A stretch of 64,000 nt of DNA from Arthrobacter sp. H35-D1. GTDB taxonomy: Bacteria > Actinomycetota > Actinomycetes > Actinomycetales > Micrococcaceae. A program made the translations under genes and the position numbers. Numbering within the stretch: position 1 is the stretch's first letter; every line of letters begins with the position of its first letter. A model generated the notes under the pieces. The model had not been told where the DNA came from. It saw only the letters and a program-made list of their open reading frames with translations, and made no database searches. The stretch lies in contig NZ_JASISP010000005.1 in the NCBI RefSeq assembly GCF_030063185.1, positions 124,001 through 188,000 of the forward strand, read 5' to 3'. Positions 1 to 64,000 of the stretch are shown one piece after another.

Positions 1-1
1 C

Positions 2-1009
2 AAGCCGACGTTTATCCTGGCCGTGCCGCGCGTCTTTGAAAAGGTTTACAACTCCGCCTCCCTGAAGGCCGAAGGCGACGGCAAGGGCAAGATCTTTGCC
101 GCAGCTGCCAAGACCGCCATCGACTACTCCCGGGCCCAGCAGGAAGGCGGCGCCGGGCTTGTGCTCAAACTCAAGCACTCGGTATTCGACAAGCTTGTCT
201 ACACGAAGTTGCGCGCAGCCATGGGCGGCAACGTTCGCCACGCAGTCTCCGGCGGCGGTCCGCTTGGCGAGCGGCTGGGCCACTTTTACCAGGGCATCGG
301 GCTGCAAATCCTCGAGGGCTACGGCCTGACGGAAACCACCGCGCCCATCACCGTCAACCGCCCGGAGCGGATCAAGATCGGCACAGTGGGCGCACCGCTT
401 CCCGGCAATGCCGTGAAGATCGCGGACGACGGCGAAATCCTCGCCAAAGGCGTGTGCGTCATGAAGGGCTACTTCGGCCGCGACGACCTGACGGCGGAGA
501 ACTTTGTGGACGGCTGGTTCCGCACCGGGGACATCGGCCAGCTCGACGACCAAGGCTTCTTGACCATCACCGGACGCAAGAAGGAAATCATCGTCACCTC
601 CAGCGGCAAGAATGTGGTTCCAGCCCTCCTGGAGGACCAGATCCGCGCCGATAGCATCGTCTCCCAGTGCGTGGTCATCGGCGAACAGCGCCCGTTCATC
701 GCAGCCATTGTCACCATCGACGAGGAGGCGCTGCCACTGTGGGGCAAACAGCACGGCCTGCCGGCAGGCATCACGGTGGCTGAAGCCGCCGCGCACCAGA
801 ACGTCATTGCCGCCGTGCAGGGCGCCGTCAACCGCGCCAACTCCTCGGTGTCCTCCGCCGAAGCCATCAAGCAGTTCAGGATCGTGGACAGCGACTTCAC
901 CGAGACCTCCGGACACCTGACACCCTCGTTGAAGGTCAAGCGCGCCCAGGTCATGAAGGACTTTGACGCGGTCGTTGAAGAGATCTACCTGAGCAAGAAG
1001 CCCTCCTAA
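2..1009 (+). CDS. Long-chain fatty-acid-CoA ligase, C-terminal part (5' end outside window)
   Basis: This is an ATP-dependent acyl-CoA synthetase that activates fatty acids through an acyl-AMP intermediate. About 335 residues are visible; the frame is open from base 2 and reads KPTFILAVPRVFEKVY, a stretch typical of the FadD15 group, so the true start lies upstream. The adenylation-core motif GYGLTETTAPIT and the fatty-acyl-CoA-synthetase signature (DGWFRTGDIG followed by GRKKEIIVTSSGKNV) are both present, so the catalytic C-terminal subdomain is complete. The chain end, LKVKRAQVMKDF, is the usual FadD15-type terminus. The gene converges on pyc, separated by a structured 180-bp gap. Substrate chain length is not readable from the sequence. 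Confidence 0.93.
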   Translation, partial: KPTFILAVPRVFEKVYNSASLKAEGDGKGKIFAAAAKTAIDYSRAQQEGGAGLVLKLKHSVFDKLVYTKLRAAMGGNVRHAVSGGGPLGERLGHFYQGIGLQILEGYGLTETTAPITVNRPERIKIGTVGAPLPGNAVKIADDGEILAKGVCVMKGYFGRDDLTAENFVDGWFRTGDIGQLDDQGFLTITGRKKEIIVTSSGKNVVPALLEDQIRADSIVSQCVVIGEQRPFIAAIVTIDEEALPLWGKQHGLPAGITVAEAAAHQNVIAAVQGAVNRANSSVSSAEAIKQFRIVDSDFTETSGHLTPSLKVKRAQVMKDFDAVVEEIYLSKKPS

Positions 1010-1033
1010 GGGCACAGTTGGCAGCAAAAAGCG

Positions 1034-1173
1034 GCGCTGCCGGATCCCGGAGCGGGGATGGCGTGATTTCCTTCCCTCGCTTCGCAAGCTCACCGGGGAA
1101 CCCTCGGAAATCACTTGCCAAGGTCGCCCAGCGACCGAGAAAATCTTACTGCCCGTGAGGGATCCGGCAGCGC
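1034..1173. repeat. Multi-hairpin palindromic element between convergent genes
   Basis: Several inverted repeats are nested here. A 15-bp perfect arm pair (GCGCTGCCGGATCCC at 1034-1048 and its complement at 1159-1173) encloses GTGATTTCC/GGAAATCAC (1063-1071/1106-1114). Inside that are TTCCC/GGGAA (1072-1076/1096-1100) and GCTT-CGC-AAGC (1079-1089). A separate hairpin, GGTCGC-CCA-GCGACC, lies at 1122-1136. The element fills the gap between the ends of the acyl-CoA ligase gene and pyc, so it may end transcription from both sides, but there is no clean T-run. A dispersed extragenic palindrome is the alternative. Confidence 0.6.
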
Positions 1174-1191
1174 TGGCGTGCTTAACTGCGC

Positions 1192-4100
1192 TTAAGAGAT
1201 GACCACCAGCAGGTCCCCGCCTTGGACCTGGGCAACTCCGGACACGGCGAGGCGGGAGACTGTGCCGCCCACCGGCGTCGTAATTGACGCTTCCATCTTC
1301 ATGGCCTCGATGGTGGCAAGGGTGGAGCCCGCCTCAACGACGTCGCCCACCTCCACCTTCACGCTCACGGCACCGGCGAAGGGCGCCGCCACCTGGCCGG
1401 GCACGCCCTCGTCGGCCTTTTCGGCGCTGACGGCGGTGCTTTCAATGCTGCGATCGCGCACCGTGACGGGGCGGATTTGACCATTCATCTTGCACATGAC
1501 GGTGCGCATGCCTTTTTCATCGGCCTCGGAAACGGTTTCCAGGGCGGCGATCAGGCGCACTCCCGGCTCGAGGGCAATCACGTGCTCCACGCCGCGGCGC
1601 AGTCCGAACAGGTAGTCGCGGGTATCCAGCACGGAGACGTCGCCGTACGCCTCGCGCACAGCCTGGAACTCCTTCGTGGGTCCGGCAAACAGCAATCGGT
1701 TCAGGGCTGCGCGACGGGTTTCGCTGTCCGCTGCCAGTTCCGCGCTGTCCTCCGTGCTGAGCGTGCCCATGCGTTCAACGACCGTGCGGCCCTGGAGTGC
1801 CTTTGTCCGGAACGGCTCGGGCCAGCCGCCGGGTGGAGTGCCCAGCTCGCCGCCCAGGAAGCCCACCACGGAGTCGGGGATGTCGTAGTTTTGCGGGTTT
1901 TCCTCGAAGTCGGCCGGGTCGGCCTTGATGCCCACCAGGTGCAGGGCCAGGTCCCCCACCACCTTGGACGACGGCGTGACCTTCACCAGGTGCCCCAGGA
2001 TCCTGTCCGCCGCCGTGTACATGTCCTCGATTTCCTCGAAGCGCTCGCCCAGGCCGAGGGCAATGGCCTGCTGGCGCAGGTTGGAGAGCTGGCCGCCGGG
2101 GATTTCGTGCAGGTAGACGCGGCCGGTGGGTGCCGCCAGGCCGGATTCAAACGGCGAGTACAGCCGGCGCACCGCTTCCCAATACGGCTCGAGGGAGCTG
2201 ATGGCGGTCAAGTCGATGCCGGTGTCGCGCTCGGTGTGCGCCAAGGCGGCAACCAGTGCGGAGGCCGAGGGCTGGCTGGTGGTCCCGGCCAGGGCTGCCG
2301 AGGCGACGTCCACGGCGTCGACCCCTGCATCAACTGCGGCCATGAGGGTGGCCAGCTGGCCGCCGGCCGTGTCATGGGTGTGCAGGTGGACCGGCAGTTC
2401 AAAGCGTGCGCGCAAAGCCGTGACAAGCTTCGCCGCGGCGGCCGGGCGCAACACGCCGGCCATGTCCTTGATGGCCAGGATGTGCGCGCCGGCGTCCACA
2501 ATGCGCTGGGCCAATGCCATGTAGTAGTCGAGGGTGTAAATGGTTTCCGCCGGGTCAAGGAGGTCCCCGGTGTAGCACAGCGCTACTTCGGCAACTGCTG
2601 TGCCCGTGGCGCGCACTGCCTTGATGGCGGGGACCATCTGGTCCACGTCGTTGAGGGCGTCGAAGATGCGGAAGATGTCGATGCCGCTCGCGGCGGCTTC
2701 CTGCACGAACGCGTCCGTCACTTCGGCCGGGTAGGGCGTGTAGCCAACGGTATTGCGCCCGCGCAGCAACATCTGCAGGCAAACGTTCGGCAGGGCTTCG
2801 CGCAGTGTCGCCAGGCGCTGCCACGGGTCTTCGCCCAGGAAGCGCAGCGACACATCATAGGTGGCCCCGCCCCAAGCCTCAACGGAGAGCAGCTGCGGGG
2901 TCAGCACGGACACGGCCGGGCCGGCAGCGGCGAGGTCCTTGGTGCGTACGCGGGTGGCCAGCAGCGACTGGTGTGCGTCGCGGAACGTGGTGTCGGTGAC
3001 GGCCACGGCTGTTTGGCTGCGCAGGGCGGCGGCGAACCCAACCGGTCCCAGCTCGGCCAACTGCTGTCGCGTGCCGGCAGGGGCCGACTCGAGGTCAACG
3101 TCGGGCAGCTTGCTGGCCGGGTCCTCCAACACCTGCAGTTCGCCGTGCGGCTTGTTGACGGTGACATCGGCCATCCACGTCAGCAGCTTGGTGCCGCGGT
3201 CGGAGGACCCGCGGTATTCAAGCAGTTCGGGCCGCTCGTCAATGAAGGAAGTTGCCACATCACCGGCGTTGAAGGCGGGGTCGTCCAGCACGGCCTGCAG
3301 GAAGGAAATATTGGTGGAGACGCCGCGGATGCGGAACTCCGCCAGGGCGCGCCGGGCGCGGCCCACGGCGGTTTTATAGTCGCGGCCGCGACAGGTGAGC
3401 TTGACGAGCATCGAATCGAAGTGCGGGCTGATTTCAGCACCCGTGTAAATGGTGCCGCCGTCGAGCCTGATGCCTGCACCGCCGGCTGAACGGTAGGTGG
3501 TGATGGTTCCGACGTCGGGACGGAAGCCGTTGGCGGGGTCCTCGGTGGTGATGCGGCACTGCAGGGCGGCGCCCTTGACGTGGACGCTGTCCTGGCTCAG
3601 GCCAAGATCTGCCAAGGTTTCGCCGGCGGCGATGCGCAGCTGGGCCTGGACCAAGTCGACGTCGGTGATTTCCTCGGTGACGGTGTGCTCGACCTGGATG
3701 CGCGGGTTCATTTCAATGAACACGTGCTGGCCGGCGCGCTCACCGACCGTGTCCACGAGGAACTCCACGGTGCCGGCGTTGACATAGCCCATGGCCTTGG
3801 CAAACTTGACGGCATCGCTGTGCAGGGCCTTGCGGATGTTCTCGTCAAGGTTGGGCGCCGGAGCGATTTCAATGACTTTTTGATGGCGGCGCTGCAGCGA
3901 GCAATCGCGCTCAAAGAGGTGGATGACATTGCCTTCGCCGTCGGCGAGGATCTGCACTTCAATGTGGCGCGGGCGCAGCACGGCCTGCTCCAGGAACATC
4001 GTGGCGTCGCCGAATGCTGCGTCGGCTTCGCGCATGGCTGCCCGCAGGGCGTCTTCGAGGTCCTCCGGCTTTTCCACCCGGCGCATGCCACGACCGCCAC

Positions 4101-4587
4101 CGCCTGCCACGGCCTTGGCAAAAATGGGGAAGCCAATGTCTTTTGCCGCTGCCAGCAACTCGTCAAGATCGGCACTGGGTGCGCTGGATTCCAGCACGGG
4201 GATGCCTGCCTTGCGGGCGGCGTCAATGGCGTGAACCTTGTTGCCCGTCAGTTCAAGTACTTCGGCCGGCGGGCCCACAAACGTGATCCCGGCATCCCTG
4301 GCTGCTGCTGCCAGTTCCGGGTTTTCCGAGAGGAAACCGTAGCCGGGGTAAATTGCGTCGGCCCCGGATTCCTTGGCCACGCGAATCACTTCCGCCACGT
4401 CCAGGTAGGCACGGACGGGGTGCCCTTCCTCCCCGATCAGGTAGGCCTCGTCCGCCTTCTGGCGGTGTGTTGAGGTGCGGTCCTCGTACGGGAAAACGGC
4501 TACCGTCTTGGCGCCGAGCTCGTAGCTGGCACGAAAGGCACGGATGGCAATTTCGCCGCGGTTGGCTACCAGAATCTTGGAAAACAT
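1192..4587 (-). CDS. pyc: Pyruvate carboxylase
   Basis: Cytosolic biotin enzyme that carboxylates pyruvate to oxaloacetate, the main anaplerotic step. At 1131 residues it has the usual single-chain length. An N-terminal biotin carboxylase domain begins MFSKILVANRGEIAIR and contains the ATP-grasp loop AVAGGGGRGMR. It is followed by a carboxyltransferase domain (DTTFRDAHQSLLATR near residue 545), the PYC/OADA domain and a C-terminal biotinyl domain whose EAMKMEAS lysine lies near residue 1097. The ATG at 4587 is chosen because AGGAG sits seven bases upstream; a longer open frame of 13 extra codons has no ribosome-binding site. The gene stands alone and converges with the acyl-CoA ligase. Confidence 0.97.
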   Translation of the reverse strand: MFSKILVANRGEIAIRAFRASYELGAKTVAVFPYEDRTSTHRQKADEAYLIGEEGHPVRAYLDVAEVIRVAKESGADAIYPGYGFLSENPELAAAARDAGITFVGPPAEVLELTGNKVHAIDAARKAGIPVLESSAPSADLDELLAAAKDIGFPIFAKAVAGGGGRGMRRVEKPEDLEDALRAAMREADAAFGDATMFLEQAVLRPRHIEVQILADGEGNVIHLFERDCSLQRRHQKVIEIAPAPNLDENIRKALHSDAVKFAKAMGYVNAGTVEFLVDTVGERAGQHVFIEMNPRIQVEHTVTEEITDVDLVQAQLRIAAGETLADLGLSQDSVHVKGAALQCRITTEDPANGFRPDVGTITTYRSAGGAGIRLDGGTIYTGAEISPHFDSMLVKLTCRGRDYKTAVGRARRALAEFRIRGVSTNISFLQAVLDDPAFNAGDVATSFIDERPELLEYRGSSDRGTKLLTWMADVTVNKPHGELQVLEDPASKLPDVDLESAPAGTRQQLAELGPVGFAAALRSQTAVAVTDTTFRDAHQSLLATRVRTKDLAAAGPAVSVLTPQLLSVEAWGGATYDVSLRFLGEDPWQRLATLREALPNVCLQMLLRGRNTVGYTPYPAEVTDAFVQEAAASGIDIFRIFDALNDVDQMVPAIKAVRATGTAVAEVALCYTGDLLDPAETIYTLDYYMALAQRIVDAGAHILAIKDMAGVLRPAAAAKLVTALRARFELPVHLHTHDTAGGQLATLMAAVDAGVDAVDVASAALAGTTSQPSASALVAALAHTERDTGIDLTAISSLEPYWEAVRRLYSPFESGLAAPTGRVYLHEIPGGQLSNLRQQAIALGLGERFEEIEDMYTAADRILGHLVKVTPSSKVVGDLALHLVGIKADPADFEENPQNYDIPDSVVGFLGGELGTPPGGWPEPFRTKALQGRTVVERMGTLSTEDSAELAADSETRRAALNRLLFAGPTKEFQAVREAYGDVSVLDTRDYLFGLRRGVEHVIALEPGVRLIAALETVSEADEKGMRTVMCKMNGQIRPVTVRDRSIESTAVSAEKADEGVPGQVAAPFAGAVSVKVEVGDVVEAGSTLATIEAMKMEASITTPVGGTVSRLAVSGVAQVQGGDLLVVIS

Positions 4588-4828
4588 TTCACTCCTGTGT
4601 TGACGATCATGTCGTGGCCGCCCCACCGCGGTGGCGGTGCAGCGACAAATCCGAGGGAACCCGCCCCGTGTGAATCCAGGCGGGTGCCCCGTGTTGATGG
4701 TGCTGTTTCAGTGATGCAAGCATTGCAGGCTGTGCCACACCTCACCGCTGCCAGCGTAGCAAATTCCGGAGCCACCCCTGCTGCGACACCTCATACATAC
4801 GATGTGCGGGGGTCGCAGCTTCGGGTGT
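4588..4828. other. Intergenic region upstream of pyc and downstream of gcvP
   Basis: No gene is seen. Near pyc lies a perfect 12-bp palindrome, CCACCGCGGTGG (4623-4634), a possible operator. Further up is a 7-bp stem, ACCCGCC/GGCGGGT (4659-4665/4679-4685), a weak hairpin without a T-run that could help end gcvP transcription. The pyc promoter must lie here, but no convincing -35/-10 pair was found. Confidence 0.35.
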
Positions 4829-7771
<2,943 letters not shown>

Positions 7772-7803
7772 GGGGTTCTCCAAGTCGCTAATGTTCCACA
7801 GCT

Positions 7804-7809
7804 ATTGTA
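7804..7809 (-). promoter_or_regulatory. Candidate -10 box for gcvP
   Basis: On the minus strand TACAAT lies about 33 bases upstream of the TTG at 7771, so transcription would start just ahead of the GGAG ribosome-binding site. No good -35 box is visible. No glycine riboswitch fits in the short gap between the divergent genes. Confidence 0.35.
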
Positions 7810-7873
7810 TGTGTCAGGGCTTTTCGCAGCAGCACATGATTGGGCAAGCAACGCAAAGGGTAATGGTTTTTCT

Positions 7874-8710
7874 GTGCAAGTAGTGAGTATCAGCAGCCTC
7901 AAGGGCGGCGTCGGCAAGACCTCGGTCACGCTTGGGCTCGCCTCGGCAGCCTTGGCCGCCGGCATCCCCACTTTGGTGATCGACCTCGACCCCCATGCAG
8001 ACGCCACCACCGGCTTGGGCGTGGCGGCGGGCGGTCAGCTCGACATTGGCCAACTGATCAAGAATTCCCGCAAGGCAGATCTTGGCGCCAATGTGGTTCC
8101 AAGTGGTTGGCTGGCCGCGCACAAGTCCGACGGCGGCACTGCACCCGTGCTCGACGTCGCCATGGGCTCGGCGTTCAGCGGCATCTACGACAGGCCCGAT
8201 CTGGGCAAACGCGACCTTCGCCGCCTGGCCACGCTGCTGGCCAATGCAGACCGCGACGGCACGGCTCCCTACCAGCTGGTCTTGATCGACTGCCCACCGT
8301 CGCTGAACGGCCTGACGCGCATGGCGTGGACAGCCAGCAGCCGTGTGCTGTTGGTCGCTGAACCCGGCCTGTTCTCCGTAGCTGGCACACAGCGCACCCT
8401 GCGGGCCATTGAGCTGTTCCGCGCTGAATTTGCCCCTGCCCTGGTACCGGCCGGCATTGTGGCGAACAGGGTGCGCACCGGTTCCAATGAACACGCCTAC
8501 CGCTTGTCCGAGATGAAGACCATGTTTGGCGAGCTGCTGCTCTCCCCCACCATTCCGGAGCAGGCCAACTGGCAACAGATCCAGGGTGCTGCCCATCCGG
8601 TGCACCAGTGGCCCGGGGATTCAGCAAAGAACGCCTCGGCGCTCTTTGACCGGCTGCTTGACTCGGTGTTGACCCAAAGCGCCACCCGCAGCCGCCTCTA
8701 CCGCGGCTAG
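7874..8710 (+). CDS. ParA/MinD-type P-loop ATPase (orphan)
   Basis: ParA-superfamily ATPase of about 278 residues. The deviant Walker A motif KGGVGKTS is near residues 10-17, followed by LVIDLDPHADATTGLG and the Walker B region VLIDCPPSLNGL. The open frame runs further upstream but overlaps the 5' end of gcvP; the conserved fold begins VQVVSISSLKGG, so GTG at 7874 is preferred. It has no strong ribosome-binding site (AAAGGG is 13 bases away), and GTG at 7883 is possible. No ParB gene or parS-like site is adjacent, so it is unlikely to be the chromosomal ParA. It sits between gcvP and a resR-like regulator, where M. tuberculosis has only a small hypothetical gene. Its cargo is unknown. Confidence 0.85.
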   Translation: MQVVSISSLKGGVGKTSVTLGLASAALAAGIPTLVIDLDPHADATTGLGVAAGGQLDIGQLIKNSRKADLGANVVPSGWLAAHKSDGGTAPVLDVAMGSAFSGIYDRPDLGKRDLRRLATLLANADRDGTAPYQLVLIDCPPSLNGLTRMAWTASSRVLLVAEPGLFSVAGTQRTLRAIELFRAEFAPALVPAGIVANRVRTGSNEHAYRLSEMKTMFGELLLSPTIPEQANWQQIQGAAHPVHQWPGDSAKNASALFDRLLDSVLTQSATRSRLYRG

Positions 8711-8727
8711 CAGACGCTGCCCACCCA

Positions 8728-8763
8728 TTCGAGTGCGCAGTAGTTTTCGAGTGCGCAGTAGTT
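8728..8763. repeat. Two tandem copies of an 18-bp repeat
   Basis: TTCGAGTGCGCAGTAGTT occurs twice, back to back, in the gap between the convergent ends of the ParA-type gene and the MerR gene. The copies are identical. No function is evident. Confidence 0.8.
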
Positions 8764-8842
8764 GTGGATGTTTTCGCGCGACACCCGCAACTGCTCCCGT
8801 TTCGAATTCACAACAGGCAGTTGGGGCTCATGGGAGCCGGGT

Positions 8843-9436
8843 TTAGGAGATTTTGCGCGCTTCGCGGCGTTTGCTGAGCTCATCGTCCCGAAATGTCTGC
8901 ACGGCTGCATGCTCGCTGGGCAGTGCGGCCAAGCTTCCTTCAACTTCACGCCAGACACGCCCCACGGCAATGCCAAACACCCCTTGTCCACCTTGGACCA
9001 AGTCAATGACTTCGTCGGCAGAGGTGCATTCGTAGACGGAAGCCCCGTCGCTCATCAAGGTGATTTGCGCCAGATCTTCAACTCCGCGCTCCCGCAGGTG
9101 TTCAACGGCCGTACGAATTTGCTGCAGGGACACGCCCGAGTCCAAGAGTCGCTTGACGACCTTCAAGACGAGAATGTCGCGGAAACCGTAGAGACGTTGT
9201 GAGCCGGATCCGGCGGCGCCGCGCACGGCGGGTTCAACCAGTCCTGTGCGCGCCCAGTAGTCCAATTGGCGGTAGGTGATGCCGGCAGCCTTGCACGCGG
9301 TGGGTCCGCGGTAGCCGGCGTGCTCGTCCAGAACGGGCAGATCCTCGGTGAATAGCAAGCCCTGCGATCCTGCCCCGAGGGCGGTGCTGGGGACAACGGC
9401 TGCCGTCGGCTCGCCGGCGTCACTCTTGGCACTCAC
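8843..9436 (-). CDS. MerR-family regulator, ResR/McdR (Rv1830) type
   Basis: DNA-binding regulator of 197 residues. A winged helix of MerR type (GYRGPTACKAAGITYRQLDY, then YGFRDILVLKVVKRLLDSG) lies in the first two thirds, and a helical dimerisation segment follows. GTG at 9436 is chosen because AGGAGG precedes it at ideal spacing; the frame continues 58 codons upstream without support. Its position after the ftsR-like gene and the nuclease matches M. tuberculosis Rv1830, a regulator linked to growth and antibiotic resilience. The functional transfer is by synteny and family, not proven. A separate promoter lies upstream, so it need not depend on the neighbouring operon. Confidence 0.88.
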   Translation of the reverse strand: MSAKSDAGEPTAAVVPSTALGAGSQGLLFTEDLPVLDEHAGYRGPTACKAAGITYRQLDYWARTGLVEPAVRGAAGSGSQRLYGFRDILVLKVVKRLLDSGVSLQQIRTAVEHLRERGVEDLAQITLMSDGASVYECTSADEVIDLVQGGQGVFGIAVGRVWREVEGSLAALPSEHAAVQTFRDDELSKRREARKIS

Positions 9437-9581
9437 TTGGATCCTCCTGTTCGCAGTCCCCCCAATAGGGTTGGTGTGCCTGCATTCGACAGGGGCCAAA
9501 CACTTGGGGCGAGCTGTTGGGACGCTAGCCTCCAGTGTGCCCGCACCAGCCGAAGCTTGCAATGGGGAACTCAATACCTCG

Positions 9582-9610
9582 ACGTTAGAGCGGTGCGGGA
9601 GCAAGGTCAA
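9582..9610 (-). promoter_or_regulatory. Candidate promoter of the resR-like gene
   Basis: On the minus strand TTGACC and TAACGT are separated by exactly 17 bp, a good housekeeping-sigma arrangement. Transcription would begin near 9575 and give a leader of roughly 140 bases before the GTG at 9436. The 263-bp gap holds no gene. Confidence 0.5.
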
Positions 9611-9699
9611 AGACGTCCGTACAACAATTTTGGCGTGTCGAAACTTTCAGCCTCAGGTTTAGGGTTAGCCATGACGCGAAACTGCCCGGAACCTGCGGA

Positions 9700-10212
9700 C
9701 TATTTCTCAAAATCCTCGGGTTCCACGTCATCGAGGAATTCCCGAAATTGACGAACCTCACGTTCCTTGGCTTCGTCGTCGACCTCTTGGGAGACGTGTT
9801 CACTACCGTCCTCCTCGTGGCCGGCAATAAGCACCCCAGCTTCCTCCACCAGGCTTTCCGCAGCCCAGATGGGGCACCCGGCGCGCTGGGCGATGGCGAT
9901 CGCGTCGGAGGCCCGCGAGCCAATGGTGGTGCCATTGTCAAAAATGATTTCAGCGTAAAACACGCCTTCCTCCACCTTTGTCAGGTTGACGCGTGCAATG
10001 CTGTGGCCCAGCGCCAGAACCACTCCGCACAGCAGGTCGTGGGTCAACGGCCGGGGCGGAACCACGCCTTGCTCGGCCAGCGCAATGGCGGTGGCTTCCG
10101 CGGCACCGATCCAAATGGGGATGTGACGCTCACCCACCGCCTCGCGCAGCAGTACGAGAGGCTGGTTGGAGGGCATCTCAATTCTGACGCCAACAATCGT
10201 GACCTCAATCAT
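9700..10212 (-). CDS. Bifunctional nuclease family protein (BFN/DUF151)
   Basis: Protein of 170 residues that starts MIEVTIVGVRIE and contains PIWIGAAEATAIALA and the family signature GSRASDAIAIAQRAGCPIW. Members of this family are small nucleases of the plant BFN type; the bacterial role is poorly known. The C-terminal 40 residues are acidic and probably disordered. The ATG overlaps the stop of the preceding MerR gene by four bases (ATGA), so translation is probably coupled. The order ftsR-like, BFN, resR-like is conserved in mycobacteria (Rv1828-Rv1830) and corynebacteria. Confidence 0.92.
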   Translation of the reverse strand: MIEVTIVGVRIEMPSNQPLVLLREAVGERHIPIWIGAAEATAIALAEQGVVPPRPLTHDLLCGVVLALGHSIARVNLTKVEEGVFYAEIIFDNGTTIGSRASDAIAIAQRAGCPIWAAESLVEEAGVLIAGHEEDGSEHVSQEVDDEAKEREVRQFREFLDDVEPEDFEK

Positions 10213-10976
10213 GGAGTCTCCATTTCAGCAATGCGAGCATGGACCAAGGCGCTGTGCAGGCTCAGGCACAGTTCGGCGATTTCCCTCGCAGTCTCTGCGG
10301 CACGGACGGAGGAGGTGCCGTCACGCTTGGCGGAGCGGGGACCAACGGCTCGTTCCACCAGACCAAATTCCCGCTCCGCTGCCGCCTGGAAGGGCCGCAA
10401 ATGCCGCGGTTCCAGACCGTGGGCTGCCAGCGAAGTGCAGGCCCGCGCCACCTTGAGGGCGTGGTCGTCGAAGCTGCCGTCTTGAATTTCCAAAAGCCCG
10501 TAGCTGAGCATGGTCTCATACAGTTCCAGCCCGGCCCCTGATTCGGTGCGCAACTGTTCGGGACTCAGCCGCCGCGAACGGCTCTCCAGTTCACGGGCCA
10601 AGCCCTCGGAGACCATCCGCGGGGCGATGGACACTCCCGGAGGGAGATTTTCCGGAGTCTGGCCCTGATCAATGGCCTCAAGGTATTCACGGATCACTTT
10701 CAGCGGCAGGTAGTGGTCGCGTTGCAAGGCCAGCACAAAGCGCAGGCGTTCGACGTCGGACTCCCGGAACTGGCGATACCCTGCGGGCGTGCGCTGCGGG
10801 GAGATCAAACCCTTTTCTTCGTAGAAGCGGATCTTGGAGGCTGTTACCGAAGGGAAATCGGCGTTAAGTTGGGCCAGCACCTCACCTATGTTCAGGACGG
10901 CGGCAGCGCCGGAGCGCCGGCTGCTGGATTGCACATCCACCAGCCGGCGTCCGGCACTGGGGTTCACGCTTGCCAC
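10209..10976 (-). CDS. ftsR: MerR-family regulator, FtsR (Rv1828/Cg1631) type
   Basis: Transcriptional regulator of 255 residues. After a variable 27-residue N-terminus comes a MerR-type winged helix (LNIGEVLAQLNADFPSVTAS, then RFYEEKGLISPQRTPAGYRQF) and a long helical C-terminal half. In Corynebacterium glutamicum the orthologous position is FtsR, an activator of ftsZ. Here the gene lies six bases after the FHA gene stop and overlaps the nuclease start, forming a three-gene unit. The GTG start at 10976 has AGGG upstream. The name rests on synteny and family. Confidence 0.88.
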   Translation of the reverse strand: MASVNPSAGRRLVDVQSSSRRSGAAAVLNIGEVLAQLNADFPSVTASKIRFYEEKGLISPQRTPAGYRQFRESDVERLRFVLALQRDHYLPLKVIREYLEAIDQGQTPENLPPGVSIAPRMVSEGLARELESRSRRLSPEQLRTESGAGLELYETMLSYGLLEIQDGSFDDHALKVARACTSLAAHGLEPRHLRPFQAAAEREFGLVERAVGPRSAKRDGTSSVRAAETAREIAELCLSLHSALVHARIAEMETP

Positions 10977-10982
10977 GTCGCC

Positions 10983-11465
10983 CTAGGAATCCGCAACGGC
11001 GTCGTTGGAGCTGAAGTAGTACGTCAGCCGGAACTTGCCGATCTGCACTTCGTTTCCGGTATTCAAGCGCACCGAGTCCACGCGATCCCCGTTGACGTAG
11101 GTGCCGTTGAGGCTGCCGGCATCAATGACTTCGAAACCCCCCTCGCATTTCATGAAATTAACATGCCTGCGCGAGACCGTTACGTCGTCGAGGAAAATGT
11201 CCGCGTCGGGATGGCGCCCCGCAGTGGTGACTTGGCTGTCAAGCAAGAACCGCGCACCCGCATTGGGGCCCACATGGGCGATGAGCAGCGCCGACCCGGC
11301 AGGAAGCGAGTTCACGGCATTGAGCTCATCGGGGGCCAGTACCGGCACTGAAGACGGACTTGCATGTACCGGAGTCAGATGAATCGAGGTGGTATCTGTT
11401 ACGCCCGGCTGATCCTGGGAGCTCGCCTGAGCATTAACCCCGGCGTCGTTGGCCCTGTCAACCAT
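10983..11465 (-). CDS. garA: FHA-domain signalling protein, GarA/OdhI type
   Basis: Phosphothreonine-binding protein of 160 residues. In relatives it inhibits 2-oxoglutarate dehydrogenase and regulates glutamate metabolism under control of Ser/Thr kinases. The FHA domain occupies roughly residues 65-150 and shows the key motifs: GRHPDADIFL, SRRHVNF and GSLNGTYVNG. Near the N-terminus TDTTS (Thr25/Thr26) matches the kinase-targeted TT pair of GarA and OdhI, though the flanking residues differ from the usual ETTS. ATG at 11465 has AAGGAGGAG upstream; an upstream extension of 18 codons is rejected. It lies between gcvH and ftsR, as in M. tuberculosis (Rv1827). Confidence 0.92.
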   Translation of the reverse strand: MVDRANDAGVNAQASSQDQPGVTDTTSIHLTPVHASPSSVPVLAPDELNAVNSLPAGSALLIAHVGPNAGARFLLDSQVTTAGRHPDADIFLDDVTVSRRHVNFMKCEGGFEVIDAGSLNGTYVNGDRVDSVRLNTGNEVQIGKFRLTYYFSSNDAVADS

Positions 11466-11577
11466 TGGTACTCCTCCTTGCTGCTGAAAAAAGTGCTCGA
11501 GAGCGCTGGTGCGCCCCAAGTGTTACAAACATAAGTCCCATCGCTGGGAAAGTTCTGGACAAACCTTCCCCGAACCC

Positions 11578-11964
11578 CTAGCCTACCTTTTCTTGATACT
11601 CGACCGCACTGAGCAGGCCGCTGTAGCTGGCAGCATCGGCCAGCGTGATCTCCACCAACCAACCGGCGCCGTACGGATCTGAGTTGATAAGCGAGGGGTC
11701 TGCATCCAAGGCTTCATTGCGGGCGGTGATCGTTCCGCTCAGCGGCGCATAGATGTCGCTGACGCTCTTGGTAGATTCCACTTCGCCCACAACGGTGTCG
11801 GCGGAAACTTCGGTACCGGCCTCGGGCACCTGGACATAGACCACGTCACCGAGCGCATCCTGCGCGAAATCGGTGATGCCCACCCTGACCACACCCTCTG
11901 CTGTGGGGGCCAGAACCCATTCGTGTTCCGCCGTGTAGGACAAGTCTGCGGGAATGCTGCTCAT
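11578..11964 (-). CDS. gcvH: Glycine cleavage system H protein
   Basis: Lipoyl carrier of the glycine cleavage system, 128 residues, the usual size. It shuttles the aminomethyl group from GcvP to GcvT. The lipoylation motif EVESTKSVSDIYAP places the modified lysine at residue 66. ATG at 11964 has AAAGG at good spacing; three upstream codons are not supported. The gene is separated from gcvP by about 3.8 kb of regulatory genes and followed by garA, the Rv1826-Rv1827 order. Confidence 0.96.
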   Translation of the reverse strand: MSSIPADLSYTAEHEWVLAPTAEGVVRVGITDFAQDALGDVVYVQVPEAGTEVSADTVVGEVESTKSVSDIYAPLSGTITARNEALDADPSLINSDPYGAGWLVEITLADAASYSGLLSAVEYQEKVG

Positions 11965-12164
11965 TGTGCGCACCTTTCGGGTTCATCGCTGCCGCGCGAA
12001 AAATAGAGTGAAGTCTAAAGTAAAACACGGTCAGGGACTGAAAATCCCCTTGCACCGCTTCCAGTCTTTAGCGTGCAGCCGTTCTTGACAAGTCGAAGGT
12101 AGTTTCTAGCAACTTTTGCCTTCATGACATGCTCCGCCACCCATGGCTCTGACATGATTGAACC

Positions 12165-12839
12165 ATGAACGATTCAGCAGCGGCCGCGGGCCCGGTCGCG
12201 GAGCCCAGGGGCAAACTGCCGCCATGGCTTGTGCGCACCATCTTTGGTGCGAGCGCCGTCGTCGTACTGGTGGCGGGATACTTGATCGCCTCCGTGACGG
12301 TGCCGCTGATGTGGGCCAACAGCATCCGCGACCAGATCGGCGGACAACTGGGCAACAGCATTCCACTGGGCATGTTCTACGGGTTTGTTTTCGTCTTTGT
12401 GCCAATCCTCATCGTTTGGCAGGCGCGCCGCAAAAAGTTCAACAAGTGGGTCAGAGTCTCTTTTGTTGTACTGGGCCTGTTGCTGACCATCCCCAACCTG
12501 TTGACGTTGGGAGTGCTCCACGGCAGCAGCCAGTCGGCCATCGACGCCCGCACCATCTGGGCCAACAGCGCCAATTGGTTTGGCACTTGGAGCCAGGTCT
12601 TCATGGTGGTGGGCGTGGTCTGCGCCGTGGCACTGATTGTGCTGGGCCGCATGTGGCTCCGTCGTGGCAGGAAGGTTCGTGAAATCAAGGCCGCCCAGAA
12701 GCGTGTCCGCGAGAACGAAGCGGCGAAGGTTCGTGCTGCCAAGGGCGCCGCCCGCGACGCTGAAAAGGCAGCGAAGACGGCTGCCCGCGACTCGCGCCGC
12801 AATCCCCGCAACAACTCCAGCAATACACCGGAGGCGTAG
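12165..12839 (+). CDS. Four-helix membrane protein with basic C-terminal tail
   Basis: Membrane protein of 224 residues and unknown function. Four hydrophobic segments lie around residues 24-47, 68-85, 97-117 and 144-167. The last 55 residues form a highly charged Ala/Lys/Arg-rich tail (REIKAAQKRVRENEAAKVRA) that is probably a cytosolic helix. It is the first gene of a plus-strand run; the next gene, a universal stress protein, begins on the base after its stop. No enzyme motif was recognised. Confidence 0.75.
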   Translation: MNDSAAAAGPVAEPRGKLPPWLVRTIFGASAVVVLVAGYLIASVTVPLMWANSIRDQIGGQLGNSIPLGMFYGFVFVFVPILIVWQARRKKFNKWVRVSFVVLGLLLTIPNLLTLGVLHGSSQSAIDARTIWANSANWFGTWSQVFMVVGVVCAVALIVLGRMWLRRGRKVREIKAAQKRVRENEAAKVRAAKGAARDAEKAAKTAARDSRRNPRNNSSNTPEA

Positions 12840-13331
12840 ATGGACCGGAATCAGCCGCTCTTGCTCGTTGCGGTGTACCCCGGCCAGCCCCCCGCAGTAG
12901 TCGCCGAGGCTGCCCGGCTCGCTGCATCGATGAGCTGCCCGCTCGTTTGCGCCTACGCCAACCCTGCCCGCTACCCCGTCAGCGAGTCTATCGACGGCTC
13001 GGTAAAGTCCGCCCCCCTGGACCCGGATTTCATGGACGACGACGGCGAGACCTTCCCGGTGCAGCTCGCCACCAGGCTGGGCAGGCAGTTGGATCCCGGC
13101 CACGTCCAGTGGCGCCCCCTCCTGCTTGCCGGCGACGCCGCCGCGGCCCTCGCTCGGTGCGCTGAAATACTTCACGCGTCCATGATCGTGGTCGGCACCA
13201 GCACCGACCACCATTCACCGCTGCACAAGATTCTGAGCCGTTCAGTGGCCGTGAAGCTTGGCCGGGCACAGCGCTGCCCCGTTCTGGTGGTCCCGGTCCA
13301 CCATGCACCCCTGGGCCAGGCTGAGCAGTGA
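12840..13331 (+). CDS. Universal stress protein (UspA family)
   Basis: Usp-fold protein of 163 residues with the N-terminal strand LLLVAVYPG and the C-terminal VGTSTDHHSPLHKILSRSVA and CPVLVVPV. The usual ATP-binding G-x2-G-x9-G-S pattern is only partly kept, because the second glycine is not at its normal place, so nucleotide binding is uncertain. The ATG directly abuts the previous stop, and the following crcB start overlaps its stop by four bases (GTGA), so the four genes from 12165 to 14229 probably form one transcript. Confidence 0.82.
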   Translation: MDRNQPLLLVAVYPGQPPAVVAEAARLAASMSCPLVCAYANPARYPVSESIDGSVKSAPLDPDFMDDDGETFPVQLATRLGRQLDPGHVQWRPLLLAGDAAAALARCAEILHASMIVVGTSTDHHSPLHKILSRSVAVKLGRAQRCPVLVVPVHHAPLGQAEQ

Positions 13332-13855
13332 CACATCCGTTCCTGCACCTGCCATCCCTGGCGTGGGTGGCAGCCGGCGGCACGTTGGGGGTCGCCGCAC
13401 GCGAAGGTCTCATCCTTGCCATGCCCGGCTCGGGTCCACTCCCCTTGGCAGTGGTCGTTGCGAACGTCGTCGGTGCCTTCGCGCTCGGCCTGCTTTACGT
13501 CAGCCTTGATCGCCGGGCTGCGGCAGCTGCCGTTCCTCCTGCGCGCGCGAAGCAACGGCGGCACACTTCGAAAAGCCGGCTGCCACGGGGCAGACAGCTG
13601 CGGTTGCTGCTCGGGACGGGCTTTTGTGGCGGATTCACCACGTACAGCACCCTTGCCGTGGGGGTTGTGCTCTTGGGCGCAGGCTCCCCGGGCCCGGTCT
13701 CGGCGGCGGCGTGGGGCCTGGGCGTTGTCCTGGCCGGCGCCCTGGCCACATGGGCAGGCATCGCCGTGGGGACCACATTGCCTGACGCCCGGGAGCCGCA
13801 GGCTGAGTTCCGAGACCTCCCGGATACCCCGGATTACGGGGGGAAGCACCAGTGA
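13328..13855 (+). CDS. crcB: Fluoride channel Fluc/CrcB, first subunit
   Basis: Small membrane channel subunit that exports fluoride; Fluc channels are antiparallel dimers. It has 175 residues and four predicted membrane helices. Family motifs are ANVVGAFALGLLY and TGFCGGFTTYSTL. It is longer than most Fluc proteins because of a basic loop between helices 2 and 3 (about residues 60-90) and a hydrophilic C-terminal tail. GTG at 13328 overlaps the usp stop, and its own stop overlaps the second crcB start. Paired adjacent crcB genes usually make a heterodimer. Confidence 0.9.
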   Translation: MTHPFLHLPSLAWVAAGGTLGVAAREGLILAMPGSGPLPLAVVVANVVGAFALGLLYVSLDRRAAAAAVPPARAKQRRHTSKSRLPRGRQLRLLLGTGFCGGFTTYSTLAVGVVLLGAGSPGPVSAAAWGLGVVLAGALATWAGIAVGTTLPDAREPQAEFRDLPDTPDYGGKHQ

Positions 13856-14229
13856 CACTGTTGGCATTTGTTGCACTGGCCGTGGCCGGTGGTTTGGGCG
13901 CCGCTGCCCGCTTTGCGGTGGACGGTGTCATTGGCACCCGCGTGCGGAGCATCTTTCCGTGGGCGACGTTCGCCATCAATGTCTCCGGTTCACTGGCTCT
14001 TGGCCTGCTCACCGCGCTGGTCGCCGGGCACCTGCTGCCGCCTGTTTGGTCGCTGGTGGCAGGCGCAGGATTTTTGGGCGGCTACACCACCTTCAGCACC
14101 AATAGTTATGAAACTGTGCGGCTGCTGGGTGAAAAACGATACGTCGCCTCACTTGCCAATGCCGTGGGGACGTTGCTTGCCGCTGTCGTTGCCGCAGGGC
14201 TTGGCTACTGGGTCGGCTCTTTTTTCTAG
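13852..14229 (+). CDS. crcB: Fluoride channel Fluc/CrcB, second subunit
   Basis: Compact Fluc protein of 125 residues with four predicted membrane helices. It carries GGLGAAARFAVDG, the pore motif NVSGSLALGLL and GFLGGYTTFSTNSYE. GTG at 13852 overlaps the first crcB stop by four bases. It is closer to the canonical family than its partner, and the two probably form a heterodimeric fluoride channel. No fluoride riboswitch is evident before the operon. The 3' end overlaps the oppositely directed GNAT gene by 81 bp. Confidence 0.93.
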   Translation: MTLLAFVALAVAGGLGAAARFAVDGVIGTRVRSIFPWATFAINVSGSLALGLLTALVAGHLLPPVWSLVAGAGFLGGYTTFSTNSYETVRLLGEKRYVASLANAVGTLLAAVVAAGLGYWVGSFF

Positions 14230-14778
14230 CAGGTCTGCCACCACGGCCCGACAACTGGCCCAGCGACCGGTCCAAGGACGGGAACAAGGACGAGGCAAGC
14301 ACCTAGGCGCGTTCTCGCGCACGGCCTTCCAGCTCATGTGCAACAGCGGAAAAGGGCAACCCCGGGCATCGACTTCCGAGCGGCCCGCCACGGTGAAGCC
14401 GCGCTTGATGTAAAAGACGGCGGCACGCGGATTCTGCTCGTTGACGTCAAGGGAAATCTGCGAAGACTGGCTTTTGGCCCATTCCAGCAGGGTGCTCCCG
14501 ATACCCAGGGAACGTGCCTTGTCGGCCACAAAGAGCATGTCCACCCGGTGTTTGTCCATGCCAATGAAACCTAGAATGCACCCCCTTTGCTCGGCAACCT
14601 TGAGCCTGAGGCCGGGCAGGTACTCATCCCTGACCAGCGGCTCCAGCCTGTCAATGGTTTTCAGGGGCAGGAAGTGGTGGGTGGCTTCGACCGAATCCCG
14701 CCACGCATTTGTCAGCTCTTCAAGATCTTCGGGGGCGCGGCCTTCACGCGGAAGGACCGCCGGCGCAGCAGTTTTCAT
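14149..14778 (-). CDS. GNAT acetyltransferase, YjaB-like, with run-on C-terminus
   Basis: Acetyl-CoA-dependent N-acetyltransferase. The core of about 155 residues aligns by eye with E. coli YjaB: SVEATHHFLP near the start, FVADKARSLGIGSTLLEWA as the acetyl-CoA loop, and DVNEQNPRAAVFYIKRGF near the end. The family normally stops soon after the segment corresponding to PFPLLHMSWKA. Here the frame continues about 50 residues into the 3' end of crcB on the other strand. That tail is Cys/Arg-rich and looks non-coding, so a normal stop was probably lost. ATG at 14778 is used. Substrate unknown. Confidence 0.8.
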   Translation of the reverse strand: MKTAAPAVLPREGRAPEDLEELTNAWRDSVEATHHFLPLKTIDRLEPLVRDEYLPGLRLKVAEQRGCILGFIGMDKHRVDMLFVADKARSLGIGSTLLEWAKSQSSQISLDVNEQNPRAAVFYIKRGFTVAGRSEVDARGCPFPLLHMSWKAVRENAPRCLPRPCSRPWTGRWASCRAVVADLLEKRADPVAKPCGNDSGKQRPHGIGK

Positions 14779-14893
14779 GACTCCCCAACTTCTCCCCCAA
14801 GACGGCCTAAAAGGACAGTGCCCTGCACGGGCGTGGTTGAGCATCCCAGCATACTGCGTGCCCTTGGGAAACCAGCGGCGCGTGTCCCAAACG

Positions 14894-15382
14894 TTATTCC
14901 CACACAGCGCTGAGCACAACTGCCGGTTCGGAGGGCCTGGCAACGCCCAACCGCTGGAAAGTATGGCCGATGCGGGTGTCCATCGTCCGCACCGAAATGT
15001 TCGGTTTCTGCGCGATGGACTTGTTCGACATCCCGGCCGCGACGAGCGCGGCGATCTTGCGTTGCCGTGCTGCCTGCTCAACATGCGTCAACGGCGAGGG
15101 CAGCCAGATGCGCACTTGGTTCAGGCCGGCCACCGCTACAATGACCACTCCCGGGTCCCCGTCAAGAAGTCCTCGCCCGCACGGAGCAAAACCGAAAACC
15201 AGGACGTCTCCTTGGGTGCGTCTGTGATCAGCATGACGAAGAGTGCGGAAACAGGTACCGAATCCTCCATGGAGTACCGAGCGAAAAAGAACAGTTCCAA
15301 CATAGATACACCGGGGCTGTCCATGCCCCATAATCTCATTGACTCCGTCGATATTCGAGCCGTACAGGAGCTCTCCATCCAA
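14894..15382 (-). pseudogene. Remnant of a LuxR-family regulator
   Basis: The 3' part encodes a LuxR-type helix-turn-helix: ARQRKIAALVAAGMSNKSIA, then NISVRTMDTRIGHTFQRLGV. Upstream in this frame the protein is implausible, while a second frame (15136-15378) reads ELFFFARYSMEDSVPVSALF and looks like the end of a regulatory domain. The two parts are probably joined by an old frameshift near 15140-15200, and the large N-terminal domain is missing. Several consensus positions of the HTH have drifted (IAQKPNIS instead of IAERLYLS). Judged non-functional. Confidence 0.55.
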
Positions 15383-15438
15383 GCTGCAAAGCTAAGTTGT
15401 TGCCACGCCGGCCGTGGGTGCCCGTTTAGACTGGCTCA

Positions 15439-15906
15439 ATGAGGACAGCACCAACACCCACACCACTCAACATGGCTCTGGAATCCAGCCATGCGCAGTG
15501 GTGGGAAGTGCTCGCTGCGCTGGGACCCCTGGCCATTTTAATTGGTGCCATCGCAGCCGCAGCCATCGGCGCATTTACTCTAAGACAGCGCACAGAGTCA
15601 GACGCTTTGGCCCTGACGCAGAGACGGGAGGCGGATGACCGCAGTGAGTGGTGGAAACGTGCCCAGTGGGCACTGGACCGAGCCCTTGACGACAGCGCCA
15701 CCAACAAGGCCCTTGGCCTGGTGACTCTGGAAGTGTTGGCTCGAAGCAAGCTGGCGCACGCCGAAGAATTGGAATTGTTTGATATCGCTTGGGAAGCCGT
15801 CAGCGACCCTAAAAATGGCGCAGCGGACAACGACAGCACAACCGGAACCAGCTCAGGCACGGAAGAAATCATGTCCGAGCAGCCAACGATCAGTGGGGGC
15901 GAGTAA
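15439..15906 (+). CDS. Small single-pass membrane protein
   Basis: Hypothetical protein of 155 residues. One membrane segment lies at about residues 25-46 (LAALGPLAILIGAIAAAAIG). It is followed by an amphipathic stretch (ALTQRREADDRSEWWKRAQW) and a Ser/Thr/Gly-rich acidic tail. The membrane anchor plus WWKR helix resembles many uncharacterised actinobacterial proteins. The next gene starts 66 bases downstream. No function can be named. Confidence 0.65.
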   Translation: MRTAPTPTPLNMALESSHAQWWEVLAALGPLAILIGAIAAAAIGAFTLRQRTESDALALTQRREADDRSEWWKRAQWALDRALDDSATNKALGLVTLEVLARSKLAHAEELELFDIAWEAVSDPKNGAADNDSTTGTSSGTEEIMSEQPTISGGE

Positions 15907-15972
15907 TCCGTGGCGGCAATAGTTGACAGCTGGGAGACAATGGTAGAAAGAAGCAACGAGGGAGGAGATGCA

Positions 15973-16164
15973 ATGAGCATGAACGCATCTGTATCGGCAG
16001 GCAAACACGCTCCGCAGCACGTGTTCAAAGAAAACATCAAGACAATGAGCCCCCAAGAACGCCGGGTACAGGTTGCCGCAGCTCGGTTGAGAGTAACCCT
16101 TGATGATCGTCTGGGGCGGCAGACCCCCGACGCTGTCAAAGCACTGGCCAAACAGCCGTTCTAG
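15973..16164 (+). CDS. Small hypothetical protein (63 aa)
   Basis: Hydrophilic protein with a helical centre (SPQERRVQVAAARLRVTLDD) and the tail TPDAVKALAKQPF. ATG at 15973 is chosen because GGAGGAG lies five bases upstream; the frame extends 21 codons further without a ribosome-binding site. A strong terminator follows. It is probably co-transcribed with the membrane protein before it. No family was recognised. Confidence 0.6.
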   Translation: MSMNASVSAGKHAPQHVFKENIKTMSPQERRVQVAAARLRVTLDDRLGRQTPDAVKALAKQPF

Positions 16165-16198
16165 GACCTCGCAACACTCAGAGCCAGGCACAAACAAT

Positions 16199-16243
16199 AA
16201 ACGCTCCGGCACGCAGTTTCATGCGTGCCGGAGCGTTTATTCT
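16199..16243. terminator. Strong hairpin terminator
   Basis: A perfect 17-bp stem with arms at 16199-16215 and 16222-16238 (arm core CGCTCCGGCACGCA) and a six-base loop, followed by ATTCTT. It separates the plus-strand small gene from the minus-strand tRNA-Lys and could end transcription from both sides. Confidence 0.9.
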
Positions 16244-16319
16244 TGGTGCACCCCTCCGGACTTGAACCGGAAACCCATTGATTAAGAGTCAATTGCTCTG
16301 CCAATTGAGCTAGAGGTGC
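16244..16319 (-). tRNA. tRNA-Lys(CTT), CCA encoded
   Basis: A 76-base cloverleaf. The acceptor stem GCACCTC/GGGGTGC includes one G-U pair. The D-arm begins GCTC, and the anticodon stem ATTGA/TCAAT holds the loop CTCTTAA, giving anticodon CTT. The T-arm is TCCGG-TTCAAGT-CCGGA. The 3' CCA is in the DNA, unlike the tRNA-Pro at 30.6 kb. Confidence 0.97.
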
Positions 16320-16462
16320 ATTTTAGGCGACCCGCAGAGCATCGGCGAGATACTCGTACGGGCCTAACCGCCGCTAACTTTGAGAAAAGCGCCTTGGCTA
16401 TCAAGAACAATACCTGCCAGCAGTCCAAAGTGTCGCATTGACAACTCCGTCTGAGCTTCACG

Positions 16463-17275
16463 TCACACGGCGACGGCAAGGGCTCGACCGGTTGCCGGGG
16501 TGCCGGGTTTCATGGCCCCCGGCCAGTCGGCCGTCATGACCACCAGCGTGTCGGCGTTCTCCCCGCCGACGGCGCAGGAAAAGCAGCCCTGCTCCAGCTG
16601 CACTTTGCGCAACACTTCCCCGCCGCGGGCCACCTGAACGCAGCATTGATTGGGAACATCGGCATACCAAATACCACCATCGCCGCTGCAGATGCCGTCG
16701 GGCGCGCTTCCGGACACTGCCGCCCACACATGACGATTGGCCAAGGAACCATCCGGGAGGATGTCATAACCGGTCAAGCACCCGGCGTTTGACTCGGCAA
16801 CCACCAGAGTGTGGCCGTTGTCAATAACAGCCATCCCATTGGGGAAGGCGAGCTTGTCGGCAACAACTGCAGCCCCGCCGTCGGGCTTCACCAGCGCAAT
16901 GATGCCTGAGACCTGCGCGGGCCCCGGGTAGGGGTAGCCGATGCAGTTGACGTAGGTGAGCTCGCCGTGGACAACCACCTCGTTCCACGGCGTGGCGGAG
17001 AGCTCGGCGAGGGTGGCGACGTGCGCGAACTCGCCAGCGGGTGTGAGCGTGAGCAGTTCGCCGTCGGATCCGGAAACCACCAGCAGTTCGCCGTCGGGCA
17101 GCCAGTCAAAAGTGATGGGAAAGGAAGGCACATCGAAGCTCTGATGTTCAGTGCCGTCGGGGTCGACCGCGTGGATGGTCCGCTTGATCCAATCGGCGAA
17201 CCAGAAACGTCCGCCATGCCAGCGGGCCGACTCCCCCATGCCAATCCCGTCGGCAATAAGCTGCTGGTTTTCCAT
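16463..17275 (-). CDS. SMP-30/gluconolactonase family protein
   Basis: Six-bladed beta-propeller lactonase of 270 residues. Family metal-site residues are visible: the Glu in GIGMGESARWHGG near residue 15, the Asn in AFPNGMAVIDNG and the Asp in SGSAPDGICSGDGG. Relatives hydrolyse sugar lactones such as gluconolactone; the substrate here is unknown. ATG at 17275 is preceded by AAGGAGAG; five upstream codons overlap that site and are rejected. It stands alone after the tRNA-Lys gene, with no neighbouring sugar genes. Confidence 0.88.
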   Translation of the reverse strand: MENQQLIADGIGMGESARWHGGRFWFADWIKRTIHAVDPDGTEHQSFDVPSFPITFDWLPDGELLVVSGSDGELLTLTPAGEFAHVATLAELSATPWNEVVVHGELTYVNCIGYPYPGPAQVSGIIALVKPDGGAAVVADKLAFPNGMAVIDNGHTLVVAESNAGCLTGYDILPDGSLANRHVWAAVSGSAPDGICSGDGGIWYADVPNQCCVQVARGGEVLRKVQLEQGCFSCAVGGENADTLVVMTADWPGAMKPGTPATGRALAVAV

Positions 17276-17793
17276 GTTTCTCTCCTTCACCGTGCGCTCG
17301 GATGCGGGTCACCGCCAGTTTAATCGCAGGGTCGGCGGCATGGAAAGTCTGTGTTGGGAGGCGCGTGGGAAGGCACGTGGCGGCTGTCGCTTTGGCACCA
17401 GCCATGGACTGCGAATATGAGTGCGAGTATTTTGAACGCCCCTTGGTGGCCAGCCTGCGGTGGTGGCGACGCTTGCCATGTCTCCGGCAGTGTCTGCATT
17501 CGTGCTTCTGATCCAGAACGTTCTAGTATTTGTCCGTGTGCGGGGCACTACTGCCAAAGTGTGCGCATAGTTGCGTACAGGCACAACTTCGCGACCGTCC
17601 ACGGTGGATACACGCGCCATCATGGCAGGGGCGCCCAACGGCCGGTCGGCTTTTCGGGTTGTTGCGGGCTTCGGCGGCGCAGCCTTGGCGCCATTTGCTG
17701 CGGCAGTGGTGCCGCTGAGACTGCGCAGCTTGGCCAAGGACGCTGATTTCCGCAATTTCATCCGTGCGGACCGGTATCACACCGCCAGGTTGA
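17276..17793. other. Gene-poor gap
   Basis: No credible gene was found in about 520 bp. Both strands hold short open frames of biased composition, but none has a ribosome-binding site with a recognisable product. A plus-strand frame ending near 17822 contains a hydrophobic stretch (GFGGAALAPFAAAVVPL) that could be a decayed membrane-protein fragment. Promoter elements of the SMP-30 gene should lie at its left edge. Confidence 0.4.
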
Positions 17794-18543
17794 CTACGCC
17801 ACTACCTCGAAAATCCCTCTAATGGTTGCTGCCGCCGCTCCCAGGTAGGCGAGCAGAACCACCAAAACGCGCGCACGGCGTGGAGATATCCATTTGGAGA
17901 GCACCTCTCCCGCCACCAGTCCGCCAACAATCGCCGCTGCAACTGCGGCCCAAGCCCACGGCTCCAACCGGGGCATGGACTCGGGACTCGCCACATACTT
18001 CGCCAGAATGGAGGCAAGCCCCACGGTGAGGAAATACGGTTGCATGGTCCCTGCAAATGACTGCTGTCCCCACTTTGAGGCGACGGCGTACACACTCATG
18101 GCCGGCCCGCCAACACCGGCTGTGGTGTTCATAATCCCGCTGGTGGCACCAGCAACGAGCATCGGCTTCACCCCGGATTCAGGCTTGAGCGGCTTCATCC
18201 GCAGGGACACCGTGAGGCTGACGAGCACAACAACACCCACGCCAACTTGAAGCCAGGCACCGGGAATGTACCTGACAATGAAGGCCCCGGGAACAACACC
18301 CACCAGCGCGGCGGACGCAAGGATGATGTATTTTTTCCAGTCAATGTGTCCTAGGACCCTGAACAGGATCAACAGCGAAGACAGTGCCCCGCAAACATTC
18401 ACCAGAACAATCCCGGTGACTGGTCCCATGATCAGCACGACGAAGGGAGCCGACACCAAGGCGAACCCCATGCCCGTCAAGCGTTGCATGGCTGCCCCAA
18501 CGAAGACGGCAAGAGCCAGAAGCACTGCCACCTCGACGATCAT
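17794..18543 (-). CDS. TSUP-family permease (TauE/SafE)
   Basis: Membrane transporter of 249 residues with about eight helices, of the sulfite exporter TauE/SafE family, which moves sulfur-containing or organic anions. The first half has GAAMQRLTGMGFALVSAPF and the second half repeats the pattern as GATSGIMNTTAGVGGPAMS, the two-fold repeat usual for this family. Length is normal. It is a single gene between gaps, so its substrate cannot be inferred. Confidence 0.88.
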   Translation of the reverse strand: MIVEVAVLLALAVFVGAAMQRLTGMGFALVSAPFVVLIMGPVTGIVLVNVCGALSSLLILFRVLGHIDWKKYIILASAALVGVVPGAFIVRYIPGAWLQVGVGVVVLVSLTVSLRMKPLKPESGVKPMLVAGATSGIMNTTAGVGGPAMSVYAVASKWGQQSFAGTMQPYFLTVGLASILAKYVASPESMPRLEPWAWAAVAAAIVGGLVAGEVLSKWISPRRARVLVVLLAYLGAAAATIRGIFEVVA

Positions 18544-19123
18544 GGGCGCCGGTCCAAGGCGCCGATTGCCATCAAATATTCTATTCCCATTGTTCCCCCT
18601 TTACCGGCCCGATTGTTCCACAGCGGTTGGGTAAGGACGAGTTTGCGGGCAGGCACGCCTGCTGGCTGGCAGCGTTCTCAAACTCGAATACTGTCGCACG
18701 TCAGTTCTCTCGAGTTCATGCAAGTGGGCGGCAACTCATTGCGGCACTTCCCACGAGAGGCGCATCTCCATCGAAGCATGATCGGGACCGCGGACTACAT
18801 TAAGGTCCAATGCGGCGCTGATGGCTGAGCCAACTCGCAGCTTCCGTGGAATGGCACAACGGTGCGTTGGTCTCAATCCGCCCAGCCAGCGCCACCGACC
18901 GCCCTCCTCTGCTCGCAATTTGTAGCAGCGCTGCAGCGGAGACGCACAGGGTCGCGGCATCGGCACTGCGCTGCACACTGCTATCGTCACCGGCCGGGGG
19001 AACAGGCGAGTGGAGGTCGACCCGCAGAATCGGAAGCCACTAGTGCATCCGCAACCTGATCGCTCCAGCGTCACCAGAAACGACTGCGTTCGATGGGGGG
19101 GGTGACTTTGCGGGACAGTTCCC
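18544..19123. other. Gene-poor gap, possible acetyltransferase remnant
   Basis: No intact gene was found in about 580 bp. On the plus strand from 18846 a short frame reads VSIRPASATDRPPLLAICSS, which resembles the first strand and helix of GNAT acetyltransferases, but it runs into unrelated sequence and stops at 19043. It is at most a decayed fragment. Confidence 0.35.
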
Positions 19124-19606
19124 CTAGCCAGCCACAAGGCCGCGCTCATCGTGGACAACCTCAGGCCATGGCTGCCGCGCGTCTTCAAGCAGGCTCGCAG
19201 CTTCCGCGGTGATGGCTTCCGATGCGTCAGCCATTGCATCCCCGTCAGCCTGCCCAACCCACTGATGCAGCTGTGTCAAGTACGAGCGCAGCCAGACCAT
19301 CGGGTTTTCCGCCATGGTCTCGTCGTACGTTCGGTCGTCCGGATACCCGTCAACCATGTCGGGATGAAGATGCATGCGGTCGGCTTTGTGGGGTGCTGAT
19401 TCAAGCAAATCGATCCGAACGACGGCGGGTTTCAAGGAGACCGTGGGCGAGGAGTAAATCGTGTTTAGGCTGCCCACCGTCATCGGGCGGATCTCCAGAC
19501 GTACACCGCGCTCTCGGATATCAGGCTGGCCTGCGAGTGCTGGATCAAGAAAATCCACTAGGACCGCCGTGATTGCCGATGCTTCAAATGCCCAAATTCG
19601 TTCCAT
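19124..19606 (-). CDS. Conserved hypothetical protein (160 aa)
   Basis: Soluble protein without recognised catalytic motifs. It starts MERIWAFEASAITAVLVDFL and contains the conserved-looking segments EIRPMTVGSLNTIYSS and KADRMHLHPDMVDGYPDDR. The His-rich HLHPDM turn could bind metal, but this is a guess. Codon use and the good start near the promoter-side gap suggest a real gene. It is isolated, with no operon partner. Confidence 0.65.
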   Translation of the reverse strand: MERIWAFEASAITAVLVDFLDPALAGQPDIRERGVRLEIRPMTVGSLNTIYSSPTVSLKPAVVRIDLLESAPHKADRMHLHPDMVDGYPDDRTYDETMAENPMVWLRSYLTQLHQWVGQADGDAMADASEAITAEAASLLEDARQPWPEVVHDERGLVAG

Positions 19607-19888
19607 ACTGCGAACCTAGCGAGGTCGCTTCGGTGCTGTCAAGCAGTGGTCAGGGTGAGAGGTTCGTTGCGATTCTCCTCCAAGGTTTCGCCCCGGGTGT
19701 TGGGCTCTGAAGTGTCAGCATTTCGATGCGTCTCTTGGTCGGGGCCGCGCGAGTGCATTGTGGTCCCCCGCGCAGATTCTCCACCACCGTGGTGCAACGT
19801 GCCGAAAGCAGCTGCACGAAATATCCGAAACCGACTGCCCAACGATTCTGTGGCCGTCCGGGAACCCTGAACGGAAGTCCTCGTTTTC
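19607..19888. other. Intergenic gap without gene
   Basis: About 280 bp upstream of the hypothetical gene and downstream of the acetyltransferase. Frames on both strands are short and of biased composition; nothing is supported. Confidence 0.4.
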
Positions 19889-20458
19889 CTAACCAGCTGT
19901 TGTTTCGGCAAGTGTGCCCGCGTGTTCTTCACGCAAAATGGAATAGACCAGGGAGTCGCGGCGATCTCCCCGGACCAGCCGATGCGAACGGAGCCGCCCT
20001 TCCAAGGTGAACCCACTTTTTTCCAGGACGCGAATTGAACCGATATTTCCTGGATGACAGGTGGCGCCAATGCGCGCAAACTGAAGCGTGTCGAAGCCGA
20101 TTCTGAGTAGAGTGCTCACAGCCTCGGTGGCGTAAGAGTTTCCCCAGTAGGCAGGGTGGAACGTGTAGCCAATCTCTCCGTTGCTGTCGTGGGGATCGGT
20201 GGTCCAAATACCCACGGATCCAATGACCTTTTCATCCAAAACAGCGGCCAGCGAAAATGCCGTTCGATCCGCTTTTAGCTGTGCGTGCGCGGCATCTTCA
20301 ACGAAGGCGATTGTCTGCTCAAGAGTATTCGGTCCCCATGTGGACCAACGGGTGACCTCGGGATCCGACGCGTATTCGTGAACAGCTGAGATGTCAGCTG
20401 TTGCAAAGTCACGGAAGCTGAGCCGGGGCCCGCATGGATAGGACATTGAAAGACCCAT
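19889..20458 (-). CDS. GNAT acetyltransferase (RimJ/RimL type)
   Basis: N-acetyltransferase of 189 residues in the RimJ/RimL group, which acetylates protein N-termini or small amines. Motifs include RLSFRDFATADISAVHEYAS, GEIGYTFHPAYWGNSYATEA (the acetyl-CoA loop) and NIGSIRVLEKSGF. ATG at 20458 has AGAGGTG upstream. An open frame that may encode a hypothetical protein overlaps its start by 50 bp. Substrate unknown. Confidence 0.88.
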   Translation of the reverse strand: MGLSMSYPCGPRLSFRDFATADISAVHEYASDPEVTRWSTWGPNTLEQTIAFVEDAAHAQLKADRTAFSLAAVLDEKVIGSVGIWTTDPHDSNGEIGYTFHPAYWGNSYATEAVSTLLRIGFDTLQFARIGATCHPGNIGSIRVLEKSGFTLEGRLRSHRLVRGDRRDSLVYSILREEHAGTLAETTAG

Positions 20459-20783
20459 TATTCACCTCTTCAGTCGATTGCCGAGCTTCAATCCTAATAT
20501 CCCCACCCGCTGTCACTTGTACACTCGGAGTCTCGGTAATTCGTGAAACATCCGACGCCGGGCCTGTGCGGAATCCTGTAAGGATCGTTCGCAACACACT
20601 ATTTGAGTTCTCGTCCAGGCCAATGAATACCAGGCCACTGTGCAGCAGTTGCCGTGCAGGCACCAACGCTGCGGTCCGCAATGCCAAATGGTTCACTTGT
20701 TGCAGCGGCAAATGGCGCCTACCCAGCAACAGCACTCGCGGAGCCCAGCGTTCCCTCCAAGTAAACGCCTCAGAGGCACGCAT
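20409..20783 (-). CDS. Possible hypothetical protein, perhaps a fragment
   Basis: Open frame of 124 residues, uncertain. The middle part (GLVFIGLDENSNSVLRTILTG, then SVQVTAGGDIRIEARQS) looks protein-like, while the first 30 residues are Arg/Leu-rich and look non-coding. It may be the 3' end of an older gene that lost its start. It overlaps the acetyltransferase start by 50 bp. No family was recognised. Confidence 0.3.
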   Translation of the reverse strand: MRASEAFTWRERWAPRVLLLGRRHLPLQQVNHLALRTAALVPARQLLHSGLVFIGLDENSNSVLRTILTGFRTGPASDVSRITETPSVQVTAGGDIRIEARQSTEEVNNGSFNVLSMRAPAQLP

Positions 20784-20795
20784 CCGCGCAGGTGT

Positions 20796-21341
20796 TTAGT
20801 ACTGTGGCTGCGATGCTGACCTCGCGCGACGCCAGGAACGCGCTCCAAGCAAGAGGGCGATCGTGACGATCACGGCTGGCACGACGAGCCAGGCCCATCC
20901 ACTAGTCCAGCCGATGCCTATCCCCTCAGCGTTGGAGAAGGCCATGACGTCAATGAAGAGAAACGTGGAGTGCGCTTCGCCCGGCGCGATGCTGTCAACG
21001 GCAGCGAGCATTCCGCCGGTGTAGGACAGAAAGACGATCCAGTAGACAAGGAGGGCCACCCCGGCGGTGATGATCCCGATTGACCATGTGGGGCTTCGCT
21101 GCCCCTCTTCGGCATAGCGTGCTGCGAGGGCGTTGGGTGGCCCGAGATCGCGGAGTGCAGTGCGTATATGTCTCGGATCCCCTGCGAGTTCTTCGCGGAG
21201 AGATCGAATCGCAGCTTTGCGCTCAGCGCTCCGCGTGACTCCTTCAAGGTGCCAATCAACGCGCATGAGATAGGTGTCGATGCGAAGTCGGTCAGTCACT
21301 GAGCGTCGAGCGACATACTCAACCGGGGATTTATTCGGCAT
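20796..21341 (-). CDS. HAAS-domain membrane protein paired with PadR regulator
   Basis: Protein of 181 residues. The N-terminal half is a cytosolic HAAS-like helical domain (YLMRVDWHLEGVTRSAERKA, then HIRTALRDLGPPNALAARYA), and the C-terminal half has three or so membrane helices. HAAS/DUF1700 proteins are usually encoded next to PadR regulators and are thought to act as membrane partners of their targets. ATG at 21341 has AAGGAG six bases upstream and lies inside the end of the padR gene (11-bp overlap), so translation is coupled. Confidence 0.8.
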   Translation of the reverse strand: MPNKSPVEYVARRSVTDRLRIDTYLMRVDWHLEGVTRSAERKAAIRSLREELAGDPRHIRTALRDLGPPNALAARYAEEGQRSPTWSIGIITAGVALLVYWIVFLSYTGGMLAAVDSIAPGEAHSTFLFIDVMAFSNAEGIGIGWTSGWAWLVVPAVIVTIALLLGARSWRRARSASQPQY

Positions 21342-21684
21342 CACTTGCTCCTTCTGAATTGCTGGCGTTCTGCACGGCGAGAGAGACGCCCTGCCACTGG
21401 TGGATCGCTGCAGTTCGCGCGTCCTCACCAGCAGTGGTGAGCGTGAAGTACTTGCGAGGCGGTCCATTGTTGGATGCACCCATGCGTGCCGTGATCAGGT
21501 GATCTCTTTCGAGCCTGTTGAGCACCGGATAAACAAGACCCGTGCTCACGCTCACGCCGAGAGCTTCCAGGCGTTCGACGAGCTCGTACCCGTAGGACTC
21601 GCGTTCCCTGATCAGCGTGAGTATAAGCAGCGGCAGAACCGCCCGAACCAGCTGTGCATCTTGCTGGCTTCGTATTCTTGTCAT
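21331..21684 (-). CDS. PadR-family transcriptional regulator
   Basis: Winged-helix repressor of 117 residues. The PadR core is clear: LILTLIRERESYGYELVERL, then TGLVYPVLNRLERDHLI and GPPRKYFTLTTAGED. ATG at 21684 is taken as the start because the conserved fold begins shortly after it. It lacks a ribosome-binding site, so the transcript may be leaderless. It precedes and overlaps the HAAS gene, the usual arrangement in which the PadR protein represses its own operon and responds to a stress or drug. Confidence 0.85.
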   Translation of the reverse strand: MTRIRSQQDAQLVRAVLPLLILTLIRERESYGYELVERLEALGVSVSTGLVYPVLNRLERDHLITARMGASNNGPPRKYFTLTTAGEDARTAAIHQWQGVSLAVQNASNSEGASDAE

Positions 21685-22194
21685 GGTAGTAATAGAACAT
21701 GAATAGTGTTGGAGCACAAGTGACACTATTTGCGTTCCTGCAAGCCATCGACAAAGGTCACCAGTTCAAGCATCACTCATAGACGGGCCGGAATGCCCGC
21801 AACCCGGCACATAAACGGCCCGTGGATTGGACTCAGGGTTGGCTTTGGAGTTTTAGACCGTCCCGTTTACGCCGCACGCTGGCCTGTCCCATGGCAGATA
21901 ATTTTTTGACGCACCACGAACACTGGAGCACCGCTCCTGCGATGCATGTGGGCATGCGCAGAAAGTGACATGCAGGCGGGAATTCTGCCTCCAGACCGCT
22001 GAGCCGGCCTACAGCCCAGGTGCTTTCCAATGATGGCAACCCGTTGGAGACCCCATCTTTCCCGGGTCGGGCGCTGATTGGTGGACGGATTCAAGGCAGG
22101 CTTGCCCACCAGCTCCGCAGGTGATCCACGTTATATTACCCACAAGTAACAAAAGTCCTCCACAAACGTCCCGAGCCAAGGTACGCTGGCGAAT
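21685..22194. other. Intergenic region upstream of padR and the acyl-CoA dehydrogenase
   Basis: About 510 bp with no supported gene. It must hold the padR promoter at its left end and the dehydrogenase promoter at its right. Near the right end, GTTATATTACCC at 22130 and CACAAGTAAC ending at 22150 form interrupted inverted repeats (GTTA/TAAC outside, TTAC/GTAA inside), a possible operator. TACGCT at 22182-22187 is a -10-like box placed so that the dehydrogenase mRNA could be leaderless. Confidence 0.35.
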
Positions 22195-23991
22195 ATGAGC
22201 CAATACCAGCCTCCTCTAGCAGACATTGCCTTCGCCCTTGAGCATGTTGTGGGCTACCCGGACATCGCCCGGCTGCCGGGTTTCGAACACGCCGACCTTG
22301 GCACAGTTGTCGAGCTCCTTGAACAGTGCGGGGAATTCATGGCGGAGGTGGTGGCACCGACCAACCGGCAGGGCGACACGCAGGGTTCAACGCTGGCTTC
22401 GGATGCCACGGTGGTGACCCCCAACGGCTTCAAGCAGGCGTACCACCAATACGTGGAGGCAGGCTGGGGTTCGGTGCCGCTGCCGGAGGAATTCGGCGGC
22501 GGCGGCTTCCCCCGCACCGTGGGCCTTGTCATCCAGGAACTGATGACGTCGGCCAACATGGCATTCTCGCTGTGCCCGCTCCTGACGCAGGGTGCCATTG
22601 AAGCCGTGCTGCACTATGGCGACGAGGACATGAAGAACCGCTACCTGCCCAAGATGGTCAGTGGCGAGTGGACAGGAACCATGAACCTCACCGAGCCCCA
22701 GGCAGGCTCGGATGTGGGTGCTCTGACCACCCGTGCCGTGAAGAACGACGACGGCAGCTACGCCATCACCGGGCAAAAGATCTTCATCACCTACGGCGAC
22801 CACGACATGGCCGAGCAAATTGTGCACTTGGTTTTGGCCCGCACGCCCGGAGCTCCCGAAGGCACCCGCGGCATCTCCTGCTTCATTGTGCCCAAGTTCC
22901 TTGTCAACGACGACGGATCCGTGGGCGCGCGCAACTCCGTGGAGACCATCTCGCTCGAACACAAGATGGGGATCCATGCCTCCCCCACCTGCGTGCTGTC
23001 CTTCGAAGGCGCGTCCGGCTACCTCGTTGGGGAGGAAAACAAGGGCATGCGCAGCATGTTTGTCATGATGAACAGTGCCCGCTTGGGCGTGGGTGTGCAA
23101 GGTCTGGCCGTAGCTGAACGCGCTTACCAGCAGTCGCTGGCCTACGCCAAGGAGCGGCAGCAGGGGCGTGCCGTTGGCGCCGAGGGGCCAACTTCTGCAC
23201 TGATCGAATTCCCCGATGTCCGGCGCATGCTCATGACGCAACGGACCGGCATTTCCGCGCTGCGCTACCTCATGCTTCTCGACGCCAGCTACGTGGACCT
23301 CAGCACCAACCACCCCGACCCGGCGGTGCGGACCCGGGCCGATGAGATCGTGGGCATCCTGACCCCCATTTGCAAGTCCTTCGGCACGGACATGGGCAAC
23401 GAGCTGACCTCCCTGGCGCTGCAGATCCACGGCGGAATGGGCTTCGTCGAGGAAACCGGAGCCGCACAACACGTGCGCGACGTGCGAATCGCCGCCATCT
23501 ACGAAGGAACCAACGGCATCCAGGCTGCGGACTTGGTGGGCCGCAAGCTCGGCATTCGCAGCGGCGCCTCCGTACTGGAATTCATTGCCACCATGCGCGA
23601 AGTTGAAGCTGAACTTGATAACGCCGGCGAACGCTTCGCCAGCATCCGGCAGGAGCTGGTGCGCCAGTTCGACGCCCTCCAAGAAGCCACCGCATGGATG
23701 CTGCGCACCGGCCTGTCCGACCCCAACTCCGTGCTGTCGGGTTCAAGCCCGTACCTGCGCATGTGGGGTTTGTGCACGAGCGCCTGGATGTTGGCGCGTG
23801 CCGCCGTGGCAGCCGCCGGCACCGACGACGCCGAACTGGCCGAGAGTCAACTGGTGCTGGCACGCTTCTACGCCGAGCAGATCCTGCCGCAATCCGCCGG
23901 CCTGCTGGGTGCGGCAACTGCCGGTTCCACAGACTTGTTTGCACTCGATGCCCAACAGCTGGCCGGACCTGCCCGCAGGGTCCTGAACTAG
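22195..23991 (+). CDS. Acyl-CoA dehydrogenase, 600-residue class with C-terminal extension
   Basis: FAD-dependent dehydrogenase of 598 residues in the long acyl-CoA dehydrogenase group that includes FadE5 and DmdC (3-methylmercaptopropionyl-CoA dehydrogenase). Order: N-terminal helical domain, middle beta domain with TMNLTEPQAGSDVG and GQKIFITYGDHD, catalytic helical domain with LQIHGGMGFVEETGAAQHVR and the catalytic-base loop AAIYEGTNGIQAADL, then an extra C-terminal helical domain of about 130 residues. DMSP breakdown cannot be claimed from the sequence alone. It is a single gene with a possible leaderless start; there are no other beta-oxidation genes next to it. Confidence 0.93.
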   Translation: MSQYQPPLADIAFALEHVVGYPDIARLPGFEHADLGTVVELLEQCGEFMAEVVAPTNRQGDTQGSTLASDATVVTPNGFKQAYHQYVEAGWGSVPLPEEFGGGGFPRTVGLVIQELMTSANMAFSLCPLLTQGAIEAVLHYGDEDMKNRYLPKMVSGEWTGTMNLTEPQAGSDVGALTTRAVKNDDGSYAITGQKIFITYGDHDMAEQIVHLVLARTPGAPEGTRGISCFIVPKFLVNDDGSVGARNSVETISLEHKMGIHASPTCVLSFEGASGYLVGEENKGMRSMFVMMNSARLGVGVQGLAVAERAYQQSLAYAKERQQGRAVGAEGPTSALIEFPDVRRMLMTQRTGISALRYLMLLDASYVDLSTNHPDPAVRTRADEIVGILTPICKSFGTDMGNELTSLALQIHGGMGFVEETGAAQHVRDVRIAAIYEGTNGIQAADLVGRKLGIRSGASVLEFIATMREVEAELDNAGERFASIRQELVRQFDALQEATAWMLRTGLSDPNSVLSGSSPYLRMWGLCTSAWMLARAAVAAAGTDDAELAESQLVLARFYAEQILPQSAGLLGAATAGSTDLFALDAQQLAGPARRVLN

Positions 23992-24595
23992 GGCATCCCG
24001 GCTCCCGGCCAGGGCAGCCGCCACGGCCGCGGCACGATCGCGCAAGGCCAGCTTGGCCAAAACCGTGGCCACGCTGTTCCTGGCCGTCTTTTCCGACAAC
24101 AGCAGCCTCCGGGCAATGTCCCACGGTGCTGCGCCCGGCAGCAACGTGGGACAGGATCTGGTTTTCCCGCGCCGTGAGTTAGGCAAAGCACCGGCTGGCC
24201 GCCGGTCCCGTGCCATCTGCCAGATACCCTGCCGTCCGGCGGCCCACCCCACTGCCAAAGACCGTGCCGCCAGAGACCACCGTCAGCACGACCCGTACAG
24301 TCTCGTCCCCGTCCACTCCCTTGGGCAGGTAGTCGCCTGCCCCGACGCGGATGGCTCCGCGCACGGCATCGTCGTCGGCGTGCATTGTCAACACCGGCAA
24401 GCCAATCTCCGGGAATGCTGCGCGGATGCCCGTAATGGCAACCCGTCCGGGACCTCCCGGCACCATCGCAGGCTTCACCACCAGCTCGCTCGCGGCTGCG
24501 AGCGCAGCACGAAGCCCGTACAGGAACAGGGGATGGTCGTCGGCGATGACAATGCGCACCGGTGTGTTGATGCGGGTGTTCACGGCGCTGTTCAC
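23988..24595 (-). pseudogene. NarL-family response regulator, broken by frameshift
   Basis: The receiver domain is well kept from GTG at 24595: PVRIVIADDHPLFLYGLRAA with the acidic pair, LTMHADDDAVRGAIRVGAGD, and YLPKGVD with the conserved Lys. The LuxR-type HTH follows only in another frame (ending region reads DIARRLLLSEKTARNSVATV and LAKLALRDRAAAVAAALAG), so a frameshift near 24180-24260 splits the gene. The phospho-acceptor position reads MVPGG where MDLGG would be expected, suggesting loss of the Asp as well. The GTG overlaps the stop of the upstream kinase remnant (TAGTG). Confidence 0.75.
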
Positions 24596-25310
24596 TACTG
24601 TGTGGCCTCCCGAAGTGTGGCTGCTGCAGGCATCAAGGCCAGCGGCAGGGTCGGTACGACGGCCGGTCGGTGGGTCCGGAGTCGATGATGTAGCTTCCAC
24701 CCAGGGCCGCTGCCCGTTCCCGCATGGGAGACACCCCCATGCCCAGTGCGGCGGTGGCGCCCAGGCCTGTGCCGTCGTCGGCCACGTTCACCGCAAGGCA
24801 CCGGGCCGCGCCCATCCGCGCGCAGGTCCACACACACCTCAACAGGGTGGGCGCCGGCATGTTTGGCCGCGTTGGCAACGGCCTCGGTTGTAAGGTTGCG
24901 GCGGGCTTCGGCGACAACCACCGGCCACTGCGGCAACACGCCGAGGAAGGACGGCGGCAAGCTCGGCGCCTGCGAGCGCTGCCGGGACGAGGTCATCCGA
25001 GATGCGGCGCACCTCCCCCACTGCGCCGGTGCCAGCAAGTCCCCGAGCGTCTGCCGTCCCAGCCCCATCCCGGTCAGCGACGGGCCCCGGCCATCATGCA
25101 GGTCCCTGCGCGCAGGCTTTCGTGTTCCTTGGCGGTGGCGTCCACGACGGCGTCGCGCTGTTCCTGCAGCTGATCAGGCAGCGCCATGACGTGGACGACG
25201 GCGGCCAGTTGCGCAGCCATGGCCCATAGCATCCGCTGGTCCCGGCCCGGGTGGCGCTCCCCCGCGGTTCGCCCGTCCACTTCAAGGGTGCCCAGGCGGC
25301 GCCCGCCCAA
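24595..25310 (-). pseudogene. DesK/NarL-type sensor histidine kinase remnant, multiple frameshifts
   Basis: Pieces of one kinase appear in order but in different frames. A GAF-like end and dimerisation region reads LGTLEVDGRTAGERHPGRDQ then AVVDATAKEHESLRA. MGLGRQTLGDLLAP and EVRRISDDLVPAALAGAELA follow from the HisKA_3 region. Next is ARRNLTTEAVANAAKHAGAH, the N-box of the ATPase domain, and last VADDGTGLG with GMGVSPMRERAAALGGSY. At least three frameshifts are needed to connect them, and the N-terminal sensor part is missing. Together with the response regulator this is a decayed two-component system. Confidence 0.75.
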
Positions 25311-25601
25311 GGCAAGCTTGGAGCTGCAGCCGGGGGCGCTGCAGTCCTGGCCCTGGCGACCGGCGTCGTCCTGTGGCGAATATCCGAATGTATATTCCAG
25401 AGCCCGCGCGAGGACGACGTCGCCGGACTGGCAGCACTGGGCCTCTCCTTTGTGCTGGGTGCCCTGCTGTGCCTACGACGCCGGACAGGCTGAGTCACGC
25501 TGGCCTGGATCCTGCCCGCCATGGCAGGCGACGCCGTCGTGGCCGGGGGCAGTATCGCGCTGGCATAGGGAGCAGGGCGTAAGGCGTACTGTGCAGGGGG
25601 T

Positions 25602-26855
25602 CTACGGGCGGCGTCTGCCGGTGCGGATCAGGCGCAAGGCTATGCCGGCGGCAAAGACGAGCACGCCCAGCACCACCGAGAGCGGGGGCAGCGTGACCAC
25701 GAGCCCCACACAGGCCAGCGCCCCCAACACCTGGAAGCCCTTGGGGTAGCGGCGGTCCGCCGGCGGCTGGGTGAACGCGGCCAGGTTGGCAACCAGGTAG
25801 TACAGCAGCACCCCGAAGGAAGAGAAGCCGATGGCTCCGCGTAGGTCTGCCACCAGGATCACCACACAAATGACGGCGGCAAAGGCAAGCTCGGCCCGGT
25901 GCGGCACATGGTAGCGGGGGTGGACGGCGTCGAGCCATTGCGGGAGGTCACCGCCGCGGGCCATGGCCAAGGTGGTGCGTCCCAAGCCGGCCAGCAGCCC
26001 CAGCAACGCCCCCAGCGCAGCCACGGCCGCACCAACCTTGACCACCGGACCGGCCCAAGCCGCAACGCTGGAGGCAGCATCAGCCAGCGGCGTAGCGGTG
26101 CGGGCCACCGCTTCCGGGCCCAAAGCGGCCAAGAGGGTGATGGCAATGACCACGTACACCACCACCGCAACCGACAACGCCAGAATAATGGCACGGGGAA
26201 TGGTGCGTTTGGGGTTCCTGACCTCCCCGCCCAGGGTGGCAATCCTGGCATAGCCGGCGAACGCAAAGAACAGCAGGCCCGCCGACTGCAGGATGCCGTA
26301 CCAGCCGTGCGCGAACAACCCGTCGCCCAGTATCCGTGAAGGCTCCGCACCCTGACCGCCCCACACCACGGCAACGGCCGCGCCCAGGGCCAGCAGCACC
26401 AGAACCACCAAAATCCTGATCAGCCCTGCCGTGCGGGTGACCCCGTGGTAGTTCACGGCAGCCAAGACCACGACGGCGCCGATGGCCACCGGGCGTTCCC
26501 AACCGGCAGGGGCTGCGTAAGCGGCAAACGTCATGGCCATGGCCGCGGCACTGGCCGTCTTGCCAATGACAAACCCCCACCCGGCCAGATACCCGGCCCA
26601 CGGGCCCAGGCGCTCCCGCCCATACACATACGTGCCGCCCGAGCTCGGGTACACCGCGGCTAGCTGCGCGGAGGACGTGGCATTGCAGAACGCCACAACC
26701 CCGGCAATGAGCAGTCCTATCAACAGTCCACTGCCTGCAGCTGCTGCAGCCGGTGTGAACGCGGCAAAAACCCCGGCACCCAGCATCGATCCAACGCCAA
26801 TCACGGAGGCGTCAAAGGTGCCCAGACGCCGGGACAGCTCCGGTGCGTTGCTCAT
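25602..26855 (-). CDS. APC-family amino acid permease
   Basis: Membrane transporter of 417 residues with about 12 helices, of the amino acid-polyamine-organocation superfamily. The first helix has VIGVGSMLGAGVFAAF, the unwound glycine motif of the substrate site, and SSGGTYVYGRERLGPWAGYL follows. SSFGVLLYYLVANLAAF marks a late helix. The C-terminus is shorter than in many APC members, but the core is complete. No neighbouring catabolic genes point to a substrate. It lies directly upstream (minus strand) of the decayed two-component remnants. Confidence 0.88.
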   Translation of the reverse strand: MSNAPELSRRLGTFDASVIGVGSMLGAGVFAAFTPAAAAAGSGLLIGLLIAGVVAFCNATSSAQLAAVYPSSGGTYVYGRERLGPWAGYLAGWGFVIGKTASAAAMAMTFAAYAAPAGWERPVAIGAVVVLAAVNYHGVTRTAGLIRILVVLVLLALGAAVAVVWGGQGAEPSRILGDGLFAHGWYGILQSAGLLFFAFAGYARIATLGGEVRNPKRTIPRAIILALSVAVVVYVVIAITLLAALGPEAVARTATPLADAASSVAAWAGPVVKVGAAVAALGALLGLLAGLGRTTLAMARGGDLPQWLDAVHPRYHVPHRAELAFAAVICVVILVADLRGAIGFSSFGVLLYYLVANLAAFTQPPADRRYPKGFQVLGALACVGLVVTLPPLSVVLGVLVFAAGIALRLIRTGRRRP

Positions 26856-27016
26856 GCAACCGTCCTATCTAAAAAATTATGAGGGTGCCGCGCGGAGCTA
26901 CACAGGTGTTGGGCCTGTCCCAGATGGCTTGGCTGGCTTCCTGCACGGCCGTGGCATCACCAGTCTAGGGTGATTCTCTCCACCAGGGTGCGTGGTCTTG
27001 GCTGTGGACGGGCACG

Positions 27017-28168
27017 CTAATAGTTGGGTGCGGCCGGCAATCCAAAGTATTGCTCCAGTGTTCGATATCCGAGGTTGTGCATGGCGGTGGAGACGCGCAC
27101 CCCAACATAGCGCAAGTGCCAGGGCTCGAACGCGTAGCCGGTGATCGCTGTATAGCCATTGGGGTACCTGACGATGAAGCCGTACCGCCAGGCGTTGTTT
27201 GCGGCAAAGGCACCGGCGGGTGTTGTGGCAAAGCACGCACTCAGTCCGCAGGCTCCGTTGGGATTCCCAATGTCCATTACCAGCCCTGTTTGGTGCTCGC
27301 TGTATCCGGCTCGGGCCGAAATCGTGTCGGCGTAGGCCCTGCCGTATTGGGCAACATACTGGTTGTAGACGGCAAGTTGGGTCCAGTAGGACCTGAACCC
27401 GCTGACGGTGGTGATGCCAACGCCGCTGCCTGCGGCTCCCCTGACCATGGCCAGCAGCTGGTTCGCGGCCTCCCGGCGCAGGTACTGGTTGCCCACCACC
27501 ACCAGGTCGGAGGGGGCCCTGCCGATGGGGGAATTGGGCCTGCGCTTGTTCACCACATAACCGATGCTGCCGCTGCTTGGGGTGACGCTGGTCCCCTTGC
27601 CTGTCCGCCAGACGATGGTTCCACCGAGGAACTGCTGGGTGCAGGTCTTGGACGTTGTTCCCGTGCACGCTTCATCGCTTCGAGGGTATCCGAGCGGACT
27701 GTTCTCATACCCCATCTGAGCGTACTTGGAGAGTATTCCCCCATGCGCCGCATGCGCGCCAACTGAGGATTGCCAATAGATAAGGCCACCCTGGAACTTT
27801 TGTACACACCCCCTGCTCACAAGCGTGCAGTTCTCGTCCGTGAGCGGATAACCCAGAAAGCCGCTCTCCCAGCCGAAAGTCCCCCACCGCGCACGAATGC
27901 CGCCCAGGGCGACATGCGCACCGGAAGCGGAGGACCAATAGATGCTTCCGCCACTGTATTGCCGGTAGCAGCCGCCCGCCGCCAACCCACAACGAAGCGG
28001 TGTCACCGGCCGGCCCAGATACCCGCGGGCGCCGCCCACGGAAGCATACTTCGTCGCTACCGCCCCTTGGTCGGGCGTTGCGGCCGTGGCCACAACGGTT
28101 CCGCTTAAGAAAAGCGACAGCGCGGCAACGGCTGTCAGGGCCACCTGTAGAAATCGGACACGCTTCAT
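27017..28168 (-). CDS. Secreted LGFP-repeat D-alanyl-D-alanine carboxypeptidase (VanY family)
   Basis: Exported peptidoglycan peptidase of 383 residues. A signal peptide covers about residues 1-30 (basic MKRVR, hydrophobic core, ATAATP). Three LGFP-type repeats follow (for example FLGYPLTDENC and PLGYPRSDEAC, each with GGxIYW-like ends), which bind the cell wall or anchor the protein to it. The C-terminal VanY domain shows TVSGFRSYWTQ and the zinc-site motifs SEHQTGLVMDIG and EPWHLRYVG. GAGG precedes the ATG. It would trim D-Ala from stem peptides outside the cell. Confidence 0.92.
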   Translation of the reverse strand: MKRVRFLQVALTAVAALSLFLSGTVVATAATPDQGAVATKYASVGGARGYLGRPVTPLRCGLAAGGCYRQYSGGSIYWSSASGAHVALGGIRARWGTFGWESGFLGYPLTDENCTLVSRGCVQKFQGGLIYWQSSVGAHAAHGGILSKYAQMGYENSPLGYPRSDEACTGTTSKTCTQQFLGGTIVWRTGKGTSVTPSSGSIGYVVNKRRPNSPIGRAPSDLVVVGNQYLRREAANQLLAMVRGAAGSGVGITTVSGFRSYWTQLAVYNQYVAQYGRAYADTISARAGYSEHQTGLVMDIGNPNGACGLSACFATTPAGAFAANNAWRYGFIVRYPNGYTAITGYAFEPWHLRYVGVRVSTAMHNLGYRTLEQYFGLPAAPNY

Positions 28169-28369
28169 CGAAGACCTCGAGCGTCGGGTGTGGCCATAAC
28201 CATTGCGTTGAGCGTAAGTGCCGGCGCGAACGTAGTCAATGGTTTTCCTGCAGCATTGCCATGAGGCAATGAGAGCCTGACGAAGCAGCTGGCAACCGCC
28301 ACGGGCAGTCCCCCGTTTAGGATGATGTCAACTGCCCATGAGGCAGGGAGCGCAGAATACAGGAGCACA

Positions 28370-29086
28370 GTGCGAAGCAAAGTGGGAGACACCCGTCCTG
28401 AAGTCCGGCCGCTGTGGCCGGCGTTTGCCCCCTACCTGGCTGTCTCAATCTTTCATGTGGGCGTCCTGGCATGCGGAGCCGCCGGCTTCGCCGAGGTGAG
28501 CAAGCTGGCCTTGATGCCAGCCTTGGCCTTGGCGCTGTTGTGGGGCTGGAGCCGCTCCGGGCGTGGGCGGAGCAGCGTAGTGGGCCTGCTGCTGGCAGCG
28601 CTGTTCTTCGCCTGGTTGGGCGACGGCGCCGGGACGCTCTTTCCATACGCGCCGACGGTGCCGCTCATGCTCGCGTTCTTTGGTCTGGCGCACCTTCTCT
28701 ACATGTGGACGTTTTGGCGACACCTGGCCCTTCGCGGGGCGCCGCCTTGGGTCTGGATTTTTGCCCTGTGGTGGCTGGTACTGGTGATTGCACTGTGGGC
28801 GCCGGCCGGCCCCTTGGCACCCGCCGTGACGGCCTACGGCGTCGTGCTGGGCGGAACGGCGGCCCTGGCAACACGCTGCCACCGGACACTGCTGTGCGGT
28901 GGCGTGTTTTTCCTGGCCTCCGACACCGTCTTGGCCTTTCGCATCTTTGCCCCCGACCTCATGCCCGCCTGGACCAGCCCGCTGGTCATGCTCACCTACA
29001 CGCTGGGGCAGGGCCTGATCGTTGCCGGTGCCCTCCTGACGCTGCGCAGGCCGCACGCGGCCGTTGTCAAGGCTTCCATGCAGTAG
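28370..29086 (+). CDS. YhhN-family membrane protein (lysoplasmalogenase-like)
   Basis: Integral membrane protein of 238 residues with about eight helices. YhhN/TMEM86 proteins include lysoplasmalogenases that cleave the vinyl ether of lysoplasmalogens. Family motifs are SKLALMPALALALL, AWLGDGAGTLFP and FFLASDTVLAFRIF, with the conserved Asp residues. GTG at 28370 is chosen because AGGAG lies four bases upstream; an ATG at 28322 would add 16 residues. Whether this organism makes plasmalogens is unknown, so the enzyme activity is only a family inference. Confidence 0.82.
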   Translation: MRSKVGDTRPEVRPLWPAFAPYLAVSIFHVGVLACGAAGFAEVSKLALMPALALALLWGWSRSGRGRSSVVGLLLAALFFAWLGDGAGTLFPYAPTVPLMLAFFGLAHLLYMWTFWRHLALRGAPPWVWIFALWWLVLVIALWAPAGPLAPAVTAYGVVLGGTAALATRCHRTLLCGGVFFLASDTVLAFRIFAPDLMPAWTSPLVMLTYTLGQGLIVAGALLTLRRPHAAVVKASMQ

Positions 29087-29114
29087 GACACGGACAGCCC
29101 TGCGGAGTGGAGGC

Positions 29115-30215
29115 TCAATACTTCAACACCGCCAGCTCCCGCAACAGCCTGGGCCGGTTGCGGTTGCGGGCACGAATCGAGGAGAGCAGGACGGCAGTAT
29201 CAGCGGCGCGGTTGGCCGCAGTGGCAATGGCATGGTGTTTTCGCAGCTGCCTGACCACCATCCTGTAGTTGCGCGCATCGGCAACGGTCAGCGACGCTTC
29301 GATGATTCGCTCCAGCACGGGCAGAACAGCCAACGGGTCGTACAGCTGATAGGCCTCCACGAGATCTTCCCATTGGGCAGCGCTGTCGAGGTCAAGCCGA
29401 TGTGCCTCGGCCCAAGCCAACGGGACGTCTTGAAGTGTCTGCAACAGGAACTCGATGTAGTCGTTCGGTCGCTCGGCCAGTTTTTCCAGAACCTCCGCTT
29501 GAAGCGAGGGCGAGGCCTCTCCTGCGGCGAGGTGAAGACGGGCCGCATTGGCCGAGCTGGGCCACCGGGAAAATTGCGTGTGGCGGGCAGCCAGTTCCTC
29601 CCCGGCGCGGTGCTCGTGCAGCAGCTCGCACCAGTATTTCCCGGCTTGCTCCGCCTGGTGTCCGTCCTCAAGGAACGCGGCACGCTTCGCCCAGTCGATC
29701 GCCAGTTCCGTTGCGCCGATCTCGAACAGGGCTTTTGCCGTGTTGTGCAGTTTGTAGGCGCGACTTTGGTCGCCCGCATGGGTTTCGATGATTCCAGCGG
29801 CGTCCCGGTGGGCCACGGACAAGCGTTCTGCGTTGTACTGCAGCACAAACCTTGCGTGTGCATGTTGGCTGGGGAGTTCGCCGGCGCCCGGATGCTCCAT
29901 GCGCAGCTTCCACGCAGCCCGCTTCTGCGCTTCCCCGGGCTCAGCGGGAATTGTTGCGGCGATCTGCTCGAGTTCGTCCTGGTATTTTGCGAGTCCCTTC
30001 GCGCCAAGTGCCGGTGCATAGTCGACGGGGTCGATGAGGAAGAAGTCCTGCCCGTCGCCGAACTGGAAACGGATCATCCATTTCACGAGTGCCCCAACAG
30101 CCGGCGGCGCCTCCCGGCACAGACGGGCATGGAGTTTCAGCAGGTGGTTGAAAATGTCTCCCATGCTTCCACCGGAGTCATCTGCGTGCAGCAGCAGCGG
30201 GTTACTGCCTCCCAA
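29115..30215 (-). CDS. DUF6880-like helical-repeat protein, possibly 5'-truncated
   Basis: Soluble alpha-helical protein of about 366 residues with TPR/HEAT-like character (NTAKALFEIGATELAIDWAK, then LEKLAERPNDYIEFLLQTL). The beginning, DDSGGSMGDIFNHLLKLHAR with DYAPALGAKGLAKYQDELE, matches the pattern of DUF6880 proteins of unknown role. The TTG at 30215 lacks a ribosome-binding site, and a protein-like stretch just upstream lies in another frame (EQVLPMFRSRAQLHRW). A frameshift may therefore have removed the real N-terminus. ATG inside SMGDIF is another start. Confidence 0.6.
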   Translation of the reverse strand: MGGSNPLLLHADDSGGSMGDIFNHLLKLHARLCREAPPAVGALVKWMIRFQFGDGQDFFLIDPVDYAPALGAKGLAKYQDELEQIAATIPAEPGEAQKRAAWKLRMEHPGAGELPSQHAHARFVLQYNAERLSVAHRDAAGIIETHAGDQSRAYKLHNTAKALFEIGATELAIDWAKRAAFLEDGHQAEQAGKYWCELLHEHRAGEELAARHTQFSRWPSSANAARLHLAAGEASPSLQAEVLEKLAERPNDYIEFLLQTLQDVPLAWAEAHRLDLDSAAQWEDLVEAYQLYDPLAVLPVLERIIEASLTVADARNYRMVVRQLRKHHAIATAANRAADTAVLLSSIRARNRNRPRLLRELAVLKY

Positions 30216-30491
30216 CGATGAAGCTGGGCCCTGCTTCGAAACATCGGCAGGACCTGTTCGCCCAGATCCGGCTCCTCTTGATCTCCCATAAGCCCATTCT
30301 CCCTAACGACGGGGGCAGCTGGCGAGCTGGCCGAAAAGATACGCCGTCGTGGCAAGTTGGCCCCGTCGTCGGCAAACAGGGCACATCGAGAACGCAGAAA
30401 GACCCCGTTCTCGCTGCCATGGGCCCGGACGTGGGGGTTGCCGTCCACGGGAGACGGCTTCACCGACGTGCTGCTTCACCCGGACACCAAA
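30216..30491. other. Intergenic gap with a possible gene fragment
   Basis: No intact gene was found. The right-hand part is downstream of tRNA-Pro. Near 30220-30300 on the minus strand, EQVLPMFRSRAQLHRW looks like the lost N-terminal frame of the DUF6880-like gene. Nothing else is supported. Confidence 0.35.
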
Positions 30492-30534
30492 AAACCCGCA
30501 GCCCCTCGGCATCAAGCCAAGGAACAGCGGGTTT
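30492..30534 (-). terminator. Intrinsic terminator of tRNA-Pro
   Basis: On the minus strand AAACCCGC (30527-30534) pairs with GCGGGTTT (30492-30499), and the right arm runs into a TTTTTT tract. It lies just downstream of the tRNA-Pro gene. Confidence 0.75.
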
Positions 30535-30541
30535 GTGTCGG

Positions 30542-30615
30542 TCGGGCTGACAAGATTTGAACTTGCGACCCCCTGACCCCCAGTCAGGTGCGCTACCAAG
30601 CTGCGCTACAGCCCG
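30542..30615 (-). tRNA. tRNA-Pro(GGG), CCA not encoded
   Basis: A 74-base cloverleaf. The acceptor stem is CGGGCTG/CAGCCCG, and the D-arm has GCGC ends. The anticodon stem CCTGA/TCAGG holds the loop CTGGGGG, giving anticodon GGG. The T-arm is GCAAG-TTCAAAT-CTTGT. The DNA after the discriminator reads CCG, so CCA must be added after transcription. Confidence 0.96.
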
Positions 30616-30713
30616 AAAGTTCAACGTGCGGAAGGAACCTTCCGTGGCTGAACCACCTGAAGAAGCCTACCCCATTTTCGTGGTGGCAGTGACCAAACCA
30701 GATGTGACCCGCG

Positions 30714-32270
30714 TTACTTCTTGCGGCTGCGCTTCTCACGCACGCGCATGCTGACCTCGATGGGCGTGCCCTCGAAGCCAAATGTCTCACGCAGGCGGCG
30801 GGTGATGAAGCGGCGGTAGCCCGGGTCCAGGAACCCGGTGGTGAACAAGACAAACTTCGGTGGGCGGCTGGAGGCCTGCGTGCCGAACAGGATACGGGGC
30901 TGCTTGCCGCCGCGCACGGGGTGCGGGTGTTCCGAGACCAGCTCGCCCAGGAACGCGTTCAGGCGTCCTGTGGGGATGCGGCGGTCCCAGTTTTCCAGGG
31001 CCAGGTCCAGCGCCGGGACCAACTTGTCCTTGTGCCAGCCGGTCTTGGCTGAAATGTTCACGCGCGGTGCCCACTCCACGTGGGCCAGGTCCTGGTCGAT
31101 TTCGCGTTCCAGGTACTTGCGGCGCTCGTCGTCCATCAAGTCCCACTTGTTGAATGCCAGCACCAGGGCACGGCCGGATTCGATGGCCAGTTGCAGAATG
31201 CGCACATCCTGCTCGCTGAGCACCTCGTCCACGGCCATCAGCACCACGGCCACTTCGGCCTTCTCCAACGCTGACTGTGTGCGCAGCGAGGCGTAGAAGT
31301 CGGCGCCTTGCTGCATGTGCACGCGGCGGCGGATGCCTGCCGTGTCCACAAAGCGCCAGGTGCGGTCGCCCAGCTCAATGAGCTCGTCCACGGGGTCGCG
31401 GGTGGTGCCGGCAACGTTGTCCACGACCACGCGCTCGGTACCTGCCAGCTTGTTCAGCAGCGAGGACTTGCCCACGTTGGGCCGTCCCAGCAGCGCGATG
31501 CGGCGAGGCCCACCGGTGCGCTCCAAACCAGCGACGGCGGAGAATTCCGGCAGCACGTCAATGACCTTGTCGAGCATGTCGGCAACGCCGCGACCGTGCA
31601 CGGCCGAGACCGGGTACGGCTCGCCCAGTCCCAGGCCCCACAGGGTGGCCACTTCGGCTTCCTGGACCAGGTCGTCGATCTTGTTGCCCACCAGGATGAC
31701 GGGCTTCTTGGACTTGCGCAGCATCCGCACAATGGCTTCGTCGGACGCTGTGATGCCCACCATGGCGTCAACCACCAGCAGCACGGCGTCGGCCATTTCC
31801 ACGGCAATCTCGGCCTGTTCGGCCACGCGCAGGTTAAGCCCGCGAGCATCGCGTTCCCAGCCGCCGGTGTCCACCAGGGTGAAGGGGCGCCCGCTCCAGT
31901 CAGCCGAGTACTGCACGCGGTCGCGAGTCACCCCGGGGGTGTCCTCCACCACGGCTTCGCGGCGACCCAGGATGCGGTTTACCAGCGTGGACTTGCCCAC
32001 GTTCGGTCGTCCCACAATGGCCAGCACCGGGTCCTGGCGCATCGCGTCGAAGCTGGTGCCGTCGTCGAACTCGCCGGACAGCAGGGCAGCGTCCTCGTCC
32101 TCGAGCTCGTAGTTGGAAAGTCCGGCCAGCAGGCCGGCTGCGCGGGCGTCGGCGTCCTCGTCGGAAATGGCCGCCACCCGCTCCGCCACTTGGTCGGCGC
32201 CTGTGGGCAGATAGTCCTGGTGACCAACCTCACCGTCGCCGACGGGGGTGGCTGACTTGGAGTCGCTCAT
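30714..32270 (-). CDS. der: Ribosome-associated GTPase Der (EngA)
   Basis: Essential GTPase for 50S subunit assembly. It has 518 residues with two tandem G domains, each with a P-loop (GRPNVGKST near residue 86 and GRPNVGKSS near residue 260) and NKxD (VGNKIDDL and FNKWDLMD), and a C-terminal KH-like domain ending in the basic run [10 protein letters not shown]. The first 70 residues are an acidic, probably disordered extension common in actinobacterial Der. The ATG overlaps the plsC stop (ATGA). It is the last gene of the parA-to-der operon. Confidence 0.97.
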
Positions 32271-32989
32271 GGTTGCTGTCCTTTGTGCATTGAAGAAAGG
32301 TGGTCATCCGCAGGCAATGCCTGCCCTGTTGCGGCTTGGGATGCGGAAATATGGGCCGCCAGCCGCTGGCGGATTAGTTCAGTTGCCCTGTCCATTGAAA
32401 CACGGCCGGAAACTCCCGGATCGCGCGTGATGGAAAGGGGTTCGCCCAACACCACGTGCAGTTTGCGCCGCGGTGCTGGAATCTTGTCGCGATGTTCCCC
32501 GGGGAGCCTGGTGCCCAGGATGGCAACGGGCACGACGGCGGCCCCCGAGTTCAGTGCCAGCCACGCCACCCCGCTGTTCATGGCGGAGGCGTCCCCGCTC
32601 CCCCGGGTGCCTTCCGGCAGTATCCCGATGCAGTCGCCGCGGTCCAGGACGGCTTTGGCGTATTGCAGGGCGGCCCGGTCGCCGGCACGGTTGACGGGGA
32701 TTTGTCCCGAGGCGTGCAGCACCCGGCCAAGGAAGCCCTTGAACATGTCGTGGCGGACCATGACGTGCATGTACCGGCTGCTGGCGCCCACCATGACGGG
32801 GCCGTCGAGGTAGCTCAAGTGGTTGGCAGCGAACACCACGGGCCCGTCGTGGGGGATGTTTTCCTTCCCCGTGACAGTTGTTCTGTAGATGACGTGGTCA
32901 AGCACCCGGCCCAGCGGCCGGCTCCAGCGGGTCTTCCACCGCGGCGGCGCCGATGTCAGCGTGCGCAGCGGCTTTTGCCTCGTTTTCAT
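32267..32989 (-). CDS. plsC: 1-acyl-sn-glycerol-3-phosphate acyltransferase family protein
   Basis: Membrane-associated PlsC-domain acyltransferase of 240 residues that likely makes phosphatidic acid from lysophosphatidic acid. The catalytic motif NHLSYLD (H-x4-D) is near residue 56, and the substrate motif is [12 protein letters not shown]. The C-terminal 40 residues are variable. Its start overlaps the cmk stop and its stop overlaps the der start, each by four bases. A plsC-like gene fused in order between cmk and der is frequent in Actinobacteria. Confidence 0.9.
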
Positions 32990-33759
32990 TCAGTCGGGCC
33001 TGCATTCACGCTTTGGCGCACCACGTTGATGACGGCGCTCACGGTCTGTTCGAAATCAAGGTCCGAGGAGTCCACGGTGTAGACGCCGTCGGCAGCGCGT
33101 TGGAAGTCAACCACCGTGGAGTCCTTCGCGTCGCGGACCAGCACCTGTTCCGCCAGCTGCGCAGCGCTCTGGGTGCCACCGAGCTGCAGGCCCCGGCGCC
33201 GGAGGCGGGCCTCCTCGCTGGCGGTCAGGATCAGCCGGGCTTCGGCCTCGGGAGCCACCACCGTGGTGATGTCCCTGCCTTCAACCACTATGCGGTTCCT
33301 GCACTGGGCAATGATGTCTTGTTGGCGGCGCACCAAGGCGGCGCGTGCGCCCAGGTTCGTGGCGATGGTGCTGACGGAAGCGGAAATTTTGGGGTCGCGG
33401 ATGGCGGCGGTGACGTTGATGCCGTTGACCACCACCCGCTCGGAGTCCGGGTCCAGGCTTTGTTCGATCTTGATGGTCTTGGCTGCGGCCTCAACGGCGG
33501 CGGCATTGTTCAGGTCCAGGGCGGCGTTGAGGCAGTGCCACGTCACGCTGCGGTACATGGCCCCGGTGTCCAGGAACGCCAGGCCGAGCCGCTTGGCCAC
33601 GGCCTTGCTGACACTTGACTTGCCCGAGCCGGAGGGGCCGTCCACGGCAATGACAAGGGGCTTGCCGACGCGCAGCTGCTGCACTTCAGTACTTTTTAGT
33701 TCAGTACTTTTTAGTTCAGCATTATTTGGTTCTGCGTTGTTCATTGCTGAATTGTTCAT
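32986..33759 (-). CDS. cmk: Cytidylate kinase
   Basis: Phosphorylates CMP and dCMP with ATP. It has 257 residues. The P-loop DGPSGSGKSSVSKAVA, FLDTGAMYRSVTWHCL and the CMP-binding VVEGRDITTVVAP are all present. ATG at 33759 has GGAAGG seven bases upstream and overlaps the tyrA stop (ATGA). The first 35 residues are a low-complexity extension that includes ELKSTELKSTEV, encoded by a 15-bp tandem duplication at 33685-33714; this tail is not part of the kinase fold. Confidence 0.95.
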   Translation of the reverse strand: MNNSAMNNAEPNNAELKSTELKSTEVQQLRVGKPLVIAVDGPSGSGKSSVSKAVAKRLGLAFLDTGAMYRSVTWHCLNAALDLNNAAAVEAAAKTIKIEQSLDPDSERVVVNGINVTAAIRDPKISASVSTIATNLGARAALVRRQQDIIAQCRNRIVVEGRDITTVVAPEAEARLILTASEEARLRRRGLQLGGTQSAAQLAEQVLVRDAKDSTVVDFQRAADGVYTVDSSDLDFEQTVSAVINVVRQSVNAGPTE

Positions 33760-34874
33760 TGAATGACCTTCCAACTGCGTTCCGTCAATTCCTCCACCAG
33801 CGCCGCACGTCGCGACGGCAGCACTGAAAGTTCCACCATGCCCACCTGTTGGCCCGCGGAGTGATCCAGGCGCAGGTCTTCAACGTTGACGCCAATCTCA
33901 CCAATTTCGGTGAGCAGCTGGGCGATCTGTCCCGGCTTGTCGTCCACCAGCACTGTCAGCCACGAGTATTGTTGCGCCGGCCCGCCGTGTTTGCCCGGGA
34001 TGCGGCTCTGCCCTGCATTTCCTTCGGCCATGAGCTGCGCCATGTCCAGACGCGCCCCGGGTGCCGTGGGCGCACTCAGCGTGTTGATCAGCCGGTCCAG
34101 GTCGGTGCGGACACCTTCCATGATCTCCAGCAGCTTCGGGGCGTTGGCGCCCAGGATCTGCACCCACAGCGAAGGGTCGCTGGCGGCAATGCGGGTCACA
34201 TCGCGCAGGCCGTTGCCGGAGAGCGAGAGCGCGTGCGACGGTGTTTCCTGCAACCGACTTGCCACCAGCGATGCCATAATCTGGGGCAGGTGCGAGACAA
34301 GTGCCACGGCTCCGTCGTGCTCGTCGGGCGTGAAGCGGAACACGACGGCGTCAAGGTCGATCGCCAGTGAATGCGCCAACCTGACGGCGTGCGCCGAGCT
34401 TGCCTCTGATGGGCACAGCACCCATGGCATGGAGTTGAAAAGCTCCCCGCGGGCGGCAACCGGACCCGAACGTTCCCGCCCGGCCATGGGGTGCGTGCCC
34501 ACGTAGCGTTCCAGCGCAGCCGCATCCAATGCAGTTGATTCCAGCGCCGCAGTGGCCTGGAGTTCAGCCAATACCGATCCCTTGACGCTGGCAATGTCAA
34601 CCACGACGGCGGACGGGTACCGGATGAGCGAGGACGCCACCACGTTGGCCGTGACGTCCGGCGGGGCCGCCACGACAACCAGCTCGGGGTTCAGCTGCTG
34701 GGCCGCGTCAAAGGCCCGCCCGGCGCCGATGTCCACCGCCACGGCCTGGGCCGAGGGCGAGGGGTCGCTCAGGACAACCTCAAGGCCGTGCGCACGCAGG
34801 CCCAAACCAATGCTGGCTCCCAGCAGCCCGGTGCCGACAACCAGCACCGGGCCCAACAAGTGCGAAGGATTCAT
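33756..34874 (-). CDS. tyrA: Prephenate dehydrogenase with ACT domain
   Basis: NAD(P)-dependent enzyme of tyrosine synthesis that converts prephenate to 4-hydroxyphenylpyruvate. It has 372 residues. The Rossmann motif VVGTGLLGASIG is at the N-terminus, and THPMAGRERSGPVAARGELF holds the catalytic His. A C-terminal ACT domain (SWLTVLVDDKPGQIAQLLTE onward) probably gives feedback control by tyrosine. It lies between rluB (7-bp gap) and cmk (4-bp overlap), so it is expressed with the condensation/translation operon. Confidence 0.94.
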   Translation of the reverse strand: MNPSHLLGPVLVVGTGLLGASIGLGLRAHGLEVVLSDPSPSAQAVAVDIGAGRAFDAAQQLNPELVVVAAPPDVTANVVASSLIRYPSAVVVDIASVKGSVLAELQATAALESTALDAAALERYVGTHPMAGRERSGPVAARGELFNSMPWVLCPSEASSAHAVRLAHSLAIDLDAVVFRFTPDEHDGAVALVSHLPQIMASLVASRLQETPSHALSLSGNGLRDVTRIAASDPSLWVQILGANAPKLLEIMEGVRTDLDRLINTLSAPTAPGARLDMAQLMAEGNAGQSRIPGKHGGPAQQYSWLTVLVDDKPGQIAQLLTEIGEIGVNVEDLRLDHSAGQQVGMVELSVLPSRRAALVEELTERSWKVIQ

Positions 34875-34881
34875 CCGCTGT

Positions 34882-35973
34882 TTACATCCCCACGTCTGCG
34901 AGCAGGAAGCCTACTTCGTGGCGACCCAAAACTCGCACGCTTCCCTGGCGCTGGTCGCCCAAGGCAATGGGGCCGAACTTGACCCTGACCAGGCGCTCGA
35001 CGGGGTAGCCCACCGCGTCGAACATGCGCCGTACAATGCGGTTCTTGCCGGAGTGGAGCACCACTTCCGCCAGCACGTGGCCGGGCGTGGAATCGACGAG
35101 GCGGAAAGAGTCCACCTTTTGCCAGCCGTCTTCAAGCTCCACACCGTCCTTGAGCTTGGCGCCAATGCCGTGGGCCATCGGCCCGCGCACCTGGACAAGG
35201 TAGGTCTTGGGGATGCCGTATTTGGGGTGGCTGAGACGGTTGGAGAGTTCGCCGTCGTTGGTCAACAGCAACAAGCCCTCGGTGCTTGTGTCCAGACGTC
35301 CCACATGGAAGAGACGCTCACTGGTCTGGCGCTTCTTCAGGAAGTCGCTGATGCATGGGCGGCCTTCGGGGTCGTCCATGGTGGAAACAACGCCCTTGGG
35401 CTTGTTGAACACCATGTACACCAGGGAGTCATTCGTCTGGATGGTCATGCCGTCAACAGCAATTTCGACGGTTTCCGGATCCACGCGCAGGCCCAGCTGG
35501 TTCACCGTGACGCCGTCGACCTGGACGCGGCCTTCAATAATCATGTCTTCGCACAGGCGGCGCGATGCGACCCCCGCCATGGCCATGACCTTTTGCAGGC
35601 GCACGCCTTCGGCATTGTGAATGTCAATGTCGTCGGTGGTGCGTTCCGGGCGGCGGTTTTGCTCGGTGGGGCGGGCCTTGCTGGAGGCAACAGTGCGCCC
35701 GTACTGTTCATTCTTGAACGGACGGGCACCTGTTTGGCTCGGCTTGCGGGCGCCGGGCTTTGAACCGGCTCCCTTGTAGCCGCCCGACTTCGGGGCACCC
35801 GACTTGGGCGCTCCCGTTTTGGGTCCACCGGACTTGAACCCGCCCGATTTGGGGGCTCCCGAGCGGGGTGCACCCGACCGGGGCGCTCCCGACCGCGGTG
35901 CGCCCGAGCCGGGCTTGCCGCCACGGGGTTGGTTCTGTCCGGACGAGCTTCCGGAACGGGGTGACGGTGTCAT
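34882..35973 (-). CDS. rluB: 23S rRNA pseudouridine synthase RluB-type
   Basis: Pseudouridine synthase of 363 residues with an S4 RNA-binding domain (RLQKVMAMAGVASRRLCEDM) and the catalytic Asp in HVGRLDTSTEGLLLLTNDGE. The N-terminal 110 residues are a Gly/Ser/Pro/Lys-rich repeat tail (SGAPRSGAPRSGAPKSGG and similar units), basic and disordered, which may add RNA affinity. ATG at 35973 follows AAGGA. It continues the scpA-scpB operon, as is usual in Gram-positive bacteria. Confidence 0.94.
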   Translation of the reverse strand: MTPSPRSGSSSGQNQPRGGKPGSGAPRSGAPRSGAPRSGAPKSGGFKSGGPKTGAPKSGAPKSGGYKGAGSKPGARKPSQTGARPFKNEQYGRTVASSKARPTEQNRRPERTTDDIDIHNAEGVRLQKVMAMAGVASRRLCEDMIIEGRVQVDGVTVNQLGLRVDPETVEIAVDGMTIQTNDSLVYMVFNKPKGVVSTMDDPEGRPCISDFLKKRQTSERLFHVGRLDTSTEGLLLLTNDGELSNRLSHPKYGIPKTYLVQVRGPMAHGIGAKLKDGVELEDGWQKVDSFRLVDSTPGHVLAEVVLHSGKNRIVRRMFDAVGYPVERLVRVKFGPIALGDQRQGSVRVLGRHEVGFLLADVGM

Positions 35974-36009
35974 TAGAAAATCCTTAGGGTGTTAAAAGTT
36001 GTTCTCGTG

Positions 36010-36612
36010 CTAAAAGTGTGAATCATCGAAATCCTGGAGGTTTTCCAGACCGGGCAGGTGTGGCGCAATCTGCGGAAGTTCTTCCACGCTGCCCAACCCC
36101 AACCGTTCCAAAAAATACGCCGTGGTGCGGTACAAGAATGCCCCGGACACTGGATCGGTGCCCACTTCCTCAATCAGCCCGCGCTGCGCTAGCGTCCTCA
36201 CCACCGAGTCCACGTTGACTCCGCGAATCGCGGAAACGCGGGCCCGTGAAACTGGCTGGCGGTAGGCAATCACCGCCAAAGTCTCCAAGGCTGCCTGCGT
36301 GAGCCGGGCCGTTTGGCCGTCCACAACAAACTGGGACACTATCTCGGCGTAAGCAGGACGTGAATAAACACGCCATCCCCCGGCCAATTGCCGAAGTTCA
36401 AACCCGCGAACCGGTATGGTGTCACCTTCTCCAGTATAACCGTCGTATTCCCGCGCCAGTTCGTGCAATAGCTCACGTACCGTGGCTGTGGGCAATCCCA
36501 CCACGTCGGCCAATTGCTCCTCGGAAACGGGTTCATCGACGACCATCAAGACGGCTTCCATGGCGGCTTTGACGCTGTTTCTGCTTTCCAGCAGTTCAGG
36601 GTTGTCAAGCAT
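36010..36612 (-). CDS. scpB: Segregation and condensation protein B
   Basis: Non-SMC condensin subunit of 200 residues with two winged-helix domains (AAMEAVLMVVDEPVSEEQLA, then ALETLAVIAYRQPVSRARVS). It works with ScpA and Smc in chromosome organisation. The open frame extends 79 codons upstream inside scpA, but that sequence is Trp/Cys/Arg-rich and antiparallel in character to the real gene, so ATG at 36612 is used. It overlaps scpA by eight bases. rluB follows after 36 bp. Confidence 0.95.
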   Translation of the reverse strand: MLDNPELLESRNSVKAAMEAVLMVVDEPVSEEQLADVVGLPTATVRELLHELAREYDGYTGEGDTIPVRGFELRQLAGGWRVYSRPAYAEIVSQFVVDGQTARLTQAALETLAVIAYRQPVSRARVSAIRGVNVDSVVRTLAQRGLIEEVGTDPVSGAFLYRTTAYFLERLGLGSVEELPQIAPHLPGLENLQDFDDSHF

Positions 36613-37588
36613 GACTGCCTGCCACCTCCTGATCAAGGTCACGGTCATGGGGCTCACCGTCACCGGGTTCAAGGCCGCTGGGCTCACCTTCGCTGTGATC
36701 AACGGCCTGATGGTCAAAGTCGCTGTCCGTCCGCACCGGGTGGGCGACGCCGGCTCCCCAGCGCACCAGCAATGTGCCCAGCGGGTTCGGTTGGTCAAAG
36801 GCCACCATTTGGTCACTGAACAGTTCAAGCAGGGCAAGAAAGCGGGCAATGACCACCATGGACGATGTTGCGTCCGCAGTCAAGGTGGCAAAGGACAGCG
36901 AGGGTGAGTTCCAGCTGGCAAGGGCGGGCCCGCCGTCGGGCATGCCAGCTGTCAGCAGTGCCGCAATGATGGCGGCCTGGTCGCTGACGCTGACAGGCTG
37001 CACGTGCAGGTGCGCCACACCCACTTCGGTGCTTGGTGCTTCCTTGGCCTCCATGGCCTTGGCGGCCAGGGCGGCGAATTGTTCCGGCGTGTGCCGCCAC
37101 ACAAGTTCGGGCAATAGGGCGGCAAAGTGCGCTTCCAGTCCCACCTGCCGGGGGAAACGCTGCGCTTCACGAACAAGCTCGGCGCCCATGAGGGTGGCGA
37201 CTTCCTTGAAGGCCTTGTATTGCAGGAGCCGGGCGAACAAGAGGTCGCGGGCTTCCAGAAGGGCCAGGTCCTCATCGCTCTCCACTTCCCCGGCGGGCAG
37301 GAGGCGGGCGGCCTTCAGGTCCAAAAGGGTTGCCGCCAGCACCAGAAATTCGCTGGCTTCATCCAACGCCCATTCCTGGCCCAGCTCCTGCAGTGCCTTG
37401 AGGTAGCTGATGAATTCATCGGTGACTGTGGCAATTGCCACGTCGGTGATGTCCATCTCATGCTTGGAAATCAAGCCCAAAAGCAGGTCAAAGGGGCCCG
37501 TGAAGTTGTCCAGCCGGACTTCAAAACGCGTGGCGGTCCGTGCCTGCGTGCCTGCCGCGATCCCCGCGACTTGTGGTGTTTGCGCCAA
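36605..37588 (-). CDS. scpA: Segregation and condensation protein A (kleisin)
   Basis: Kleisin that bridges the Smc heads; 327 residues. The family N-terminus is FEVRLDNFTGPFDLLLGLIS, followed by HEMDITDVAIATVTDEF and SEFLVLAATLLDLKAARLLP. The C-terminal 50 residues are an acidic tail after the winged-helix end (ALLELFSDQMVAFDQ). The start is TTG at 37588, two bases from the end of parA, with GGAGG 11 bases upstream. Confidence 0.95.
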   Translation of the reverse strand: MAQTPQVAGIAAGTQARTATRFEVRLDNFTGPFDLLLGLISKHEMDITDVAIATVTDEFISYLKALQELGQEWALDEASEFLVLAATLLDLKAARLLPAGEVESDEDLALLEARDLLFARLLQYKAFKEVATLMGAELVREAQRFPRQVGLEAHFAALLPELVWRHTPEQFAALAAKAMEAKEAPSTEVGVAHLHVQPVSVSDQAAIIAALLTAGMPDGGPALASWNSPSLSFATLTADATSSMVVIARFLALLELFSDQMVAFDQPNPLGTLLVRWGAGVAHPVRTDSDFDHQAVDHSEGEPSGLEPGDGEPHDRDLDQEVAGSHA

Positions 37589-37589
37589 C

Positions 37590-38471
37590 TTACGGAGCGC
37601 CTCCGCGGGCGATCAGTTCTTTCGCCAGGCGACGGTAGGACTCGGCGCCCTGGTGGTTTGCCGCATAGGAGGTGATGGGTTCGGCCGCGACGGATGCGTC
37701 GGCAAACTTGATGGTGCGCTTGATGACGGTTTCGAAAACCTTGTCGCCGAAGGCTTCCATCAAGCGGGCCAGGACCTCGCGGGCATGGAGCGTGCGTGCG
37801 TCGTACATGGTGGCCAGCACACCGTCGACCTGCAGCCGCGGGTTCAGCCGGTCCTGGACCTTGTCAATGGTTTCCACCAACAGGGCCACTGCACGCAGCG
37901 AAAAGAATTCGCAGATCAGCGGGATGATGACGCCGTGGGCGGCCGTGAGCGCGTTGACGGTCAGCAGGCCAAGCGAGGGCTGGCAGTCAATGAGGACCAC
38001 GTCGTAGTCGTCCTCAACCTTGCGCAGGGCGCTGGCCAGGACCTGCTCGCGGGCCACCTCGTTGACGAGCTGAACCTCCGCGGCGGACAGGTCGATGTTG
38101 GCCGGCAGGATGTCGATGTTCTCGATGTCGGTGTGGATGATGGCATCGCGGATGTCCACCTTCCGGTCCATCAAAACGTTGTAGACCGTGATGTCGAGTT
38201 CATGCGGATTGGTGCCCAAACCGGCAGAAAGGGCGCCCTGTGGATCAAAGTCGACGAGCAGCACCTTGCGCCCCGCTTCGGCGAGCGCGGCACCCAAGTT
38301 GATGGTCGACGTCGTTTTTCCCACGCCGCCTTTTTGATTCACCATCGCGATGACGCGGGCCGGGCCGTGGGAAGAAAGGACCGGTGGTTCTGGGAATTCC
38401 GTCAGCGGACGCCCTGTGGGGCCTAGTACGTCCTCGCCGGCAAGTGCCGTTGCACCCTGCTCGTTGCTCAC
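37590..38471 (-). CDS. ParA-family ATPase of the scpA-scpB operon
   Basis: ParA/Soj-type ATPase of 293 residues with Walker A MVNQKGGVGKTTSTINLGAA, then VLLVDFDPQGALSAGLG and the Walker B region VVLIDCQPSLGLLTVNAL. The first 37 residues are variable. This ParA stands at the head of the scpAB operon in many Actinobacteria (as Rv1708 in M. tuberculosis) and is distinct from the origin-proximal ParA. A ParB partner is not encoded nearby. GTG at 38471 is used; its ribosome-binding site is weak. Confidence 0.93.
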   Translation of the reverse strand: MSNEQGATALAGEDVLGPTGRPLTEFPEPPVLSSHGPARVIAMVNQKGGVGKTTSTINLGAALAEAGRKVLLVDFDPQGALSAGLGTNPHELDITVYNVLMDRKVDIRDAIIHTDIENIDILPANIDLSAAEVQLVNEVAREQVLASALRKVEDDYDVVLIDCQPSLGLLTVNALTAAHGVIIPLICEFFSLRAVALLVETIDKVQDRLNPRLQVDGVLATMYDARTLHAREVLARLMEAFGDKVFETVIKRTIKFADASVAAEPITSYAANHQGAESYRRLAKELIARGGAP

Positions 38472-38576
38472 CTGTCAGTCCACACTTTCGCTGCTAATTT
38501 ATTCACCACTGCCATCACCTAGGTTACCGGTTGCAGCGGAGAACTTTTGGACATTTGCCGCGGACGGGTTTTGAGC

Positions 38577-38640
38577 CTTGAACTTCAAGTTGAAGCTGAA
38601 TGTTTCCGGGAGGGGCCAAAGCAGGTCTCGCGCCTATACT
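38577..38640 (+). promoter_or_regulatory. Overlapping palindromes and -10 box upstream of the ABC genes
   Basis: CTTGAA-C-TTCAAG (38577-38589) and CTTCAA-G-TTGAAG (38583-38595) are two 13-bp palindromes sharing a half, a compact operator-like pattern. Downstream, TATACT (38635-38640) is a good -10 box eight bases before the ATG at 38649, so the transcript would be nearly leaderless. No clear -35 was found. Confidence 0.45.
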
Positions 38641-38648
38641 TCCAAGTG

Positions 38649-39383
38649 ATGAGCAAAGCTACCAGTCCCTCCCGAAAGAGTGCCCCTCCGCGCCAAGATG
38701 TGGTGCGTGCCGAGAAGCTCCAGGCCGGCTATGGCGGCCAAGGCGTGTGCGGTGTCGTGAGTTTCAGCCTGCATGCGGCCCAAGCGCTGGCCCTGGTGGG
38801 GCCCAACGGTGCCGGCAAGTCAACTGTTGTAAAAACCGTGGTGGGCCAGCTCGAGGCGGTTTCCGGGAGCACATTGATCAACGGCGCCAAGGTTGACGAC
38901 CGCACCCTTGACTTCCGCCGCGAAGTGGCCGTGGTTTTTGACGACGACGCCTTCTTCCCGGCGTTGACGGTGGAGGAGCACTTGGCCATTGTCTCGGCCG
39001 GGCACGGCGTGGAGGACGTGGAGGAAACCATCGCCGCCGAGCTGGAGTTCTTCGGGCTTTCGGCACTGGGCAAGTCGCGGCCCTACAACCTGTCCTCGGG
39101 CCAGCGGCGCAGGATGCTGTTGGCTTCGGCGTTTGTGCGCCCGCGCTCCCTGCTGGTCCTCGACGAACCGGAGCAGCGCCTGGACACGGCCATGCGGCAC
39201 AGGCTCGCCACACGCCTGCGCGCCGAAGTCGACGCCGGGCTCGCGTTGCTGCTTGTCACGCACGACCCCGATTTTCTCGCCACGGTGGCGACCAAGGCAT
39301 TGTTCATTGCCGACACCATCCACACCATGACCCCGACGCAGGCGGCAACCGCCATCGCCTCCGAAAACCCGCACGCGGACTAG
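38649..39383 (+). CDS. ABC transporter ATP-binding protein
   Basis: Cytosolic ATPase of 244 residues. Walker A is GPNGAGKSTVVK, the signature is LSSGQRRRMLLA, Walker B is LLVLDEPEQ and the H-loop is LVTHD. The signature has Gln instead of the more usual GGQ/GGM context, as in exporter-type subunits. The longer upstream frame is rejected because conserved residues begin after ATG 38649. The partner membrane gene starts seven bases after its stop. It likely energises the export of an unknown substrate. Confidence 0.9.
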   Translation: MSKATSPSRKSAPPRQDVVRAEKLQAGYGGQGVCGVVSFSLHAAQALALVGPNGAGKSTVVKTVVGQLEAVSGSTLINGAKVDDRTLDFRREVAVVFDDDAFFPALTVEEHLAIVSAGHGVEDVEETIAAELEFFGLSALGKSRPYNLSSGQRRRMLLASAFVRPRSLLVLDEPEQRLDTAMRHRLATRLRAEVDAGLALLLVTHDPDFLATVATKALFIADTIHTMTPTQAATAIASENPHAD

Positions 39384-39390
39384 GCGCCCC

Positions 39391-41064
39391 ATGAGCATGA
39401 AAATCAGCGAGCGCTTCAGCGCCAAGGACATTCGCCAATACACTTTCCGTGCCGGGCTCAGCCGCACCGAGGGCGGGCTCATGGAGCTCGTCTCGGAGGT
39501 CTACACCTCCATTTTGGGCGCCCTGACCCTGCTCACCATGGCAGGGGCCCTCATTGTGGCCCTGCGCCACAGCTTGGGCGTGGGAGACGAGTCGGCGCTG
39601 CTGGCATCGGCCATCTCTCCCGGCTTCCACTCCGTCACCCTTCTCCAGGCCAGTGCCACCGTGCTGCTGACCCTGGCGGCCGCCCTGCTGTCGGTGGAGA
39701 TGACCATGGGCCCCGTGGCCATGACGCTGCCGCAAACTGCTTGGTGGCTGGGACTTCCCGTCCGCCGTCGCGGTTTCATTCAACCAGGCTTTTTGAAGTC
39801 GCTCATCTGGCCATCGGCAGCGGCATTGGCGGTGGTGCTCCCCATGGCACTGGGCATGGAAGTGAACCCCACGCCGGGACGGCTGGCACTCTCGGTCTTG
39901 TGCGGACTGGGCTTGGCCTGGCTGCTGTACGGCATTGCCAGCTGGTGCCAGATCACCGATTCGGGCGCATGGCTGAAGAAAACGATGGGCGCCATCACGT
40001 TGATTGCCCCGCTGACACTCGTGGCCACGGCACTGTTCAACAACGTTGCCGGCGGTGGCGCCATCACGGCCGCCAACACGGCTTGGATGGAGTACCTGCC
40101 CACGAGCTGGCCGCTGCTGGTGGCCGACGGCGCCACCTGGCCGCTGCTGCTGGTGGCCCTTGCGCTGGGACTGCTGGTCCTGGTGTTCCTGAACCTTGAA
40201 CGCATCTCCACGGGGCAGCTGAAATCCAGTGCCGCGGCAGGCGCCTACGCCGCCAGCTCACTGCTTTCGATGGACGCCACGGAGCTGTCCCGTTCGCTGG
40301 GCGGCGAGACATCGGCCGGCACCAGCAGAATCCGCCTGCCGCTGATCTTCAAACGCGGCACGGCCTTCTCCCGCAGCGTCAAGACCTTGATCAGCACCCA
40401 CGCCACCATGGCCCTGCGCTCCCCTGCGACCTTGTTGCGCGTGCTGGTACTGGCCGCCATTCCCGCCTCGCTGGCGTCGGTGGAGTTCCTGGGCAACGCG
40501 ATCCTGATCGCCGTGGCGTTGTACCTGTGCGCACATTTTGCCGCCACCACGCTGGGGGCAACGGCCCGGTTTTCGGCAGGCAACCCTGCCGTGGACATGC
40601 TCATGCCGCTGCCGGCCAAGACCGTTCGGCTGGTGCACTACGCGGTGCCGGCTGCCGTGATGACTTTGTGGGCGCCCGTGTGCTTTGGGTTGCTGCTGGC
40701 GCTGGGAGTGGGCTCCCCGTCCCTGCTGGTTCTTGCCGTCTTGGCCGGGCCGGGACTGGGAGCCGCCACGTTGCGGGCTGCGTTCAGGCCAACCCCGGAC
40801 TGGAACATGCCGGCGGTTGCCTCGCCCACGGGCCCCATCCCCATGGGTGCCATCAAGGCCTTCCTGATTGGCCCCGACCTGACGCTGATTGTGCTGCTGC
40901 CGGTGCTGATCGCGCTGATTGCCGGAGGCGTCCCGGCCATTGCCTTTCCGATCCAGCTGACCCTGACGTTCCTGGCGTACAAGTGGGGCACGCACGTGCG
41001 CAAGCCCAAGTCCGCCAAGGACGGCGGCCTGTTCGGAATACCGGCCGCACCCGTGCAGAAGTAG
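39391..41064 (+). CDS. Multi-pass membrane protein (DUF6297-like ABC permease)
   Basis: Integral membrane protein of 557 residues with about 12 helices. It begins with a cytosolic stretch (KISERFSAKDIRQYTFRAGL) and ends with a basic tail. The order ATPase then this protein, with a seven-base gap, indicates that it is the permease of the preceding ATPase. Its overall look matches actinobacterial DUF6297 permeases, assigned by pattern only. Substrate unknown. Confidence 0.75.
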   Translation: MSMKISERFSAKDIRQYTFRAGLSRTEGGLMELVSEVYTSILGALTLLTMAGALIVALRHSLGVGDESALLASAISPGFHSVTLLQASATVLLTLAAALLSVEMTMGPVAMTLPQTAWWLGLPVRRRGFIQPGFLKSLIWPSAAALAVVLPMALGMEVNPTPGRLALSVLCGLGLAWLLYGIASWCQITDSGAWLKKTMGAITLIAPLTLVATALFNNVAGGGAITAANTAWMEYLPTSWPLLVADGATWPLLLVALALGLLVLVFLNLERISTGQLKSSAAAGAYAASSLLSMDATELSRSLGGETSAGTSRIRLPLIFKRGTAFSRSVKTLISTHATMALRSPATLLRVLVLAAIPASLASVEFLGNAILIAVALYLCAHFAATTLGATARFSAGNPAVDMLMPLPAKTVRLVHYAVPAAVMTLWAPVCFGLLLALGVGSPSLLVLAVLAGPGLGAATLRAAFRPTPDWNMPAVASPTGPIPMGAIKAFLIGPDLTLIVLLPVLIALIAGGVPAIAFPIQLTLTFLAYKWGTHVRKPKSAKDGGLFGIPAAPVQK

Positions 41065-41128
41065 CAGCGCGGAAGTAGCCAACAACACCCACGGCCCGGC
41101 ACCGGGCAATCAATAGCCAGCAATCAAT

Positions 41129-41239
41129 ACTGCAGCTGATGTGGGTCCCAGCGCCGGACACCCGCAGGAGCTGCAGTATAAATCTTGGCAACCCACATCA
41201 GCTGCAGTTTAAATCTTGGCAACCCGCAGGAGCTGCAGT
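41129..41239. repeat. Four copies of an 18-bp motif at exact 31-bp intervals
   Basis: The motif ACTGCAGCT-NNT-GYGGGT occurs at 41129-41146 (forward) and 41160-41177, 41191-41208 and 41222-41239 (reverse). All starts are 31 bp apart. The last three form a tandem repeat with the shared linker AAATCTTGGCA. The first two face each other as an imperfect inverted repeat. A related set lies at 42703-42795, on the other side of the symporter gene. 31 bp is about three helical turns. Confidence 0.85.
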
Positions 41240-41398
41240 ACGGATGCGACCGGCCCGTCGTCGGCTCAGGGTCGGGGCGGACACAACCCAGGATTACGTG
41301 GCAGGGCCCACACCGTTTACTATTGCTGAGGCGTGTCTCGCGCCACAACCACGTCGCGCAACCCGCGCGTGCCGACCCCGTAGACCCGAGGACACCCC

Positions 41399-42682
41399 TT
41401 GAAGAAGCTGAAATCGATCCCCCTGCTCGGGTGGATAGTCCTGGCCATCATCCTAGGCATTTTGACCGGCCCCATCATGCCCGTGTGGCTTGGCAGCGTG
41501 TTTCTGACCTACAACTCAATCTTCTCGGGATTCCTCGGCTTTGTTGTGCCGCTGATCATCCTGGGGCTCATCATGCCTGCAGTTGCCGAGCTCGGCAAGG
41601 GTGCCGGAAAGTGGCTCGGGATCACTGCCGTGATCTCATACGGCTCCACGATCCTCGCGGGATTGCTCGCCTACTTCGTGAGCCGGTGGCTGTTCACCCC
41701 GGCACTGGAGGGCGGTGGCCTCGAAGCGTTCGGAGCAGAATCCGGATCGGGCTTTACCCCCTTCCTGACGATCGTGAGCAGCGCAGGCGAATCCGCGACT
41801 GAGATCGTGCTTCCTCCGGTGATTGGTGTCATGAGTGCGCTTGTGCTCGCCTTCGTGATCGGCATCGGCCTCACCACGTTCCACAGCAAGGTGCTCTTTC
41901 GCGGTGCCATCGAGTTCCGTACAATCATCGAGGCCGTGATCCGACGCATCATCGTGCCCGCACTGCCGCTGTTCATCTTCGGTATCTTCATGGACCTCTC
42001 GGCGAGCGGTTCGGCCATGTTGGTCGTCACGAAGTTCTTGCTCGTTGCCGTCGTGTCCCTCGCGTTGACGTTTGTGGTGCTGCTGGCACAATACTCGGTG
42101 GCGGGAACTATGACGGGGCTGAACCCGCTGAAGGCACTGTGGAACATGCGCGATGCGTACTTCACGGCACTCGGCACCTCATCCTCGGCCGCAACAATTC
42201 CGGTAACACTTGCCTCAACAAAGAAAAACCGCGTCTCCGGCTCGGTGGCAGGATTCGTCGTGCCGTTGTGTGCCACGATCCACTTGTCCGGCTCGATGGT
42301 GAAGATCGTTTGCTTCTCGATCGCTGTGCTGCTGCTGACCGGCGGTGACGTTGCGTTCGCGGCGTACCTGCCGTTCATCCTGATGCTGGGCATCATGATG
42401 ATCGCCGCCCCGGGCGTTCCCGGCGGCGCAATCGCCGCCGCCGCGGGCCTGCTCGCGCAGATGCTCGGGTTCGGCGAAGTCGAAGTTGGCCTCATGTTTG
42501 CAGCGTACATTGCACTCGACAGCTTCGGCACGGCCGCGAACGTGACAGGCGATGGTGCCATCGCCCTGATCATGAACAAGCTCACGCGCGGACACCTCGG
42601 CACGCAGGCACAGGATCCGGACGACGAAAATATGGAAGCGGCAACGGGCAGCGAGACCGAATCGCACGCTCTGGCCCAATAG
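41399..42682 (+). CDS. Dicarboxylate/amino acid:cation symporter (DAACS family)
   Basis: Sodium- or proton-coupled importer of 427 residues with the GltP/SstT/DctA fold. Hairpin 1 has TALGTSSSAATIPVTL (serine-rich motif), and the late core has SGSMVKIVCFSIAVLLL, then MIAAPGVPGGAIAAAAGLL and FGTAANVTGDGAIALIMNK with the substrate Asp and Asn. TTG at 41399 has GAGG seven bases upstream; TACTAT at 41318-41323 is a possible -10 box. It is flanked on both sides by related repeats and its codon choice differs from neighbours (more CTC, ACG and GTG/GTC runs), hinting at transfer. Possible substrates are glutamate, succinate or serine. Confidence 0.9.
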   Translation: MKKLKSIPLLGWIVLAIILGILTGPIMPVWLGSVFLTYNSIFSGFLGFVVPLIILGLIMPAVAELGKGAGKWLGITAVISYGSTILAGLLAYFVSRWLFTPALEGGGLEAFGAESGSGFTPFLTIVSSAGESATEIVLPPVIGVMSALVLAFVIGIGLTTFHSKVLFRGAIEFRTIIEAVIRRIIVPALPLFIFGIFMDLSASGSAMLVVTKFLLVAVVSLALTFVVLLAQYSVAGTMTGLNPLKALWNMRDAYFTALGTSSSAATIPVTLASTKKNRVSGSVAGFVVPLCATIHLSGSMVKIVCFSIAVLLLTGGDVAFAAYLPFILMLGIMMIAAPGVPGGAIAAAAGLLAQMLGFGEVEVGLMFAAYIALDSFGTAANVTGDGAIALIMNKLTRGHLGTQAQDPDDENMEAATGSETESHALAQ

Positions 42683-42702
42683 GCAGTCACAGCATCCGTT
42701 CA

Positions 42703-42795
42703 GCAGCTGATGCGGGTTCCGGGGACAAACACCCGCATCAGCTGCAACATGAACGAGTCCGCGCGCTGAACACCCGCATCAGCTGCAACATGAAC
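42703..42795. repeat. Three copies of CAGCTGATGCGGGT, with a 14-bp hairpin
   Basis: GCAGCTGATGCGGGT at 42703-42717 faces its exact complement at 42731-42745 (14-bp stem, 13-base loop), and another reverse copy is at 42772-42786. The two reverse copies sit in a perfect 27-bp direct repeat (42728-42754 and 42769-42795). The core is shared with the 41129-41239 set. The hairpin lies between the convergent symporter and prpE genes and might also act as a terminator, though no T-run follows. Confidence 0.85.
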
Positions 42796-42823
42796 AGGGC
42801 ACGGCCGCAAAAACCAGCCCAGC

Positions 42824-44722
42824 CTAGCTGGGGCGCAGGATTGGACGCAGGTACTCGATGACGGAGCTGTCCTCGATGGTGGAGGGCACCTTGCAATCGT
42901 CGCCGTCGGCAATTTGGCGCATGGTCTTGCGCAGAATCTTCCCCGAGCGGGTCTTCGGCAGTGCCTCGACCACCACGGCGCTCTTGAAGTCGGCCACGGG
43001 CCCGATCTCCTTCCGCACCAGGGCCACCAATTCACGCTCCAAGTCCGCGGCTTGGATCGACACCCCGGCCTTGAGCACCACAAAACCCACGGCCTTTTGG
43101 CCCTTGAGCGCATCGGCAACACCAATGACGGCGCATTCAGCCACGGCCGGGTGGGTGCCCAGCACCTGCTCCATGCTTCCGGTGGAGAGCCGGTGCCCGG
43201 CGACGTTGATGATGTCATCGGTGCGGCCCATGACAAACACGTAGCCGTCCTGGTCGCGGTAGCCGGAATCCCCCGTCGTGTAGTAACCCTCAAACACGGA
43301 CAAGTATGAATCCACATAGCGCTGGTCGTTGTTCCACAAGGTGGTCAGCGTGCCAGGGGGCAGCGGCAGGGCAAGCACAATGTTGCCCTCCTCCCCCGGC
43401 GCCACCTCGGCCCCGACGGCATCCACAACGCGCAGGTCGTAGCCGGGCAGCGGCAGCGACGGCGACCCTGCCTTGATCGGCAGCCCGCCCATCCCCTGCG
43501 GATTGCCCACAATTCCCCAGCCTGTCTCGGTCTGCCACCAGTGGTCCACCACGGGCACGCCGAGCACCTTCGAGGCCCAGTGGAACGTGTCGGTGTCCAG
43601 CCGCTCACCGGCAGTGAACAGCGTTTGGAGGGTGCCGACGTCGTACTTCTTCAGCAGCTCCGCCTCCGGATCCATCTTCCTAATGGCGCGCAGAGCCGTC
43701 GGAGCGGTGAACAGCGCCTTGACCCCATGCTGGGCAATGACACGCCAAAATGCGCCGGCGTCGGGCGTGCCCACCGGCTTGCCCTCGTACATCAGCGTGG
43801 TGGCGCCGGCCAGCAGCGGCCCGTAAACAATGTACGAGTGCCCCACCACCCAGCCCACGTCCGACGCCGTCCACCACACGTCGCCGGCCTGGACGTTGTA
43901 CAGCTTGTCCATGGTCCACAGAAGTGCGACGGCGTGTCCCCCGTTGTCGCGCACCACCCCCTTGGGCACGCCGGTGGTGCCGGAGGTGTAGAGCACGTAG
44001 AGCGGGTCGGTTGACTTCACCATGACGGGGTCGGCGGGCTGCGCGCCGGCCATGGCCGCGTCCCAGTCCACCGCCGTGAGCTCATGTTCGACGGCGCTCT
44101 CGGCGAAGCCTTCCCGCCGCTTGATGATGACGGGCAGCTCCGGGACGCCTGCCTTGGCAAGTGCCTCATGGACGGTGGGCAGGTAGTTGATCTGCTTGTT
44201 GGGTTCGAGCCCGCCCGAGGTCGTGACAATGGCCTTGGGTGCGGCGTCGAGGATCCTGACGGACAACTCGCTGGCCGCAAACCCGCCAAACACCACCGAG
44301 TGGATGGCACCCAGGCGGGCGGTGGCGAGCATGGCGATGGCGGCCTCGGGGATCATGGGCAGGTAGATGACGACGCGGTCGCCCCTGCCCACGCCTAGAC
44401 TGCGCAGCACACCGGCGAATGTGGCCACTGCGGCGGTGAGTTCGCTGTACGTGTACGTGGTGACTTCCCCGCGCATGGCCGAGTCGTGGATCAGCGCCGT
44501 CTGGTCCCCCCTCCCGGCGGCAACATGCCTGTCAAGGGCGTTGTGGCAGGTGTTCATTTCACCGTCCGGGAACCAGCGGCTCAACGGCGCATCTTCGTCG
44601 CTGTGGGCGCGGCTTGGCTTGGCCGCCCAGTCAACCGCGTTGGCGGCCTCAAGCCAGAACCCTTCCGGATCACTGAGGCTGCGTTGGTATTCCTCGCTGA
44701 AACTGCTGTTGTGCAGGGGCAT
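42824..44722 (-). CDS. prpE: Propionate-CoA ligase
   Basis: AMP-forming acyl-CoA synthetase of 632 residues that activates propionate. Motifs: YTSGTTGVPKGVV (ATP loop), WWQTETGWGI, YYTTGDSGYRDQDGYVFVMG, and KTRSGKILRKTMR, whose second Lys is the acetylation-regulated catalytic residue. Acetyl-CoA synthetase is the close alternative; divergence from a gntR-prpDBC operon favours propionate. GGAG lies upstream of the ATG. The promoter and a TGTATACA palindrome are in the 200-bp intergenic region. Confidence 0.92.
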   Translation of the reverse strand: MPLHNSSFSEEYQRSLSDPEGFWLEAANAVDWAAKPSRAHSDEDAPLSRWFPDGEMNTCHNALDRHVAAGRGDQTALIHDSAMRGEVTTYTYSELTAAVATFAGVLRSLGVGRGDRVVIYLPMIPEAAIAMLATARLGAIHSVVFGGFAASELSVRILDAAPKAIVTTSGGLEPNKQINYLPTVHEALAKAGVPELPVIIKRREGFAESAVEHELTAVDWDAAMAGAQPADPVMVKSTDPLYVLYTSGTTGVPKGVVRDNGGHAVALLWTMDKLYNVQAGDVWWTASDVGWVVGHSYIVYGPLLAGATTLMYEGKPVGTPDAGAFWRVIAQHGVKALFTAPTALRAIRKMDPEAELLKKYDVGTLQTLFTAGERLDTDTFHWASKVLGVPVVDHWWQTETGWGIVGNPQGMGGLPIKAGSPSLPLPGYDLRVVDAVGAEVAPGEEGNIVLALPLPPGTLTTLWNNDQRYVDSYLSVFEGYYTTGDSGYRDQDGYVFVMGRTDDIINVAGHRLSTGSMEQVLGTHPAVAECAVIGVADALKGQKAVGFVVLKAGVSIQAADLERELVALVRKEIGPVADFKSAVVVEALPKTRSGKILRKTMRQIADGDDCKVPSTIEDSSVIEYLRPILRPS

Positions 44723-44757
44723 TCCGGTTCTCCATCCACGGTGATGTGATGAGTGCC

Positions 44758-44803
44758 ATACTAGCCGTGACTACCGAACCTCAACAAGGGTCCATGTATA
44801 CAT
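44758..44803 (-). promoter_or_regulatory. prpE promoter and upstream palindrome
   Basis: On the minus strand TTGTTG (44782-44787) and TAGTAT (44758-44763) are 18 bp apart, 36 bases before the prpE start. Seven bases upstream of the -35 lies the perfect palindrome ATGTATACAT (44794-44803), placed where an activator, or one half of a looping repressor pair, would bind. Confidence 0.6.
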
Positions 44804-44835
44804 AAATCAAATATCTATCCATATTTCTCGAATTA

Positions 44836-44864
44836 TTGCCCAATGCCTGCGTTCTTTGTATACA
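44836..44864 (+). promoter_or_regulatory. gntR-prpDBC promoter with operator on the -10 box
   Basis: TTGCCC (44836-44841) and TATACA (44859-44864) are separated by exactly 17 bp. The -10 box is part of the palindrome TGTATACA (44857-44864), the same core as near prpE. A GntR-type repressor bound here would block RNA polymerase. The two palindrome centres are 62 bp apart, close to six helical turns. Confidence 0.65.
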
Positions 44865-44923
44865 CTGATGGCACGTTGCATTCCACGCATCGCAACGGGG
44901 CACCAGAGCAGCGGAAAGGATCC

Positions 44924-45604
44924 ATGCGAGCCAGCGAACGCGCCTATGCGGCCTTGCGCAGCGACATTATCGAATGGCGACTGACTCCCGGAACCGTGCT
45001 GGGCGAGGTGGAACTCTCCGAGCGACTGGGAGTTTCGCGGACACCCATTCGTGAGGCGTTGGCCAAGCTTAGCGCCGAAGGCCTGGCACAACCACAAAGC
45101 GGGCGCGGGGTGGTGGTCAGCGAAATTTCCCTTGACCACCTGGACGAGCTTTTCGAACTGCGCTCCGCGTTGGAATGCAGGGCCGCCGAACTGGCCGCCC
45201 AGCGTGGGGACCCCGCCGTCTTCAGGGTCCTGCACGAACAACTGGCCAACGCCGGGGAGCTGCTCACCAGCGAAGACCCCACCCGCCACGACTACTACCA
45301 ACTGGTGGCCGAGCTGGATACGGCCGTTGACGCCGCCGTCGGAAATCACTACCTGAACCAAGCGCTGAAGAACCTGCGCGTCCATCTTGTCCGGGTGCGC
45401 CGGCTGTCCCAGGACAATCCCGCCCGACTGCGCGACGCGGCCCGCGAACATGCGGCAATTGCGCTGGCCATCGCCAACGGAAACTCCGCCGTGGCCAGCG
45501 CCGCGACCACCGTCCACCTGGACTACAGCCTGCGCCACCTGCTGGGCACCGCTGCCAAAGAACTTCCACAACTCCGTTTTCCCCCTGCGAAAGGATCATC
45601 ATGA
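44924..45604 (+). CDS. GntR-family regulator (FCD subfamily) of the prp locus
   Basis: Regulator of 226 residues with an N-terminal winged helix ([20 protein letters not shown], then [20 protein letters not shown]) and an all-helical FCD ligand domain ([20 protein letters not shown]) that binds organic acids, often with a metal held by Asp/His residues. ATG at 44924 has AAAGGA upstream; 27 earlier codons overlap the promoter and are rejected. Its stop overlaps the prpD start (ATGA). It is likely autoregulated and a switch for propionate catabolism, a different regulator type from the PrpR of mycobacteria. Confidence 0.92.
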
Positions 45605-47121
45605 CCATCGACCACACAGTTCGCGTCTACAAGAGCGAGGAAAACCTGGCCCACGAGGACCAGCTCGCCTACAAGATCGCCAAGGTTGCCACCGACCCCG
45701 TCGCCGTCAACGCCGAGGCGACGGACATGATCATCAACCGCGTCATCGACAACGCCTCGGTGGCCGTCGCCTCCCTGAACCGCGGCCCCATCGTGGCAGC
45801 TCGTGCCCAGGCCCTGGCACACGCGCCCTCCACCGGCGGCAGCGGCGCCAACGTCTTTGGCATCACGGAAAAGGTTTCCCCCGAGTGGGCGGCCTGGGCC
45901 AATGGCGTGGCCGTGCGCGAGCTGGACTACCATGACACTTTCCTCTCCGCCGAGTACTCCCACCCGGGCGACAACATCCCGCCGATCCTCGCCGTTGCCC
46001 AGCACACCGGGGCCTCCGGCGCGGACCTTTTGCGCGGCATTGCCACCGGCTACGAAATCCAGGTGGACCTGGTGAAGTCCATCTGCCTGCACGAGCACAA
46101 GATTGACCATGTGGCCCACCTCGGCCCGTCCGCCGCCGCCGGCATCGGCACCCTGCTGGGCCTTGACGTGGAGACCATCTTCCAGGCCGTCGGCCAGGGC
46201 CTGCACACCACCACCGCCACCCGCCAGTCGCGCAAGGGCGAGATTTCCACCTGGAAGGCGCACGCCCCCGCGTTCGCCGGCAAGATGGCCGTCGAGGCAG
46301 CGGACAGGGCCATGCGAGGACAGACGTCCCCCGTGCCGATCTACGAAGGCGAAGACGGAGTCATCGCCTGGATGCTTGACGGTCCCGACGCCAAATACAC
46401 CGTGCCGCTGCCTGCCGAGGGAGAAGCCAAGCGCGCCATCCTCGACACCTACACCAAGGAACACTCGGCCGAATACCAGGCGCAGGCGTGGATCGATTTG
46501 GCCCGCAAACTGCACAAGGAGCACCCGGAAGCCACCGATCCGGCGAACGTGGAGAGCGTGCTGATCAAGTCCAGCCACCACACCCACTACGTGATCGGCT
46601 CCGGCGCCAACGACCCGCAGAAGTACGATCCCACCGCCTCGCGCGAGACCCTTGACCACTCCATCCCGTACATCTTCACGGTGGCATTGCAGGACGGTTC
46701 CTGGCACCACGTGGACTCGTACTCCCCCGAGCGTGCCGGCCGCCCCGACACGGTGGAGCTGTGGCACAAGGTCACCACGGCGGAGGATGCCGAATGGACG
46801 CGCCGCTACCACTCCCTCGACATTGCCGAGAAGGCTTTTGGCGGCACCGTGGTCATCACGCTCAAGGATGGCACCGTCATCGAGGAATCGATCGCCCTCG
46901 CCGATGCGCACCCGCTCGGTGCCCGGCCCTTCGCCCGCGCCCAGTACATCAACAAGTTCCGCACCTTGGCTGCCGGGCTCGTGGAGGAAGCAGAGATCAA
47001 CCGCTTCCTCGCGGCAGCGGAGAACCTGCCCAACCTGGCCGCCGGGGAACTGGACCAGTTGAACATTCAGGCGGCGCCCGGCGTCGTCGATCTGGCGGCA
47101 GCACCCAAGGGACTGTTCTAG
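45601..47121 (+). CDS. prpD: 2-methylcitrate dehydratase (MmgE/PrpD family)
   Basis: Enzyme of the methylcitrate cycle, 506 residues, that dehydrates 2-methylcitrate. The family N-terminal helical domain has [20 protein letters not shown] and [20 protein letters not shown], with the conserved Asp/His around the active site; [16 protein letters not shown] and [20 protein letters not shown] follow. The ATG overlaps the gntR stop by four bases, and prpB begins one base after its stop, so the four genes form one operon. Confidence 0.95.
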
Positions 47122-47122
47122 G

Positions 47123-48052
47123 ATGCTGTACTCCAAGAAAACCCCCGAGCAAAAGCGCTTGGACCTGCGCGGGATGCTGGTTCCCGGGGCTGCCGTGCAG
47201 TTCCCGGGTGCCTTCAACCCGCTCTCGGCGCGCCTCATCGAGGAAAAGAAGTTCGACGGCGTGTACATCTCCGGTGCCGTGCTCGCCAACGAACTGGGCC
47301 TGCCGGACATAGGCATGACCACGCTGACCGAGGTGGCCGCCCGTGGCGCACAGATTGCGCGCATGACGGATCTACCGTGCCTGATCGACGCCGACACCGG
47401 GTTTGGGGAGCCAATGAACGTGGCCCGCACCATCGCCGAGCTGGAGAATGCAGGGCTGGCCGGCTGCCACATCGAAGACCAGTTCAACCCCAAGCGCTGC
47501 GGCCACCTGGACGGCAAGAACATGGTGGACCTCGACACGGCAGTCAAGCGCGTTGCCGCTGCCGCCGATGCCCGGCGGGATGCGAACTTCCTCATCATGG
47601 CCCGCACCGACATCCGAGCGGTGGAGGGTCTGGATGCCGCGATAGAGCGGGCGAAGGCCCTGGTCGACGCCGGGGCAGACGCCATCTTCCCGGAAGCCAT
47701 GAAGAACGTGGCCGAGTTTGAGGCCGTGTGCAAGGCCGTCGATGTCCCGGTGTTGGCAAATATGACGGAGTTTGGCAAAAGTGAGCTGTTCACCCGCGAC
47801 GAGCTCGCTGCGGCGGGGGTCGCCATGGTGATTTACCCCGTCACCTTGCTGCGCAGCGCCATGGGTGCCGCCGAGCGGGTTCTTGAAGCGATCAACGCCC
47901 ACGGCACCCAGAAAGCTGCCGTGCCGGACATGCTCACACGTGCGCGCCTCTACGATCTGGTTGACTATGAGGCGTACAACCAATTTGATACAGGTATCTT
48001 CAATTTTCAGGTCCCCAGCTTGGACATTGACAACAACAGCGCCAACCTCTAA
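47123..48052 (+). CDS. prpB: Methylisocitrate lyase
   Basis: Isocitrate-lyase superfamily enzyme of 309 residues that splits 2-methylisocitrate into pyruvate and succinate. The signature KRCGHLDGKNMV holds the catalytic Cys, DADTGFGEPMNVARTIAELE the metal-binding Asp, and IMARTDIRAVEGLDAAIERA is also family-typical. Length is normal. It begins one base after the prpD stop, with AAGGG upstream. Confidence 0.96.
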   Translation: MLYSKKTPEQKRLDLRGMLVPGAAVQFPGAFNPLSARLIEEKKFDGVYISGAVLANELGLPDIGMTTLTEVAARGAQIARMTDLPCLIDADTGFGEPMNVARTIAELENAGLAGCHIEDQFNPKRCGHLDGKNMVDLDTAVKRVAAAADARRDANFLIMARTDIRAVEGLDAAIERAKALVDAGADAIFPEAMKNVAEFEAVCKAVDVPVLANMTEFGKSELFTRDELAAAGVAMVIYPVTLLRSAMGAAERVLEAINAHGTQKAAVPDMLTRARLYDLVDYEAYNQFDTGIFNFQVPSLDIDNNSANL

Positions 48053-48073
48053 GTCTCCAAAGGAGTGCACACC

Positions 48074-49213
<1,140 letters not shown>

Positions 49214-49241
49214 CTTTTCAAGGGAAACCGCTTATCAAGGC

Positions 49242-49289
49242 AGGCCGTCGCCCCCACCCCTGTTGGGCGGGCGACGGCCTTGTTGTTTA
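49242..49289 (+). terminator. Terminator after prpC
   Basis: AGGCCGTCGCCC (49242-49253) pairs with GGGCGACGGCCT (49269-49280), a 12-bp stem with a 15-base loop, followed by TGTTGTTT. Confidence 0.8.
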
Positions 49290-49366
49290 ACCTGCGCCCA
49301 AGTCCAGCACCTTGAGGGTACTGTGAGGGAAAGCAGATACGAGCCGGGCACTTGCAAAGGAGCATC

Positions 49367-49696
49367 ATGGAAAAGTCATCCCTGACAGCGTTGGCACGGG
49401 AACTGATGGTTTCCGCCAAGGGCAAGAACAGCGGACGCAGTGCCCGCACTGTCTACGGAGGGCACGAGCGCACTCTGCGGCAAACCGTCGTGGCGTTGTC
49501 CGCGGGGTCCTCCCTGGATGAACATGACAATCCCGGCGAAGCAACGGTTCAGGTGCTGAGCGGGCGCATCTTGCTGAAAGCAGGAGAAGTGAGCTGGGAA
49601 GGCTCCCCTGGCGACCATTTGGTGGTTCCGCTGGCACGGCACTCGGTGGATGCGTTGGAGGACTCCGCGTTCCTGTTGACGGTCGCCAAGCCCTGA
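49367..49696 (+). CDS. Small cupin-domain protein
   Basis: Single-domain cupin of 109 residues. The barrel reads TLRQTVVALSAGSSLDEHDN, then EATVQVLSGRILLKAGE and GDHLVVPLARHSVDALEDSA. Two His positions (in LDEHDN and ARHSV) could bind a metal, but the usual HxH pair is reduced to one His. ATG at 49367 follows AAAGGAG. It is a lone gene after the prp operon. Similar small cupins are often stress-linked; no substrate can be named. Confidence 0.8.
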   Translation: MEKSSLTALARELMVSAKGKNSGRSARTVYGGHERTLRQTVVALSAGSSLDEHDNPGEATVQVLSGRILLKAGEVSWEGSPGDHLVVPLARHSVDALEDSAFLLTVAKP

Positions 49697-49797
49697 ACAC
49701 AAGATTCGCCGCTGGACATTGGCTGCAGAACTTAAACTCGACTAGGCGACTCGTGAGGCATTCGCCTAGGGTGGGAGACGGACGAAAGGAGCATTTC

Positions 49798-50574
49798 ATG
49801 AAGAAAATCCTCATGGTACTGACCAGCGTTTCCGAGATACCCGACACCGGGGAGAAGACCGGCTACAACGTGGCCGAGGCGGCACATCCCTGGAAGGTCT
49901 TCAAGGATTCCGGGCATTTCGTCGACTTCGCTTCCATCAAGGGCGGCCAGCCACCGCACGACACGGTGGACACGGATGATCCAATCCAGGTTGCTTTCAC
50001 GGAGGACGAGGCCACGCGCGCCGGACTTTACAACACGGCCCGCGTCGACGTCGTAGATCCCGAACAGTACGACGCCGTCTACCTCGTGGGCGGCCATGGC
50101 ACCATGTGGGACTTCCCGGACAGCGAAGGCCTGCAGAACTTGGTGGCAGGGGTCTACAACGCCGGTGGCGTGGTGGGCGCGGTCTGCCACGGACCGGCAG
50201 GCCTGGTGAACGTGGAAATGAAGAACGGGATACACCTCGTCAATGGCCGGAAGGTGGCGGCCTTCACCAACGACGAGGAGGTTGCTGCGGGGAAGGATAA
50301 AGTCATCCCGTTTTTCCTGGCAGACCGGCTCGAGGAAAAGGGCGCCACCCACGTTTCCACCGACGTCTTCGAGGAAAAGGTCGTGGTGGACGAGCGGCTG
50401 GTGACAGGCCAGAACCCGGCATCCGCGGCTGGCGTGGCCAAGGAGATGGAAAAACTCTTGGCCGAGGTCATCCACCAGGAGAAGGCCGAGGAGCAGCACG
50501 AGGCGGACGCCCTGCGTGCCGAGAAGGACGCCAAGAAGGCAGCCGCTGCGGCCGCAGCTGAAGCGGAGCACTGA
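49798..50574 (+). CDS. DJ-1/PfpI family protein (Hsp31-like)
   Basis: Class I glutamine-amidotransferase-fold protein of 258 residues. The nucleophile elbow is VVGAVCHGPAGLVNV with the conserved Cys, and an upstream Glu lies in SVSEIPDTGEKTGYNVAEAA, as in Hsp31-like glyoxalase III/deglycase proteins. The last 40 residues are a Lys/Glu/Ala helix (EEQHEADALRAEKDAKKAAA) not needed for the fold. ATG at 49798 has AAAGGAG upstream. A role in methylglyoxal detoxification is likely but inferred from the family. Confidence 0.88.
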   Translation: MKKILMVLTSVSEIPDTGEKTGYNVAEAAHPWKVFKDSGHFVDFASIKGGQPPHDTVDTDDPIQVAFTEDEATRAGLYNTARVDVVDPEQYDAVYLVGGHGTMWDFPDSEGLQNLVAGVYNAGGVVGAVCHGPAGLVNVEMKNGIHLVNGRKVAAFTNDEEVAAGKDKVIPFFLADRLEEKGATHVSTDVFEEKVVVDERLVTGQNPASAAGVAKEMEKLLAEVIHQEKAEEQHEADALRAEKDAKKAAAAAAAEAEH

Positions 50575-50594
50575 CACCAACAACGCACTGAAAT

Positions 50595-50636
50595 TGACGG
50601 CCGCCCCGACACCGGGGCGGCCGTCATTCTTCGTTT
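50595..50636 (+). terminator. Terminator after the DJ-1/PfpI gene
   Basis: A perfect 13-bp stem, TGACGGCCGCCCC (50595-50607) with its complement at 50614-50626 and a six-base loop, followed by TTCTTCGTTT. The next 230 bp up to the monooxygenase hold no gene. Confidence 0.85.
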
Positions 50637-50868
50637 CCGGCCGGCGGAACGCCCACGGTCCCAACAACTCGGCACCGTTTCATCGGCGGACGCAGGCGAA
50701 GTGCGCCCTTCGCGAACCAGCTCGAAGCCCGCTCATCGGCGGGTATAGGGTAAACGGACTTGGTGGCTGCTGCTCCAGTGGACGACTCGCCGATCCGGTG
50801 GGGCAGTTCAGCTGTGTGGATGTCGCCAGACATGACTCGAATACGTTCCTGACGGAAAGGGGAAGGAC

Positions 50869-51999
50869 TTGCCCCGAACCCAAACGACTGTTGGTCCGAT
50901 TCCAGAAAGAGGGACCGCCGTTGTGGTGGGCGCCTCCTTGGCCGGTTTGGCGCTATCCATTTCCCTGGCCCGGTCGGGACTGACAGTGACAGTGCTTGAA
51001 CGGGCCGTGGAGCAGCGGAACGGCGGCACGGGCCTGCGACTCTGGGGTGGAATGGGTGAGACCGTGCAGAGGCGGGACGGTTCGGGAATCCGGGTCCCCA
51101 CCATCGCCTCGATCGCTTCAGCCGGCGTCCCGGGTCCTGTTGGCTGGGCCATGGTCCGTCGTCGTCTTGCGGATGCCGCTGCCAATGAACCGGGCATGGC
51201 AATTCGGTACGACACCGAGGTTGTGAAAATCGGAGCGGACGCAGATTCCGCGTGGGCCCGTGACACCGCGGGCTTGGTCTACACGGGAGACATCCTGCCA
51301 GGTGACGACGGGCATCGCAGCATGGTGCGTCGCAGCATAGACCCCGAACACCCTGATGCAAGGTATGCGGGTTACACCATCTGGACCGGCAAGGCGCCCT
51401 GCGATGCGGCGCCCGGGTGGCAGGAGGGCCGCAACTACATGAACATGATCACCCTGCCCAATCAGGATGGCGCAATGATCGTGGGCGAAACACAGACCAA
51501 CGACGAGCCGCGACGGTATTTCTGGCAGTGGTATGACCCCACCAGCGACAATTATTTGCGCGAAGCCGGGGCACTGGTCGGCAGCGTTTCCCAATACTCC
51601 CTTGTCAACGAGAACAGTGCAGCGTCGAAGTACGCCGACATCCACCGCCGCGCCGCCCACTGGCCCGCACCATGGGATGACATTGTCCGCCACAGCGTCC
51701 GACGGCAAAGCGTCATCGCCACCCCGATCGCCGAGTATGTCCCTCGGCGCTTGGCGCGCGGCAGGATGGCGATCATCGGCGACGCTGCCCATGTGCCCTC
51801 GCCCGTGACCGATGCCGGCTTCGATACCGGGCTGGGAGACGCCGAGACCCTGGGCGAACTCACCGACCATGGAGTGATCGGCGAGCAGGGCCTGAAAGTG
51901 CTCCGAGAATATGAAAAGCAGCGGCTGATAACCGCTCAACGGATGGTCAGGTCCGGACAGGGCTTTGGTGACAGCCTGCTCGACAGCGCGAACAGCTGA
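50869..51999 (+). CDS. FAD-dependent monooxygenase (aromatic hydroxylase type)
   Basis: Flavoprotein of 376 residues with the Rossmann motif VVVGASLAGLALSISLARSG and an acidic end of strand 2 (VLER). The DG motif is PGDDGHRSM and the second flavin motif is GRMAIIGDAAHVPSP. It resembles group A hydroxylases that use NAD(P)H and oxygen. The segment after GGTGLRLWGGMGE is short compared with relatives, so substrate contacts may differ. TTG at 50869 has AAGGGGAAGGA just upstream. No ring-cleavage genes are adjacent. Confidence 0.85.
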   Translation: MPRTQTTVGPIPERGTAVVVGASLAGLALSISLARSGLTVTVLERAVEQRNGGTGLRLWGGMGETVQRRDGSGIRVPTIASIASAGVPGPVGWAMVRRRLADAAANEPGMAIRYDTEVVKIGADADSAWARDTAGLVYTGDILPGDDGHRSMVRRSIDPEHPDARYAGYTIWTGKAPCDAAPGWQEGRNYMNMITLPNQDGAMIVGETQTNDEPRRYFWQWYDPTSDNYLREAGALVGSVSQYSLVNENSAASKYADIHRRAAHWPAPWDDIVRHSVRRQSVIATPIAEYVPRRLARGRMAIIGDAAHVPSPVTDAGFDTGLGDAETLGELTDHGVIGEQGLKVLREYEKQRLITAQRMVRSGQGFGDSLLDSANS

Positions 52000-52037
52000 C
52001 ACGGCGCAACATGTGGCACGTTGCGCCAGCCGGCCGC

Positions 52038-52214
52038 TTACTTTCTAGCCAGGAACAACGCGAACGGCCGCACTGGACCGCCTTCCAGTTGCGCACGAAA
52101 CTCTGCGCTGATGAAGATGTCGTACCGGAACGTGCCGGTGTCGCGCTCCTGCACGATCTCCAGGCACTGGCGCGACGGCCTTTTGAACTGCGCAATGCCG
52201 AGAAGTCCACCCAT
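52038..52214 (-). pseudogene. Short fragment resembling an antibiotic-biosynthesis-type monooxygenase
   Basis: A 58-residue minus-strand frame reads MGGLLGIAQFKRPSRQCLEI and then VQERDTGTFRYDIFISAEFR, and ends VRPFALFLARK. The TGTFRYDIFIS strand is the central motif of small ABM monooxygenase-like proteins, which are normally about 95-110 residues. The N-terminal strand and the C-terminal half are missing or in other frames, so this is judged a remnant. A short real protein cannot be excluded. Confidence 0.4.
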
Positions 52215-52374
52215 CGGGTTCGTGCCTTCCTGTACGTGATTGGCGTCAATTAAAGCCGGATAGCTCCGGTGCCTGCGACCAACTTACCGGACGAGCCCGC
52301 TACTGGAACCTTCACACTGGCGACACGGAACGCCGCCGGCTTGAGGGGAAACTCTTTGGGATAGCATTCAGCTC

Positions 52375-53283
52375 ATGAGGCCTCCCTCGGCGAATGCCGC
52401 CTGTCAGACCGTGAAAGCGCCCGGGATTGTGGCCCGGCACCCCCTCCCAAGTTTTTTCGTTATCGCGTTCGCGTTCTCATGGATCGCTTGGTGTCCGTGG
52501 TGGCTGGGTCAGGACGGACTCGGGCTGCTGCCGATTCCAGGCTCCATTCAGGTGCTGGCGTTGGTAAACCCGCTGGGCATCTTTGGCCCCGCCATTGCTG
52601 CTTTCATCGTTACTCGATCCATGGAAGGCAGCGCAGGAGTCCGGCGTTTGTGGGCTAGCGTGACGACGCTTCGGTTTGGTTTGGGGTGGTGGGGCGTAGC
52701 CCTGCTCGGTATTCCGGCACTGCTGCTGATCGGGGCCCTGCTCCTGCCTGGACCTGTGGAGTCGTTCACCACCAACGGTTTGGGAGCAGTCCTGCTGATC
52801 TACCCGGCGCAGTTTCTGGGCATCGTCTTTTTGGGAGGCGGCATGGAAGAAGTGGGCTGGCGTGGATTTGCCCAGCCCAGACTCCAAAAGAAGCACTCGC
52901 CGCTGGTGGCCGCGCTGCTGATCGGCGTCGTCTGGGCTGCGTGGCATGCACCGCTGTTCCTGACCAAAACCTGGGACACTCCCCGCAGCAACGTGGCGCA
53001 GGTCTTCCTCTACGCGGTGGTCGTCATCGGGCTGTCGGTGATCATGGCTTGGATCCGCAATGCCAGCGGCAGCACTCTTGCCGCTGTCCTGGCCCACGCC
53101 TCCGTGAATGGCACCCTGGGCGTCTTGGTGGTCGCGTTCCCAGGCTCCCTGGTAGAAACCACAAACTGGTGGGGCCTCGGCATCATACTGGCCGCAGCTG
53201 TGCTTGCGCTGGTGACAAAAGGCCATCTCGGTGACACAAACAAAATGGCGGGGCCCCTTGCCAAGTCGGCGCAACCCGCCTAG
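52375..53283 (+). CDS. CPBP-family intramembrane protease (CAAX/Abi-like)
   Basis: Membrane protein of 302 residues with about eight helices. The CPBP motifs are GMEEVGWRGFAQPRLQ (EExxxR), VVWAAWHAPLFLTK (second motif with His) and AVLAHASVNGTL (third His), the full catalytic set of Rce1-type glutamyl proteases. Bacterial members serve in bacteriocin immunity or protein processing; no peptide gene was found beside it. ATG at 52375 starts the frame. It is a single gene in the accessory segment. Confidence 0.88.
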   Translation: MRPPSANAACQTVKAPGIVARHPLPSFFVIAFAFSWIAWCPWWLGQDGLGLLPIPGSIQVLALVNPLGIFGPAIAAFIVTRSMEGSAGVRRLWASVTTLRFGLGWWGVALLGIPALLLIGALLLPGPVESFTTNGLGAVLLIYPAQFLGIVFLGGGMEEVGWRGFAQPRLQKKHSPLVAALLIGVVWAAWHAPLFLTKTWDTPRSNVAQVFLYAVVVIGLSVIMAWIRNASGSTLAAVLAHASVNGTLGVLVVAFPGSLVETTNWWGLGIILAAAVLALVTKGHLGDTNKMAGPLAKSAQPA

Positions 53284-53370
53284 CCAACCGGCGGCCGGTG
53301 GAGGGCCCTTTCCTGACACCGGGTTCGTATTGGCTTGCCATCGGCCGTCGACTGCTCCACGCTGGCAGAC

Positions 53371-53994
53371 ATGAGTGAAATTGCCAAGACGGAGCTGCGC
53401 CGGTATTTGCAGGATGGCCGTGATGCGATTGTGTGGAAGCTTGAGGGTCTGTCCGAGTACGATCTACGCCGTCCCTTGACACCGACCGGTCCGAACCTGC
53501 TCGGGCTGGTCAAGCACTTGGCCGGGGTCGAAGCCGGGTACTTCGGCGTAGTCTTCGACCGCCCCTTCGGTGCGGAATTAAGCTCGCTTTCGCCCAATGC
53601 CGAGCCGAATGAGGACATGTGGGCGCGGTCTGGAGAATCCCGCGACGAGATGGTCGGCCTATATCAACGGGTGTGGGCACATGCCGACGCAACAATTTCC
53701 CTGCTGCCACTTGATGCTTCCGGTTGTGTGCCGTGGTGGCGTGCGGCGAGCAACCCGGTCAGCCTCGCCCGCATATTGGTACACGTGACTGCCGAAACGC
53801 ATCGGCATGCCGGTCATGCTGACATCGTGCGCGAATTGGCTGACGGGAGCGTGGGACACCGGGACGGCAACGACAATATGGCAGCCGGCGACCAGGCGTG
53901 GTGGCACGAGTACTGCGCTCATCTAGAGTCGGTCGCACGCGGGTTCGGGGACCAGACCCAACCGCGCGCAACCGAACCTCACCAGCAGCGATAG
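53371..53994 (+). CDS. DinB-family protein (DUF664)
   Basis: Four-helix-bundle metal protein of 207 residues. The metal-site His residues are visible in LLGLVKHLAGVEAGYFGVVF, and in RILVHVTAETHRHAGHADIV, which carries the HxxxH-type second and third ligands. DUF664 proteins of Actinobacteria are often mycothiol-dependent transferases. The length is normal. ATG at 53371 is used; a 12-codon longer frame exists without a ribosome-binding site. Substrate unknown. Confidence 0.88.
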   Translation: MSEIAKTELRRYLQDGRDAIVWKLEGLSEYDLRRPLTPTGPNLLGLVKHLAGVEAGYFGVVFDRPFGAELSSLSPNAEPNEDMWARSGESRDEMVGLYQRVWAHADATISLLPLDASGCVPWWRAASNPVSLARILVHVTAETHRHAGHADIVRELADGSVGHRDGNDNMAAGDQAWWHEYCAHLESVARGFGDQTQPRATEPHQQR

Positions 53995-54030
53995 CGACGT
54001 CGCCTGCCAACCGTGTGAAAGGATGCTTGC

Positions 54031-54228
54031 ATGGAAAATTTGCAGATCGACGGGCTGAGTGTCTTCGCCAAGGGCGTGTTCCCCGTTGAAATCTCAGCCG
54101 GCAAGCGCATCAACGCAAATCATCGGGTCCCCGTACTGGCCTCCGTGGATGCCACGACCGGAGAGGTCCGTTTTTACGTGGATTCGGAGGCGATCGCGAT
54201 TCTGCGTCGCGACACCGACAAACGTTGA
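54031..54228 (+). CDS. Small hypothetical protein (65 aa)
   Basis: Small soluble protein beginning MENLQIDGLSVFAKGVFPVE and ending FYVDSEAIAILRRDTDKR, with alternating beta-like strands. A ribosome-binding site (AAAGGA) precedes the ATG, which supports a real gene. It lies 36 bp after the DinB gene and may be co-transcribed. No family was recognised. Confidence 0.55.
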   Translation: MENLQIDGLSVFAKGVFPVEISAGKRINANHRVPVLASVDATTGEVRFYVDSEAIAILRRDTDKR

Positions 54229-54340
54229 CTAAACCCGACCGCGTAGGGATGTGTGCCATTGACGGAGCAAGGTCATTCGGAACAGGCGAAATGGGCGGCA
54301 TTAATTGTTCCAGCGGTCCTCCTTGTTGCCATCGGATCAG

Positions 54341-54880
54341 CTAGCTGCCGCCATCCTCGCCGTCGAGTGCACGGTGGGCGGGCGCCTGGTTTTGCGGAGC
54401 AGATGTGTGGGTGCTTGATGCCACCGTTTCGTTGTCGTCGTTGAGAACCACCTCCCAATGGCCCCTTTCTCCGGCAAGGAAGGCGGGGACCCAGTGGCTT
54501 GCATCGGCCCACATGTGCCGGTGCGGCAGCTTGTCCACTGGGTACCAGCGCGGCTGAAGCTCCGAACTTTCCAGTGGCTCGCCAGCAAACTTTCGGCAGA
54601 GAAACACTGTGGTGAACATGTCCCACGCCGGCTTGGCAGGGAAAATGAATTCAACTGTTCCCGCCGGCACCAGGTCCAATGCCTCAACGGTGATGCTGCT
54701 TTCCTCGGCCACTTCACGGCAGATGGCCTGCACCACGGACTCGCCCGCTTCCACATGGCCGCCAATGCCCACCACTTTCCCGGTCCCCACGCCGGTCTTT
54801 TTCAGACCCAGCAGCACTTGCTCGCCGCCATCCTCACCAGTACGGAGGGGGAAGCAGAGGGTCACTTGGGCGGCAGTCAT
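54341..54880 (-). CDS. NUDIX hydrolase, MutT/MTH1-like
   Basis: Nucleotide pyrophosphohydrolase of 179 residues. The NUDIX box is complete (GGHVEAGESVVQAICREVAEES, shown here only by its key residues: Gly-Gly start, Glu at +5, REVAEE end). The segment WDMFTTVFLCRKFAGEP with PRWYPVDKLPHRHMWADASH resembles MTH1-type 8-oxo-dGTPases. The last 25 residues are a disordered tail. It lies opposite to its neighbours, flanked by short gaps. Confidence 0.88.
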   Translation of the reverse strand: MTAAQVTLCFPLRTGEDGGEQVLLGLKKTGVGTGKVVGIGGHVEAGESVVQAICREVAEESSITVEALDLVPAGTVEFIFPAKPAWDMFTTVFLCRKFAGEPLESSELQPRWYPVDKLPHRHMWADASHWVPAFLAGERGHWEVVLNDDNETVASSTHTSAPQNQAPAHRALDGEDGGS

Positions 54881-55032
54881 GCCCCCAGCCTAGGGCACGT
54901 TGCCAGCTTCAGGCCCCAATTTTCTCGACGCGATTGGGAGCAGGCCAGCCATTGACGTTGCTACGGACGCAGGATACCTTGGCAGCTAAGCTGCCCCTGC
55001 CCCTTGGGGTATTCCGGTTACAGGAGTGGTCA

Positions 55033-55314
55033 ATGCCTCTGTATGAATTCCGCTGTCACGACGGCACCGTCTTTGAAGCCACCTTCACCATGGCCGAGGT
55101 CCCCGATCAGCAGGCCTGCCCCGGCTGTGGCCAGCCGGCTCGCCGACGCATTTCACCACCGCGGCTCTCCATCGCCGGCACTGCAGCGTATTCCCTGACT
55201 GACGCCACGAAAAGCAGCGCCCATGCGCCGCCTGTCGTGTCGTCCACGGGCCCCGTCGGCCGTGCCCAGAGGTACACGCAAAACCCGCTGCACCAAAAAT
55301 TGCCGCGCCCATGA
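55033..55314 (+). CDS. fmdB: FmdB-type zinc-ribbon protein
   Basis: Small regulator-like protein of 93 residues with the FmdB start MPLYEFRCHDGTVFEATFTM and the Cys pair CPGCGQPARR. The first knuckle has only one Cys (RCHDG instead of C-x2-C), so the zinc site may use His or be incomplete. The C-terminus is Ser/Thr/Pro-rich. AGGAG precedes the ATG. It lies 62 bp before the formamidase gene, the classical fmdB-fmdA pairing in which FmdB is a putative regulator. Confidence 0.85.
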   Translation: MPLYEFRCHDGTVFEATFTMAEVPDQQACPGCGQPARRRISPPRLSIAGTAAYSLTDATKSSAHAPPVVSSTGPVGRAQRYTQNPLHQKLPRP

Positions 55315-55376
55315 CCATCTTGGACCCACTCTGCTTCGACGATATTTGACCGTATTCGATTGATTGGAGAAACATC

Positions 55377-56633
55377 ATGCCTGAGGTTTTGTTCCCGCTC
55401 GATTCAGCCAAGAAATTCGAGGACCAGCAAAAGTTGGGCCACAACCGCTGGCATCCCGAGATCCCGCCCGTGGCCACGGTCAAGCCCGGAGAATCATTCC
55501 GGGTGGACTGCCGGGAGTGGTTTGACGGGGCCATCGTCGACGACGACTCCGCCGAGGACATGCTCAACGCCCCCTTGTTGACAGTGCACAAGCTCTCCGG
55601 TCCGTTCGCCGTGGAAGGCGCCAAGCCCGGGGACCTGCTCATCGTTGACATCCTTGACGTGGGGCCCATCCCCCAGGAGGACTCCGGTCCGCTGGCCGGA
55701 CAGGGGTGGGGATACACCGGCATCTTCTCCAAGAACAACGGCGGCAGCTTCCTTGTCGATCAGTTCCCCGATGCCTACAAGGCCATCTGGGACTTCACCG
55801 GACAGGTGGCCACCTCACGGCACATCCCGGAGGTCCGCTTTGAAGGCCTCATCCACCCCGGGCTCATGGGCACCGCACCCTCTGCACAACTGCTGGCCAA
55901 ATGGAACAAGCGGGAAGGGGACCTCATCGCCACCGACCCGCTGCGCGTGCCACCGCTGGCGCTCCCGCCCGAAGCCGAGCATGCCGTGCTTGGAGGACTC
56001 CCCCGGGACCAGTGGGCACGTGTTGGTTCAGAGGGTGCCCGTACCGCTCCTCCACGCGAAAACGGCGGAAACCAGGACATCAAGAACCTTTCCAAGGGAT
56101 CCCGCATCTTCTATCCCGTATTTGTCGACGGCGCCAACCTGTCCGTCGGCGACCTCCACTTTTCCCAGGGCGACGGCGAGATCACCTTCTGTGGCGCCAT
56201 CGAGATGGGCGGGTTCATCGACCTGCGTGTGGACATCCTCAAGGGCGGCATGGACACCTATGGGGTCAGCGAACACGCCATCTTCATGCCCGGGCGGGTG
56301 GAGCCCAGGTTCAGCGAATGGCTGGCCTTCTCCGGCACTTCCGTCACCCTTGACGGCGAACAGCGCTACCTCGACTCACACTTGTCCTACCAGCGTGCGT
56401 GCCTGCACGCCATCGACTACTTGGTCAAGTTTGGCTACAGCCCGGAACAGGCCTACTTGCTGTTGGGTGCGGCACCAATCGAGGGGCGACTGTCCGGGGT
56501 GGTGGACATCCCCAACTCGTGCTCGACGGTGTATCTGCCCACAGCGATGTTTGACTTTGACGTCCGACCCTCGGCATCCGGACCGCATCAGGTCAATCCG
56601 GGCATCGGCGCACCAAGGGCCGCCAACGCCTAG
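55377..56633 (+). CDS. fmdA: Formamidase
   Basis: Acetamidase/formamidase-family hydrolase of 418 residues that releases ammonia from formamide. Family segments are KLGHNRWHPEIPPVATVKPG, GPFAVEGAKPGDLLIVDILD, HPGLMGTAPS and FSQGDGEITFCGAIEMGGFI with the conserved Glu/Asp, plus YLLLGAAPIEGRLSGVVDIP. Length matches the family. ATG at 55377 has TTGGAGA upstream. Together with fmdB it points to use of formamide as a nitrogen source. No amide transporter lies in the window. Confidence 0.95.
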   Translation: MPEVLFPLDSAKKFEDQQKLGHNRWHPEIPPVATVKPGESFRVDCREWFDGAIVDDDSAEDMLNAPLLTVHKLSGPFAVEGAKPGDLLIVDILDVGPIPQEDSGPLAGQGWGYTGIFSKNNGGSFLVDQFPDAYKAIWDFTGQVATSRHIPEVRFEGLIHPGLMGTAPSAQLLAKWNKREGDLIATDPLRVPPLALPPEAEHAVLGGLPRDQWARVGSEGARTAPPRENGGNQDIKNLSKGSRIFYPVFVDGANLSVGDLHFSQGDGEITFCGAIEMGGFIDLRVDILKGGMDTYGVSEHAIFMPGRVEPRFSEWLAFSGTSVTLDGEQRYLDSHLSYQRACLHAIDYLVKFGYSPEQAYLLLGAAPIEGRLSGVVDIPNSCSTVYLPTAMFDFDVRPSASGPHQVNPGIGAPRAANA

Positions 56634-56670
56634 ACCGACGGCGACAAGTTGCACGCCGACTTGCGCTTGA

Positions 56671-56710
56671 AAAAGGAAGCCCGGAACCCATGGGTTCCGG
56701 GCTTCCTTTT
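56671..56710. terminator. Perfect 40-bp palindromic bidirectional terminator
   Basis: Two 20-base arms, AAAAGGAAGCCCGGAACCCA and its exact complement, with no loop bases between, lie between the convergent fmdA and surface-protein genes. The A-run on the left and T-run on the right make it a terminator in both directions. Confidence 0.92.
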
Positions 56711-56732
56711 TGATTGGTGTCAGAGCATCGGA

Positions 56733-57350
56733 TCAGGGCTGCCAAGCAGCCTGCTCGACGCGGTTGCGGCGGCGGGAAACAGCCACCAGACCCACGCCGG
56801 CGCCCAAGGCTCCTGCGCCAACGAGGGACCAAACCATGGTACTGGCTTCAATGCCGGTGTAGGCCAAGCCATCCGGTTGGCCCACCATGCCGTCCTTTGC
56901 AACGGACGCGTCGTCGTATTGGCCGACCATGCCGTCTTTTGCAACCGAGGGGTCGTCGTGTTCGGCGACAGGACCGCTGGCAATACCCGTGACTGTATCG
57001 TTGAGTGTCGCGCCGGACGTCTGTCCGGTGGCCGTCAGGGTGTAAGTGCCCTCCTCCCACCCCAAGACGAGGACAGTCGAGAAAGCTCCATTGGCATCGG
57101 CCATGGTGGTGGAGGCAGGCAGTGATCGAATGGGATCGCCAGCCACAAAGCTGGTCAGGGTGACGGTGATGTCAATGGTTTCACCGGGGGTGAAGCCGGA
57201 ACCGCTGAAAGTGATGCCCTCGCCGGGAAGTACAGTGCCGACGGATGAAGGTGGTGCTCCCGGATACCCGGGCGCTGCCTGGGCAGCAACCGTTCCAGCG
57301 GACAAGGTCAGAATTCCGGCAAGTGCAACGCCGGCAAGGATTTTCTTCAA
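56733..57350 (-). CDS. Secreted surface protein with LAxTG sorting signal
   Basis: Exported protein of 205 residues. A signal peptide (MKKILAGVALAGILTLSAGT, cut near AQAAPG) is followed by an Ig-like domain (GEGITFSGSGFTPGETIDIT). Then come two copies of a 13-residue repeat, DDxSVAKDGMVGQ, and the C-terminal signal LAYTG, a hydrophobic helix (MVWSLVGAGALGAGVGLVAV) and the basic tail SRRRNR. LAxTG is the motif of class E sortases in high-GC Gram-positives. TTG at 57350 has GGGGGGA upstream. No sortase gene lies in the window. Confidence 0.85.
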   Translation of the reverse strand: MKKILAGVALAGILTLSAGTVAAQAAPGYPGAPPSSVGTVLPGEGITFSGSGFTPGETIDITVTLTSFVAGDPIRSLPASTTMADANGAFSTVLVLGWEEGTYTLTATGQTSGATLNDTVTGIASGPVAEHDDPSVAKDGMVGQYDDASVAKDGMVGQPDGLAYTGIEASTMVWSLVGAGALGAGVGLVAVSRRRNRVEQAAWQP

Positions 57351-57474
57351 AGCAATTCCCCCCAATTTCCATTTTCGGAACTCCGGTGTCCACGTTGACA
57401 CCGTGAATTCCTGCCACCCTACCAGTGGTTGCAGGCCAAGGCCATGCCCCCTGGCGACCTTTCAACCCTTGGAA

Positions 57475-58524
57475 TTAGTCGGCCAGGGCCCGGGGATGGG
57501 CGGCGGCGTAGACTTCGCGCAGCGTTTCGGCGGTGACAAGCGTGTAGACCTGCGTGGTGGTGACAGATGCGTGGCCGAGCAGTTCCTGCACCACGCGAAC
57601 GTCCGCCCCGCCCTCGAGCAGGTGGGTGGCGAAGGAATGGCGCAGGGTGTGCGGAGACACGTCTGCCGTCACGCCGGCCCGCTCGGCGGCAACTTTCAGG
57701 ATGGTCCACACGCTTTGGCGGCTGATCCTTCCACCGCGGGCATTCAGGAACAGCGCAGGCGTGCCGCCGCCCTTGGCGACAAGGGCTGGCCGACCACGGA
57801 CGAGGTAGGCATCGAGGGCGCGCAACGCGTAGGAGCCGATCGGCACAATGCGTTCCTTGGACCCCTTGCCAAAGAGCCTCACCAGGGAAGGCCCGTCCTC
57901 CGTCGCGTCCGGAAGCACCAGATCGTCGACGTCCAGGCCCACGGCTTCGCTGATGCGCGCCCCCGTGGAGTAGAGGAATTCGAGCATGGCCGTGTCGCGC
58001 AAACCCGAGGGCGTGTCCGTTCCGGCTGCTTCGAGAATGGAGGTGACGTCATGGACACTGATGGCTTTCGGCAACCGACGGCCTGCCTGTGGCGGGTGCA
58101 CGTCCGCTGCGGGATCGGCGTCGCTGAGGCCTTCCAGGGCCCAAAATTTGTGCAGCCCACGGACGGCCACAATGGTGCGGGCAGCCGAACGCAGGCCCAA
58201 GGGTGTTCCGCCGTCGACCCCGTCGGAGAGTCCTTGGGCAAACTCGCTCACGTGGCGCCGGCCAATGCTGGCCGGCTCGGTGAGTTCCGCGGCGTCCAGA
58301 AATTGTTGGTACCTGCGCAGGTCGCGCTTGTACGCCTGCAGGGTGTTCGGCGCGAGCCCGCGTTCAACCCCCACATGGAGCAGATAGTCCTGGATGCCGC
58401 GAGCCACCCCCGAGGACGCACCCCCGGCCGACGCGCCCGGCGTCGACGCGCCCGGCGTCGACGCGCGCCGGGTGGCCACGGACTGGGTGGCCGCGGACTG
58501 GGTGGGGATCCCCGGGCTGGTCAC
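57475..58524 (-). CDS. xerD: Tyrosine recombinase XerD
   Basis: Site-specific recombinase that resolves chromosome dimers at dif with FtsK. It has 349 residues. The SAM-like N-terminal domain ([20 protein letters not shown]) and the catalytic set are complete: Arg in [12 protein letters not shown], Lys in [31 protein letters not shown] with the nucleophile Tyr. The first 40 residues are a Ser/Pro/Gly/Ala tail from 15-bp in-frame repeats. GTG at 58524 overlaps the NUDIX stop. Its usual neighbours parA-scpAB lie 19 kb away here. Confidence 0.95.
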
Positions 58525-59213
58525 CGCGTGCGGCTGGACGGGTGTTCGGGCCAGGGGGCGTTGCCCGGGCGCAGGGCTGCGAAGTCGCCGCGCAGCGCTT
58601 GGGCGGCTGCCAAAATACCGACGACGGCGGACGGGTTGTGCACGCGCCCTGCCAGCACGGCCGCGGCTGCCTCTTCGAGGTCAACCCAAGCAAATTCAAT
58701 TTCGGATTCTTCCTCCGTGCGGACATGCCGCTGGTCTTCAGGGACCACGGATATGCCCCGGGCCAAGTAGATCCTGATGGCCTCACTGGAGGAGCCGGGG
58801 GAATTGAAGAAGTCCGTCAGCACATGCCATTGGGCGGCGACGAGATCGGCTTCCTCGGCCAGTTCCCGGGCAGCGCCCACCACAAAGTCTTCGCCGTCAA
58901 TATCGAGCAGTCCGGCGGGAATCTCCCACAGGTTCATCTGCACCGGGTGCCGGTACTGGCGCAGCAGCAGAACTTGGTTCTTCTCGTTGAACACCACCAC
59001 CGCCACCGCCCCGGGATGCTCAATGTAGTCCCGGGTGAGCGGCGTCGAGTCGGGTGTGAGCGAGAATGTGTCGGAGACGACGTTCCAGATGCGGCCTTGG
59101 TACACCGTGGACTTCGAATGCAGGGTCCTGCAGCTTTCCTCATCGGCAATTCGTGCCGGTGGGGTGCCGTCGCCAGGCTGTTCCGCAGCCCCCGGCGCAC
59201 CAAGGTGTGTCAT
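58521..59213 (-). CDS. NUDIX hydrolase, ADP-ribose pyrophosphatase type
   Basis: NUDIX enzyme of 230 residues, between pyrG and xerD as in many Actinobacteria (Rv1700 in M. tuberculosis, an ADP-ribose pyrophosphatase). The box runs from [20 protein letters not shown] to AEEADL, and [20 protein letters not shown] precedes it as in ADPRases. ATG at 59213 directly abuts the pyrG stop. The C-terminus is a variable tail. Confidence 0.92.
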
Positions 59214-60920
59214 CTAGACCTCCAGCAGCCGTGTGGCATTTTGGCGTGCCAGCGCTGCGGCAACCAGCCCGGCAAAGAGCGCATGCGGCCTGGTGGGGCG
59301 CGAGCTCAGCTCGGGATGCGCCTGGGTGGAGACGTAGTACGGGTGCACCTCGCGCGGAAGCTCGACGAACTCGACCAGCTTGCCGTCGGGCGAGGTGCCG
59401 GAAAACACCAGCCCTGCCGCGGCGATCTGGTCGCGGTACTTGTTGTTCACCTCGTAGCGGTGGCGATGGCGTTCGGAAACGTCCGTGGTGCCGTAGGTTT
59501 CGGCAACAACCGAACCTGCTGTGAGCACTGCCGGATATAGTCCCAAGCGCATGGTCCCGCCAAGATCCCCCTTGCCGGCGACGATGTCCTGCTGCTCTTC
59601 CATGGTGGCGATGACGGGGTACGTGGGGTTTTCGTCAAACTCCGAGGAAGATGCACCCACAAGGCCCACCACGTTGCGCGCATATTCGATGACCATTGAC
59701 TGCAGGCCCAAGCACAGTCCCAAGGTGGGGATCTGATTTTCCCGAGCGAACTTCAGGGCGCCAAGCTTGCCTTCAAGGCCGCGGATGCCGAATCCTCCAG
59801 GGACACAGATGGCGTCAACATCTTCCAGGGCCAACCGGGCCCCTGCCTCGGTCGCGCAGTCGTCGGAAGGAACCCAGCGGATTTTGACCTTGGCGTCGTT
59901 GGCGAAACCGCCGGCACGCAGCGCCTCGGTGACCGAGAGGTACGCGTCGGGCAGGTCGATGTACTTGCCGACCAGGGCAATTTCAATGTGGTGTGCCGGG
60001 TTGTGAACCACTTCAAGGAGCTTGTCCCACTTGGTCCAGTCAACGTCCTTGAACGGCAGGTCGAGGGCACGGATGATGTAGGAGTCCAGGCCTTGGGAGT
60101 GCAGGATCTTGGGGATGTCGTAGATGCTGGAGGCGTCCGGACAACCAATGACGGCTTCAACATCCACATCGCAGGCACGGCCAATCTTGGCATGCATGGC
60201 CTCGGGCAGGACACGGTCGGAGCGCAGAATGATGGCGTCCGGCTGAATGCCCAAGGAGCGCAGCGCAGCGACAGAGTGCTGTGTGGGCTTGGTCTTCAAT
60301 TCCTGGGACGGACCGATGTAGGGCACCAGGGAGACGTGTGCGAAGAACACGTTGTTGCGTCCCACGTCCTGGCGCACCTGGCGTGCCGATTCCATAAACG
60401 GCTGGGACTCGATGTCTCCGACTGTGCCGCCAATTTCGGTGATGATCACGTCGGGGGCGGTGGGGCCCTCGGCGGGCAGGCGCATGCGGCGCTTGATTTC
60501 ATCGGTGATGTGCGGGATGACCTGGACGGTGTCCCCCAGGTATTCGCCGCGGCGTTCCTTGGCGATGACCGTGGAGTAGACCTGTCCTGTTGTGACATTG
60601 GCAGAGCCTTCGAGGTTTTCATCCAGGAAGCGCTCATAGTGCCCAATGTCCAGGTCGGTCTCGGCACCGTCGTCGGTCACGAAGACTTCACCGTGCTGGA
60701 AGGGATTCATTGTGCCCGGATCCACGTTGAGATAGGGATCCAGCTTTTGCATTGTGACCGAGAGGCCGCGTGCCCGCAGCAGGTGACCGAGGCTGGAAGC
60801 CGTCAGACCCTTGCCGAGCGAAGAAGCGACTCCGCCGGTGACGAAGATATGTTTGGTCGTCTTGGACTGACCACTGAACCGGGAATTTGATCGTTGCACC
60901 ACGGAATTTGAGCCTATCAT
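59214..60920 (-). CDS. pyrG: CTP synthase
   Basis: Converts UTP to CTP using glutamine and ATP. It has 568 residues with an amidoligase domain ([54 protein letters not shown]) and a glutaminase domain with the Cys in [14 protein letters not shown] and the His/Glu of [11 protein letters not shown]. The first 20 residues are not conserved and no ribosome-binding site precedes ATG 60920, so the start may be lower, for example the GTG at about residue 7. recN ends 60 bp upstream; M. tuberculosis has two extra genes there. Confidence 0.95.
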
Positions 60921-60979
60921 CTAATGAGTCAATGGACACTCGCGAACGGCACCCAAGTTTGCATAACCGCCCCAAAATT

Positions 60980-62707
60980 TTACTGGGCGGGCCGCGCTGC
61001 CTGCGCCAACAATTCCTTGGCGTGGGCCTGCGCTGTCACCGAATCCTCCTGCCCTGCAAGCATCCGGGCCAGTTCAACAACCCTTTCTTCGTAGGTCAAA
61101 AGCCGCACATTGCTCGTGGTGATTCCTGTTGAGTTTTTGCTCACAGAACTCTTCGTCACCAGGATGTGCTGGTCCGCAAACGCAGCCACCTGCGGCAGGT
61201 GGGTGACCACCAACACCTGCACGTGTTCGGCCAGCATGGCCAGCCTGCGCCCAATTTCCACAGCGGCCTTGCCGCCCACACCGGAGTCAACTTCGTCAAA
61301 CACGAAAGTTGGGACGGGGTCCACTGCGGCCAGCACCACTTCCAGCGCCAGCATCACCCGGGACAGTTCACCGCCGGAGGCGCCTTTTCCGAGGGGGCGC
61401 GGCAGCGCGCCGGCATGGGGCGCCAGCAGGAAAGCAATGTCATCCTGGCCGTGCAGGGTGCGTTCGGTCGCCGAGATCTCAATCACCAGTTTGGCGTCGG
61501 GCATGGCCAGCGCCTTCAACTCGGCGCTGACGGCCTTGGCCAGCTTCTCCGCTGCCTTGCGGCGTGCAGCCGTGAGCTGGTCAGCCAGCACACCCAGTTC
61601 AGCCAAAGCGTCGGCTTCTGCAGCTTCCAGTGTCTCAATCCGGCCGGAGTCGTCGCTGAGGTCGTTCAGTCGTTTCCGGGCCGTATCGGCCCACTCAATG
61701 ACTTCGTCGATGCTGGGGGCGTATTTGCGCACCAGTACGGCAAGTTCCCCGCGCCTGTCCTCAACTTCGGCCAGCCGTCCGGGCCCGTCCGAATCCAGGG
61801 AGGTGGCGTAGCTGGCCAGGTCCCTGGCGATGTCGGCCAACAAATAGCCCACCTCCGAGAGCCGCTTGGTGGTTTGGGCCAGCTCCTCGTCGCTGTCATC
61901 CACGGTCTCCACAAGGCGCTTGGCGGTGTCCACGAGCGTTGCCGCGTCAATGCCGTCGCCGTAGTCGGCTGCGCTGAGTGCTTCATGGGCTCCCAAGGTG
62001 GCCTTGCGGAGTTCCTCCACGTTGCCCAGTTTCACGGCTTGGGCCTTGAGTTGTTCGTCCTCGGCGTCCAGCGGGGCCACGGAGTCAATTTCAGCCAGGG
62101 CCGTGGTCAGTGCTTCAGCTTCGCGCAGCCGTTCCCGGCTCGCCGAGCGCAACTGCGCCAGCTCGGCCTGGGTGGTGCGCCAGCGCTCAAAGACACCCTT
62201 GTAGGCCTGCTGCGTGGCGGAGAACCCCTTCTGCGCCTCGGCAGCAAACTTGTCCAAGGCCACGCGCTGGGCGGCAGGGTTCTTCAGCCGGATCTGGTCC
62301 GACTGCCCGTGCACGGCCACCAAGGCCTCCCCCAGTTCGTTGAGCACCCCAATGGGGGCGCTGCGCCCGCCAACGTGGGCGCGACTCCGGCCGTCGGCAT
62401 TGACGGTGCGCGCCAGAATGAGCTGCGCACCGCCGTCGAACTCGTCAAGTTCGGCACCTGCCTCCACGGCGCGCGCCAACGCCGGATGGCCCGTTGGAAG
62501 GGCCAGGGTGGCCTCGGCGGAGGCTGTTTTTGCCCCGTTGCGCACGGCACCGGCGTCGGCCCTGTTGCCCAGCAGGAGCCCGACGGCGGTGACCACCATG
62601 GTCTTTCCGGCGCCGGTCTCGCCGCTGACCACGCTCAGGCCCGGACCCAGCGGGAGCGTCGATTCCGAGATGACGCCCAGGTCCCGGATGCGAATTTCTT
62701 CGATCAC
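60980..62707 (-). CDS. recN: DNA repair protein RecN
   Basis: SMC-like ATPase of 575 residues for double-strand break repair. Walker A is VVSGETGAGKTMVVTAVGLL, central coiled-coil segments follow (roughly residues 150-380), and the C-terminal half has GKGASGGELSRVMLALEVVL (signature) and FVFDEVDSGVGGKAAVEIGR (Walker B). It starts with GTG at 62707, overlapping the nadK stop by four bases. tlyA-nadK-recN is a conserved actinobacterial order. Confidence 0.95.
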   Translation of the reverse strand: MIEEIRIRDLGVISESTLPLGPGLSVVSGETGAGKTMVVTAVGLLLGNRADAGAVRNGAKTASAEATLALPTGHPALARAVEAGAELDEFDGGAQLILARTVNADGRSRAHVGGRSAPIGVLNELGEALVAVHGQSDQIRLKNPAAQRVALDKFAAEAQKGFSATQQAYKGVFERWRTTQAELAQLRSASRERLREAEALTTALAEIDSVAPLDAEDEQLKAQAVKLGNVEELRKATLGAHEALSAADYGDGIDAATLVDTAKRLVETVDDSDEELAQTTKRLSEVGYLLADIARDLASYATSLDSDGPGRLAEVEDRRGELAVLVRKYAPSIDEVIEWADTARKRLNDLSDDSGRIETLEAAEADALAELGVLADQLTAARRKAAEKLAKAVSAELKALAMPDAKLVIEISATERTLHGQDDIAFLLAPHAGALPRPLGKGASGGELSRVMLALEVVLAAVDPVPTFVFDEVDSGVGGKAAVEIGRRLAMLAEHVQVLVVTHLPQVAAFADQHILVTKSSVSKNSTGITTSNVRLLTYEERVVELARMLAGQEDSVTAQAHAKELLAQAARPAQ

Positions 62708-63780
62708 GCCTGATCCTCCCCGTAAAAGGCCGTGGTGCCGGAATAGGAGCTTGCCTGCGGCGGGATTCTCAAGTCCGGCACCGACGGGATGGAACCGTGT
62801 GTCCGGCCTTCCAAGGGATACTTCGGCCGGGGCGTCTGAATGATGGGCAGCTGTGTGGTGGGCGGCTCCGCGACTTCCGGAGAAGGTCCGCGCCAGCCCT
62901 GGACGGGCAACTCAAACTTGCGTACAAGTCGTTCGGAGAACGTTGACAGCTGCGTTCTTGCCAGCTTGACCGGCTTGCTGGAGCGGGAAACCTCAATGCG
63001 CGCGCCGGGCAGCAGGTCCACGGTGCGTTGGCCGTCGCACCAGATGACTCCGTGGGCACCATTGCGGGTGAGAACTTCCACGGCCAAGGTGGATGTCGGA
63101 GAGACAACCAGGGGCTTGGCAAAGAGTGCGTGTGCACTGATCGGCACCATCAGCAGCGCTTCAACGCCCGGCCAGACCACGGGGCCGCCTGCAGAGAACG
63201 CATAGGCAGTGGAGCCGGTGGGCGTTGCCATGACCACTCCGTCGCAGCCGTAGGAGGTGATCGGGCGCCCGTCCACTTCCGTGACAACTTCGATCATCCG
63301 TTCGCGGTCGCCCTTTTCCACGGCCACTTCATTCAAGGCCCACGTGTGCGCCACGACTTTGCCGGCCACTCGCACCAGGACGTCAAGGCACATGCGTTCT
63401 TCCACCGTGTACTTGCGCTCCACGACGGCTGACACGGTCTGAATGAGGTCTTCACGTTCGCTTTCGGCCAGGAATCCCACGTGGCCCAAGTTGACTCCCA
63501 GCAGCGGGACGTCGAAATCGCGGACAATTTCAGCCGCGCGCAGGATGGTTCCGTCGCCGCCAAGCACCATGACGAGTTCAATCTCAGCCAGGGTGACGTC
63601 CTGGTCCAGGATTTCCATCTTGACGCTGGAGACGCCCAAATAACCTGTCATGTCCACCAGTTCGTCGGCGTACATGACGGGGACAATGTTGTTTGCATGA
63701 AGTTCAACGCACGCCTCGAGGGCGGCAAGCATCGACTCTTCACGGCCTGTGTGGGCCAGAATCAAGACGCGCCGTGTCAT
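62704..63780 (-). CDS. nadK: NAD kinase
   Basis: Makes NADP+ from NAD+ and ATP (or polyphosphate). It has 358 residues. The motifs are VMVLGGDGTILRAAE, the NE pair in TWALNEVAVEKGDRE and YGCDGVVMATPTGSTAYAFS. The conserved fold ends near residue 295; about 60 further residues form a Pro-rich, probably disordered tail (PPTTQLPIIQTPRPKYPLEG). ATG at 63780 is used. It lies 100 bp after tlyA. Confidence 0.95.
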   Translation of the reverse strand: MTRRVLILAHTGREESMLAALEACVELHANNIVPVMYADELVDMTGYLGVSSVKMEILDQDVTLAEIELVMVLGGDGTILRAAEIVRDFDVPLLGVNLGHVGFLAESEREDLIQTVSAVVERKYTVEERMCLDVLVRVAGKVVAHTWALNEVAVEKGDRERMIEVVTEVDGRPITSYGCDGVVMATPTGSTAYAFSAGGPVVWPGVEALLMVPISAHALFAKPLVVSPTSTLAVEVLTRNGAHGVIWCDGQRTVDLLPGARIEVSRSSKPVKLARTQLSTFSERLVRKFELPVQGWRGPSPEVAEPPTTQLPIIQTPRPKYPLEGRTHGSIPSVPDLRIPPQASSYSGTTAFYGEDQA

Positions 63781-63879
63781 GTGCTGTTTCCTCTTCGCTT
63801 GGTTTCAGTTCCATTCGCAGCAGCTCCGCTGGTCCCAGTGTTGCTTATCTGGGAACTTCCCGGGCGGACCCTTTGGTTT

Positions 63880-64000
63880 CTAGGGCCAGAGTCGCGCCAG
63901 CAGCTTTTCCACGGCCCGCCCCTGTTCTTCGATCTTAGGCGCAGGCCCGGACACAACGCGCTCTGCGAGCAGAAAATACTCAACATTTCCGTCTTGTCCG
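63880..64000 (-). CDS. tlyA: TlyA-type rRNA methyltransferase/haemolysin, C-terminal end (partial)
   Basis: The last 39 codons of a gene that begins beyond the window. The peptide GQDGNVEYFLLAERVVSGPA followed by IEEQGRAVEKLLARLWP matches the C-terminus of TlyA proteins (2'-O-methyltransferases of rRNA with an S4 domain). The position ahead of nadK-recN agrees with the conserved tlyA-nadK-recN order. The assignment rests on a short fragment plus synteny. Confidence 0.75.
   Translation of the reverse strand, partial: GQDGNVEYFLLAERVVSGPAPKIEEQGRAVEKLLARLWP

Follow-up and report, generated by a model that had tools for sequence, protein, structure and literature searches.

The methylcitrate-cycle locus of Arthrobacter sp. 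H35-D1 raises the question of why two copies of one short palindrome, with centres 62 bp apart, should lie between prpE and a divergent gntR-prpDBC operon. The locus was analyzed within a window of 64,000 nucleotides (the whole stretch of DNA considered here), and an initial annotation of this window had proposed that the two copies are operators of the GntR protein, that they allow looping by a pair of GntR dimers, and that they serve both autorepression of the operon and linked control of prpE. The operon reads, on the forward strand, gntR (44924-45604, 226 aa, an FCD regulator resembling the VanR group according to domain, structure-model and fold evidence), prpD (2-methylcitrate dehydratase, 45601-47121, best match of 860 bits, below the NCBIfam cut-off of 950), prpB (methylisocitrate lyase, 47123-48052, TIGR02317, above cut-off) and prpC (2-methylcitrate synthase/citrate synthase, 48065-49213, NF010636, above cut-off). 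A prpE-like acyl-CoA (propionate-CoA) ligase gene (42824-44722, reverse strand, best matches NF007815 and TIGR02316, both below their cut-offs) diverges from it, with the palindrome pair in between. The start of gntR is most likely at 44924, preceded by GGAAAGGATCC, and the first ATG of its open frame (44843) lies upstream of the gntR -10. A gene of the SDF (dicarboxylate symporter) family (41399-42682), with SstT as only a distant relative, is found tail to tail with prpE. Close relatives of the locus occurred in records titled Arthrobacter and Pseudarthrobacter, and in one titled Sporosarcina beigongshangi (L014, NZ_JADHDY010000001.1), whose gntR-prp locus is Arthrobacter-like (81% identity) and whose assembly is probably mislabelled or contaminated.

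Matches to PF00392 (67 bits) and PF07729 (FCD, 77 bits), both above cut-off, place the regulator in the FCD subfamily, as annotated. PrpR of mycobacteria or corynebacteria is not an FCD GntR but a regulator of another type, and the contrast with it drawn in the annotation holds to this extent. FCD-type control of prp genes is, however, already known in Pseudomonas, as described in PMC9765439. From residue 73 onwards, an AlphaFold2 monomer model (pLDDT 85) shows six long helices plus a four-residue one, in agreement with the six, not seven, C-terminal helices given for the VanR group in PMC7797058. The nearest solved relatives by sequence were 7U5Q, 7XP0, and 6Z74, and the best fold matches of the model were 7U5Q, PmiR (7XP1, third row), and Atu1419 (6ZA3 and others). 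Metal-binding FCD proteins use an Asp and three His as ligands. At the presumed metal site of 227 orthologues, D132 was kept in 98% and H176 and H198 in 100%, and the place of the second His was taken by an Asp (D136) in 93%. Four arginines (R80, R157, R159, and R168) were kept in approximately 100% of the orthologues, a set that would fit a polycarboxylate ligand.

Both candidate operators, to which no strand is assigned and which were recognized from the sequence and from their counterparts in relatives, have the core TGTATACA (site 1, 44795-44802; site 2, 44857-44864). It is only this 8-bp core that they have in common, as the 10-mer of site 1 is ATGTATACAT (44794-44803) and that of site 2 is TTGTATACAC. 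The finer layout also agreed with the annotation, since seven bases separate the core of site 1 from a putative prpE -35 (TTGTTG, 44787-44782, reverse strand, 18 bp from a putative -10, TAGTAT, at 44763-44758, both read in the sequence), and site 2 overlaps the -10 region of gntR-prpDBC (44859-44866, forward strand), in which it contains TATACA (44859-44864). With a T two bases after the site 2 palindrome (44866), kept in 175 of 204 related loci, TACACT (44861-44866) is an equally good -10. The putative -35 of the operon (TTGCCC, 44836-44841, forward strand, read in the sequence, 17 bp from TATACA) lies inside the spacer and was not strongly conserved in the profiles of relatives.

No further copy of TGTATACA was present in the 64-kb window, where 0.06 copies would be expected from shuffled sequences. 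Across the host's own genome (4.46 Mb) the single palindrome was not enriched (8 copies vs. 11 of a reversed control). Exactly one pair with a gap of 44-74 bases was found in each of the 23 genomes of the host genus and none with the reversed pattern, and the own genome held no second pair at this gap. A wider TGTATACA regulon was considered and rejected, the six other copies in the own genome being situated inside long reading frames (five, judged by length alone) or in intergenic DNA (one). This last copy (L006 position 1501, C12:55133) is found beside a TTGACA-like element upstream of a short gene, and could be an extra target or a chance occurrence.

The regulator was then followed through relatives. 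A GntR match was present in 280 of 295 genomes of the host family (E ≤ 1e-30) and, with the host family included, in 98 of 396 genomes and 30 of 109 genera of the order (E ≤ 1e-25). A part of these matches was fetched, comprising 22 loci, then 30 and 30 loci, 108 regions (from a list thinned by hand from the listed matches before their sites were viewed), 24 new loci of the order, and 60 of the 65 listed places outside the family. Of the resulting 268 loci with a GntR match, 11 without an adjacent prpD were left out (ten distant homologues, and L235 at a contig end), and removal of 29 identical duplicates from the remaining 257 gave 228 distinct loci with prpD directly downstream of gntR. At each locus the scored pair was the one with the lowest number of mismatches; the sites had to lie no more than 260 bp from gntR and 20 bp or more from each other, at most one mismatch per site was allowed, and helical phase was ignored. 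Two exact copies of TGTATACA were found at 170 of the 228 loci and a pair with one mismatch (39) or two in all (6) at another 45, so that 215 loci, out of 227 that could be evaluated, have a scored pair upstream of gntR. Pairs were hardly chosen in this procedure, because only 6 loci offered more than two candidate sites.

The 13 loci without a scored pair comprised eight with TGCATGCA pairs (spacing 52, 53 or 64), three with GTATAC-cored pairs (52, 52, and 53), one with a TGTATACA followed by TGCATGCA 52 bp on, and L259, whose contig holds no upstream DNA. Loss of the sites from genomes that keep the gntR-prp locus, which the annotation had named as evidence against itself, was checked and not seen, with the pair retained at 215 of the 227 loci and recognizable at the other 12 under rules loosened after the sequences had been viewed. 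In family f14 both operators are TGCATGCA at 8 of 9 loci (L236, L247, L256, L263, L269, L275, L278, and L282, each with the pair upstream of gntR), spaced by 52-53 bp and once by 64, which is a joint change of both sites. Among the 15 host-family genomes without GntR at E ≤ 1e-30, 12 were also without a PrpD match at E ≤ 1e-60 (two of them from incomplete genomes, 82% and 71%), and in the other three (L298, L299, and L300), which have kept PrpD, GntR gave no match and neither kind of palindrome was found in the roughly 4.5 kb around PrpD; the control of prp must differ there. The regulator and its sites thus tend to be present or absent together. Outside the order, a search of 394 genomes of the class gave three matches (E values from 1.4e-43 to 3.1e-41). 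Two of them were examined and had one site or near-site each and, within about 3.6 kb, nothing that matched prpD or prpE, so these matches were not used.

The 215 scored spacings take 17 values, which fall at 51-53 bp (47 loci), 62-64 (136), 72-76 (22), 83-86 (6), 97 (2), 147 (1), and 157 (1), and not one lies at 54-61, 65-71, 77-82, 87-96 or 98-146 bp. No natural half-turn variant was present among these pairs. Since the loci are related, Rayleigh p-values are descriptive only, and the effect of relatedness was limited by clustering the GntR proteins at 60% identity (36 clusters, 73 combinations of cluster and spacing). The 73 combinations gave R = 0.85 at 10.5 bp, compared with a maximum of 0.369 in 20,000 sets jittered by up to 5 bp, and a tree of the GntR proteins built with FastTree required 35 or more switches between turn classes. 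A fit through the origin gave 10.53 bp per turn. The series is not exactly one of 10.5 bp, with 11.06 bp per added turn up to nine turns, a best single Rayleigh period of 11.65 for all exact pairs, and spacings of 97, 86, and 76 that come late relative to 10.5-bp turns. A value of 11.06 bp is near the helical repeat that has been reported in vivo for lac loops. A helix-phased loop calls for a pair of similar operators a whole number of turns apart, as seen here, and the looping guessed at in the annotation from a single distance of 62 bp (near six turns) thus gained support from the 215 loci, as well as from the A/T wave described below. The pair of GntR dimers that it invoked needs a tetramer or a dimer-dimer contact.

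The whole-turn rule bears on the simplest alternative, that no loop exists and that site 2 represses gntR-prpDBC and site 1 represses prpE as independent operators, in the manner of the divergons with separate double sites described in PMC4494728. Each site does lie at its own putative promoter, and at 90 of 119 divergent loci site 1 has a -35-like TTG right next to it. Yet the spacing between the sites is quantized in turns, and the distances from sites to genes are not: neither site 2 to the gntR start (60 distances, R 0.04) nor site 1 to the prpE start (49 distances, R 0.12) showed phasing. The spacing also barely tracks the length of the intergenic region: over 119 loci the slope was 0.052 (r 0.20), and with the two longest left out it was 0.034 (r 0.26), as opposed to a slope of about 0.5 in the separate class as given in PMC4494728. 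Moreover, a divergent prpE within 600 bp was found at 119 of the 215 scored loci and none was detected at the other 96 (two of which have little upstream sequence). We therefore regard independent operators as quite unlikely.

Because 96 of the 215 pairs have no detected divergent prpE, the pair appears to serve gntR-prpDBC first, and control of prpE, which the annotation had also proposed, gained no support as its main role. In a rough longest-frame scan, the upstream neighbour at the 96 loci was in the same direction as gntR at 56, in the opposite direction at 38, and in sequence too short to judge at 2. Where prpE is divergent, linked control is likely, as CAA (the complement of a -35-like TTG) occurs 6-13 bases before site 1 at 90 of 119 loci with divergent prpE vs. 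8 of 96 without. The commonest spacing was 63 with prpE (57 of 119) and 52 without it (42 of 96). On these sequence comparisons, the common job of the proposed loop would be gntR-prpDBC, with prpE as an added, secondary client.

Class-I activators use a face of the DNA approximately 70 bp upstream of the transcription start. Site 1 lies at about this distance from the start, and it could accordingly be an activator site phased to RNA polymerase, with site 2 responsible for autorepression and A/T tracts that serve the C-terminal domains of the polymerase alpha subunits. In the host family, where site 2 overlaps a -10, phasing of operator to operator and of operator to promoter are indistinguishable. 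The two can be told apart where promoter elements are situated elsewhere. In family f9, 9 of 11 loci (0 of 204 elsewhere) have an extended -10 (TGNTANNTT) at a distance of 23 bases from where site 1 starts, therefore site 2 should sit downstream of the transcription start there; in family f14, 7 of 9 loci (13 of 204 elsewhere) have a TTGAC at 16-17 bases from that point. The spacing in these f9 and f14 loci is still 52-53 bp (mostly 52), the A/T phase in f9 is alike (0.43, coherence 0.96), and spacings of 147 and 157 bp likewise fit whole turns. It is thus the operator pair, and not the distance from the polymerase, to which the phase seems to be tied, and we consider class-I activation very unlikely. 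The position of site 2 relative to the gene also varies: in 55 of 215 loci it starts 16-18 bases before the gntR start, which suggests leaderless transcripts, and in the window a leader of about 50 nt separates the -10/operator from the gntR start (44866-44924).

The spacer itself carries a second regularity. The 54 bp between the sites in the window (44803-44856, no strand assigned), which we take as the DNA of the proposed loop, hold an A/T wave of approximately 10.25 bp, recognized by its power and phase: the power of 1.25 is in the top 0.27% of 9136 54-mers of the window, and the phase is 0.41 and 0.45 turn from the centres of sites 1 and 2. Of 17 periods from 3 to 20 bp that were compared in the spacers of the 215 loci, those of 10-10.5 bp gave the peak, flanked by shoulders at 9.5 and 11, and the mean power at 10.25 bp was 0.74 in spacers vs. 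0.24 after shuffling (z 29), with an excess that stayed at z 21.7 when ten bases were trimmed from each spacer end and at z of about 12 when each 60%-identity cluster was represented by a single locus (n = 34). Averaged over 77 distinct loci with 63-bp spacing, the A/T fraction swings from 11% to 83% along the spacer. Measured from the operator centres, the A/T maxima are at 0.52 turn for site 1 and at 0.475 turn for site 2 (coherence 0.86), with or without a divergent prpE. In the five- and six-turn classes no excess power was found in the DNA flanking either site, and in seven-turn loci the downstream flank also has some (z up to 3.8).

The wave is not uniform among classes. Individual loci give noisy power values (the 95% point of control DNA matched for A/T is exceeded by 59 of 136 six-turn spacers), six-turn loci outside the family have weak power (z 2.4, n = 15), and the TGCATGCA group shows no excess (n = 8, z -0.5 to -1.0), yet keeps its phase coherence (0.87/0.79). 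The phase drifts to 0.61/0.37 turn in loci of 8-9 turns and is off in the two loci of 14-15 turns. If FCD dimers are seated in the major groove at the operator centre, the A/T minor grooves would face the protein side, and the DNA would curve toward the repressor; that half-sites are contacted in the major groove is taken from the description in PMC7797058, and the rest we infer. The spacer thus looks pre-curved toward the repressor, as far as its base composition can tell. If the distance of about 10 nm between operators in the Atu1419 tetramer is applied, the arc of 52-63 bp would bend by approximately 200-226 degrees with a radius near 5 nm.

DNA with phased A/T tracts is a generic substrate for bending proteins. 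A bend or loop produced chiefly by a nucleoid protein (of the HU or IHF type), or by some other factor acting on the A/T-phased spacer, would fit the strong wave, and GntR would then simply repress from two sites. Against this, the phase is tied to both operators up to nine turns, with some drift at 8-9, suggesting bound GntR as the reference, and no fixed third element or motif common to the spacing classes appeared in the spacer profiles beyond the A/T wave itself. We judge this explanation unlikely. A protein other than the FCD GntR could also bind the palindromes. This seems extremely unlikely to us, considering that the pair accompanies gntR-prpD at nearly all evaluable loci (215 of 227, the 12 others under the loosened rules), that it is the only such pair in all 23 genomes of the genus, that the three prpD genomes without GntR are also without a site, and that the 10-mer of site 1 is the target described for the FCD protein Atu1419 in PMC7797058.

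The comparison gives a pair of similar operators spaced by whole turns, an A/T wave in fixed phase with them, and their tie to GntR and its operon; the binding, the tetramer, the repression and the ligand of the following model we infer. We consider it probable that the gntR-prpDBC promoter is spanned by a pre-curved loop, commonly 5-7 turns long, which the FCD GntR closes by bridging the two palindromes. The protein would repress its own operon by occupying the two TGTATACA palindromes simultaneously, either as a tetramer or as a pair of dimers in contact, with the 54 bp between them bent toward it as a tight loop, and RNA polymerase would be shut out with site 2 covering the -10 and the putative -35 enclosed in the loop. 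An intermediate of the methylcitrate cycle (2-methylcitrate or 2-methylisocitrate, by extension from Pseudomonas) would probably enter the FCD pocket and release the loop. Where prpE is divergent and site 1 abuts its -35, the same loop may damp prpE as well. The autorepression proposed in the annotation is thus supported by the architecture seen in relatives, as is the reading of the palindromes as operators of the FCD GntR.

Several elements of this model have precedents. Atu1419 of Agrobacterium fabrum, an FCD protein of the VanR group described as the first tetrameric regulator of the GntR family, binds ATGTATACAT, and for it DNA looping over 190 bp was proposed, with about 10 nm between operators in the tetramer (PMC7797058; PDB 6ZA3 and others). 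According to the same account, it resembles the present system in having a palindrome on the -10 box and two palindromes per promoter region; its 10-mer is identical to site 1, and site 2 shares only the 8-bp core. The fold is likewise FCD with six C-terminal helices as in our model (fold match E of about 1e-8), although the identity to the GntR studied here is only 26-28% in fold alignments. It differs in controlling hydroxycinnamate genes, in sites 190 bp apart, and in its proposed effector, N5,N10-methylenetetrahydrofolate (PMC7797058).

PmiR (PDB 7XP0/7XP1), which we take to be PA0797, is reportedly a sensor of 2-methylisocitrate, going by the title of a paper, and has 27-28% identity to the GntR studied here. 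The Pseudomonas prp genes stand in another order than here. In the description of P. aeruginosa PrpR (PA0797) in PMC9765439, this FCD repressor binds upstream of its own gene in gel shift, a prpR deletion mutant produces PrpB constitutively, and 2-methylcitrate is the likely co-inducer. As in our locus, an FCD GntR is encoded with the prp operon and acts as repressor of a methylcitrate-cycle operon, a role that is predicted here. However, that description gives one 12-nt palindrome (ATTGTCGACAAT) upstream instead of two, and no loop (PMC9765439), and the sites found here are TGTATACA, or TGCATGCA in 8 of 9 f14 loci, and not ATTGTCGACAAT.

For the geometry, the closest counterpart is Rco of pLS20, a tetrameric repressor with two operators 75 bp apart at divergent promoters, in which periodic A/T tracts give a static bend and a half-turn insertion destroys control, as reported in PMC4207663. 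It shares with our proposal the two operators, the divergent promoters, and the short, bent, A/T-phased loop, but is another protein with another motif (CAGTGAAA), belongs to plasmid conjugation, and represents one system without an evolutionary series. In divergons of the FadR subfamily, common double sites keep a near-constant distance that was read as cooperative control, and PrpR is listed there among the groups with 2 nt between GT and AC, the same as here (PMC4494728). Helical phase is not mentioned in its section on double sites, and neither TGTATACA nor Arthrobacter occurs in its main text. The terms GntR, palindrome, and promoter are likewise absent from an Arthrobacter prpD paper (PMC12403558), and in the literature searched, mostly at the level of titles and abstracts, no report on GntR at prp in Arthrobacter or on helical phasing of GntR operators was found. 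FCD-type control of prp, the Atu1419 10-mer, the bent 75-bp loop of Rco, and double-site divergons at constant distance are thus already known from these accounts; as far as we have searched, the whole-turn quantization across families of an order, the operator-locked A/T wave, their independence from promoter position, and the combination of these are new.

With confidence only slightly above even, we extend the model to the order: several of its families would control the methylcitrate cycle through a repression loop that is among the smallest in nature (commonly 5-7 turns), the DNA of which has a selected, nucleosome-like bending code with A/T minor grooves toward the repressor, and which has grown or shrunk in whole-turn steps, 35 or more times on the tree examined, while promoters moved in and around it, so that the loop, and not the position of the promoter, would be the conserved unit. 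The limits that stiffness and helical phase set on repression loops are known mostly from engineered lac-type constructs. Besides these, loop mechanics is known from single systems such as Rco of pLS20. Here, evolution can be regarded as having carried out a spacing experiment over 215 loci, in which every scored pair lies near whole turns and the spacer is patterned, in most classes, to curve in the matching direction. If this reading is true, these loci would be a natural data set for the mechanics of loops of 50-100 bp, the regulator would be a second candidate for a looping FCD protein beside Atu1419, and Arthrobacter and its relatives would possess a switch for propionate catabolism that could be useful for biosensors.
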